From assembly GCF_030538655.1 (NCBI RefSeq), contig NZ_JAUNTO010000022.1:1-40812 (forward strand): DNA of 40,812 nt, in the 5' to 3' direction. Below, piece after piece: positions 1 to 40,812 of the stretch (position 1 is its first letter; each line of letters begins with the position of its first letter). The stretch comes from Paracoccus sp. (in: a-proteobacteria) (lineage in GTDB: Bacteria; Pseudomonadota; Alphaproteobacteria; Rhodobacterales; Rhodobacteraceae). The notes beneath the pieces are model-generated. The model had not been told where the DNA came from. It did not search any database and saw only the letters and a list, made by a program, of their open reading frames with translations. The translations under genes and the position numbers were made by a program.

Positions 1-1907
1 TGAACCGTGTGGTGCAGCGCAAGGGGCTGAAATGCGGCTTGATCGTCAATGCGGGAATGGAGGATTTCCACCGCATGGGCCGCGCCATTCAGGCCTATCT
101 GGGCTTTGCCTATGAGGACCGGATTCACCTGAACACTCATTATTTCGACGAACCGCTGGTGCCGCGTCATCTGACGCGCGGTGTGATGGAACGGGTCGAT
201 ATGTTCGGCACCGTCGTCATTCCCCTGCGCGAGGATGATGCGGTGACTGCCGCGCGCGAATTGATCGCGCAGGATGTGGAAGGGATCGTGATTTCCTTTC
301 TGCACAGCTACAAGAACCCCGGCCATGAACGTCGCGTCCGCGACATCGTGAAAGAGGAAATCGCAAAGGCGGGCAAGGACATCCCCGTTTTCGCCTCGAC
401 TGATTATTATCCGGTGCGCAAGGAAACCCACCGCACCAATACCACTATTCTAGAGGCATATGCCGCTGAACCCAGTCGTCAGACGCTGAAGAAGATCACC
501 TCGGCCTTTAAGGACAACGGATCGAAATTCGATTTCCGGGTGATGGCCACGCATGGCGGCACGATTTCGTGGAAGGCCAAGGAACTGGCCCGCACCATCG
601 TATCCGGCCCCATCGGCGGCGTGATCGGGGCGAAATATCTGGGCGAGGTGCTGGGTTACAAGAACATCGCCTGTTCCGACATCGGCGGCACCTCGTTCGA
701 TGTGGCGCTGATTACCCAGGGCGAATTGACGATCAAGAATGACCCTGACATGGCCCGGCTTGTTCTCAGCCTCCCTCTTGTGGCCATGGACTCGGTCGGT
801 GCTGGCGCGGGCAGCTTTATCCGGCTGGACCCTTATACCAAGGCGATCAAGCTGGGGCCGGATTCGGCGGGCTACCGCGTCGGTGTATGCTGGGCGGAAT
901 CGGGGATCGAGACGGTGACGATTTCCGATTGCCACGTCATCCTTGGCTATCTGAACCCGGATAATTTCCTGGGTGGTCAGGTGAAACTGGATCGCGAACG
1001 CGCCGTCAAGGCGATGAAGGAACAGATCGCCGACCCCCTTGGTCTGTCGGTCGAAGACGCCGCCGCCGGTGTGATCGAACTCTTGGACAGTGATCTGCGC
1101 GATTACCTGCGCAGCATGATTTCGGGCAAGGGTTACAGCCCGGCGTCGTTCACCTGCTTCAGCTATGGCGGGGCGGGGCCGGTTCATGCCTATGGCTATA
1201 CCGAAGGGCTGGGGTTCGAGGATGTCATCGTTCCGGCATGGGCCGCGGGCTTTTCCGCATTCGGTTGTGCGGCGGCGGATTTCGAATACCGCTATGACAA
1301 GTCGCTGGACCTGAACATCGCGGAAGACGCCAGCGACGACCTGAAAGCGGCCGAGGCAAAGATCCTGGACGACGCCTGGCACGAGCTGGAAGAACGTGTT
1401 CTGGAGGAATTCGAACTGAACGGCTACACCCGCGAACAGGTCACGCTGACGCCCGGTTTCCGGATGCAATATCGTGGCCAGTTGAACGACATCGAAATCG
1501 AAAGCCCCATCGACCATGCCACCACGGCCGGTGACTGGGACAAGCTGGTCGAGGCGTTCAACGATACCTATGGCCGGGTGTATGCCGCGTCGGCGCGTTC
1601 GCCGGAACTGGGCTATTCGGTGACGGGCGCGATCATGCGCGGCACCGTGCCGATCCCGAAACCCAAAATCCCGAAAGAACCCGAAGTCGGTGCCGAACCG
1701 CCCGAGGAAGCGAAACTTGGCACCCGCAAGTTCTATCGCAAAAAGAAATGGGTCGATGCGCAGCTTTACCAGATGGAAAAGCTGCAACCCGGCAACCGTA
1801 TCACCGGCCCTGCCATTATCGAATCCGACGCGACGACCTTCGTTGTCCCCGGCGGCTTTGAAACCTGGCTGGACGGCCACCGCCTGTTCCACCTGAAAGA
1901 AGTGTGA
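1..1907 (+). CDS. acxA: Acetone carboxylase beta subunit (5' truncated by window edge)
   Basis: The reading frame is open from the first complete codon (position 3), and homologous sequence precedes the GTG at 9. The gene therefore starts outside the window, and roughly the first 85 residues of a family protein of about 717 are missing. It is a hydantoinase A/acetone carboxylase beta protein: the actin-like ATPase signature SDIGGTSFDVAL and the SYGGAGPVHAY motif are both present. With AcxB and AcxC it should form the cytoplasmic alpha2-beta2-gamma2 enzyme that converts acetone plus bicarbonate to acetoacetate using ATP. AcxB follows 21 bp downstream and AcxC after it, in the standard acx order, which separates it from true hydantoinases. 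The identification is firm; the substrate assignment rests on the three-gene set. Confidence 0.93.
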   Translation, partial: NRVVQRKGLKCGLIVNAGMEDFHRMGRAIQAYLGFAYEDRIHLNTHYFDEPLVPRHLTRGVMERVDMFGTVVIPLREDDAVTAARELIAQDVEGIVISFLHSYKNPGHERRVRDIVKEEIAKAGKDIPVFASTDYYPVRKETHRTNTTILEAYAAEPSRQTLKKITSAFKDNGSKFDFRVMATHGGTISWKAKELARTIVSGPIGGVIGAKYLGEVLGYKNIACSDIGGTSFDVALITQGELTIKNDPDMARLVLSLPLVAMDSVGAGAGSFIRLDPYTKAIKLGPDSAGYRVGVCWAESGIETVTISDCHVILGYLNPDNFLGGQVKLDRERAVKAMKEQIADPLGLSVEDAAAGVIELLDSDLRDYLRSMISGKGYSPASFTCFSYGGAGPVHAYGYTEGLGFEDVIVPAWAAGFSAFGCAAADFEYRYDKSLDLNIAEDASDDLKAAEAKILDDAWHELEERVLEEFELNGYTREQVTLTPGFRMQYRGQLNDIEIESPIDHATTAGDWDKLVEAFNDTYGRVYAASARSPELGYSVTGAIMRGTVPIPKPKIPKEPEVGAEPPEEAKLGTRKFYRKKKWVDAQLYQMEKLQPGNRITGPAIIESDATTFVVPGGFETWLDGHRLFHLKEV

Positions 1908-1928
1908 CGGGCAAGGGAGGAAATCACC

Positions 1929-4235
1929 ATGAATGTGCAAACCAAAGTCAAAGGCATCGTCCGTGGCGGTCAGACGCTGAAACAGCACCGCGACGAAATC
2001 ATGGATGCCACGAAAAAGACGGGCAGCTATGCTGGTCTGAAAAAGATGGAACTGCGCGACAGCGATCCCATCATGTATAACAAGCTGTTTTCGCGGCTGC
2101 GTGCCGGGGTTGTGGACGCCCGCGAAACCGCCAAGAAAATCGCCGCCAGCCCCATCGTGGAACAGGAAGGCGAGCTTTGCTTTACCCTGTATAATGCGGC
2201 GGGCGACAGCATTCTGACCTCGACCGGGATCATCATCCATGTCGGCACCATGGGCGCTGCGATCAAATACATGATCGAAAACGACTGGGAAAGTAATCCC
2301 GGCGTCCGGGACAAGGACATCTTTTGCAACAATGACAGTCTGATCGGCAACGTCCACCCCTGCGACATTCACACCATCGTTCCGATCTTTCACGAGGGCG
2401 AGTTGATCGGCTGGGTTGGCGGCGTGACCCATGTCATTGATACCGGCTCGGTCGGGCCGGGGTCGATGTCCACGGGGCAGGTGCAGCGGTTCGGCGACGG
2501 CTATTCGATCACCTGCCGCAAGATCGGTGAAAACGACACGCTGTTCCGCGACTGGCTGCATGAATCGCAGCGGATGGTGCGGACGACGCGCTACTGGATG
2601 CTGGACGAACGCACCCGCGTCGCCGGCTGCCACATGATCCGCAAACTGGTCGAAGAGGTGATCGCCGAGGAAGGCATCGATGCCTATTGGAAATTCGCCT
2701 ATGAATCGGTCGAACATGGTCGCATCGGCCTGCAAAACCGTATCAAGGCGATGACTATCCCCGGCACCTACCGGCAGGTCGGCTTTGTCGATGTGCCTTA
2801 TGACCACGAAGATGTGCGCGTGCCCTCGGATTTCGCCAAGGTCAACACGATCATGCACACGCCATCGGAAATGACGATCCGGCCCGATGGCACATGGCGG
2901 CTGGATTTCGAAGGCTCATCCCGTTGGGGCTGGCATACCTATAATGCCCATGCGGTCAGCTTTACATCCGGCATCTGGGTGATGATGACCCAGACCCTGA
3001 TCCCGACCGAGATGATTAACGACGGTGCCGCCTATGGAACCGAATTCCGCCTGCCGAAAGGCACATGGATGAACCCTGACGACCGGCGGGTGGCCTTCAG
3101 CTATGCGTGGCACTTCCTCGTGTCGTCCTGGACATCGCTGTGGCGCGGGTTGTCACGCAGCTATTTCGGCCGCGGCTATCTGGAAGAGGTGAACGCGGGC
3201 AACGCCTATACCGGCAACTGGCTGCAAGGCGGCGGGTTCAACCAGTATGACGAAATCCATGCCGTCAACAGCTTTGAATGTGCCGCCAACGGGGTCGGTG
3301 CCAGTGCCGTGGGTGATGGCATCAGCCATGCCGCCGCAATCTGGAACCCCGAAGGCGACATGGGCGACATGGAGATCTGGGAACTGGCCGAACCGCTGCT
3401 GTATCTGGGCCGCGAGATCAAGGCGTCGTCCGGCGGTGCCGGCAAATATCGCGGCGGCTGCGGTTATCAGTCCCTGCGCATGGTCTGGAACGCCAAGGAC
3501 TGGACGATGTTCTTTATGGGCAACGGCAATATCAGCACCGACTGGGGGCTGATGGGTGGTTATCCGGCGGCATCCGGCTATCGCTTTCAGGCGCATGATA
3601 CGGGGTTGAAGGAGGCCATTGCCTCGGGCGGGAAAGTTCCCTCGGGCGGCGATCATGATCCGCAGAACCCGGTCTGGGATGCGATGTTGCCCACCGCGAA
3701 AATCAAGCGCGACAAGCAGGCCATCACCACCGAGGCGATGTTCAAGGATTACGATCTGTATCTGAACTATATGCGGGGCGGTCCGGGCTTTGGCGACCCG
3801 CTGGAACGTGATCCGCAGGCGGTGGCCGATGATGTGAACGGTGGCTATCTGGTCGAGCGTTTTGCCGCATCGGTTTACGGCGTGGTTCTGACAAAGGCAG
3901 GCGATCATTTCGCCGTCGATGAGGCGGCGACTCAGACCAGGCGTGCCGACATCCGCAAGGCCCGACTGGCCCGCGCCGTGCCGACCCGCGACTGGATGGC
4001 CAAGGAACGCGACCGTATTCTGGCCAAGGATGCGGGTTTGCAGGTGCAACAAATGTTCGCCGCCAGTTTTAAGCTTGGCCCGCGTTTCGAGCAGGACTTC
4101 CGCACATTCTGGGATCTGCCCGATGACTGGAAACTGCTGGAAGAGGATCTGCCGATCCCGTCCTATGGCCGCGAATATTCGATGGATGTCAGCGAGTTGC
4201 CCGACGTGAAAACCGTCAAATTCGTGGATGAATAA
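1929..4235 (+). CDS. acxB: Acetone carboxylase alpha subunit
   Basis: This is a 768-residue hydantoinase B/acetone carboxylase alpha protein, the usual family length (about 770). The start is fixed by GGGAGG ten bases before the ATG. Residues H143, D146 and H168 have the same spacing as the three manganese ligands described in the Xanthobacter enzyme, so the metal site where acetone enolate is carboxylated appears intact. The subunit receives phosphorylated intermediates made with AcxA and releases acetoacetate in the cytoplasm. It lies between acxA and acxC with short gaps, as in known acx operons. No frameshift or missing segment is visible. The acxR-type regulator normally found upstream lies outside the window. 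Confidence 0.95.
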   Translation: MNVQTKVKGIVRGGQTLKQHRDEIMDATKKTGSYAGLKKMELRDSDPIMYNKLFSRLRAGVVDARETAKKIAASPIVEQEGELCFTLYNAAGDSILTSTGIIIHVGTMGAAIKYMIENDWESNPGVRDKDIFCNNDSLIGNVHPCDIHTIVPIFHEGELIGWVGGVTHVIDTGSVGPGSMSTGQVQRFGDGYSITCRKIGENDTLFRDWLHESQRMVRTTRYWMLDERTRVAGCHMIRKLVEEVIAEEGIDAYWKFAYESVEHGRIGLQNRIKAMTIPGTYRQVGFVDVPYDHEDVRVPSDFAKVNTIMHTPSEMTIRPDGTWRLDFEGSSRWGWHTYNAHAVSFTSGIWVMMTQTLIPTEMINDGAAYGTEFRLPKGTWMNPDDRRVAFSYAWHFLVSSWTSLWRGLSRSYFGRGYLEEVNAGNAYTGNWLQGGGFNQYDEIHAVNSFECAANGVGASAVGDGISHAAAIWNPEGDMGDMEIWELAEPLLYLGREIKASSGGAGKYRGGCGYQSLRMVWNAKDWTMFFMGNGNISTDWGLMGGYPAASGYRFQAHDTGLKEAIASGGKVPSGGDHDPQNPVWDAMLPTAKIKRDKQAITTEAMFKDYDLYLNYMRGGPGFGDPLERDPQAVADDVNGGYLVERFAASVYGVVLTKAGDHFAVDEAATQTRRADIRKARLARAVPTRDWMAKERDRILAKDAGLQVQQMFAASFKLGPRFEQDFRTFWDLPDDWKLLEEDLPIPSYGREYSMDVSELPDVKTVKFVDE

Positions 4236-4279
4236 CGGGCGGCGCCCTCGGGCGCTTCCCCCCGCAACAGGAGGAAATA

Positions 4280-4780
4280 ATGGCTTACACCAAGGCAAAG
4301 ATCAAAGACCTCGTTGATGGCACGATCGACCGCGATACCTTGCAGACCATGCTGTCCACACCCAAGGACAAAGAGCGGTTCGAGATGTATCTGGATATTT
4401 TGCAGGAACAGGTGCCCTGGGATGACAGGATCATCCTGCCGCTTGGGCCGAAACTGTTCATCGTTCAGCGCAAGGCGGACAATAAATGGGTCATCAAATC
4501 CCATGCCGGGCACGAATTTTGCGACTGGCGCGAAAACTGGAAACTGCATGCGGTGGTTTATGTCCGCGAAACCGCCGCGGATATGGAAGAGTTGTATCCC
4601 CGCCTGATGGCGCCTTCGACCGACTGGCAGGTGATCCGGGAATATTACTGCCCCAAATCCGGCGACCTGCTGGATGTCGAGGCTCCGACGCCATGGTATC
4701 CGGTGATCCACGATTTTGAGCCGGACATCGATGCCTTTTACAAGGATTGGCTGGATCTGCCGGTCCCTGAACGCGCCTGA
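4280..4780 (+). CDS. acxC: Acetone carboxylase gamma subunit
   Basis: This 166-residue protein matches the length and position of the small gamma subunit of acetone carboxylase. A strong AGGAGG lies six bases before the ATG. It is hydrophilic, has no signal peptide or membrane segment, and contains a tryptophan-rich middle (CDWRENWKLH) and a CPKSGDLLDVE segment typical of the family. It has no known activity on its own and is needed for assembly or stability of the alpha2-beta2-gamma2 enzyme. It is the last gene of the acx operon, and a hairpin terminator begins 20 bp after its stop. Confidence 0.92.
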   Translation: MAYTKAKIKDLVDGTIDRDTLQTMLSTPKDKERFEMYLDILQEQVPWDDRIILPLGPKLFIVQRKADNKWVIKSHAGHEFCDWRENWKLHAVVYVRETAADMEELYPRLMAPSTDWQVIREYYCPKSGDLLDVEAPTPWYPVIHDFEPDIDAFYKDWLDLPVPERA

Positions 4781-4800
4781 GCGTTCAGGAAAAATACAAA

Positions 4801-4826
4801 CGGGGCGCCGCAGGGTGCCCCGTTTT
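4801..4826 (+). terminator. Intrinsic terminator of the acx operon
   Basis: A 9-bp stem (one G-T pair) runs from 4801-4809 to 4814-4822 with loop GCAG and is followed by TTTT. An A-rich stretch sits just before it, so it may also act on the other strand. It lies 20 bp after the acxC stop. Confidence 0.85.
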
Positions 4827-4830
4827 CGTC

Positions 4831-5307
4831 AGCCGGGCAAGATCTGCCATTTATGTAAACAGGCATATCCCGTCTGCCAGATGACCGTCCCGGCCATGAC
4901 ATCTGTTGCCCACTGGTGGGGGCTGAAACTGCCCTGGCCGTTTCCGGCAAGGTGCATTGATCGGCAGATTGGCGCAGCCATGTTGCTTATGCCTGTTCTT
5001 GGCGGAACATGCGCTGCCTTTGGCAAAGCTTTGGCATCCGCCTGACGCGATTTTTGCCGTCAGGCTGTTATCGAAGGCTGGTGGCATGGCTGCGCGGATG
5101 AGGAACCTGAATGGCAGCGCGGCGATCACTGCACCTTTAAGACCGGCGGGGATTTTGGTCAAAACCGGCGCGTGTTTCACCAGCGGTCATGTGGGGCTTT
5201 GTCGCTTGTTTCGGGGCGACCAGCGCGGGGGCGATAATGCATTATGTCTGGCTGGCACGCGCCCGATCTGTTGTGGCCCGCGCTTGTTTCTCCTGTAATG
5301 GATATGC
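4831..5307. other. Gene-free stretch between the acx and ssu operons
   Basis: I see no convincing gene in these 477 bases. Open frames here are short and have neither recognisable domains nor ribosome binding sites. The one clear structure is an 8-bp perfect inverted repeat (GCCTGACG at 5040-5047 and CGTCAGGC at 5058-5065) with a T-rich loop. It could be a degenerate former gene or the 3' untranslated region of ssuB. Confidence 0.5.
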
Positions 5308-6048
5308 TTAATCTTGCCCGAGCAGTTCGGTCAAAAGCCGCTTTTCCAGCGCGGCGATTTCCGCGCTGCCGTGGCGGCGGGGGCGGGGCAGGTCGATGGG
5401 CAGGTCCAGCGTGATCCGGCCCTCTTCCAGCACGACCACGCGGTCGGCCAGCAACACGGCCTCGGTCACATCATGGGTGACCAGCACGGCGGCAAAGCGT
5501 TTTTCCTGCCATATGCGTTCCAGCAATTGCTGCATCTCGATCCGGGTCAGCGCGTCCAGCGCGCCAAGCGGTTCGTCCAGTGCCAGAACCGAGGGTGCGC
5601 CGATCAGCGCGCGGGCCAGCGCGACGCGCTGGCGCTGACCGCCCGACAGGGCGGCGGGCCAGGCGTCGGCGCGGTCCTGCAAACCAACCTCGGCCAGCAG
5701 ACCCGCCGCCCGCTGGCGCGCGGTGTCACGGTCGGCCAGCCCGGTCAGCCCAAGCGCGACGTTATCCAGCACCCGTTCCCATGGCAGCAGACGCGGTTCC
5801 TGAAACATCACCCGGACCCCTGCATGACCGGCCTCATGTGCGCCCATCTCGATCCGCCCGGCATCGGGGCGATCCAGCCCGGCCAGCAGCCGCAGCAGCG
5901 TGGATTTGCCGCAGCCACTTTTGCCGATGATGGCGATGAACTCTCCCGGCTGGACGGTCAGGTTGATGCCGCGCAAGACGGTCTTGTCGCCAAAGCGGCG
6001 CTGGACTGATTGCAGGGAAAAGGCGGGGTTGGTCTGCGTGTCGAACAT
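5308..6048 (-). CDS. ssuB: Aliphatic sulfonate ABC transporter ATP-binding protein
   Basis: This 246-residue ABC ATPase drives import of alkanesulfonates or related organosulfur compounds. It has Walker [10 protein letters not shown] (residues 42-50), a Q-loop at [10 protein letters not shown], signature LSGGQ (134-138) and Walker B VLALDEP (154-160). The Q-loop and the overall short length are typical of the nitrate/sulfonate/taurine (SsuB/TauB) class. It is the last gene of the minus-strand operon and starts 3 bp after the permease gene. Sulfonate rather than taurine or nitrate is chosen because ssuD and ssuE are in the same operon. Confidence 0.88.
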
Positions 6049-6051
6049 TTC

Positions 6052-6870
6052 TTAACCCTTTTGGAAAGACGGGTGCCACCCCAGGGATCGCGCCTCAAGC
6101 CAGCGGGCCAGCACATCGGCCAGCTTGCCCAGCAGCGCATAGATCAGGATCGACAGCACCACGATGTCAATCTGCATAAACTCGCGCGCCTGCATCGCCA
6201 TATAGCCCAAGCCCGCCTGCGCCGAGATGGTTTCGGCCACGATCAGTGTCAGCCACATGATCCCCAGCGCATAGCGCAGCCCGGTAAAGATCGCGGGCAG
6301 CGCGCCGGGCAAAATCACGCGGCGGAACAGCACCCAGCGGCGCAGGCCATAACTGCGGCCCATCTCGATCAGTTGCGGATCGACGCTTTGGATACCCAGC
6401 AACGTATTGACATAGATCGGGAAGAACACCCCAAGCGCGACAAGGAACAGCTTGGCCCCCTCGCCGATGCCGAACCACAGGATGACCAGCGGGATCAGCG
6501 CCAGATGCGGGATGTTGCGGATCATCTGCAAGGTGGTGTCGGTCACATCGCGCGACAGCCGCGACAGCCCGTTCGCCAGCCCCAGCGCAAAGCCGATGCT
6601 GCCGCCAATGGCCAGCCCCGCCGCCGCGCGGCCCGCGCTGATGCCGATATGTTCGGCCAATTGCCCCGACAGCGCCAGCCGCCAGCCCGCCGCCAACACC
6701 GCCGAGGGCGCGGGCAGCGTATGCGTGGCGATTAGCCCGACGCGGGCCAAAATCTCCCACGCCAGCAGGATTGCCACCGGCATGACCCAGCCGATGGCCG
6801 CGCGCGGCAGGCGCAGGCGCAGGCGCAGGGACAGGCGCGGCGGGGTGGCGGTCAGGATATGCGTGGTCAT
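6052..6870 (-). CDS. ssuC: Aliphatic sulfonate ABC transporter permease
   Basis: This 272-residue inner-membrane permease belongs to the SsuC/TauC (BPD transp 1) class with about six hydrophobic segments. The EAA-like coupling motif for SsuB is seen around the segment GRSYGLRRWVLFRRVILPGALP. The frame is open further upstream to 6903, but the ATG at 6870 has GAGGAG eight bases before it and lies just after the ssuA stop, so it is preferred. The N-terminus carries an odd Arg-Leu alternation (RLRLRLRLP) encoded by GCGCAG-type hexamer repeats, which sits on the cytoplasmic side of the first membrane segment. Confidence 0.87.
   Translation of the reverse strand: MTTHILTATPPRLSLRLRLRLPRAAIGWVMPVAILLAWEILARVGLIATHTLPAPSAVLAAGWRLALSGQLAEHIGISAGRAAAGLAIGGSIGFALGLANGLSRLSRDVTDTTLQMIRNIPHLALIPLVILWFGIGEGAKLFLVALGVFFPIYVNTLLGIQSVDPQLIEMGRSYGLRRWVLFRRVILPGALPAIFTGLRYALGIMWLTLIVAETISAQAGLGYMAMQAREFMQIDIVVLSILIYALLGKLADVLARWLEARSLGWHPSFQKG
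6805..6831. repeat. Short GGCGCA hexamer repeat inside ssuC
   Basis: Several consecutive near-perfect hexamers (GGCGCA on the plus strand) encode the Arg-Leu alternation near the SsuC N-terminus. The unit is a multiple of three, so slippage would change the length of the basic tail without breaking the frame. Confidence 0.6.
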
Positions 6871-6874
6871 TGGA

Positions 6875-7828
6875 TCACTCCTCGGGTCGGTGCCAGATCG
6901 CATCTGCGACGTTGATTTGCTGCGGGATCAGGCCAAGGCGGTGGAAACGGTCCGCCGTGGCCTGCTGTTCGGCGATCATCTGGGGGGTGATCTGGAAAAT
7001 GCCGAACGCAGCCCGGTCAGCGGCAAGGCGCTGTGCCTCGATCGGCACGCCCGTCACCTCGTGCAGCGCCTGCGCCACCTGATCGCGGTGGGCATCAGCC
7101 CATTCGGCGGCCTGTTCCAGCGCACCAAGCGTGGCAAGGATCACCGGCGCGTTTCCGGACGCATAGCTGCCATTGGCCAGAAACCACGTCTGCACATCCA
7201 CCACATCATCGGCGCGGACCAGCACATCGGGGTTGTGGCGCACCTCGGCGATGGCAAGGAACGGGTCCCAGATCGACCAGGCATCGACATTGCCCGAGGC
7301 GAAGGCCGCGCCCGCATCCGCCGGGGCGAGATAGACCGGCTGGATGTCGTCAAAATCCAGCCCTGCCGATTCCAGCGCGGCGACAAGGGTGTTATGCGCG
7401 CTGGTGCCTTTGCCCACGGCCACCTGCTTGCCGCGCAGATCGGCAAGGGTGGTGATGCCGGTGCCGGGACGGGCGATCACCGCCTCGCCCAGACCGGCGG
7501 CGGGCAGGGCTGCGACATAGGTGATGTTCGCGCCCGCCGCCTGCCCAAAGATCGGCGGCGCGTCACCCGTCCAGCCGACATCGACGGCGCCCGCGTTCAG
7601 CGCCTCAACCAGCGGCGGGCCTGCGGTGAATTCGACCCATTGCACGCGGGTATTCAGCGGTTCCAGCGCCGCTTCGACCAGCCCTTGCTGGCGGGCGATG
7701 ACGGGCAGGTTGGTTTTCTGATAGCCGATTTTCAGCGTGCCAACGGGCTGGGCCAGCACGGGTATGGCGGCGGCGACAACACATGCGGCGGCAATCGCGC
7801 CAAAGGCGCGGCGGGTCAGTCGGGTCAT
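6875..7828 (-). CDS. ssuA: Aliphatic sulfonate ABC transporter substrate-binding protein
   Basis: This 317-residue periplasmic solute-binding protein of the SsuA/TauA (NMT1-like) family has an N-terminal signal with twin arginines nearby (TRLTRRAFG), a hydrophobic core, and a likely cleavage after PVLAQ near residue 27. The mature start, LKIGYQKTNLPVIAR, is the usual family opening, and DVGWTGDAPP is a typical ligand-pocket motif. It captures sulfonates in the periplasm and hands them to SsuC-SsuB. The gene sits between the FAD protein and ssuC with gaps of 9 and 4 bp. The exact substrate cannot be read from sequence. Confidence 0.88.
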   Translation of the reverse strand: MTRLTRRAFGAIAAACVVAAAIPVLAQPVGTLKIGYQKTNLPVIARQQGLVEAALEPLNTRVQWVEFTAGPPLVEALNAGAVDVGWTGDAPPIFGQAAGANITYVAALPAAGLGEAVIARPGTGITTLADLRGKQVAVGKGTSAHNTLVAALESAGLDFDDIQPVYLAPADAGAAFASGNVDAWSIWDPFLAIAEVRHNPDVLVRADDVVDVQTWFLANGSYASGNAPVILATLGALEQAAEWADAHRDQVAQALHEVTGVPIEAQRLAADRAAFGIFQITPQMIAEQQATADRFHRLGLIPQQINVADAIWHRPEE

Positions 7829-7837
7829 GGTGATCTC

Positions 7838-9256
7838 TCAGATGGTGGTCAATTGCGCGCTTAGCGCGGCAGCGACGGTTTCGGCATGAGCGGTGACTTC
7901 GGGGATGCCCATCAACTCGCCCACATGTCCGCGGGCAAGGGGACCGGCGATCGACAGGTTCGGGCTGGGCTGGCCGTTTGTGCCGACGGCGCGACAGCCA
8001 TCGGTCACCTCCAGCCCAAGGTGCAGCGCGTCGGGGCGCACCAGCCCGGCATCCGCCAGCGAGGCGATCACCGGGTTGCTGGCGATGATCCCGCCATGGG
8101 CTGGCCCGGTGGTCAGCACCACGGCATCAAACAGGTCGCGCCGGGGCGTGGCGCGGCGTGGGGTCCAGTTGACGGCGATGCCTGCGGGCGTTGCTGTGGC
8201 GCTGTGCAGATGGCCTGCGCTCAGGGTCAGGCGCGACCGGGCGATCAGGTCATCCAGCACGGCCTGCACCTGCGGGGCGATGCGGAAACGATGGACATCC
8301 CACCAGACACGCAGGCGGTTGACCAGACGGGCGCGCTCGGCCTGTGGCAGTGCCGCCCAGATGGCCGGACCATCACGGCGGACATTATCCAGCGCCGCCT
8401 GCCATGGCAGGCCCCGTGCCCGGTCCGTGCGCACGGCGGCGCGGATGCGTCGCAGCACGGCAAGCGCGGTGGTTTCGGGCTGGCTGGCGAAATCGGCCTC
8501 GCTTTCGGGATAATCGCTGGCGTGACCGCGTGATCGCAGCCCGCGCCGCGACATCGCGGTGATCCGTCCGGCAAAGCCCTGCCTCTCAAGGCTGGCGATC
8601 ACATCGGCCGAGGTCAGGCCCGTGCCGACGATCAGCACATTGCGCGCGGTTCGGGCAATCGCTGTGATGGGGCCCGTGTCCGAAGGGTCTGTCACCACGC
8701 GCGCATCATGCGTCAGCGCGGCAAAGCTGGTGGGCACACCCGGCGCCGGGTGGCTGGTGGCGATGACCAGATGATCGGCGCGGATCACCCGACCATTGTC
8801 CAGCCGGATCGCGTAATTCGTCCCCGGCACCACCGCAATGGCGCGGGCCTGGATATGGGTGATCCGTCCTGACAGCAGCCAGGGGCGCAACCGATCCGCG
8901 ACATAAGCGCCAAAGACCGCCCGCTGGGGATAAAGCGCGCCATCCGCCGCCTGCGTGCCGGGCGACAGAGGGGTGCCGGTATCCTCGATCCACTGCTGAA
9001 AATCGCCACGCTGGCTGGTGTCGATGGTCATGCGGCTGGCGGGAACATTGATGCGATGACTGGGGTCTTGTGTCGAATAGGCCAGCCCGGCGCCCAGCTG
9101 GGCGCGCGGCTCGATCACCAAAATCTGCGCGTCAACCGCGTTACGGGCAAGGTGAAAGGCAAGCGTAGCCCCGGTAAAGCCACCACCGATGATGGCGATG
9201 GTCGGGCGTGCGGGGCGGGTGGCAGAGCCTTGGTCAATCTGTGCGATCATGGTCAT
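7838..9256 (-). CDS. FAD/NAD(P)-binding oxidoreductase-like protein (NAD_binding_9 type)
   Basis: This 472-residue protein has two Rossmann-type dinucleotide sites: IGGGFTGATLA near residue 22, with an acidic residue ending the following strand (VIEPR), and VGTGLTSADV in the middle. This layout matches the COG4529/PF13454 family of FAD-dependent proteins often found in ssu-type operons. Its reaction is not established. It may reduce or oxidise an organosulfur intermediate, or protect flavin chemistry. Its ATG overlaps the stop of the amidohydrolase gene (ATGA at 9253-9256), indicating translational coupling, and ssuA follows 9 bp later. Family assignment is good; function is open. Confidence 0.8.
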   Translation of the reverse strand: MTMIAQIDQGSATRPARPTIAIIGGGFTGATLAFHLARNAVDAQILVIEPRAQLGAGLAYSTQDPSHRINVPASRMTIDTSQRGDFQQWIEDTGTPLSPGTQAADGALYPQRAVFGAYVADRLRPWLLSGRITHIQARAIAVVPGTNYAIRLDNGRVIRADHLVIATSHPAPGVPTSFAALTHDARVVTDPSDTGPITAIARTARNVLIVGTGLTSADVIASLERQGFAGRITAMSRRGLRSRGHASDYPESEADFASQPETTALAVLRRIRAAVRTDRARGLPWQAALDNVRRDGPAIWAALPQAERARLVNRLRVWWDVHRFRIAPQVQAVLDDLIARSRLTLSAGHLHSATATPAGIAVNWTPRRATPRRDLFDAVVLTTGPAHGGIIASNPVIASLADAGLVRPDALHLGLEVTDGCRAVGTNGQPSPNLSIAGPLARGHVGELMGIPEVTAHAETVAAALSAQLTTI

Positions 9257-10152
9257 GCAATGCGCCCTTTCGGTTCCGGGTTCAATGCGGTGTTGCTGTG
9301 CGCCGCAGCAGGCAGGCTCAGCAGACGCGCCGCGTTTCCGGCAAAGAAACGGTCCAGCACATCGGCGCGCAGGCCCAGCCGTTCAGCGTCGCTGATGCTT
9401 TGCCCGATGGGCCGGAACGGATAGCTGGACCCGAACAGCAACTGATCGCCCATCCAGCCATTGGCGGCCTGCACATAGGCATCAGACCCGGCCTGAAACA
9501 GATACATATCGGGGATCAGGTGGACGTTTTCATGTCGGAAGGCCACGCCGATGGCGGCCTGCACATTCGGCCAGAACCCGTGATAAAGGCCGATTTTCAG
9601 CTGCGGAAAGGCGGCGGCCACCACCGCGACCGCCGTCGGATCGTTGAAACGCGGGTCGGGCGTGGTCGGGCCGCTCATTATAAACAGCGGGATGTTCAGC
9701 GATTGCAACAGATCATACAGCGGGAAAAAGGCCGGGTCGTCGGCATGACGCGGGGGCGTGCCGAAGCCCGGCTCGATATTGATGCCATGCAGGCCAAGGG
9801 TCTGGGCGCGCTCGACCTCGGCCAGCGCAGCCTGTCCCAAGGCGGGATCAACCGCGCCGATGCCGATCAGCCGCGTGTGGTCCAGCGCGACGATGGCGGC
9901 AATGTCGTCATTGGGCAGATGCTGGCCGGGGGTCTGGCGGCCCACAACCACGGCGCGGGACAGGCCCGCATCGGTGATCTCATCCAGAAACCCCTGCGGC
10001 GTGGATGATCGGGTGAAATGCTGGTCATCGCCCCGTGTGCCGACGCGACGGTTCAGCCAACGCACCGTATCATATTCCGCGGTGCCGGGCGTTCTGCCAA
10101 AGAAATCATGCAAATACGCCGGGCGGCAGCGCATGTCGATGATCTGATGCAT
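9253..10152 (-). CDS. Amidohydrolase-fold (Amidohydro_2-like) protein lacking the HxH metal motif
   Basis: This 299-residue TIM-barrel-type protein matches the amidohydrolase 2 (ACMSD-like) family. The start at 10152 is preferred over an upstream in-frame codon because AAGGGGG lies five bases before the ATG. Family features include a central GINIEPGF segment, an LYHGFWPN strand-loop carrying a histidine, and the end motif LLFGSSYPFRP followed by FFAGNAARLL. The first strand reads IIDMRCRPAY, where most members have a His-x-His metal pair, so the usual metal site looks changed. It is placed between ssuD and the FAD protein with 10 bp and -4 bp spacing. The substrate is unknown, possibly an organosulfur product. 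Confidence 0.75.
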   Translation of the reverse strand: MHQIIDMRCRPAYLHDFFGRTPGTAEYDTVRWLNRRVGTRGDDQHFTRSSTPQGFLDEITDAGLSRAVVVGRQTPGQHLPNDDIAAIVALDHTRLIGIGAVDPALGQAALAEVERAQTLGLHGINIEPGFGTPPRHADDPAFFPLYDLLQSLNIPLFIMSGPTTPDPRFNDPTAVAVVAAAFPQLKIGLYHGFWPNVQAAIGVAFRHENVHLIPDMYLFQAGSDAYVQAANGWMGDQLLFGSSYPFRPIGQSISDAERLGLRADVLDRFFAGNAARLLSLPAAAHSNTALNPEPKGRIA

Positions 10153-10162
10153 TGCCACCCCC

Positions 10163-11290
10163 TTAGCTGGCCGCGCGGGCGCGGATGTCAAAGGCACCGC
10201 CGGTCTGGCTGGTGTCGCGCAGCGTCACCGCATCCTTGCCCAGCAGCGGAAAGGTCAGTTCGGCGAAACGGATCGCTTCTTCCAGATGTGGATAGCCGGA
10301 CATGACAAAGGTATCGATGCCAAGCGCCTGATACTCGCGCATCCGTTCGACCACGGTTTCGGGGTCGCCAACCAGCGCCGTTCCCGCGCCCCCACGCACC
10401 AGACCAACCCCGGCCCACAGGTTCGGGGCGATTTCCAGACGGTCGCGTCGACCGCCATGCAGTGCGTTCATCCGCGCCTGCCCGACCGAATCCATCTTGG
10501 CATAGTTCGCCTGCGCGCGGGTAATATCGTCATCGGTCAGGCGGCTGATAAGGCGGTCGGCCTCGGCCCATGCCTCGGCCTCGGTCTCGCGGACGATGGC
10601 GTGCAGGCGGATGCCAAAGCGGACAGTGCGGCCATGCGCGGCGGCCTTGGCGCGCACATCGGCGATCTTTTCGGCCACGGCGGCAGGGGGTTCGCCCCAG
10701 GTCAGATAGGCATCGACATGCTTGCCCGCCAATTCGTGCGCCGCAGGGGACGAGCCGCCGAAATACAGCGGCGGATGCGGCTGCTGCGGGCCGGGCAGAT
10801 AATTGCGCGCGCCCTGCACCCGGATGTGTTCGCCGTTGAAATCAACGGTTTCTCCGGCCATCAGGCGCTTCCACACCGTCAGGAATTCATCGGCATTGGT
10901 ATAGCGGCCATCATGGCTGAAGAACACGCCATCAGCCGCCAGTTCGCGCGGATCACCGCCCGGCACCACGTTCAGCAGCAGTCGCCCGCCAAGCGCCTCG
11001 TCCAGCGCGGCGACCTGCCGGGCCGAAACGGTTGGCCCCTGCACGGATGTGCGCAGCGCCACCAGCAGCTTGACCCGCTGCGTCACCGGGGCCAGCGTGG
11101 CGGCAGCGACCCAAGGATCAAGGCAGCTTGCCCCGGTCGGGATCAGCATCCCGTCAAAGCCCAGCCTGTCAACCGTCATGCCGATTTCGCGCAAGTATGC
11201 GGCGGTCGGCGCACGGCCAAAATCCGAGGTGCCAAGATAGCGCGTGTCGCCGGATGTTGGCAGGAACCAGAAAATATCAGGGGAAGTCAT
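10163..11290 (-). CDS. ssuD: FMNH2-dependent alkanesulfonate monooxygenase
   Basis: This 375-residue luciferase-fold (LLM class) enzyme uses FMNH2 and O2 to split alkanesulfonates into aldehyde and sulfite in the cytoplasm. The N-terminus [15 protein letters not shown] and the motif [11 protein letters not shown] are characteristic of SsuD, and the length matches the family (about 380). The frame is open upstream, but the ATG at 11290 overlaps the preceding stop (ATGA), fits the family N-terminus and is chosen. It depends on reduced flavin, presumably from the SsuE-type reductase at the head of the operon. Confidence 0.9.
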
Positions 11291-12735
11291 TCTGCGGCCT
11301 CTGTGAAACGGGTGGTTGCGCCTTCGAAGGCGGATGGGCGGCTGGCATCGGCCACGCTTTCGCGGCCGATGTAATGCGTGCGCCATTCGGCGGCGGGGTG
11401 GCTGTCGGCAATGCGGGGCGCGCCGGTCAGTTTTTCGCGCAGGGTGCCGGGGGTGTATTCGGTCTGCACCCGACCCCGGCGGCGCAGTTCGGGCACCACA
11501 AAGTCGATGAAATCGGTGGTGGATGCGGGGGTCACGGCATAGGCAAGGTTGAACCCGTCCACGCCGCCTTCGTCCACCCATTGTTCCAATTGGTCGGCGA
11601 TGGTTTCAGGACCGCCGACCAGCACCGGGCCAAGCCCGCCGATGGACCGCTTGCGGATCACATCACGCACCGTCCACGCCTGACCGTCCGCCGCCAGCGA
11701 TTCCAGCGCCGTGCGCAGGCTGTCGTTTTCCACCGCCGTCAGTGGCGCATCCGGGTCGAGCGAGGAAAAATCCAGCCCGGTCCAGCCGCCATACAGCGCC
11801 AGCATCCCCTCGGGGCTGGCATAGTCCAGATATTCGGCGAATTTGGCCTCGGCCGCCGCGTCGGTCGGGCCGGTGATGACGGTCAGCAACGTGACGATTT
11901 TCACCGAATCCGGCGCGCGGCCTGCGGCCACCACATCGGCGCGGATGGCATCGGTCAGCTTGCGCGCGGTGGCGGGGCTGGTGGCGACGATGAACATCGC
12001 CTCGGCATGGCGGGCGGCAAAGGCGCGACCCTTGGACGACGCCCCGGCCTGAAAAATGACCGGAGTCCGTTGCGGCGAGGGTTCGCACAGATGAAAGCCC
12101 GGCACCTTGAAATATTCGCCCTCGTGCCGGATCGGGTGAACCTTGCTGGCGTCGGTGAACACGCCCTTTTCGCGGTCGCGCTGCACCGCGCCGTCCTCCC
12201 AGCTGCCTTCCCACAGCTTGTAGGTGACCTGCATATATTCCTCGGCCAGATCATAGCGGGCGTCATGGGCAAGCTGGCGATCCATGCCGATATTGCGCGC
12301 GGCGCTGTCCAGATAGGAGGACACGACGTTCCATGCCACGCGCCCTTTGGTCAGGTGATCCAGCGTCGAAAGCCTGCGCGCCAGCAGATAGGGATGTTCA
12401 AACGTCACCGCCGCCGTCACGCCAAAGCCGACATGCTGCGTCACCGCAGCCATCGCTGAAATCGCCGCAAAGGGATCGTTCACCGGCACCTGCGCACCAT
12501 CGCGCAGCGCCGCTTCGGCCGAACCGCGATAGACGTCATAGACGCCCACCACATCGGCGATGAACAGCGCGTCAAAGCAGCCGCGTTCCAGTTCCTGTGC
12601 CAGATTGGTCCAATATTCCAGATCGTTATAGCGCGACGCCTGACTGGAGGGATGCCGCCATGTGCCTGCCGCCTGATGGCCCACGCAGGACATGTCAAAG
12701 GCGTTCAGGATGATGCGTTTCTTTGCGGTGGTCAT
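11287..12735 (-). CDS. NtaA/DmoA-family FMN-dependent monooxygenase
   Basis: This 482-residue luciferase-fold monooxygenase belongs to the NtaA/SnaA/DszA/DmoA branch, longer than SsuD. Conserved family segments include the N-terminal [33 protein letters not shown], and the [19 protein letters not shown] flavin/substrate region. As far as I can recall the sequence, it looks close to dimethyl sulfide monooxygenase DmoA, which turns dimethyl sulfide into methanethiol and formaldehyde with FMNH2; that similarity was not computed. It lies 12 bp after ssuE and overlaps ssuD by 4 bp, so it shares the flavin reductase. Other possible substrates are sulfones or aminopolycarboxylates, but the operon context favours sulfur compounds. 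Confidence 0.82.
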
Positions 12736-12747
12736 CTGCGGTTCCTT

Positions 12748-13302
12748 TCAGACGGCGGCGCGCAGCGGCACGGGCGCGCGCACAGGCAGGTGGTCAGAGA
12801 ATTGCGCCAATGCCCGGTCCAGCCGGTCGGATGCCGCGCCGGGGGCGATGCGGTCGCCGTCGAAATCGGTGGCGGACAGGTAAACACCTGTGGCCAGCGC
12901 CTTGGCCTCGAAAAAGCCGAACAGCGGGCGCATCTGATGTTCGATCATCAGCGCGTGGCGGTCGCCGCCGCCGGTCGCGGCCAGCAGCACCGGCTTGCCC
13001 ACCAGCGCGGCGGGGTCGATCAGGTCGAAGAAATGTTTGAACAACCCGGTATAGCTGCCCTTGTAAACCGGGCTGGCGACGATCAGCGCATCGGCATCCA
13101 GCACCGCCTGCATATGGTGGACCAGCGCATTATTCGCGGCACCGGGGACGGCAAAATCCGCCCCCAGATCACCAATATCGAACACATGCGCGCTGCCGCC
13201 AAAGCTGGTTGCGGCCCGCCTTGCCGCCTCATCGACAAGGGCACGGGTCTTGGAAGGGCGGCTCCATGAACCGGCAAAGGCGGCGAACCTGAGGTTGTGC
13301 AT
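12748..13302 (-). CDS. ssuE: NAD(P)H-dependent FMN reductase (SsuE/MsuE type)
   Basis: This 184-residue flavodoxin-like protein of the NADPH-dependent FMN reductase family supplies FMNH2 to the two monooxygenases downstream. It has the FMN phosphate-binding opening AGSWSRPSKTRALV, the ASPVYKGSYTGLFKHFFD motif and the ATGGGDRHALMIEHQMRPLF segment typical of SsuE/MsuE. The ATG at 13302 has AGG about eight bases upstream and is preferred over the in-frame GTG at 13320, which lies inside a perfect dyad that may be an operator. It is the first gene of the eight-gene operon. Confidence 0.87.
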   Translation of the reverse strand: MHNLRFAAFAGSWSRPSKTRALVDEAARRAATSFGGSAHVFDIGDLGADFAVPGAANNALVHHMQAVLDADALIVASPVYKGSYTGLFKHFFDLIDPAALVGKPVLLAATGGGDRHALMIEHQMRPLFGFFEAKALATGVYLSATDFDGDRIAPGAASDRLDRALAQFSDHLPVRAPVPLRAAV

Positions 13303-13317
13303 ATAAATCACCTGAAT

Positions 13318-13336
13318 CACGATGGTCTTTATCGTG
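13318..13336 (-). promoter_or_regulatory. Candidate operator dyad upstream of the ssu operon
   Basis: CACGAT (13318-13323) and ATCGTG (13331-13336) form a perfect 6-bp inverted repeat with a 7-bp spacer, 16 bp before the ssuE start codon. This is the natural place for a repressor or activator of the operon. A short AT-rich stretch near 13390-13425 could hold the promoter. The protein that binds is unknown. Confidence 0.4.
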
Positions 13337-13492
13337 TTATGCTGTCAGGCGATTTGATCCCTGTCCAGCATGAAAACTGTGCTCGGCCGATGTTTCTTCT
13401 ATTTTATTGATAAAGCGTTATTAATTCCTGAGATGACAGCGTGGCTGGCGCTTGAGGCGGCGGATTGTCCGCTTGGGCAATGCGTGGAAACC

Positions 13493-13512
13493 GACCGGGA
13501 ACCGCCCCGGTC
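13493..13512 (-). terminator. Weak hairpin downstream of dctR
   Basis: GACCGGG and CCCGGTC form a perfect 7-bp stem with a 6-base loop about 80 bp after the dctR stop. Only a short T-rich tail follows on the minus strand. It may end the dctSR transcript, but without a real T-run this is uncertain. Confidence 0.35.
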
Positions 13513-13590
13513 AAGAACGCGTGGGCGGGTTGGAATTACCCAAATCTGCCTTGTGAGCAGGCGTTGATTCGGGCTTTGTCAGCCCCCGGT

Positions 13591-14202
13591 CTAACCCCGC
13601 GTGCCTGACAGGATCGCCGCCAGTTCCGCGACATTGCGCGCGCCCATCTTGGACAAGACCTTGCTGCGGTGCACCTCGACCGTGCGCATGGCGATGCCCA
13701 ACTGGTCGCTGATCTGCTTGTTCAGGCTGCCCGCCAGCATCAGTTCCATCACCTCGCGTTCGCGCTGCGACAGGGTGGACAGGCGCTGATCCAGCGCCTC
13801 GCGCGCGGTCAATTCGGCGCGGCGGCTGGCGCTGACGCCAAGGGCGGTGATGGCCACATCGACGATGGCATTGTCATTGAACGGCTTTTCCACGAAATCA
13901 AAGGCTCCGGCCTTCAGCGTCTGCACGGCCAGCGGCACATCGGCATGGCCGGTCAGAAAAATCACCGGCACCGTTGATCCGGCGGCGCGCAACTGGTCGA
14001 ACACCTGCGGGCCGGACAGGCCGCCATCCATACGCACATCCAGAATGATACAGCCGCAATCGGCCAGCGGCCAGGCATCCAGAAACGCCTGCCCCGAGGG
14101 CCAGACCCGTGCCCCGATCCCGCGCGACGCGAACAAAAAGGCCAATGCATCGCGCAGCGTTTCATCGTCATCGACGATATGCACGGTTGCGGCATGGGTC
14201 AT
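13591..14202 (-). CDS. dctR: C4-dicarboxylate response regulator (FixJ/LuxR type)
   Basis: This 203-residue response regulator has a receiver domain (residues 5-120: acidic pair near D11-D13, phosphoacceptor D55, lysine K106) and a LuxR/FixJ-type DNA-binding domain (about 140-200: LSQREREVMELMLAG followed by NKQISDQLGIAMRTVEVHRSKV). It overlaps the 3' end of the kinase gene by 4 bp, so it is the partner of that kinase. It sits divergent to dctPQM, as the dctS-dctR pair does in Rhodobacter, where phosphorylated DctR activates dctPQM. The perfect palindrome at 16242-16259 is a plausible binding site. Confidence 0.85.
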   Translation of the reverse strand: MTHAATVHIVDDDETLRDALAFLFASRGIGARVWPSGQAFLDAWPLADCGCIILDVRMDGGLSGPQVFDQLRAAGSTVPVIFLTGHADVPLAVQTLKAGAFDFVEKPFNDNAIVDVAITALGVSASRRAELTAREALDQRLSTLSQREREVMELMLAGSLNKQISDQLGIAMRTVEVHRSKVLSKMGARNVAELAAILSGTRG

Positions 14203-16172
14203 GCGGCGGCCTCGCCTGCGGGGGCGGCGGGCAGGGCGACGGTGAACACGGTTCCGCCGCCCGGTCGCGGCGCGTGCGACAACTGTCCCCGGTGCAGTTC
14301 GACGATGGACCGGCAGATGTTCAGCCCGATGCCCATCCCCTGCGGCTTGGTCGAGGTAAAGGCGTCGAACAACTGCCCGGCCAGTGCCTCGGGGATGCCG
14401 CTGCCCTGATCGGCGATCTCGATCACGGCACCGCCATCAGGGCCGGGACGCAGGCCAAGGCTTAATACATTACCGCTGCGCGTTTCGGCCATGGATTCGA
14501 TGGCATTGCGGATCAGGTTTATCAGCAACTGCCCGATCAGGATGCGGTCGCCACGCACGGCGGGCGTTGGCGCCAGCAAGGTTTCCACCCGCACCCGCAT
14601 GTCGCGTGCGGCGGGTGTCAGAAAACCCACGGCCTCGGCGATCACCTCGTCCAGTTCCAGCGTGGTGAATTCGGGTTCGCGCCGTTTGACGAAATCATGG
14701 ATACGCCGGATCACCAGCCCGGCCCGGCGTGCCTGATGCGAGATCTTGTCCATTGCCTGCCGGATCAGCGCCGGGTCGGCCTTGCCCTGATCCAGCAGGT
14801 TCAGCCCGCCCGCGGCATAGCTGGCGATGGCGGCCAGCGGCTGGTTCAGTTCATGCGCCAGGCTGGAGGCCATTTCACCCAGCGTCACCAGACGGCTGGT
14901 GCGGTCAAGGCTTTCGTCATGGGCGCGGGCCAGCCGGGCGGCGGCCTTGGCGGCGGTGATGTCGATGACCGACCCCATCCAGCCACGATGCCGGCCCATG
15001 GCGTCGATCAGCGGGGCTTCGAACACCTGCACGTCGATCCGGGTGCCGTCGGGGCGGCGGAACCGGGTTTCAAACGACTGGATGACGGTGCTGCCCGGTG
15101 TCAGTTGCTGTTGCCGGGCCAGCGTGTCGGCCATGCCTTCGTCCGTCCAATAGGGCATCGGCGGCACCCGCCCGGCCAGATCGGCGGCGGGCAGGCCGAC
15201 CAGATTGCAAAAGGCCGCGTTGACGTAAAGGATACGCCCGTCGTGATCCTTGGCGCGCAGGCCGACGGTCAGGCTGTCCTCCATGGATCGGCGAAAGGCC
15301 ACCTCGCCGCGCAGGCGCATCTCGGCCTGCCGCCGCCGCCGCACGCTGCGATACAGCGCCGCCAGCGCAAGGATCGCCAACAACGTCAGCGCCGCCACCG
15401 CCCCGATCAGCAATTCGCTGCCAAACCGGGGCGGTGGCTCGTAGGTGGCGATGCGCAGCACTGTGCCGCGCAAGGGCGGGTCAAAGCTGATGCCGTGGCT
15501 GGGCGCGCCTTCGGCCACCGCGCGGCGGGTGCGTTCGGCCAGAACTGTGCCGCCATCGGTTAATTGCACGGCATATCGTTCGGCGATCCACCATGGCACA
15601 TGCCGTTCCAGCATGATCGGCAGCGATACCGTGGCGACCAGAACCCCCGCGCCTTCGGCCGGGCGCAGGGCAAAGCTGACCCGGCCATCGGTGACATCGC
15701 CGTAAACCGGGCGGCTGGCGGCGACCTGCCGCCCCAGCAGCAGCGCCGCCAGCGCCGGGTCAGAAGGCGCGCTGCGCCCCGGCACAGCCTGCGTCACAGC
15801 GCCATCGGGATCATACCAGATCAGGGACAGCACCTCGGGGTTGGCGGCGATATGGATGCGGGCGCGGTCGGCCAATGTGGCGGGGGCGGCCCCGCGCGCC
15901 TGATCGGTGGCCAGCCGCACCAGCAGGTCTTCGTCCACCGCCATCTGAAAGCGCAGCGTCTGTTCCACCCACAGCGCGTCGATGGCCAGTTGATTGCGCA
16001 GCCGTTCCGCCTCGGCCCGGCCCATGACCCAGACCGTTGCCCAGACCAGCAGCGCCAGCGCCACGATGGCCACCAGCGGCACCAGCGGCAACAGATCGGT
16101 GCGCCCGCGCCCGGATGCGGCGGTGTCCGCGCTCCAGGGATCGGGGGCTGACGGGTGGCGGGATCTGGTCAC
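14199..16172 (-). CDS. dctS: Sensor histidine kinase of the DctS type
   Basis: This 657-residue membrane sensor kinase has a first membrane helix at about residues 28-50 (PLVAIVALALLVWATVWVMG), a periplasmic sensing region of roughly 200 residues, a second helix (AALTLLAILALAALY), a PAS domain (GRILYVNAAFCNLVG), the phosphoacceptor segment SLAHELNQPLAAIAS and a HATPase domain with N-box, GSGIP and GMGIGL motifs. The frame is open to 16310. GTG at 16172 has AAAGGA seven bases upstream and leaves room for a divergent promoter, so it is preferred over ATG at 16223. It should sense C4-dicarboxylates and phosphorylate DctR. The specificity is inferred from context. Confidence 0.85.
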   Translation of the reverse strand: MTRSRHPSAPDPWSADTAASGRGRTDLLPLVPLVAIVALALLVWATVWVMGRAEAERLRNQLAIDALWVEQTLRFQMAVDEDLLVRLATDQARGAAPATLADRARIHIAANPEVLSLIWYDPDGAVTQAVPGRSAPSDPALAALLLGRQVAASRPVYGDVTDGRVSFALRPAEGAGVLVATVSLPIMLERHVPWWIAERYAVQLTDGGTVLAERTRRAVAEGAPSHGISFDPPLRGTVLRIATYEPPPRFGSELLIGAVAALTLLAILALAALYRSVRRRRQAEMRLRGEVAFRRSMEDSLTVGLRAKDHDGRILYVNAAFCNLVGLPAADLAGRVPPMPYWTDEGMADTLARQQQLTPGSTVIQSFETRFRRPDGTRIDVQVFEAPLIDAMGRHRGWMGSVIDITAAKAAARLARAHDESLDRTSRLVTLGEMASSLAHELNQPLAAIASYAAGGLNLLDQGKADPALIRQAMDKISHQARRAGLVIRRIHDFVKRREPEFTTLELDEVIAEAVGFLTPAARDMRVRVETLLAPTPAVRGDRILIGQLLINLIRNAIESMAETRSGNVLSLGLRPGPDGGAVIEIADQGSGIPEALAGQLFDAFTSTKPQGMGIGLNICRSIVELHRGQLSHAPRPGGGTVFTVALPAAPAGEAAA

Positions 16173-16241
16173 GGGGGCATCCTTTCGCCGGGCAGCAAAG
16201 CCGATCTGCGCGGGTCTGTCCATCACACAACCGGGGGGATG

Positions 16242-16259
16242 ATTGCGGAAACCCGCAAT
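16242..16259. promoter_or_regulatory. Palindromic candidate operator between dctS and dctP
   Basis: ATTGCGG-AAAC-CCGCAAT is a perfect 7-bp dyad placed almost exactly midway between the divergent starts of dctS (about 70 bp away) and dctP (about 70 bp away). A FixJ-type regulator such as DctR binds sites of this kind, and the site could serve both promoters. Confidence 0.6.
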
Positions 16260-16329
16260 TGATGCAGGGCCGTGATCTGCGCCAAACAGGCGCATCCGTC
16301 GCTGCAACATGGATCAAGGAGGATAAACC

Positions 16330-17340
16330 ATGCTGACACGCCGCCATCTGGCCAGCCTTGCTGCCGGCACCGCCATCGCATTTGGCCTGACCACCGCCGC
16401 TTTTGCGCAAGGCCCTATCGTCATCAAGTTCAGCCATGTCGTCGCCCCCGACACGCCCAAAGGCAAAGGCGCCGCCAAGTTCGAGGAACTGGCCGAGCAA
16501 TACACCAACGGCGCGGTGGACATTCAGGTCTATCCCAACAGCCAGCTGTATAAGGACAAAGAGGAACTTGAGGCCCTGCAACTGGGCGCCGTGCAGATGC
16601 TGGCCCCCTCGCTGGCGAAATTCGGCCCGCTGGGTGTGCAGGATTTCGAAGCTTTTGACCTGCCCTATATCTTTGACGGCTATGATGCGCTGCGCAAGGT
16701 CACGGATGGCCCGGTGGGCGAAGCGATGCTGGCCAAGCTGGAAGACAAGGGCATCAAGGGGCTGGCTTATTGGGACAATGGGTTCAAGATCATGTCCGCC
16801 AACTCTCCGCTGCATTCGGTCGATGACTTTCTGGGCCTGAAGATGCGCATCCAGTCATCCAAGGTGCTTGAGGCGCAGATGAACGCGCTTGGTGCGGTGC
16901 CGCAGGTCATGGCCTTTTCCGAGGTGTATCAGGCGCTGCAAACCGGCGTTGTGAACGGCACCGAAAACCCGCCCTCGAACATGTTCACCCAGAAGATGAA
17001 CGAGGTGCAGAAACACGCCACCATCAGCAATCATGGTTATCTGGGCTATGCGGTGATCGTGAACAAGAAATTCTGGGACGAACTGCCCCAGGATGTGCGC
17101 GACGGTCTGGAACGCGCCATGGATGAATCCACCGTCTATGCCAACAGCATCGCGCAAGAAGAAAACGAGTGGGCGATGCAGTCGATGCGGGACGCTGGCA
17201 CCACTGAATTTCACGAAATGACCGATGAGGAACGGGCTGAATGGCGTGAGGCGCTGTTGCCCGTGCACGAAGAAATGGCCGGGCGTATCGGCGCTGACCT
17301 GATCGCCCGGATCTACGAGGCGACAGGCGCCGGTTCGTAA
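16330..17340 (+). CDS. dctP: TRAP transporter substrate-binding protein, C4-dicarboxylate type
   Basis: This 336-residue periplasmic binding protein of the DctP family has a signal peptide (MLTRRHLASL, hydrophobic core, cleavage near AAFA-Q at about residue 26). Conserved DctP features are the opening IVIKFSHVVAPDTPKG, YPNSQLYKD, GLKMRIQSS with the arginine that binds the substrate carboxylate, and the NGTENPPSN segment. AAGGAGG lies eight bases before the ATG. It should bind malate, succinate or fumarate and deliver them to DctQM. The divergent dctSR pair supports that substrate class; related TRAP proteins bind other organic acids. Confidence 0.88.
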   Translation: MLTRRHLASLAAGTAIAFGLTTAAFAQGPIVIKFSHVVAPDTPKGKGAAKFEELAEQYTNGAVDIQVYPNSQLYKDKEELEALQLGAVQMLAPSLAKFGPLGVQDFEAFDLPYIFDGYDALRKVTDGPVGEAMLAKLEDKGIKGLAYWDNGFKIMSANSPLHSVDDFLGLKMRIQSSKVLEAQMNALGAVPQVMAFSEVYQALQTGVVNGTENPPSNMFTQKMNEVQKHATISNHGYLGYAVIVNKKFWDELPQDVRDGLERAMDESTVYANSIAQEENEWAMQSMRDAGTTEFHEMTDEERAEWREALLPVHEEMAGRIGADLIARIYEATGAGS

Positions 17341-17357
17341 CCGGATCTCCGCCAACA

Positions 17358-17390
17358 GGGCCGGGTGCCGCCGTGCGCCCGGTCTTTTCT
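17358..17390 (+). terminator. Intercistronic attenuator-like hairpin between dctP and dctQ
   Basis: CCGGGTGC (17361-17368) pairs with GCGCCCGG (17375-17382), one G-T pair included. The stem can be lengthened on the outside by G-T and G-C pairs, and it is followed by TCTTTTCT. Lying inside the operon, it would lower expression of dctQM relative to dctP, which suits a system needing excess binding protein. Confidence 0.65.
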
Positions 17391-17421
17391 GATGCAAAAG
17401 GGCGAAAGCCGGGGGGACATC

Positions 17422-18048
17422 ATGCGGGTCTTGGACAGGCTCGAAGAAACTTTGATCGTGGTGCTGATGGCGGCTGCGACGCTTTTGATTTTCGTCGCGG
17501 TCGTGCAGCGGTATTCGCTGGATATTCTGGCCAGCACCGTCCGGTGGAGCCGGGGCGCGGAAATCGAATGGCTGATGCAATGGTCGCGGTCGGCCTTTCA
17601 GACCGTGCGTTCGGTCAATATGACCTGGGCGCAGGAACTGTGCATCTATCTGTTCGTCTGGATGGCCAAGTTCGGTGCCGCCTATGGCGTGCGGATGGGC
17701 ATCCATGTCGGCGTTGACGTGGTGGTCGAACGGCTACAGGATGCGGCGCGCAAATGGGTGACGGTCATCGCCATGTCGGGCGGTATCCTGTTCACCTTTA
17801 TCGTCACCTGGATCGGCACGGATTTTGTCTGGCACGTCCGTCAGGGCGGGCAGATCTCGCCTGATCTGGAATGGCCGATGTGGATCATCTATCTGGCTGT
17901 GCCGCTGGGTTCGGCCCTGATGTGCTTTCGCTTCGTTCAGGCGCTGTATTGGTATCTGACCACCGGCTATATCGCCCATCATGACCACGGCGCCGTCGAA
18001 GGCATCGAAGCCGAGGCGAAAGATCTGTCCAAGGGAGGCCACGCATGA
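17422..18048 (+). CDS. dctQ: TRAP transporter small membrane subunit
   Basis: This 208-residue inner-membrane protein of the DctQ family has about four hydrophobic segments, including LIVVLMAAATLLIFVAVVQR near the N-terminus and the WAQELCIYLFVWMAKFGAAYG motif typical of DctQ. Upstream in-frame starts at 17365 and 17392 have no ribosome binding site and overlap the hairpin. The ATG at 17422 has a GGGGGG stretch about six bases before it. The protein forms the membrane complex with DctM, which overlaps its stop by 4 bp. Confidence 0.87.
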   Translation: MRVLDRLEETLIVVLMAAATLLIFVAVVQRYSLDILASTVRWSRGAEIEWLMQWSRSAFQTVRSVNMTWAQELCIYLFVWMAKFGAAYGVRMGIHVGVDVVVERLQDAARKWVTVIAMSGGILFTFIVTWIGTDFVWHVRQGGQISPDLEWPMWIIYLAVPLGSALMCFRFVQALYWYLTTGYIAHHDHGAVEGIEAEAKDLSKGGHA

Positions 18049-19367
18049 CCGCCTTGCTGATCTTTGGCATTCTTGCCATCCTTCTTGTTACCGGGATGCC
18101 GGTATCCATCGCGCTGGGGCTGACTGTGTTCAGCTTTCTGTTCGGGTTCACCAATATCCCGATGGACAGCATCGCGCTGAAACTGTTCACCGGCATCGAA
18201 AAGTTCGAGATCATGGCGATCCCGTTCTTTATTCTTGCCGGGAATTTCCTGACCCACGGCGGCGTGGCGCGGCGGATGATCCGCTTTGCGACCTCGATGG
18301 TGGGGCATTGGTATGGCGGTATGGGTATGGCTGCGGTGGTGGCCTGTGCGCTGTTCGCCGCGATTTCGGGGTCGTCGCCTGCCACGGTGATGGCGGTCGG
18401 CTCGATCCTGATTCCGGCGATGGTGAAACAGGGCTATCCGCCCAGCTTTGGCGTCGGCTCGATCGCCACGGCGGGTGGTCTGGGCATCCTGATCCCGCCG
18501 TCGATCGTGATGGTGATGTATGCCGTCGCCACCTCGGGCATGGTTGTCACCGGCCCGAACGGCGAAATGGTGATGTCGGCCTCTATCGGGGCGCTGTTCA
18601 TGGCGGGGGTCATTCCGGGGCTGATGCTGGCCACGATGCTGGGGGCGACGACCTTTTGGCGGGCCTACAAGAACGGCTATCCCCGGATGCCCAAGGCCAG
18701 CTGGGGCGAACGCTGGACGGCGTTCCGCGAATCGGTCTGGGGTCTGATGCTGATCGTCATCATCATGGGCGGCATCTATGGCGGCATCTTCACCCCGACC
18801 GAGGCCGCCGCAGTCAGCGCCGTCTATGCCTTTGTCATCGCGGTCTGGGTGTATAAGGACATTCGCCTGGCGGATGTGCCGCGTGTGCTGCTGAGTTCGG
18901 CCGGGATGGCGGCGATGCTGCTGTATATCATCACTAATGCGGTGATGTTCGCCTTTATCCTGACCTCGGAACAGATCCCGCAGGCGCTGTCGGGCTGGAT
19001 CGTCGATCTGGGCATGGGCAAGATCGGCTTCCTGTTGATGGTCAACGTCATGCTGCTGTTCATCGGCATGGTGATGGAGCCGTCGGCCATCGTCCTGATT
19101 ATGGCACCGATTCTGTATCCGGTGGCGGTCAAGCTGGGCGTCGATCCGATCCATTTCGGCATCATGTTGGTGGTGAACATGGAAATCGGTCTGGCGACGC
19201 CGCCGGTCGGGCTGAACCTTTATGTCGCCTCGGCCATCTCGCGGCTGGGTCTGACCGAGGTGACCAAGGCCGCCTTCCCGTGGCTGCTGACGGCGCTGGT
19301 TTTCCTGGGGATCGTGACCTATATCCCGGAAATTTCGCTGTTCCTGCCGCGATTGCTGGGGATGTAG
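18045..19367 (+). CDS. dctM: TRAP transporter large membrane subunit
   Basis: This 440-residue DctM-family permease is strongly hydrophobic, with about twelve membrane segments. Family motifs include MAIPFFILAGNFLTHGG, the AAISGSSPATVMAVGSI glycine-serine segment and TPTEAAAVSAVYA. It is the sodium-coupled channel part that moves C4-dicarboxylates across the inner membrane with DctP and DctQ. Its ATG overlaps the dctQ stop (ATGA). A strong terminator follows 23 bp after its stop. Confidence 0.92.
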   Translation: MTALLIFGILAILLVTGMPVSIALGLTVFSFLFGFTNIPMDSIALKLFTGIEKFEIMAIPFFILAGNFLTHGGVARRMIRFATSMVGHWYGGMGMAAVVACALFAAISGSSPATVMAVGSILIPAMVKQGYPPSFGVGSIATAGGLGILIPPSIVMVMYAVATSGMVVTGPNGEMVMSASIGALFMAGVIPGLMLATMLGATTFWRAYKNGYPRMPKASWGERWTAFRESVWGLMLIVIIMGGIYGGIFTPTEAAAVSAVYAFVIAVWVYKDIRLADVPRVLLSSAGMAAMLLYIITNAVMFAFILTSEQIPQALSGWIVDLGMGKIGFLLMVNVMLLFIGMVMEPSAIVLIMAPILYPVAVKLGVDPIHFGIMLVVNMEIGLATPPVGLNLYVASAISRLGLTEVTKAAFPWLLTALVFLGIVTYIPEISLFLPRLLGM

Positions 19368-19390
19368 CGCCGCGCGCAAAGCTGAAAACC

Positions 19391-19423
19391 GCCCGCGACC
19401 CGAACAGGGCCGCGGGCTTTTTT
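19391..19423 (+). terminator. Terminator between convergent dctM and glpK
   Basis: GCCCGCGACCC and GGGCCGCGGGC (19391-19417) form a stem with one internal mismatch and the loop GAACA, followed directly by six T residues. It closes dctPQM; on the other strand it lies right after the glpK stop and could serve both. Confidence 0.85.
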
Positions 19424-19424
19424 G

Positions 19425-20903
19425 TCAGCCCATCGCTATGACCGCCTGCACCGCGCGCTGCCAGCGGTCGTATCGCGCCTGTCGCACCGCACCATCCATC
19501 TGCGGCTGGAACCGGCGGTCCAGCCGCCACATCGCCGCATATTCATCCGGTCCGGGGCAGATGCCCGCCCGCCAGCCCGCCAGCCAGGCGGCCCCCTGCG
19601 CCGTGGTTTCTGTGTTGACCGGGCGATCCACCGGCGCGCCCAGAATATCGGCCAGAAACTGCATCGCCGGTTCCGATGCCGTCATGCCGCCATCCACCCG
19701 CAGCACCGTATCGCCCGCTCCGGTCCAGTCGGCGGCCATCGCCTGCCACAGATCGCGGGTCTGAAAGCCGACGCTTTCCAGCGCTGCCCGCGCCATTTCC
19801 GCCGGGCCGGTCGCGCGCGTCAGGCCAAATACCGCGCCGCGCGCCTGCGGCTGCCACCATGGCGCGCCAAGGCCGGTAAAGGCGGGCACCATGATGACTT
19901 CTTGCCCCGGATCGGCCTCGTCCCACAGCGCCCCGGTATCCGAGGCATGGCGGACCAGCCCCAGCCCGTCGCGCAGCCATTGCACCACCGCCCCGGCGAT
20001 AAAGATTGACCCTTCCAACGCATAGATGCTGCGTCCGTTTAGCCGATAGGCCACCGTCGTCAGCAGCCGGTTGCCCGAGGTCACGGCCTGATCGCCGGTG
20101 TTCAGCAGGGCGAAACAGCCGGTGCCATAGGTTGCTTTCATCATGCCGGGCTGGAAACAGGCCTGCCCGATGGTCGCGGCCTGCTGATCGCCCGCCACGC
20201 CAAGAATCGGAATTTCACGCCCGAACAGATCAGCGCGGGTCATGCCAAAGTGATCGGCACTGTCGCGCAGCTCGGGCAGCATGACGCGGGGGATGTTGAA
20301 CAGATCGCACATCTCTTCCGACCAGCCGCCCGCGTGGATGTCATACAGCAGGGTCCGCGCCGCATTGGTCGCATCGGTGACATGCGACCGCCCGCCGGTC
20401 AGCTTCCAGATCAGAAAGCTGTCCACGGTGCCGAATGCCAGATGCCCGGCCTTGGCCGCATCCCGCGCGCCGTCCACATGATCCAGAATCCAGCCGATCT
20501 TGGTGGCGCTGAAATAGGGGTCCAGCAACAGACCCGTTGTCGCTGTCACCGCCGGTTCGTGCCCGGCCTCGCGCAGCGCGGCGCAGCTATCGGCGGTGCG
20601 CCGGTCCTGCCAGACGATGGCGCGATGGATTGGCTTGCCGTTGCGCCGGTCCCAGACCAGCACGGTTTCGCGCTGATTGGTGATGCCGATGGCGGCAAGC
20701 GTCGGATTGCCTGCCTTTTCCAACGCCCCCCGCGCCGTCGCGGCGCTGGATGCCCAGATGTCGTCCGGATCATGTTCGACCCAGCCCGATTGCGGAAAAT
20801 GCTGCGCGAACTCTTGCTGATCAAGACCCAGCACCCGCAGATCATCGGAAAAGACCAGCGCGCGGGACGAGGTTGTCCCCTGATCCATGGCCAGAATGCT
20901 CAT
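19425..20903 (-). CDS. glpK: Glycerol kinase
   Basis: This 492-residue FGGY-family kinase phosphorylates glycerol to sn-glycerol 3-phosphate in the cytoplasm. The start [18 protein letters not shown] carries the phosphate-1 motif DQGTTSSR, and the frame has the [22 protein letters not shown] and [15 protein letters not shown] family motifs. The frame is open to 20969, but the ATG at 20903 has GGGGGA upstream and gives the family N-terminus. It is followed downstream by the dctM terminator and preceded by glpD on the same strand, which supplies the next step of glycerol use. The glycerol facilitator and glpR are not in the window. Confidence 0.93.
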
Positions 20904-20985
20904 CCGTTTTCCCCCGCCATCGTTCTGTTCGCTTAAATACGCATCTTGGGGCGGGGTTGCGCAACCCATGCAGCCGCCGGATCAG

Positions 20986-20995
20986 CCCCCCCCCC
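20986..20995. repeat. Homopolymer of ten cytosines
   Basis: A run of ten C residues lies in the glpD-glpK spacer. It is non-coding, prone to length change during replication, and sits upstream of glpK on that strand. Confidence 0.8.
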
Positions 20996-21046
20996 GCTGG
21001 CTGTTTGCCCCAAGACGCAGCCCGCGTCGAAACCGTGCAATCCGCG

Positions 21047-22573
21047 TTACGGCCTGGCCATCCAGTCGCGCACGGCCGCCACCTGATCCGGTGTCATCCG
21101 CAGGCCCAGCTTGCTGCGCCGCCAGATCACGTCATCCACCTGTTGCGCATATTCATGGGTCATCTGCCAGCGCAGTTCCGCCTCGGTCAGACCGGCGCCG
21201 AAATCGCGGCCTGGATCGCCTGTCATGATCTGTGCCGCCTCGGTGCCATAGGCGCGCACCAGCCGCAGCGCGGTTGCACCGTCCAGCGCGGGATGGGCGC
21301 GGCGCAGGTCGGCCACCAGCCCCGGCACCCCGTCCACCGAAAAATCGCCGCCGGGCAGTGGTGCGCCTGCCGTCCAGCCCGGCCCCATCCCGGCGAAATA
21401 CGGCGCCAGCCGTGACAGAGCCGATTCGGCCAGCCGGCGATAGGTGGTGATTTTGCCGCCAAAGATGTTCAGACAGGGCGCACCGCCTGCCGTATCCAGC
21501 GACAGCACATAATCCCGCGTTGCCGCCGTCGCCGATTTTGCGCCGTCGTCATACAGCGGCCGCACGCCGGAATAGGTCCAGACGATCTGATCGCGTGTTA
21601 CGGGCACCCGGAAATAACCGGATGCGAAATCGCACAGATATTGCTGTTCTTCGGGCGTGCAAACCGTCTCGCCCGGCGCGCCGTGATGTTCGGCGTCGGT
21701 GGTGCCGATCAGGGTGAAATCGCCCTCATACGGGATGGCAAAGATGATCCGCCCGTCCGTGCCCTGAAAGAAATAGGCTTTGTCATGGTCAAACAGGCGC
21801 GGCACGACGATGTGACTGCCGCGCACCAGACGCACGCTTTCGCGGCTGGCCAGATGCGCCACATCGCGGATCACGCTGCCAATCCATGGCCCGGCGGCAT
21901 TCACCAGCGCACGGGCGCCAAAGCGGCGGCCGTCGGCCAGTGTCACCTGCCACAGCCCGTCCTGCCGCTGCGCCGACATCACCTGTGCGCGCGTCAGAAT
22001 ATCGGCCCCGCGCAGCGCCGCATCGCGCGCGTTCAGCACCACAAGGCGGGCGTCATCCACCCAGACATCGCTGTATTCATAGGCCCGCGTCAGCCGGGGC
22101 TTCAGCGGTGCCCCCTCGGGCGTGTGCCGCAGATCCAGCGCGGTGGTGCCGGGCAGGATCTTGCGCGCGCCAAGGCTGTCATACAGCGCCAGCCCGGCCC
22201 GGATCAGCGCCGCAGGCCGCCGCCCGCGCGCCCAAGGCATCACCCGTCCCAGCATCCGCGACACCGGCGTGTCGTTGTCAAAGCGCATCTGCGGGTCCAG
22301 CGGCAGCACAAAGCGCATGGGCCGGGCGATATGCGGCATGGCGCGCAACAGCACCTCGCGTTCGGCCAATGCTTCGCGCACCAGGCGGAATTCCAGATAT
22401 TCCAGATAGCGCAGTCCGCCGTGGAACAGTTTGGTCGAGGCGCTGGAGGTGGCCTGCGCCAGATCACCCTGTTCGGCCAGCCGCACCGACAGGCCGCGCC
22501 CCGTCGCATCGCGCGCGATGCCGCAGCCGTTGATGCCGCCGCCGATGATGAACAGATCGGTGATCCCGGTCAT
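21047..22573 (-). CDS. glpD: Aerobic glycerol-3-phosphate dehydrogenase
   Basis: This 508-residue FAD-dependent, membrane-associated dehydrogenase oxidises glycerol 3-phosphate to dihydroxyacetone phosphate and passes electrons to quinone. The N-terminal FAD site FIIGGGINGCGIARDATGRG and the motif SSASTKLFHGGLRYLE are diagnostic, and the C-terminal domain is complete. The frame extends to 22648, but the ATG at 22573 has AAGGGG seven bases upstream and begins directly at the flavin-binding fold. It is 143 bp upstream of glpK on the same strand, making a small glycerol-utilisation unit. Confidence 0.93.
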   Translation of the reverse strand: MTGITDLFIIGGGINGCGIARDATGRGLSVRLAEQGDLAQATSSASTKLFHGGLRYLEYLEFRLVREALAEREVLLRAMPHIARPMRFVLPLDPQMRFDNDTPVSRMLGRVMPWARGRRPAALIRAGLALYDSLGARKILPGTTALDLRHTPEGAPLKPRLTRAYEYSDVWVDDARLVVLNARDAALRGADILTRAQVMSAQRQDGLWQVTLADGRRFGARALVNAAGPWIGSVIRDVAHLASRESVRLVRGSHIVVPRLFDHDKAYFFQGTDGRIIFAIPYEGDFTLIGTTDAEHHGAPGETVCTPEEQQYLCDFASGYFRVPVTRDQIVWTYSGVRPLYDDGAKSATAATRDYVLSLDTAGGAPCLNIFGGKITTYRRLAESALSRLAPYFAGMGPGWTAGAPLPGGDFSVDGVPGLVADLRRAHPALDGATALRLVRAYGTEAAQIMTGDPGRDFGAGLTEAELRWQMTHEYAQQVDDVIWRRSKLGLRMTPDQVAAVRDWMARP

Positions 22574-22652
22574 GTGTCGCCCCTTGTATGCCGGGCGGAT
22601 GGGGCCACGGGCAGGCGCGTCTGTCAACGCGGTTTCTTGCGTCACCACAAGG

Positions 22653-22684
22653 CGGCGCGGCAGGTTGTCCCGCCGCGCCGTTTT
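22653..22684. terminator. Hairpin between katG and glpD
   Basis: A 12-bp stem with one mismatch (22653-22664 with 22669-22680, loop TTGT) lies about 20 bp after the katG stop. A T-run follows it on the plus strand and only weak T content on the minus strand, so it is a probable but not perfect terminator for katG. Confidence 0.55.
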
Positions 22685-22699
22685 CTGTCGCAGATTGCG

Positions 22700-24910
<2,211 letters not shown>

Positions 24911-24950
24911 TTATGTGGTTGTTACGCGGTCAAGGTAACAGCTCTGTGCC

Positions 24951-24967
24951 ATCATTGGAATTATGAT
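24951..24967. promoter_or_regulatory. AT-rich dyad between katG and atoE
   Basis: ATCAT (24951-24955) and ATGAT (24963-24967) form a short perfect inverted repeat with a 7-bp spacer in the 206-bp divergent region. It could be an operator for either gene, but it does not match an OxyR site well enough to name. Confidence 0.3.
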
Positions 24968-25065
24968 ATTCTGACCGCATCCATCAGAGATGTTGATGAT
25001 GCGCTGCCAAGGCTTGTCCGGCCAGCCCCCTTGCCCCACCATTACCCGAAACAAGGGGGGACTTT

Positions 25066-26379
25066 ATGCTGCGTATCCTGTCGCGTCCCGCCACCCGCCT
25101 GATGGAGCGGTGGCTGCCGGACGCATTCATCTTTGTGATCGTGCTGACGCTGATCGCGATGCTGGCCGCCATCGGCATTCAGGGCACCCGCCCGGACGAG
25201 CTGATCCGTATCTGGGGCGACGGCATGTGGGGGCTGCTGGCCTTTTCCATGCAGATGCTGCTGGTGCTGGTGACGGGCTATATCCTTGCGTCATCACCAC
25301 CGGTCAAGCGGCTGCTGACGGCATTGGCAGGCCGGGCCGGGTCGGCGGGCGGGGCCATCGTTATGGTCACGCTGGTGTCGCTGCTGGCAAGCTGGATCAA
25401 CTGGGGCTTTGGTCTGGTCGTCGGTGCGATCTTTGCCCGCGAACTGGCGCGGCAGGTGCGGGTGGATTACCGGCTGCTGGTGGCGTCGGCCTATTCCGGC
25501 TTTGTCATCTGGCACGGCGGACTGTCGGGATCGATCCCGCTGACGGTGGCGACGCCGGATCATTTCACCGCCGACATCATTGGCATCATTCCGACGGGCG
25601 AGACGATCTTTGCGGGCTGGAACCTGCTGATCTGTGCGGCGCTGTTCGTGGCGATCCCCATCACCAACCTGATGATGATGCCGCCGCGTGATGAAACCGT
25701 GCTGGTCGATCCGGCGAAGCTGGGCGACGATACGCCCGTGCCGCCACTGCCCGCCGATGCCACCCCGGCGCAGCGGATGGAGCATTCGCGCCTGCTGATG
25801 TGGGCCATCGGCATTCCGGGACTGGTCTGGCTGGTGATCTATGCCGTCGGGGGCGGCGGCATCAACCTGAACGTGGTGAACTTTGGTTTCCTGTTCCTTG
25901 GGCTGGTGCTGCATGGCACCGCGCGCAGCCTGCTGGCGGCGCTGGATGATGCGGTCAAGGGCGGGGCGGGGATCGTGATCCAGTTCCCGTTCTATGCCGG
26001 GATCATGGCGATCATGACCGGCACCGGCCTGGCGGCCACCATGTCGGAATGGTTCGTCGCCATTTCCACCGACCGCACCCTGCCGTTCTGGAGCTTTATT
26101 TCAGCCGGGATCATCAACATCTTTATCCCGTCAGGTGGCGGACAATGGGCGGTTCAGGCCCCGATCATGCTGCCCGCCGCGCAGGAACTGGGTGCCGACA
26201 TGTCCAAAGTGGTGATGGGTGTAGCCTGGGGCGATGCCTGGACAAACCTGCTGCAACCGTTCTGGGCGCTGCCGATGCTGGGTATCGCGGGGCTGAAGCC
26301 GCGCGACATCATGGGCTATTGCGTGGTGGTGCTGCTGATTTCGGGGCTTATCATCGGCGGCATCCTGTGGGTGATCTGA
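25066..26379 (+). CDS. atoE: Short-chain fatty acid transporter, AtoE family
   Basis: This 437-residue inner-membrane protein of the AtoE/short-chain fatty acid transporter family has about ten to twelve hydrophobic segments. Family signatures include SWINWGFGLVVGAIFARELAR, YSGFVIWHGGLSGSIPL and IPSGGGQWAVQAPIM. AAGGGGGG sits eight bases before the ATG. It would take up butyrate, acetoacetate or similar acids. The link to acetoacetate produced by acetone carboxylase in the same window is suggestive but the genes are 20 kb apart. It stands alone, divergent from katG, with no atoDAB genes nearby. Confidence 0.88.
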   Translation: MLRILSRPATRLMERWLPDAFIFVIVLTLIAMLAAIGIQGTRPDELIRIWGDGMWGLLAFSMQMLLVLVTGYILASSPPVKRLLTALAGRAGSAGGAIVMVTLVSLLASWINWGFGLVVGAIFARELARQVRVDYRLLVASAYSGFVIWHGGLSGSIPLTVATPDHFTADIIGIIPTGETIFAGWNLLICAALFVAIPITNLMMMPPRDETVLVDPAKLGDDTPVPPLPADATPAQRMEHSRLLMWAIGIPGLVWLVIYAVGGGGINLNVVNFGFLFLGLVLHGTARSLLAALDDAVKGGAGIVIQFPFYAGIMAIMTGTGLAATMSEWFVAISTDRTLPFWSFISAGIINIFIPSGGGQWAVQAPIMLPAAQELGADMSKVVMGVAWGDAWTNLLQPFWALPMLGIAGLKPRDIMGYCVVVLLISGLIIGGILWVI

Positions 26380-26390
26380 CCTGAGCAGCG

Positions 26391-26425
26391 CAGACCCGGC
26401 GCTGCCTGTGGGCGCGCCGGGTCTG
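26391..26425. terminator. Hairpin between convergent atoE and the DUF2218 gene
   Basis: A perfect 12-bp stem (26391-26402 with 26414-26425) with an 11-base loop lies 11 bp after the atoE stop and 11 bp after the stop of the facing gene. There is no T-run, so it may act as a bidirectional but Rho-assisted or stabilising element. Confidence 0.6.
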
Positions 26426-26436
26426 TCGGGCAGGCA

Positions 26437-26715
26437 TCAGACCCAGTTCATGCCGATGAAGTTTTCGCGAAAGGCGAAACTCACCAGATGCTTGTCGATG
26501 ACAAAGCGCGCCTCGATCAGATCGCCGGCGCTTTCGGCCGTCATCGCCGCGTGCAACCCGTCGGGGCGGGCGGTCAGGCGGACCTGCGCGGCTTTCAGCG
26601 CGAAAGAGGCACCGTCTTCGGTGTCCGTCACCTCGATCTTGTGGGCGAAATGGCTGGCCAGTTGCCGCACATATTTCGCTGCATGTTCAGTCGGGTAAAA
26701 TGCCTGCGCGTCCAT
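26437..26715 (-). CDS. DUF2218 domain protein
   Basis: This 92-residue protein matches the small DUF2218 family (COG3553). Typical features are the opening YPTEHAAKYVRQLASHFAHK, a central beta-rich part, and the end LVSFAFRENFIGMNW. It has no signal peptide or membrane segment. AAAGGA lies six bases before the ATG. It is the last gene of the iron ABC transporter operon, 11 bp after the ATPase gene. This family is often found beside iron-siderophore transport genes, but its activity is unknown; handling of the imported siderophore is a reasonable guess only. Confidence 0.8.
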   Translation of the reverse strand: MDAQAFYPTEHAAKYVRQLASHFAHKIEVTDTEDGASFALKAAQVRLTARPDGLHAAMTAESAGDLIEARFVIDKHLVSFAFRENFIGMNWV

Positions 26716-26726
26716 CGGTGATCCTT

Positions 26727-27485
26727 TCAGTGGTGATGCAGCACCAGCGGGCGGTCATTGTGCCGCGCCACGGTGATCGGCGTGTCATACAGCGCAGCAA
26801 GCGCGGTTTCGGTCAGCACCTCGTCGGGGGTGCCTTGCAGCGTGATGCGGCCATCTTTCAGCGCGACGATATGATCGGCCCATGCGGCGGCATAGTTCAC
26901 CTCGTGGACGACGACGACGACGCTTTTGCCAGTGCGGCGGACCAGACCGGCCAGTTCACCCATCAGCGCGCGGGCGTGGCGCATGTCCAGATTGTTCAGC
27001 GGTTCATCCAGCAGCAGCCAGTCGGTGTCCTGCGCGAATGTCATCGCCAGAAAGCCGCGCTGCGCCTGTCCGCCCGATAGCTCGTCCAGAAAGCGGTCAG
27101 CCAGCGGCATCAGCCCGAAACAGTTCAGCGCATCGTCCACTGCGACCTGATCCTTGGGGCCGGGGCGGCCCTGATGATGTGGCCAGCGGCCAAAGCCGAC
27201 CAGTTCGCGCAGCCGCAACCGGCTGGCGATCAGCGTCTGCTGGCCCAGAATGGCGACGGTGCGGGCCAGCGTTTCGGTGGGGGTGCTGGCCACGTCCAGC
27301 CCGTCGATGCTGATCTTGCCGGTCTGCAACGGCTCCAGCCGCCCGATCAGGCGCAGCAGTGTCGATTTGCCCGCACCGTTCGGCCCGATCAGCGCCGTGA
27401 CCCCGCCTTTGGGCAGGGTGGCGGTGATGTCGTCAAGAATCGTCGTGCCCGCGATCTTGTGGCTGAGATGGTCAAGCCGGATCAT
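26727..27485 (-). CDS. Iron-siderophore ABC transporter ATP-binding protein
   Basis: This 252-residue ATPase is of the FecE/FepC class. It has Walker A GPNGAGKST (residues 34-42), signature LSGGQ (136-140), Walker B DWLLLDEP and the H-loop VVVVVHEVN. The reading frame is open far upstream, but the ATG at 27485 overlaps the permease stop (ATGA) and gives the family N-terminus. It powers uptake of a ferric siderophore or similar complex through the two permeases upstream. The substrate cannot be read from the sequence. Confidence 0.88.
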   Translation of the reverse strand: MIRLDHLSHKIAGTTILDDITATLPKGGVTALIGPNGAGKSTLLRLIGRLEPLQTGKISIDGLDVASTPTETLARTVAILGQQTLIASRLRLRELVGFGRWPHHQGRPGPKDQVAVDDALNCFGLMPLADRFLDELSGGQAQRGFLAMTFAQDTDWLLLDEPLNNLDMRHARALMGELAGLVRRTGKSVVVVVHEVNYAAAWADHIVALKDGRITLQGTPDEVLTETALAALYDTPITVARHNDRPLVLHHH

Positions 27486-28480
27486 CGGATGCGTCCCTTC
27501 AGCAGCAGATACAGGAAAAACAGCCCGCCGCCGAATTCGACCACCACCGATAGCGTGGCCTGTTGTCCCAGCAGGCGTTCGAACAGGAACTGTCCGCCGA
27601 CAAGGATCACCGCCCCGATCAGCGCGGCGGCGGGCAGCAGGACGGCGTGGCGGTGACATCGTGCCAGCCCATGCGCCACGCCCGATACGATCAGGCCGAA
27701 AAACGCCACCGGCCCGACCAGCGCGGTCGATACCGCCACCAGCACCGCCACCAGACACAGCGTGCCGATCACCATGCGCGACCGCCGCAACCCCAACGAG
27801 ATTGACGCATCATGCCCCAGGGCCAGCACATCCAGACGCGGCGCAAGGCGCAGCGCGATCACGATGGCGGTGGCGCAGATCGCCCCCGCCCAGGGCAGCA
27901 GCGTGGTATTGGCGCGGGCAAAGCTGGCAAAGCTGGCCGCCTGCACCACGGCATATTCGTTGGGGTCCATCACGCGCGCGATCAGCCCGCTGGCCGAACG
28001 AAACATCACCCCCAGAATGATGCCGGTCAGGATGGTGCGGGGAATATCGCGGCTGCCCTGACCCAGCAGCGTGCCAAACAGCAGCGCGGCCAGCACGCTC
28101 ATCAATGCGATTTCGCCGATGAACTTGCCCGCCAGCGGCAGCGCCGCCACCGCCGAGGCACCCAGCCCGGCAACCAGCGCCGTCTGTAACAGCACATACA
28201 GCGCGTCAAAGCCCATGATCGAAGGGGTCAGCACCCGGTTGGCTGCGACGGTCTGGAACAGCATGGTCGAAACAGCGACCGCCGCGCCCACGGTTATCAG
28301 CGCCGCCAGCTTGACCGCGCGCAGTTCCAGGATGAAGGCGCGGTTGCCGCCGCCGATGCCCTGAAACATCCACAGCCAGCTTAGCCCGGCCAGCAACAGT
28401 GCCAGCCCGCCGATCAGCAGGTCCGGGCGCGACAATGCGGGGGCGGAAACCGGGGTGGATGTGTTCATTACGTCAGCCAT
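27482..28480 (-). CDS. Iron-siderophore ABC transporter permease (FecCD family), second
   Basis: This permease of about 332 residues is of the FecCD/BtuC type, with about nine to ten hydrophobic segments and the family motifs VGPVAFFGLIVSGVAHGLA and GFDALYVLLQTALV. It pairs with the permease gene upstream, which it overlaps by a few bases. ATG at 28480 is chosen because a weak AGG lies before it and the overlap favours coupling; ATG at 28468 is an alternative. A heterodimeric permease pair points to a siderophore system of the FatCD/YclNO kind. Confidence 0.83.
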   Translation of the reverse strand: MADVMNTSTPVSAPALSRPDLLIGGLALLLAGLSWLWMFQGIGGGNRAFILELRAVKLAALITVGAAVAVSTMLFQTVAANRVLTPSIMGFDALYVLLQTALVAGLGASAVAALPLAGKFIGEIALMSVLAALLFGTLLGQGSRDIPRTILTGIILGVMFRSASGLIARVMDPNEYAVVQAASFASFARANTTLLPWAGAICATAIVIALRLAPRLDVLALGHDASISLGLRRSRMVIGTLCLVAVLVAVSTALVGPVAFFGLIVSGVAHGLARCHRHAVLLPAAALIGAVILVGGQFLFERLLGQQATLSVVVEFGGGLFFLYLLLKGRIR

Positions 28481-29429
28481 GCGCGGGCCTGCGATAGAGA
28501 AGCCACAAGAAAATCCCGGCCCCGGCAAAGCCCATGACGGTGCCCACCGGAATTTCAAACGGGTGAACCAGTGTGCGGGCCAGAATATCGCAGGCCATCA
28601 GCAGCGCCGCTCCGCCAAGCGCGACGACCGGCAGCGTCTGGCGCAGGTTGTCGCCCATCAGGCGTGCCACGATATTGGGCACCACCAGCCCGACAAAGGG
28701 GATCATGCCGACCGTGGTGACGACCATCGCGGACACGATACCGATCACCACCAGCCCCAGCCGCATCACGCCGGCGCGACGTAGCCCCAGCCCGGTGGCG
28801 ACCTGATCGCCCAGTGACAGGATGGCAAAGCGGTCGGCGGCGAAAAAGGCCAGTGCGGCGGCCCCGCCCGCGATCCACAGAAATTCATAGCGCCCGGCGA
28901 CGATGCCCGAAAACTCGCCCGTCATCAGCCAGGTGCCGATATATTGCATCAGATCGGCCTGCCAGGCGATAAAGGTGACGACCGCGCCGATAACGCCCGA
29001 CAGCACCAGCCCGGCGATGGGAACCAGCATCACCTCGCGCACGGGCAGGCGGCGGATCACCGCCATGAACAGTGCTGTCCCGGCCATGGCGGTGATGGCG
29101 GCGACGGCGATCTTGGCCCAGATCGGTGCGCCGGGCGCCCATAGCGTGACCAGCAGCAGCCCCAGAGCCGCGCTTTCGCTGGTGCCCACGGTGTCGGGAC
29201 CGACAAAGCGGTTGCGCACCAGCGCCTGAATCAGCACCCCCGCCACGGCCAGCGCCGCGCCGGTCAGCATCACCGCCAAAGTGCGCGGCAGCCGCGATTC
29301 CATCAGGATCATCGCGGCACCGGGGTCTTGCCATGCGCGTGTCACATCGACGCTGGCCGCGCCTGTCCACAGGCTGACCAGCGTCAGCGCGGCCAAGGCC
29401 GCTATGGTCAGGCACGCGCCGCGTGTCAC
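28473..29429 (-). CDS. Iron-siderophore ABC transporter permease (FecCD family), first
   Basis: This 318-residue FecCD-family permease has about ten hydrophobic segments. Family motifs are SRLPRTLAVMLTGAALAVAG near the N-terminus and GMIPFVGLVVPNIVARLMG in the ATPase-coupling loop. The true start is most likely GTG at 29429, which overlaps the binding-protein stop (GTGA); the open frame upstream belongs to the binding-protein region. It forms the membrane channel with the next permease. Confidence 0.85.
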   Translation of the reverse strand: MTRGACLTIAALAALTLVSLWTGAASVDVTRAWQDPGAAMILMESRLPRTLAVMLTGAALAVAGVLIQALVRNRFVGPDTVGTSESAALGLLLVTLWAPGAPIWAKIAVAAITAMAGTALFMAVIRRLPVREVMLVPIAGLVLSGVIGAVVTFIAWQADLMQYIGTWLMTGEFSGIVAGRYEFLWIAGGAAALAFFAADRFAILSLGDQVATGLGLRRAGVMRLGLVVIGIVSAMVVTTVGMIPFVGLVVPNIVARLMGDNLRQTLPVVALGGAALLMACDILARTLVHPFEIPVGTVMGFAGAGIFLWLLYRRPAHG

Positions 29430-30319
29430 TTGGTCAGCGCCTCGGTCAGATTGTCGATGACGGTATTCAGCGCGTGATAGCCGCCAGCCGCGATATAGAT
29501 CTCGGTCGAGGGCAGATAGACGACCTGTCCCTTGGACCATGCGCTGGTGCCGTGGATCAGCGGCATGTCCAGCGTGGCCTGCGCCGACTGGCCCGTCTCG
29601 CCGATGGCGGCACCGCGATCCATCACGAACAGCCAGTCGGGGTTGGCATCGGCAATCAGTTCCGGCGACAGCGCGCTGCCGTGATTGGCGGTCGGGTCAA
29701 GGCTGGCGATCGCCTGCGGCATCCCGGTGACAGCGTGCAGCCAGCCAAAGCGCGAGCCTTCGCCATAGGCCGCCATCTTGGGACCATTGGTCATAATGAC
29801 CAGCGCGGTGCCTTTGCCTTCGGCGGCAGCGTGCAGGGTGGTGATCTTGTCATCCAGTTCGGCGTTCAGTTCCGCGGCGCGGTCCTGACGGCTGAACAGG
29901 GTGCCATAGGCGGTGATGCGATCCTTGGCCGCAGCCAGCACATCGGTGCCCAGCGTCATGTCGATGGTGGGCGCGATCCGCTCGACCGCCTGTTTCTGCG
30001 TGGCCGAGCGGCCCGCGACGATAATCAGGTCGGGGTTCAGCGCCGCCAGCTTTTCCAGATCGGGTTCGAACAGCGTCCCGACCGGGGCAGCCGCCACGCT
30101 GTCCTTGAGCGCGGGCAGATACAGATTGTCGGGCACGCCCTGCACCGGCACGCCAAGCGCGGTCAGCGAATCGAGCGCGGCAATATCGTAAACCGCGACG
30201 GTCGCCGGGTTCGCGGGCAGGGTGACATCGCCCTGTGCGGTGGCGATCGTCACATCTTCGGCCAGCACGGGCGCGGCCAAGGCAATTGCCGCAAGGGTGG
30301 ACAGCATGAAATCTCGCAC
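29426..30319 (-). CDS. Iron-siderophore ABC transporter substrate-binding protein
   Basis: This 297-residue periplasmic binding protein (FepB/CeuE/YclQ-like, PF01497) starts most plausibly at GTG 30319, which has AAAGGAA seven bases upstream. A signal peptide follows (hydrophobic stretch LSTLAAIALAAPVLA). The mature protein opens with VTIATAQGDVTLPANPATV, followed by VYDIAALDSLTALGV, as in catecholate-siderophore binding proteins of this class. It delivers ferric siderophore to the permease pair. The gene is 156 bp downstream of tonB on the same strand, so outer-membrane energisation and inner-membrane uptake are encoded together. No receptor or siderophore synthesis gene is in the window. 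Confidence 0.87.
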   Translation of the reverse strand: MRDFMLSTLAAIALAAPVLAEDVTIATAQGDVTLPANPATVAVYDIAALDSLTALGVPVQGVPDNLYLPALKDSVAAAPVGTLFEPDLEKLAALNPDLIIVAGRSATQKQAVERIAPTIDMTLGTDVLAAAKDRITAYGTLFSRQDRAAELNAELDDKITTLHAAAEGKGTALVIMTNGPKMAAYGEGSRFGWLHAVTGMPQAIASLDPTANHGSALSPELIADANPDWLFVMDRGAAIGETGQSAQATLDMPLIHGTSAWSKGQVVYLPSTEIYIAAGGYHALNTVIDNLTEALTK

Positions 30320-30475
30320 GGGGGGTTCCTTTCGCATATGTCTGGCGTGTGGCTGTGCGGCTGGCTTCACGCGGAGGCGTTTTTATTGCCTTTGCCGCAG
30401 AATGACCAGTTTTCCTAGTAAAAAAATCGGGAATCAGTGTCGCAGCCCGTATCGCAGGGGGTATCTGGCAGCGGG

Positions 30476-31306
30476 TCATCTGATCGTGATCGGTTGGATA
30501 AAGCTTTCGCTGCGTCCGCTGGGGGGGGGTGACACGCGGGGCAGACGTGCGGCCTGACGGGTCAGGGCCTGATCGGTGCGTGGATTGCCGGTGGAACTGA
30601 CCAGTCGCCCGCTGATGGCCCCGTTCGGGGCCACGGTGACGGCGACCTGCACCTGGCCCGACCCGCCGCGCCCGCTGGCGCGCGACATGTGCCGGGTGAT
30701 CTGTGCGCCGACACGGGATTTCCACTGGTTCATCTGCTGTGGGCTGGCGCTTGGCTGTGCTCCGCTGCCACCGCCGCCCCCGCCCGCGCGTTGTGCTTGC
30801 CGGGGTTGTTGCGTTTCCCGTGTGGGGCGTTGCTGAGTCTGCTGCTGCCGGGGGCGTTCCCGTTCGCGCTGCACGGTTTCGCGTGGCGGGGTGCGGCGCA
30901 GGGGCCGGGGGGCGGGACGTTCGGACACCTCAAGCGCGTTATCCGGCGGGGGCGGCAGAAACGCCGCATCGGGGGGCGGCGTCAGCATTTCGGGCAGGGG
31001 CGGCAGCGGGATCGGCGGCAGTTCCGCGATTTCGGGTTCCGGCTCGGGTTCTGGCTCAGGCTCGTCTTCCGGCTCGGCTTCGGCGGTTTCGATTTCCTCG
31101 ACCTCGGCCTGAGGCGGGGCCGCTTCGCCGGGCAGGCCGGGGGGTGGTTCCAGGTCCAGCAGTTCGACATAGACCGGGGCGGACATGCTGGCGAGCTGCC
31201 GTTCCTGCGCCATCGCCCACCACGCCACGCCGCCATGTGCGCCGATGACCACTCCGGCGGCCAGCGCCCAGCGGGCGGTGTCTTGCAGGAATCGTCCCGC
31301 GCTCAT
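30476..31306 (-). CDS. tonB: TonB energy-transducing protein
   Basis: This 276-residue protein has a single N-terminal membrane helix (WALAAGVVIGAHGGVAWWAM). A long proline-rich periplasmic linker follows, with an EPEPEPEPE stretch and then a basic PRQQQTQQRP part. A glycine-rich hinge (AGGGGGGSGA) leads to a C-terminal TonB domain with VQVAVTVAPNGAISGRLVSS. It carries proton-motive energy from ExbB-ExbD to outer-membrane receptors for iron complexes. The ATG overlaps the exbD stop (ATGA). Linker sequence is low in complexity but not damaged. Iron use is supported by the siderophore ABC genes that follow. Confidence 0.88.
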   Translation of the reverse strand: MSAGRFLQDTARWALAAGVVIGAHGGVAWWAMAQERQLASMSAPVYVELLDLEPPPGLPGEAAPPQAEVEEIETAEAEPEDEPEPEPEPEPEIAELPPIPLPPLPEMLTPPPDAAFLPPPPDNALEVSERPAPRPLRRTPPRETVQRERERPRQQQTQQRPTRETQQPRQAQRAGGGGGGSGAQPSASPQQMNQWKSRVGAQITRHMSRASGRGGSGQVQVAVTVAPNGAISGRLVSSTGNPRTDQALTRQAARLPRVSPPPSGRSESFIQPITIR

Positions 31307-31722
31307 GGCGCGGTCCCCTGATCCAGCCCGACCAGCGCGATCCGGGTCCAGCCGGCATCGCGGACGCGGTTCATCACCCCCATCACCTCGCCATAGGCGA
31401 TGCTGCGGTCGGCGCGCAGGAAAATCCGCGCCTCGCGGTCGCCGCCGGTTGCGGATTCCAGCGCGGCGGGCAGGGCACCCTCGCCCACCGGATCATTGCC
31501 AAGGCTCAGCGCAAGATCAGGGCCGACGGTCAACCAGACCGGCTGATCGGGCCGCGCCGCCGCCGTCGCGCCGGACACCGGCAGATCGACGTTCACATCC
31601 ACCGTCGCCAGAGGTGCGGCGACCATAAAGATAATCAGCAGCACCAGCATCACGTCGATGAAGGGCGTGACGTTGATGTCGTGGTTTTCGTCCAGATCGT
31701 CGGAATGCAGACCGCCCGCCAT
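31303..31722 (-). CDS. exbD: Biopolymer transport protein ExbD
   Basis: This 139-residue ExbD/TolR protein has one N-terminal membrane helix. The motif DINVTPFIDVMLVLLIIFM contains the conserved aspartate in the membrane that takes part in proton movement. A periplasmic domain follows. It works with ExbB and TonB in the inner membrane. It starts 2 bp after exbB and overlaps tonB, so the three are co-translated. ExbD is preferred over TolR because of the adjacent tonB. Confidence 0.9.
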   Translation of the reverse strand: MAGGLHSDDLDENHDINVTPFIDVMLVLLIIFMVAAPLATVDVNVDLPVSGATAAARPDQPVWLTVGPDLALSLGNDPVGEGALPAALESATGGDREARIFLRADRSIAYGEVMGVMNRVRDAGWTRIALVGLDQGTAP

Positions 31723-31724
31723 GG

Positions 31725-32480
31725 TTATGCCCCCCGCCGGTCCAGATCGCGGCTGACCAGCCGGATCACCGCCTGCGCGGCATCATTCAGCCGCTGGCGA
31801 TAGCCGGTGATGGCCCGCGCGAACAGGTTATAGACGATGACTGCCGGGATTGCCGCCACCAGCCCCAGTGCGGTTGCCAGCAGCGCCTCGGCGATGCCGG
31901 GGGCCACGACGGCAAGGTTGGTGGTCTGCGCTTCGGCGATACCGATAAAGCTGTTCATGATGCCCCAGACGGTGCCGAACAGCCCGACAAAGGGCGCGGT
32001 CGAACCGATGGTCGCCAGAACCCCGGTGCCGATGCCGGCGGCGCGGCCCGCGCGTCCGACGACGCCATCCAGTTGCGAGGCCACGCGATCCTTCAGCCCG
32101 GCAGAGGTCGCGTCGGCCGCGATGTCACGCTCATACTGGGCCAGCCGCAGCATATGGCTGGCCGGATCGCTGCTGCCTTTTGTCGTGGCGACGGCGGCGT
32201 CCAGACTGGGCGCGGCGATGATGCGGCGCAGGCTGGCGCCGGCACGGCGGTTTGCGCTGAATATCTCGGCGGCTTTTACCACCAGCACCGTCCATGTCAC
32301 CACAGAGGCCGCCAGCAGCAGGATCATCACCGATTTCACCACGATGTCCGCTTGCCGATACATGCCCAACGGCGACAGGTCGTGTGGCAACCCGCTGTCG
32401 ATCGCGATTTGCGCCTGCACGGGGGTGCTGGCCACGGCCAGCAGGGCAAAGGCAGGAAGGATAATCCGGGTCGGCTTCAT
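31725..32480 (-). CDS. exbB: Biopolymer transport protein ExbB
   Basis: This 251-residue ExbB/MotA/TolQ-family proton channel protein has an N-terminal signal-like segment (LPAFALLAVASTPVQA), a first helix SVMILLLAASVVTWTVLVVKA, and the conserved block ATIGSTAPFVGLFGTVWGIM followed by LLATALGLVAAIPAVIVYN. The extended N-terminus is a feature of the longer ExbB type. The open frame reaches 32567, but the ATG at 32480 has AAGAGA before it and starts the signal segment. A sigma70-like promoter lies 150-170 bp upstream. It is the first gene of exbB-exbD-tonB. Confidence 0.9.
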   Translation of the reverse strand: MKPTRIILPAFALLAVASTPVQAQIAIDSGLPHDLSPLGMYRQADIVVKSVMILLLAASVVTWTVLVVKAAEIFSANRRAGASLRRIIAAPSLDAAVATTKGSSDPASHMLRLAQYERDIAADATSAGLKDRVASQLDGVVGRAGRAAGIGTGVLATIGSTAPFVGLFGTVWGIMNSFIGIAEAQTTNLAVVAPGIAEALLATALGLVAAIPAVIVYNLFARAITGYRQRLNDAAQAVIRLVSRDLDRRGA

Positions 32481-32625
32481 GTCGGTCTCTTTCGGCGGCA
32501 GGCGCGGTGTGGGGCGATCTGTCGTGGCGAAAGGTCCGGCCATCCACACGGCGACATGATCCCGCACGGTATCCGCAGGGTCAGAATCGGGCGTCGCGCT
32601 GGCGATGGCTTGCGCAGTTAAGGCG

Positions 32626-32654
32626 CTGTTAAGAATTCATATGAAATTTGTCAA
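32626..32654 (-). promoter_or_regulatory. Sigma70-type promoter of exbB with a palindrome in its spacer
   Basis: On the minus strand a perfect TTGACA (plus-strand 32649-32654) is followed by 17 bases and TAACAG (32626-32631). The spacer contains the perfect 10-bp palindrome TTCATATGAA (32636-32645), a good position for an iron-responsive repressor. The -35 box overlaps the stop codon of the upstream lysR gene. Confidence 0.6.
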
Positions 32655-33559
32655 CTATCGCCGGGGTGATTTACCGCCACCGTGGCAAAGCGCCTGCGCA
32701 GCGCATCGGCACATGCCGCGATTCTGGGCTGACGAAAACCGCTGGCATGGCTCAGCAGATAGACCTGCCGTTCGATGCTGGCCGCGTCATCGAGCACCGG
32801 GATCAACGCGCCGCTGGCCAGATGCGGTGCCAGAAAGATGTCGGGCGCGCGCACCAGACCCTGCCCCTGCACGGCGGCGCTGATCGTGACCGAGGCGCTG
32901 TTGACGGCAAAATTCGCCTGCGGTCCGGCAATGACATCCTGCCCGTTCACCCGGAACGACCAGCGGCCCGGAACCTCTTCGTTCAGGTCGATAATCGCGC
33001 GATGGGCCGCCAGATCGGCAGGCTGGCGCGGGGTGCCCGCGCGGGCCAGATAGCTGGGGCTGGCCGCGATACGGATACGGGTGGTGCACAATCTGCGCAT
33101 CCGCAGGCTGGAATCGCGCGGCACCCCCAGCCGCACCGCCAGATCAAAGCCACCCGCCGTCAGATCGGCGGTGCTGTCGCCCAGCACCAGATCAACCTGC
33201 ACTGCCGGATGCTGTGCGGCGAATTCGCGCAATGCGTCGGCGACGATCAGCTCGCCCATGGTGGTGCCGCAGGCGATGCGCAGCCGCCCTGACAGCGCGC
33301 CATCGCCATCCAGCGCCGCAGCGGCGGATTCGACAGCGGCCAGCACTTCGCGTGCATGGGGCAGCCAACGTTCGCCCGCCGCCGTCAACGACAACGCTCG
33401 CGTGCTGCGATACAGCAATGCATGGCCCAGCCGGGTTTCCAGCGCCGACACATGCTTGCCCGCCAGCTTGTTCGAGATGCCCAGCCTCTGTGCTGCCGCC
33501 GTGAATGATCCGGCATCTGTCACCGCCACAAAAGCGCGCACCCCGTCGATGAAATCCAT
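32651..33559 (-). CDS. LysR-family transcriptional regulator
   Basis: This 302-residue LysR-type regulator has an N-terminal winged helix-turn-helix (residues 1-60: AGSFTAAAQRLGISNKLAGKHVSALETRLG) and a C-terminal effector-binding domain starting at SGRLRIACGTTMGEL. The ATG at 33559 has AGGGA six bases upstream and gives the standard family N-terminus. It is divergent from doxX and the VOC gene, with a 125-bp shared promoter region containing AT-rich short dyads. The usual LysR arrangement suggests it controls those two genes. Effector is unknown; quinones or catechols are a fair guess from the neighbours. Confidence 0.88.
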   Translation of the reverse strand: MDFIDGVRAFVAVTDAGSFTAAAQRLGISNKLAGKHVSALETRLGHALLYRSTRALSLTAAGERWLPHAREVLAAVESAAAALDGDGALSGRLRIACGTTMGELIVADALREFAAQHPAVQVDLVLGDSTADLTAGGFDLAVRLGVPRDSSLRMRRLCTTRIRIAASPSYLARAGTPRQPADLAAHRAIIDLNEEVPGRWSFRVNGQDVIAGPQANFAVNSASVTISAAVQGQGLVRAPDIFLAPHLASGALIPVLDDAASIERQVYLLSHASGFRQPRIAACADALRRRFATVAVNHPGDS

Positions 33560-33684
33560 ATTATCCCTGTTCAGGCGATAGTGTTCCGCCAATATTGCCT
33601 ATTAACGGGCATAAAGAACAGACCTATCTGCGGGGCATCACAAAACGCGCCGCTTTGGGCGCCTTGTTTGCAGGAATATGACCG

Positions 33685-34107
33685 ATGACGAATGTGCTGT
33701 CCTCTTTCGGCTTTGGCAAAGCCAACGCCACCGCCCATGCGGCGCTGATTTTGCGTGTCACACTGGGCGTGCTGTTTCTGGCCCATGCCGGGCTGAAGAT
33801 CTTTGTGTTCACCCCATCGGGAACCGCGGGCTATTTCGCCTCGCTCGGGTTGCCGGGGGCGCTGGCCTATCTGACCATCGCCGCCGAAACCCTGGGCGGG
33901 CTGGCGCTGATCGTCGGGTTTCAAACCAGCCTTGTCGCGCTGGCGCTGATCCCGGTGCTGCTGGGGGCGGCTGTGCTGGGCCATGGCGGCAACGGTTTCT
34001 GGTTCAACAATCAGGGCGGCGGCTGGGAATATCCGGCATTTTGGGCCGTGACCCTGTTGGTGCAGGCGATGCTGGGGGGCGGCGCGAAGGCGCTGACCCG
34101 TAACTGA
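33685..34107 (+). CDS. DoxX family membrane protein
   Basis: This 140-residue protein has four hydrophobic segments (HAALILRVTLGVLFLAHAG, a second around GALAYLTIAAETLGGLALI, a third ALALIPVLLGAAVLG and the C-terminal ALTLLVQAML-like part). It matches the DoxX/MhqP family of small inner-membrane proteins. GGA lies before the ATG. The following gene is a two-domain VOC dioxygenase-like protein; the same pairing occurs in mhq-type loci for methylhydroquinone and catechol resistance. Its molecular role is not known, perhaps a quinone-linked membrane reductase partner. Confidence 0.82.
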   Translation: MTNVLSSFGFGKANATAHAALILRVTLGVLFLAHAGLKIFVFTPSGTAGYFASLGLPGALAYLTIAAETLGGLALIVGFQTSLVALALIPVLLGAAVLGHGGNGFWFNNQGGGWEYPAFWAVTLLVQAMLGGGAKALTRN

Positions 34108-34118
34108 AGGAGAATATG

Positions 34119-34913
34119 ATGACGACAAGTGATGCTCCTGTTTCGGTCAGCCATGTGGCGCTGACCGTCCGCGACCTGCCCCGCACCGGCGATTTTTATC
34201 GTCGCGTGCTGGGGCTGAACGATCTGACCTCGGATGGCGACAGCCTGACGCTGGGGCAGGGCGATACCCGCCTGCTGGAACTGCGGCGTGATCCTGATGC
34301 GCGCCCGCAGCCGCGCGGGGCCGGGCTGTTCCATACCGCGTTTTTGTTGCCCCATCGCGACGATCTGGGCCGCTGGCTGCGTCATGCCGTGGCTTTGGAT
34401 CTGCGGCTGGACGGTGCCTCGGACCATCTGGTCAGCGAGGCGGTGTATTTACGCGACCCCGAGGGCAACGGTATCGAGATCTATGCCGACCGCCCCCGGT
34501 CGAGCTGGAAAACCGACGGCGTGCGGGTGCAGATGGATACGGTCGCGCTGGATGTGCCCGGCCTGATGCGCGCGCCGGGCGACTGGACGGCGGCACCCGA
34601 TGGCACGGTGATCGGCCATGTTCACCTGCAAGTTGGTGACATTCCGCAGGCCGAGGCGTTCTATGCCGGGGAGTTGGGCTTTGACCTGACCTCGCAGATC
34701 AACGGGGCCAGTTTCTATGCGACGGGTGGCTATCATCACCATCTGGCCACGAATATCTGGAACAGTCGCGGCGCAGGGCCACGCGGGGCGGATACCGCCG
34801 GTCTGGCCGAACTGGTGCTGAGTGCGGATGCCGACAGCATCGCCCGTCTGGGTCGCCGTGAATGGCATGATCCCTGGGGCAACCGGGTGGTGGTCGCATC
34901 GCGGGCGGCCTGA
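34119..34913 (+). CDS. Two-domain VOC (glyoxalase/extradiol dioxygenase-like) protein, CatE type
   Basis: This 264-residue protein is made of two vicinal-oxygen-chelate modules. The first (residues about 8-120) keeps a His-His-Glu set: VSHVALTV, LFHTAFLLP and PEGNGIEIYAD. The second has GHVHLQVGD and YHHHLATN, but the position of the glutamate reads WGNRVVVAS, so one ligand is lost there. The architecture resembles CatE/MhqO ring-cleaving enzymes. AAGGAG lies six bases before the second of two adjacent ATG codons, which is chosen. With doxX and lysR it likely removes catechol or hydroquinone compounds. Substrate is inferred. Confidence 0.8.
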   Translation: MTTSDAPVSVSHVALTVRDLPRTGDFYRRVLGLNDLTSDGDSLTLGQGDTRLLELRRDPDARPQPRGAGLFHTAFLLPHRDDLGRWLRHAVALDLRLDGASDHLVSEAVYLRDPEGNGIEIYADRPRSSWKTDGVRVQMDTVALDVPGLMRAPGDWTAAPDGTVIGHVHLQVGDIPQAEAFYAGELGFDLTSQINGASFYATGGYHHHLATNIWNSRGAGPRGADTAGLAELVLSADADSIARLGRREWHDPWGNRVVVASRAA

Positions 34914-34919
34914 GCGTAA

Positions 34920-34966
34920 CGGGCACCTGTGACCCGGTTGGGGCAGGTGCCCGGCCTGTTTCTTTG
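34920..34966 (+). terminator. Terminator after the VOC gene
   Basis: A perfect 10-bp stem (34920-34929 with 34944-34953) with a 14-base loop is followed by a T-rich tail (TGTTTCTTT). It begins seven bases after the VOC stop. Confidence 0.75.
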
Positions 34967-35593
34967 GTCGGGTTGGGGGATTGGCCGGGGTTGCGCCCCG
35001 ACGCGCTGGACAGGCTATCGCGCTGCCAGACGGCAGGCGACGTCAGGACAGGCACCGGCGTCATCACCAGAAAGATTGGACGCTGTTTATAATGTGCCTG
35101 CTGCTCCGCGACCGTATCGCGAACTGATCTGACGGCCCGCACCGCCGAACGTGCGGTGTGTCGTTCATCGCGGCCTTGCCGGGGTGTCTGCATCAGCGCC
35201 GCAAAGCAGGCGCGGGGGCATTCGTGATCCGTGCGACAATCGGATGCAGGATGATCTGCTTGCAGGCGACCATCGGGTATGATCCTGCATTCGCCAGCCC
35301 GCCAGCCACAGCACAACCGTTCAGGGTCAGTCACCTCGGGCAACAAAACTGGTGCCGGGAGACCTGCTCTGATGCGGGTTCATGCGTATCTGTTTGCGCC
35401 GCCGAACGGAACAAACCGCCCCGGCACGTTGGCCAGAACCACACGGATCACGTTTTGACCGGCGAAATCGACCATGCGGCGGCGGGTGTGGCCATGCGTG
35501 ACATGGCCTGACTCATGCGCAATGCCCGAGGCTGGTTCCTCGGGCACGACCTGCCCGGCATCTTGCACGGTTCCCGGCAGGTGGCGGGGCGGA
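34967..35593. other. Long stretch without a clear gene, with inverted repeats
   Basis: About 630 bases hold no convincing gene. Visible structures are: a perfect TATAAT at 35088-35093 without a good -35 box; a 12-base inverted repeat with one mismatch (35244-35255 with 35279-35290) enclosing a small CTGC-TT-GCAG hairpin; and a perfect 9-bp hairpin at 35523-35546. A minus-strand 62-codon frame (35380-35568, GTG start, 25 bp after the phosphatase gene) contains HESGH followed by VTHGHTRRR, which resembles the zinc motif of M48 peptidases. It may be a relic or chance. Confidence 0.5.
35523..35546. terminator. Hairpin downstream of the PP2C phosphatase gene
   Basis: TGCCCGAGG and CCTCGGGCA form a perfect 9-bp stem with a 6-base loop about 50 bp after the phosphatase stop on the minus strand. 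There is no T-run, so its role as a terminator is uncertain. Confidence 0.4.
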
Positions 35594-36859
35594 TCATGGC
35601 GTGGCGCGGTATTCGATCAGCACCGCCGACATGTCATCGCCGCGTTCGCCCTTGGTGTATTCGGAAATCGACCACGACATTGATTCCAGAAAGTTGTGGC
35701 CGTGCAGCATCTGGTTGGTTCGCAGGATCATCGACATCCCCTCTTCGCCCAATAGGCGACCGTCGGGGTTTTCCGCCTCGGTTATGCCGTCCGAGGTTAT
35801 CAGCAGCCGGTCGCCGGGGTGCAGGCGCACCGATACTTCGTCAAAGCGGGGTTCGGTAAACAGACCAATCGGCATCCCGCCATTGCCCAGCCACACCACC
35901 TCGCCCGAACTGCGTTGCAGCACCGGATGCGGATGCCCGGCCTGCACCAGATTTACCATGCCGGTGCGGTGGTTCAGTTCGGCATAGAGCATGGTGAAAT
36001 AGGTGTCCGTCTGCATTTCGTCCAGCATCATGGTGTTCAGAATGCGGGCCAGACGTTTGGGCGGCACAGAATTGACCCCGCCTGGTGTGTTGTGCAGCGC
36101 GATGTTCTGTTCGGCGGAACCGGAAAGATGCACCGCCAGTCGTGCGGCCAGCAAGGCTGCGGCGACACCGTGGCCCGACACGTCAATGGCAAAGATGCCC
36201 GCCCGATCTGCGTCGATAGGAAAAAATCCCACCAGATCGCCGCCGATATGGCCTGCGGGGCGCAGCATCAGCGACAGATCGAACGGGCCGAAACTGCCGT
36301 TGCGTTCGCGCACCAGCCCCTGTTGCAGCTTGCGCGCCTCGATCAGGTCGCGGTCCATGGCCTCTTGCGCGGCGTGCAGCTTTTCCCATGCGCTGAGCAG
36401 TTGCGCGTTGGTGGCGCGTAATTGTTCTTCGAACCGCAGGATGCGTTCGGCTGCGGCCAGCCGGGCCAATAATTCGGCCCCCGCGACCGGCTTGGTCATG
36501 AAATCATCGGCCCCGGCGGCCAGACCATAGGCAATGTCGGCCTTGTCGGTTTTCGAGGTCAGCAGAATGAAATAGCCATAGCCTTCGCGCTTCATCGCCC
36601 GGAACGCTTGACAGAACTCCGGCCCCGACATGCCCGGCATCACCCAATCCGACAGAATCATGTCGGGCTGGCGCGCCTGACAGATCGCCATGGCTTCTGG
36701 TGCTGATGCGGCCTCGACCACCTCGTAACCGGCACGGCGCAGTTGAATGGCCAGCGTGCGTCGCTGGGCGCGGCTGTCATCCACCAGCAAAACCTGTCGG
36801 CACGCCCGGACCACGGTGCAATCTGATGGTGGGTCAAAGGATCGATTCGCTTCTTTCAT
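35594..36859 (-). CDS. Response-regulator-linked PP2C (RsbU/SpoIIE-type) phosphatase
   Basis: This 421-residue protein has a receiver domain (residues about 22-140; VLLVDDSR with the acidic pair D27-D28, phosphoacceptor D71 in LSDWVMPGMSG, and TKP lysine), a coiled-coil linker (EEQLRATNAQLLSAWEKLHAAQEAM) and a PP2C/SpoIIE serine phosphatase domain. The metal-binding motifs are GGDLVGFF, DVSGHGVAAALLA, SDGITEAEN and GDDMSAVL. Such proteins dephosphorylate an anti-sigma-factor antagonist in partner-switching pathways under control of a phosphorelay. The divergent Hpt gene is a likely phosphorelay partner. No RsbV/RsbW-like gene is in the window. Confidence 0.88.
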   Translation of the reverse strand: MKEANRSFDPPSDCTVVRACRQVLLVDDSRAQRRTLAIQLRRAGYEVVEAASAPEAMAICQARQPDMILSDWVMPGMSGPEFCQAFRAMKREGYGYFILLTSKTDKADIAYGLAAGADDFMTKPVAGAELLARLAAAERILRFEEQLRATNAQLLSAWEKLHAAQEAMDRDLIEARKLQQGLVRERNGSFGPFDLSLMLRPAGHIGGDLVGFFPIDADRAGIFAIDVSGHGVAAALLAARLAVHLSGSAEQNIALHNTPGGVNSVPPKRLARILNTMMLDEMQTDTYFTMLYAELNHRTGMVNLVQAGHPHPVLQRSSGEVVWLGNGGMPIGLFTEPRFDEVSVRLHPGDRLLITSDGITEAENPDGRLLGEEGMSMILRTNQMLHGHNFLESMSWSISEYTKGERGDDMSAVLIEYRATP

Positions 36860-36980
36860 GGGGCGAACGTAACCTGCCGAGCGTAAAGATCGGGTAAATA
36901 GGACAAATTCTCATGGCTTAAGGTTTCGGTAAGCGGCGCGTGCTATCGTGCCGGAAAGGGATTCTCGGTATGGGGCAAGG

Positions 36981-37334
36981 ATGATTGACTGGAATCGTGT
37001 GATCGAACTGCGCAACGAAGTGGGACCGGATGAATTCGGGCCGGTTCTGGAACTATTCATGGACGAAGTAGAAGAAATCGTCATGCGCCTTGATGCCAGT
37101 GATCCGGCACGGCTGGCGCGCGACATGCATTTTCTCAAGGGCAGTGCATGGAATCTGGGCTTTGCCGAATTCGGTGCGCTGTGTCAGCAGGGTGAAACTC
37201 TGGCCATGCGGGGCCGGACTGAGGATGTGAAGCCCGAGGATTTCGTGGCCTGCTATTCGACCTCGAAACAGATCTTCATGCGCGATCTGGCCTGTGCGGT
37301 CGGTCCGGATCAGGAGGAAACCGGCGTCGCCTGA
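36981..37334 (+). CDS. Stand-alone Hpt domain protein
   Basis: This 117-residue all-helical histidine phosphotransfer protein carries the phosphorylatable histidine H50 in the motif DMHFLKGSAWNLGF. The start at 36981 (ATG, GGGG five bases before it) is preferred over GTG at 36948, which has no ribosome binding site. It is divergent from the receiver-phosphatase gene with a 121-bp shared region. Its likely job is to pass phosphate to or from that receiver. The cognate hybrid kinase is not in the window. Confidence 0.83.
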   Translation: MIDWNRVIELRNEVGPDEFGPVLELFMDEVEEIVMRLDASDPARLARDMHFLKGSAWNLGFAEFGALCQQGETLAMRGRTEDVKPEDFVACYSTSKQIFMRDLACAVGPDQEETGVA

Positions 37335-37379
37335 ATGCGGCTTTTGCCGGGGCGGGGCGCAGGATTTCTGATCCAGACA

Positions 37380-37399
37380 GGGCGGGCACAAGCCCGCCC
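37380..37399. terminator. Hairpin between convergent hpt and ATP-grasp genes
   Basis: GGGCGGGC and GCCCGCCC form a perfect 8-bp stem with loop ACAA. It lies 45 bp after the hpt stop and 28 bp after the ligase stop on the other strand, but lacks a T-run. Confidence 0.55.
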
Positions 37400-37427
37400 G
37401 GGCCGCGACCAGATCAGGATCTGCCGG

Positions 37428-38270
37428 TCAGCCTGCCCGCAAGTGGTCGATGATCGCATCACACAACCGCCCCTGGGCCACACGGTCAAAGGCGGCAAAC
37501 ATCGGTTGGCTGTTCAGTTCCAGAAACAGCAACGCGCCCGTGTCATCCGCCATGAAATCTGCGGCGGCGAAATCCAGATTCAGCCTGTCGCACAACCGCA
37601 CCAGACGATCCGCCAGATCAGGCGGCACATCGGCTACGGTCAGTTCCGCCGTCTGACTGCGGCGATAATCAAGATCGGGCGAGTTCAGCCAGAACCCCAA
37701 TATCGCATCGCCAATCCGGTAGATCCGCAGTTCAGGGCGATTCAGGCGCGGCTGAACAAAGCGCGGATAATCCGCCCCCTGTGGTGTGTCTGCGATCAGG
37801 GCTGTATATTCCCCACCTGCAACCGGCTTTTGAATCAGGTTTTCATGACCGAAAAGGCCGGACAGGTCATTCATGACCTGTGTGGGCGGGATCGCCAACC
37901 CCAACTCCTGTGCAGTCAAAAGATTTTCGATCTTGTTGTTTTCCCGCAGATGTGTGTGCCGGTTGAACATTCGGATGCCGGGTTGGGCGCTGATCCAGCC
38001 GCGAACAGCCTGATACCAGTTCAACGCCGCTGCCTGCGCCTGTTCCGGGTTGTCGGTCTGATACAAAAACACATCATGGCGACCAAAGAATCCGGTCGGA
38101 GAAATGGTTTTGCCGTTTATTGAAAAACGATTGGGCTGAATATCAATATGAAACTGAACGTTGCTCTGCGGCCCCAGCAGCAGATCATGGTAATCAATAC
38201 CGCGACGATTTAAACGGTCAGCCAAAACCACCATGCTGGGGTCGCCCCGTCCGCCTGCAATCAAGATCAT
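37428..38270 (-). CDS. ATP-grasp ligase, probable graspetide (omega-ester peptide) cross-linking enzyme
   Basis: This 280-residue ATP-grasp protein has an N-terminal Rossmann-like part, the nucleotide-binding lysine and glycine loop LIQKPVAGGEYTAL (K148, G152-G153), the FVQPRLNRPELRIYRIG segment and the metal-binding end LLFLELNSQPMF (E251, N253). It is 65 bp downstream of a small gene with two TTxxxxEE repeats, the core pattern of plesiocin-type graspetides, so it most likely makes side-chain ester bonds between Thr and Glu. AAAGGGGGG lies shortly before the ATG. General RimK-like ligases are the main alternative; the adjacent precursor decides for peptide modification. Confidence 0.8.
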   Translation of the reverse strand: MILIAGGRGDPSMVVLADRLNRRGIDYHDLLLGPQSNVQFHIDIQPNRFSINGKTISPTGFFGRHDVFLYQTDNPEQAQAAALNWYQAVRGWISAQPGIRMFNRHTHLRENNKIENLLTAQELGLAIPPTQVMNDLSGLFGHENLIQKPVAGGEYTALIADTPQGADYPRFVQPRLNRPELRIYRIGDAILGFWLNSPDLDYRRSQTAELTVADVPPDLADRLVRLCDRLNLDFAAADFMADDTGALLFLELNSQPMFAAFDRVAQGRLCDAIIDHLRAG

Positions 38271-38289
38271 CTGCCCCCCTTTCAGGCCG

Positions 38290-38320
38290 CAGCCGGGGCA
38301 TCCGTCAGGCGCCCCGGCTG
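38290..38320 (-). promoter_or_regulatory. Hairpin between graspetide precursor and ligase genes
   Basis: A perfect 10-bp stem (38290-38299 with 38311-38320) with an 11-base loop fills much of the 65-bp gap. It has no T-run. It would protect the short precursor message or reduce read-through, giving more precursor than enzyme, as expected in ribosomal-peptide operons. Confidence 0.6.
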
Positions 38321-38335
38321 GCCTCTTGCCCAGGC

Positions 38336-38560
38336 TTAGACGCCGATGTGAAAAGCTGCATCCAGCGGCAGCTTGTGGCGGTTCAGCTCGCGCGGTTCTT
38401 CTTCGCCCAGGGCCATGGTGGTCATGATCGGACCACGCCAGCCGCCGTCTTCTTCGCCAATGGCCATGGTGGTCGCCCAGCCAGAGCCGTGCAGCGCGCC
38501 GCCAACATCATCGCATTCCTGTAAGGAAAGGGGGCGAACGGCGTTGTTTTCTGTCGTCAT
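38336..38560 (-). CDS. Graspetide precursor peptide with two TTxxxxEE core repeats
   Basis: This 74-residue precursor starts at ATG 38560 (AAAGG eight bases upstream); the frame is open further up, but those codons lack a ribosome binding site. Residues 1-21 look like a leader ending VGG (LSLQECDDVGG, similar to double-glycine leaders). The core holds T30-T31-MAIG-E36-E37 and T47-T48-MALG-E53-E54, spaced 17 residues apart and encoded by 24-bp repeats differing at two bases. TTxxxxEE is the cross-linking motif of plesiocin-type graspetides, in which Thr hydroxyls are esterified to Glu side chains. A 20-residue tail follows the second repeat. The ATP-grasp gene follows on the same strand. I know of no identical peptide. 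Confidence 0.85.
   Translation of the reverse strand: MTTENNAVRPLSLQECDDVGGALHGSGWATTMAIGEEDGGWRGPIMTTMALGEEEPRELNRHKLPLDAAFHIGV
38399..38473 (-). repeat. Two direct core-motif repeats in the graspetide precursor
   Basis: The 24-bp units at 38450-38473 and 38399-38422 encode TTMAIGEE and TTMALGEE and differ at two positions. They are separated by 27 bp. This is internal duplication of a core segment. Confidence 0.85.
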
Positions 38561-38637
38561 CGTGTCAGCCTTTCTGCTGTTTGCGCGGGATTGCGCTGCT
38601 TGATGATTGCCGGGCGGGACAGGTGCGGCAATTCGGT

Positions 38638-38658
38638 CGGATGTGCTAAACATCCGGC
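38638..38658 (-). promoter_or_regulatory. Candidate LuxR-type operator upstream of the graspetide precursor
   Basis: CGGATGT (38638-38644) and ACATCCG (38650-38656) form a perfect 7-bp dyad with a 5-bp spacer, 78 bp before the precursor start. On the minus strand it contains GCCGGATGTT, a 10-mer that also occurs upstream of the plus-strand peptide cluster (39349-39358). The adjacent LuxR-type gene is the natural candidate for binding. It could instead be a weak terminator for that gene. Confidence 0.45.
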
Positions 38659-38678
38659 GAATCACGCCATCTTCCGGT

Positions 38679-39074
38679 CTATTCGGCGGCGATCTGTGCG
38701 GCGGGCCGGGGCATGGCCCCTGCGGCCATCACAGCCGCCGCCGTGCGGGAACTGACCCCCAGCACACGCAGAACGGCTGAAACATGCACTCGCACCGTCG
38801 AGGGCGAGATGGCTAGATCGCGGGCAATATCCTTGTTCGTGCGTCCTTCAGCGATCAGTTTCAGCACGGTCCGCTGTCGCAGCGACAGTCTTTCAAACGG
38901 GCCGCCGCCCGGCGTTGCCCGGTGCCGTGCCTCTGCGGGCGGGGCAGCCATGATGACGATATCCGCGCCGGGGTTAAGCTGCCGGATGATCTGCCGCATG
39001 TCGTCCTGATAGGCCGGGTTGGCATTGGTGACGATGATTCTGGTTTTGATGTCCTGCGCGTGCTCGGCGGTCAT
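38679..39074 (-). CDS. Short LuxR-type regulator with a cut-down receiver domain
   Basis: This 131-residue protein has a LuxR/GerE DNA-binding domain at residues 62-120 (LSLRQRTVLKLIAEGRTNKD followed by IARDLAISPSTVRVHVSAVLRVL). The first 45 residues (TRIIVTNANPAYQDDMRQII) look like only the first strand, helix and second strand of a receiver domain; the acidic pair reads TNANP and the phosphoacceptor segment is absent. It is thus likely independent of phosphorylation. GGAGGAG precedes the ATG by nine bases. It lies between the graspetide genes and the peptide cluster and may control both. Confidence 0.82.
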   Translation of the reverse strand: MTAEHAQDIKTRIIVTNANPAYQDDMRQIIRQLNPGADIVIMAAPPAEARHRATPGGGPFERLSLRQRTVLKLIAEGRTNKDIARDLAISPSTVRVHVSAVLRVLGVSSRTAAAVMAAGAMPRPAAQIAAE

Positions 39075-39418
39075 GGTTTTTGTCTCCTCCGGTTCCGGGT
39101 GTGTCTGGTTTTGCCGGAGAGAGCCTGTGCCAAAATTTTTTATGTGAATAACCGCCCATCAGGTGGGGCAGGATACGGCCCCCGCATTTGTGCGGGTCGA
39201 AAAATGCGGGATTTGTGCTCAGCCTTGAGGTGATTCGAATATGGTGTGTCAGGAACGGGCATGGGATATTTAGCGGATATCGGCGAAAAATCGCGTGAGT
39301 TTAGCCATTGTGTTCTATTTTTTAAGCCATCTGTCCCGATTTTCAGATGCCGGATGTTATGGTTTGATGGGGCTGTCGAGAGATTGTCGGAATAACCAAA
39401 TGATCCTGTAAGGAAACT
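39075..39418. promoter_or_regulatory. AT-richer divergent region between the LuxR-type gene and the peptide cluster
   Basis: These 344 bases hold no gene that I can support. They contain a CCCGCA-TTTG-TGCGGG hairpin (39181-39196), a direct repeat ATTTGTGC (39186-39193 and 39211-39218), AT-rich stretches near 39130 and 39310-39330 that could hold promoters, and the 10-mer GCCGGATGTT at 39349-39358 that is shared with the graspetide promoter. Confidence 0.5.
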
Positions 39419-39421
39419 ATG

Positions 39422-39547
39422 ATGAAAAGAAACATGAAAGAACTGAGCGAGCAAGAACTCGATCAGGTTTCGGGTGGCTTGTTTCTACCCTGGCCGCGCC
39501 CTTGGCCGCTGCCGTGGCAGCCCTTCCCGCGTTGGCCGATACTGTGA
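39422..39547 (+). CDS. Double-glycine-leader precursor of a Pro/Trp-rich peptide
   Basis: This 41-residue peptide (42 if the preceding ATG at 39419 is used; AAGGA lies seven bases before 39422) has a leader MKRNMKELSEQELDQVSGG, a textbook double-glycine leader for C39-type peptidase transporters. The predicted 22-residue core begins LFLPWPRPWPLPWQPF and ends PRWPIL, with eight Pro, four Trp and two Arg and no acidic residue. In composition it resembles indolicidin and tritrpticin, vertebrate antimicrobial peptides. It is the first of seven small genes leading to a secretion gene. A Pro/Trp-rich bacteriocin is inferred. Confidence 0.82.
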   Translation: MKRNMKELSEQELDQVSGGLFLPWPRPWPLPWQPFPRWPIL

Positions 39548-39557
39548 GGGTTTTGGC

Positions 39558-39698
39558 ATGAGCAAGGAAAACACCTTCATCGAACTGGACCAGATACAAA
39601 TTGAACAGGTTTCGGGCGCGATGATTGTTGGTCCAATTTTTCCGGATCCGATCGGATATCGGTTTGCTCTTTGGGTGCTCAGTAAATTCAGGCGGTAA
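39558..39698 (+). CDS. Small secreted-peptide precursor, leader ending VSGA
   Basis: This 46-residue peptide starts 10 bp after the preceding stop, with GAGGG ahead of the ATG. The leader MSKENTFIELDQIQIEQVSG ends in a Gly-Ala variant of the double-glycine site. The core of 25 residues (MIVGPIFPDPIGYRFALWVL, then SKFRR) is hydrophobic with a basic tail. No domain is recognised. Position and leader mark it as an exported peptide of the microcin/class II bacteriocin sort. Confidence 0.8.
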   Translation: MSKENTFIELDQIQIEQVSGAMIVGPIFPDPIGYRFALWVLSKFRR

Positions 39699-39709
39699 TA
39701 GAGAGTGTC

Positions 39710-39862
39710 ATGAGCCGGAAAGATGCTCTGGCGAATGACGCGGACGAAAGCTCTGTGATCGCGCTGGATGACCGGCAGATCGAAGACGTTTCTGGCGGTG
39801 CGCGTGTCGTTGTCGCCGTGCATATTCTGCGTGCGGTTTGGGCCATGCTCCGCGCACGCTGA
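39710..39862 (+). CDS. Double-glycine-leader precursor of a cationic amphipathic peptide
   Basis: This 50-residue peptide begins 11 bp after the previous stop, with a weak GAGAG ahead of the ATG. Leader residues 1-30 end in IEDVSGG. The 20-residue core ARVVVAVHILRAVWAMLRAR has four Arg, one His, no acidic residue and a periodic pattern that fits an amphipathic helix, typical of membrane-active peptides. It is part of the tandem cluster. Function as an antimicrobial peptide is inferred. Confidence 0.82.
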   Translation: MSRKDALANDADESSVIALDDRQIEDVSGGARVVVAVHILRAVWAMLRAR

Positions 39863-39921
39863 ACGCCCATCCGGGCAAAACCGCCCATTTCGGGCAAATC
39901 ACAGCAACAAAGGAGGAAATC

Positions 39922-40089
39922 ATGTTTGCTGAAAAGACCGAACTGAAACTGGTCGAAGACCTGAACGAAAACGCCATCGTCGAATTGAACGCGGCGGATG
40001 TAGAGGAAGTGTCGGGGGGAGTTATTCCCGCAATCATTTTCGGTGCGTTTGTTGCTGGTTATGTCGTTGGTCGCGCCAGTCGTCGCTAA
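39922..40089 (+). CDS. Double-glycine-leader peptide with GxxxG membrane core (paralog A)
   Basis: This 55-residue peptide has AGGAGG five bases before the ATG. Its 33-residue leader (MFAEKTELKLVEDLNENAIV, then ELNAADVEEVSGG) is almost the same as that of the next gene. The core VIPAIIFGAFVAGYVVGRAS plus RR is a glycine-containing hydrophobic helix with GYVVG and a basic end. GxxxG-type segments are seen in two-peptide bacteriocins. The gene is a tandem duplicate of the next one in its leader. Confidence 0.85.
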   Translation: MFAEKTELKLVEDLNENAIVELNAADVEEVSGGVIPAIIFGAFVAGYVVGRASRR

Positions 40090-40209
40090 TCGCAAAATCA
40101 GAAAGGAATGATGAAGATGTTTGCTGAAAAGACTGAACTGAAACTGTTCGAGGACCTGAACGAAAACGCCATCGTCGAGCTGAATGCGATGGACGTGGAA
40201 GAAGTGTCG
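39922..40209 (+). repeat. Duplicated leader sequence in paralogs A and B
   Basis: Codons 1-31 of the two neighbouring genes (39922-40014 and 40117-40209) agree at about 82 of 93 bases, mostly differing at third positions, while the core codons after VSG are unrelated in detail. This shows duplication with the leader conserved and the core free to change. Confidence 0.85.
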
Positions 40210-40302
40210 GGTGCTGCCATTCCCCTTATTGTTTGGGGTGTTATCGCGATTGCCTCTGGTGGCGCGGCTGGTATTGGCTTGGGCTACCTCATCAATCGGT
40301 AA
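40117..40302 (+). CDS. Leader peptide with glycine-rich membrane core (paralog B), leader ending VSGA
   Basis: This 61-residue peptide is started at ATG 40117 by alignment to paralog A; AAGGA lies nine bases before, and in-frame ATGs at 40108 and 40111 are alternatives. The leader ends EEVSGA. The core AIPLIVWGVIAIASGGAAGI plus GLGYLINR is hydrophobic with two overlapping GxxxG motifs (G48-G52, G52-G56). It probably works with paralog A as a pair. Immunity genes are not recognised by similarity. Confidence 0.83.
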   Translation: MFAEKTELKLFEDLNENAIVELNAMDVEEVSGAAIPLIVWGVIAIASGGAAGIGLGYLINR

Positions 40303-40322
40303 ACCAAAGGAAGGCTGGTAAA

Positions 40323-40424
40323 ATGTTCAATCTCTCGTCTGAAACGATCATCTGGTTGGCCGTCCTGACGGTGTTAGCGATGGTCTTGGGCTATGGGATC
40401 GGATCGGATCTGGCTAATCACTGA
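40323..40424 (+). CDS. Leaderless 33-residue membrane peptide
   Basis: MFNLSSETIIWLAVLTVLAM followed by VLGYGIGSDLANH is a single membrane helix with no double-glycine leader. AAGGAAGG lies eight bases before the ATG. Its end (LGYGIGSDLA) resembles the end of the next peptide (LGYQVGRDLA), so the two share origin or contact. It may be an immunity or accessory peptide, or a leaderless bacteriocin. It lies 20 bp after paralog B and 26 bp before the next gene. Confidence 0.72.
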   Translation: MFNLSSETIIWLAVLTVLAMVLGYGIGSDLANH

Positions 40425-40450
40425 AATAAAATCTCTGAAAGGAAAAAGAT

Positions 40451-40612
40451 ATGAATGCTCGTGAAAAAGAACTGCTGTCTTTTGAACTGAACGATCAGGA
40501 TGTTGACTTGATCTCTGGCGGTGTCGTCTTCCCGCTAATCCCGCTGCTGGCACTGGGCGTAGCCTCTGCTGCTTTGGGCTACCAGGTTGGTCGTGATCTG
40601 GCCCGCAAATAA
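40451..40612 (+). CDS. Double-glycine-leader peptide with GY-G membrane core
   Basis: This 53-residue peptide has AAAGGA upstream of the ATG. Leader residues 1-24 end in DVDLISGG. The 29-residue core (VVFPLIPLLALGVASAALGY, then QVGRDLARK) is a hydrophobic helix with the shared motif GYQVG and a charged end. It closes the tandem peptide series before two hairpins and the secretion gene. It is most likely an exported bacteriocin-like peptide. Confidence 0.84.
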   Translation: MNAREKELLSFELNDQDVDLISGGVVFPLIPLLALGVASAALGYQVGRDLARK

Positions 40613-40615
40613 CCA

Positions 40616-40677
40616 GTCGGCCCACCAAAGCGGGCCGACCCGCCCTCAAGGCGTCAGAGGGTGCATCCTCTGACGCC
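40616..40677 (+). terminator. Two tandem perfect hairpins after the peptide genes
   Basis: The first hairpin has an 8-bp stem (40616-40623 with 40632-40639) and the second an 11-bp stem (40650-40660 with 40667-40677). Neither has a T-run. They begin right after the last precursor stop and end 29 bp before the secretion gene, so they are expected to reduce read-through or protect the precursor message. Confidence 0.65.
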
Positions 40678-40706
40678 ACACATATCACAACAGGGATGGA
40701 TTTTCA

Positions 40707-40812
40707 ATGAGCGAGCAGGAGGAAGGCAAAAAGCCGATTCCCCTTTTCCGTCATGCTGCTGTTTTTCATCAGTCTCGGGGCTTGGATGGTGAGGTTTTGT
40801 TGTCGTTGTCGG
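40707..40812 (+). CDS. HlyD/CvaA-type secretion protein, 3' end outside the window
   Basis: Only the first 35 codons are present. MSEQEEGKKPIPLFRHAAVF, then HQSRGLDGEVLLSLS, matches the N-terminus of HlyD-family membrane fusion proteins of colicin V-type (CvaA) export systems, which typically read PLFR-x-E-A-x-x-x-Q-x-x-x-x-G-x-V-L-L before a membrane helix. It should be followed by a CvaB-like ABC transporter with a C39 peptidase that removes double-glycine leaders. Identification is based on this short segment and on the peptide cluster before it. Confidence 0.68.
   Translation, partial: MSEQEEGKKPIPLFRHAAVFHQSRGLDGEVLLSLS

Follow-up and report, generated by a model that had tools for sequence, protein, structure and literature searches.

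A probable plesiocin-type graspetide gene pair in a microcin-type cluster of Paracoccus

Gene pair and surrounding cluster

The window analysed here, a 40,812-nt stretch of DNA from Paracoccus sp., carries on its minus strand a small peptide gene located 65 bp upstream of an ATP-grasp ligase gene (Table 1). A preliminary description had reported a 74-residue peptide gene with the motifs TTMAIGEE and TTMALGEE, followed on the same strand by an ATP-grasp ligase; the coordinates of both genes were confirmed, and the precursor indeed has two repeats, with 20 residues beyond the final EE. The TTxxxxEE motif defines group 2 (plesiocin type) of the graspetides. In the 3.08-Mb genome bin, a DNA pattern for this motif gave two matches, both inside the precursor gene, and the reversed control gave none.

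Table 1. Coordinates of the features, numbered along the window
Feature	Position	Strand	Basis
ATP-grasp graspetide synthetase P0002, 280 aa	37428..38270	-	profile, family-model, tree and fold comparisons
Graspetide precursor P0001, 74 aa	38336..38560	-	conserved, aligns with PsnA2
C-terminal tail motif LDAAFH (family L[DE][AGI]x[FLI]H), possible follower	38348..38365	-	12 of 12 short-type precursors
Core repeat 2, TTMALGEE	38399..38422	-	residues 47-54
Core repeat 1, TTMAIGEE	38450..38473	-	residues 30-37
Double-glycine-type leader, residues 1-22, predicted cleavage after G21-A22	38495..38560	-	alignment of 11 precursors, site inferred
LuxR/GerE-type regulator, probable cluster regulator	38679..39074	-	PF00196, 6e-19
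Double-glycine microcin-like peptide 1	39419..39547	+	TIGR01847 19.5 bits, cut-off 15.7; leader pattern
Double-glycine microcin-like peptide 2	39558..39698	+	leader pattern; no family match
Double-glycine microcin-like peptide 3	39710..39862	+	leader pattern; TIGR03949 below cut-off
Class IIb bacteriocin-like peptide	39922..40089	+	TIGR03949 2.7e-7, 30.2 bits, cut-off 21.5; homologues in L007, L062, L064
Double-glycine peptide, paralogue of the 39922..40089 peptide	40108..40302	+	TIGR03949 below cut-off
Double-glycine peptide	40451..40612	+	83% identical homologue beside HlyD in L062
HlyD-type exporter subunit, first 26 codons, cut by contig end	40734..40811	+	73% over 26 aa to L062 HlyD, E 1.7e-6

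The locus appears to be a microcin-type cluster. The LuxR-type regulator gene lies upstream of the precursor on the same strand, and six double-glycine peptide genes (39419-40612) are divergent from it. Two of the six pass NCBIfam bacteriocin cut-offs, those at 39419 (TIGR01847) and 39922 (TIGR03949), the latter scoring as a member of the lactobin A/cerein 7B family. The leader pattern of the precursor is common to the microcin-like peptides of the cluster. Full-length homologues of the regulator were found in related loci L007, L062 and L066, as well as in L065 (3.5 kb off), and its helix-turn-helix part alone was matched in L010, L012, L013 and L014. On the other side, a response regulator with a SpoIIE phosphatase domain and a small ORF adjoin the ligase (35594-37334); they occupy the same place in L007 (90% identity), and neither turned up in any of the 12 further loci examined.

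The ligase and its nearest relatives

When a profile of the ligase clade was compared with the PDB, PsnB came first with 117 bits (E 6.5e-33), the next match scoring 67 bits, whereas RimK and LysX chains scored 25 bits or less, a margin of 92 bits in favour of PsnB. A grouping with RimK-type enzymes, named in the preliminary description as an outcome that would speak against its reading, was thus not seen. The window ligase also failed the RimK model TIGR00768 (20.1 bits, cut-off 143.4), and by sequence it is not RimK-like. PsnB was the best PDB match both by profile and by fold, with structural Z-scores in which it is barely separated from the others (PsnB 22.9, MdnC 22.1, RimK 21.8, PruB 21.5). 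The search against graspetide family models that had been proposed gave a mixed answer: NCBIfam models did match the ligase (53, 45 and 40 bits), but all below their curated cut-offs.

A scan of the genome collection yielded 37 loci, and further loci of the genus were taken from whole genomes. In a first tree of 38 rows (fragments L038 and L043 dropped), 32 rows formed one ligase clade (100/99) with a stem of 1.87 changes per site; other ATP-grasps and the ligase of the Nannocystis locus L041, the sole plesiocin-type ligase in either tree, fell outside it. The L041 ligase matches PsnB at 449 bits, and its precursor, with the repeats TTLAIGEE, TTLAIGEE, TTLALGEE and TTKALGEE, matches PsnA2. The window and L007-L016 made up an 11-row subclade (100/100). 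Alignment A2 was built from 26 of the 37 loci together with the window; in a second tree of 31 rows, from which long rows were left out (L005, L006, L034, L037, L038, L039, L040, L042 and L043 dropped), the 11-row subclade was kept (100/99), as was a subclade of N-domain loci described below (97/95), with support of 85/69 for the Neomegalonema rows and of 81/90 for nine short-type rows. These sequence comparisons place the ligase in a short, separate clade.

The closest ligase, that of L007, is 79% identical to the window ligase. L062, L065 and L066, absent from the trees, were assigned to the nearest group because their ligases are 53-67% identical to that of the window. A motif gene adjoins the ligase in all 14 loci of this group, window included, and in 12 of them, L015 and L016 being the exceptions, it encodes a short double-glycine-type precursor; these 12 were chosen by their precursor and are not an independent count. 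The small gene is therefore conserved beside the ligase, contrary to the second outcome held to count against the pair. The short-type precursors carry two or three repeats, and all 12 end with the tail L[DE][AGI]x[FLI]H, which none of 30 precursors of other types carries.

Eleven precursors (the window and ten others; L065, whose N-terminus is lost in a run of N, was left out) were aligned in A3. Residues L11, V19, G21, L66 and H71, both TT and both GEE were invariant, so that T30, T31, E36, E37, T47, T48, E53 and E54 are all unchanged, and R9 and E15 of the leader were nearly so. Between the window and L007, dN/dS was 0.16 for the ligase and 0.42 for the precursor; over three pairs the ratios ranged from 0.13 to 0.17 for ligases and from 0.06 to 0.42 for precursors. 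The precursor and ligase gene pair is real and conserved. With E values up to 10 allowed, a PDB search by the 11-precursor profile returned PsnA2(14-38) alone (E 0.0023), the precursor segment co-crystallised with PsnB, in an alignment that spans the leader end and TTLAIGEE; the window precursor alone, used without profile, gave no match. The PsnA2 and PsnB profile matches, together with the conserved adjacency, support the original reading of the pair as a graspetide system. In the LFIEDLGKVTGG-like leader comparison, the last part of the window leader aligned in pattern with the plesiocin leader. The leader had been described as unlike that of plesiocin, which holds for its letters but not for the double-glycine pattern, present in both.

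Exporter genes accompany most of these loci. The order in L062 is exporter, HlyD, three stretches matching double-glycine peptides of the window, LuxR, precursor and ligase. Of the 12 short-type loci, eight have HlyD and a C39 ABC exporter, two (window and L007) have these genes cut off by a contig end, and the exporter was not found in the remaining two, L009/L063 (18 kb) and L065 (7.2-kb contig). In L063, from Paracoccus sp. M683, a 32-aa stretch near the ligase (8872-8967) is 69% identical to the L062 exporter; no intact exporter was found there. The exporters of L008 and L014 share just 40-42% identity with that of L062, and neither HlyD nor exporter was found in the 5-kb flanks of the L015 and L016 ligases. 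No C39 domain was found in the genome bin of the window, which is 90% complete and whose contig ends inside HlyD; this is consistent with an exporter beyond the contig end, without proving it.

The ligase type is rare. Full-length ligases of the window's type (E 1e-100 or better) were found in 7 of 101 genomes of the genus, and a tandem motif pair lay beside the ligase in all seven and in none of the other 94. Weaker, partial-length ATP-grasp matches in G684, G725 and G748 (E 1e-18 to 1e-20) were excluded from the clade by score only. A looser motif pattern matched in 27 of the 101 genomes; the 20 without ligase had isolated matches only, 22 in total, 17 of which read TTRGFGEE. In two Neomegalonema loci the same stretch lies within proteins that we take to be serine hydroxymethyltransferase. 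A lone match coding for TTKALGEE was seen in one ligase-less genome of the genus (G751, contig C9, 648441-648466). In wider samples, the ligase type occurred in 4 of 295 sampled genomes of the family (two more with weak matches) and 2 of 385 of the class (five more with weak matches).

Precursor architectures in the wider clade

A motif gene adjoins the ligase in 27 of the 32 clade rows, and the five rows without one are all Neomegalonema. Two of the 27 genes carry variant motifs only, TTLALGEQ in L029 and KTMAIGED in L032; both are outside the repeat counts and included in the tail and PFG counts. The neighbouring genes encode short double-glycine peptides and lysine-rich, lipoprotein, N-domain and long repeat proteins, and the hairpin motif is the sole feature common to all these architectures. 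Lipoproteins were predicted by eye, from a signal peptide and a Cys, in L018, L019, L022 and L033. N-domain precursors, encoded upstream of the ligase in eight loci (L021, L027, L028, L029, L030, L032, L035 and L036), share at the N-terminus a conserved domain, roughly 100 residues long and predicted to be all-beta. All eight have a C-terminal PFG, preceded in six by R, or by R plus one residue, and the only other precursor with PFG is that of L020 (Acidobacteriota). KTxxxxEE accounts for 15 of 41 counted repeats of the N-domain subclade.

Several further proteins were noted. The motif proteins at L015 (4500-4967), L016 (4574-4972) and L020 (4337-4996) have lysine/arginine-rich ends like nucleic-acid-binding tails. 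The long repeat protein of L037 (2-475), cut by a contig end, has CSSFGVGEE and CSFWIGEE after its TTxxxGEE repeats, Cys-Ser variants that suggest other possible donors. Near another ATP-grasp gene, L006 (2468-3358, minus strand) encodes a subtilase-family protein (PF00082) with C-terminal TPxxLD-like repeats, in effect a graspetide-like tail fused to a protease.

Motif genes away from the ligase were sought in whole genomes. Among 18 further genomes, one of them plesiocin-type, the pattern matched in nine; all matches lay in the ligase-adjacent gene except two isolated ones, both in the Nannocystis genome. In the other nine this strict pattern missed the known motif gene, and further substrates may thus have gone unseen there. 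Nine Neomegalonema genomes gave 4 to 15 matches each, on two to four contigs, against reversed controls of zero in eight and one in the ninth; in four of the nine, the match on one contig is a TTRGFGEE stretch. Among the proteins concerned are predicted lipoproteins carrying up to 10 repeats (L070, L072, L087, L089, L095) and proline-rich proteins of 467-569 residues with two to three repeats (L071, L073, L075, L077, L094), and motifs away from the ligase read TTxAxGEED. In a sample of 14 Neomegalonema genomes, largely including the nine above, motif matches were found in all 14 and the ligase was detected in 11. A strict link between the ligase and the scattered motif genes thus did not hold: the three genomes without detected ligase (68, 91 and 78% complete; 210, 390 and 370 contigs) do have match clusters, and either sequence is missing from them or the ligase may not be needed.

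Proposed product, its recognition and its significance

The product of the gene pair is very probably a secreted peptide with internal ester bonds as staples. We consider it highly likely that the pair makes a plesiocin-type graspetide, with four esters, leader cleavage, export by HlyD and a C39 exporter, and protease inhibition. The ligase would phosphorylate the side chains of both glutamates in each TTxxxxEE repeat, and attack by the two threonines would then close a pair of nested Thr-Glu esters in each repeat, forming a hairpin, for a total of four esters in the peptide. We infer this number by analogy with PsnA2, for which two lactones per repeat are given in the accessible part of PMC9484694. 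Four esters would remove 72.04 Da, taking the predicted 52-aa core from 5653.77 to 5581.72 Da (monoisotopic).

The C39 peptidase domain of the exporter would cut the double-glycine leader after G21-A22, and exporter and HlyD would release the graspetide along with the cluster's class II microcin-like peptides, which are unmodified. Since HlyD and exporter are syntenic in relatives and the window holds the start of HlyD, the most probable route of the graspetide out of the cell is a microcin-type exporter shared with these unmodified peptides. Once released, the two-headed peptide would most probably inhibit serine proteases, as plesiocin does (accessible part of PMC13097080). Specificity would likely reside in the Met that each hairpin has at its variable third position. 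In 174 repeats of 39 proteins the third residue varied widely (2.08 bits) and G6 hardly at all, as expected if the third residue, the putative P1 residue from work on plesiocin, meets the protease; position 5, mostly I, L or V, varied even more (2.36 bits), which weakens this argument.

The tail would either aid binding of the substrate by the ligase, as a follower, or remain on the product as a functional end, and we regard these as about equally likely. Graspetide enzymes are known to read short precursor motifs: PFFARFL in microviridin precursors (accessible part of PMC8939145), and RPFG as a key recognition element in the leader of ThfA, the fuscimiditide precursor, which also works with the leader shifted to the C-terminus, presented as an engineered construct (accessible part of PMC13003496). 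In 6 of the 12 short-type precursors the tail reads PLD[AG]xxH, which loosely resembles PFFARFL. By analogy with RPFG, the ligase may read the tail of the window's precursor family as a natural follower.

Alternatively, the double-glycine leader, aligned with that of PsnA2, may serve recognition instead of the tail. The leader would then guide the ligase, as with PsnB, and the L[DE][AGI]x[FLI]H tail would belong to the mature product, in contact with a target or immunity protein; this is a sub-question of the favoured explanation, and we give it close to an even chance. It fits the alignment of the leader end with the PsnA2 stretch crystallised with PsnB, and the absence of the tail from all 30 precursors of other types. 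However, the unmodified microcin-like peptides of the cluster have the same leader pattern, and the L015 and L016 ligases, of the same 11-row subclade, adjoin precursors without such a leader or tail.

A plesiocin-type hairpin is also not the only conceivable ring pattern. Because the ligase clade is separated by a long stem from the plesiocin-type ligase, its pattern may differ, and the product could be linked by isopeptide or other bonds, or its esters could follow another topology, such as one ring per repeat or rings between repeats. In the N-domain subclade, the KTxxxxEE repeats (15 of 41) suggest that Lys can act as donor, and the group 2 graspetide Gra-5 shows one dehydration only, despite two acceptors and at least two donors being conserved (accessible part of PMC9576775). 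We nevertheless think such a product unlikely here, since both repeats of the window precursor have Thr-Thr alone and its family can be aligned with PsnA2. An ordinary RimK-like glutamate ligase beside an unrelated small ORF is hardly credible, given the 92-bit preference for PsnB, a motif gene at the ligase in all 14 nearest-group loci and Thr and Glu residues invariant in the 11 aligned precursors.

Several known systems come close to the locus. Like PsnA2/PsnB, it has TTxxxxEE repeats (TTLAIGEE in PsnA2), a single ATP-grasp ligase and a double-glycine-type leader. In contrast, its ligase has 280 aa versus 334 in the PsnB chain and falls in a separate clade, and its precursor has two repeats, other leader letters and a microcin-type cluster around it. 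The plesiocin-type L041 precursor ends at its last motif, whereas the window family has the tail. Microviridins and graspimiditides (fuscimiditide ThfA/ThfB) are also made by ATP-grasp ring formation. Their core patterns differ from TTxxxxEE, and the window's clade has its conserved short motifs at the C-terminus. With class IIb bacteriocins and double-glycine microcins using C39 exporters, the locus shares the family score of the 39922-40089 peptide and the exporter genes of relatives, but the graspetide carries a ring motif that the neighbouring peptides do not.

Long repeat precursors are frequent in groups 34 and 35 of the 43 groups (1-43) of Carter et al. 2026 (accessible part of PMC13097080). 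In the open-access literature, to the extent of its accessible text and with most subscription papers outside it, no description of the window's ligase and precursor group was found, nor was a paper linking graspetides with Paracoccus found in the open-access literature. The system had been proposed as new, which holds for the ligase clade, the microcin-cluster setting and the conserved C-terminal tail; the core motif is of the known plesiocin type.

The value of the locus lies in a compact graspetide pair from Paracoccus whose product mass is clearly predicted, and in the link that it makes between plesiocin-type peptides and the export of class II microcins. Its ligase clade lends itself to testing whether graspetide enzymes can act leaderless or through C-terminal followers, and whether bacterial lipoproteins carry ester-stapled hairpins. 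Tentatively, and with rather less than even confidence, we propose that ligases of this clade recognise their substrates not through an N-terminal leader but through short C-terminal followers or the hairpin motif as such, and that stapling is a portable protein modification. If so, double-glycine microcin clusters would use it for secreted inhibitors with an LDAxxH-type tail; other alphaproteobacteria would decorate beta-domain proteins, whose C-terminal PFG is like the element that ThfB reads in the engineered follower; and a single Neomegalonema ligase would staple a number of predicted lipoproteins, along with large proline-rich proteins, from genes that lie elsewhere in the genome.
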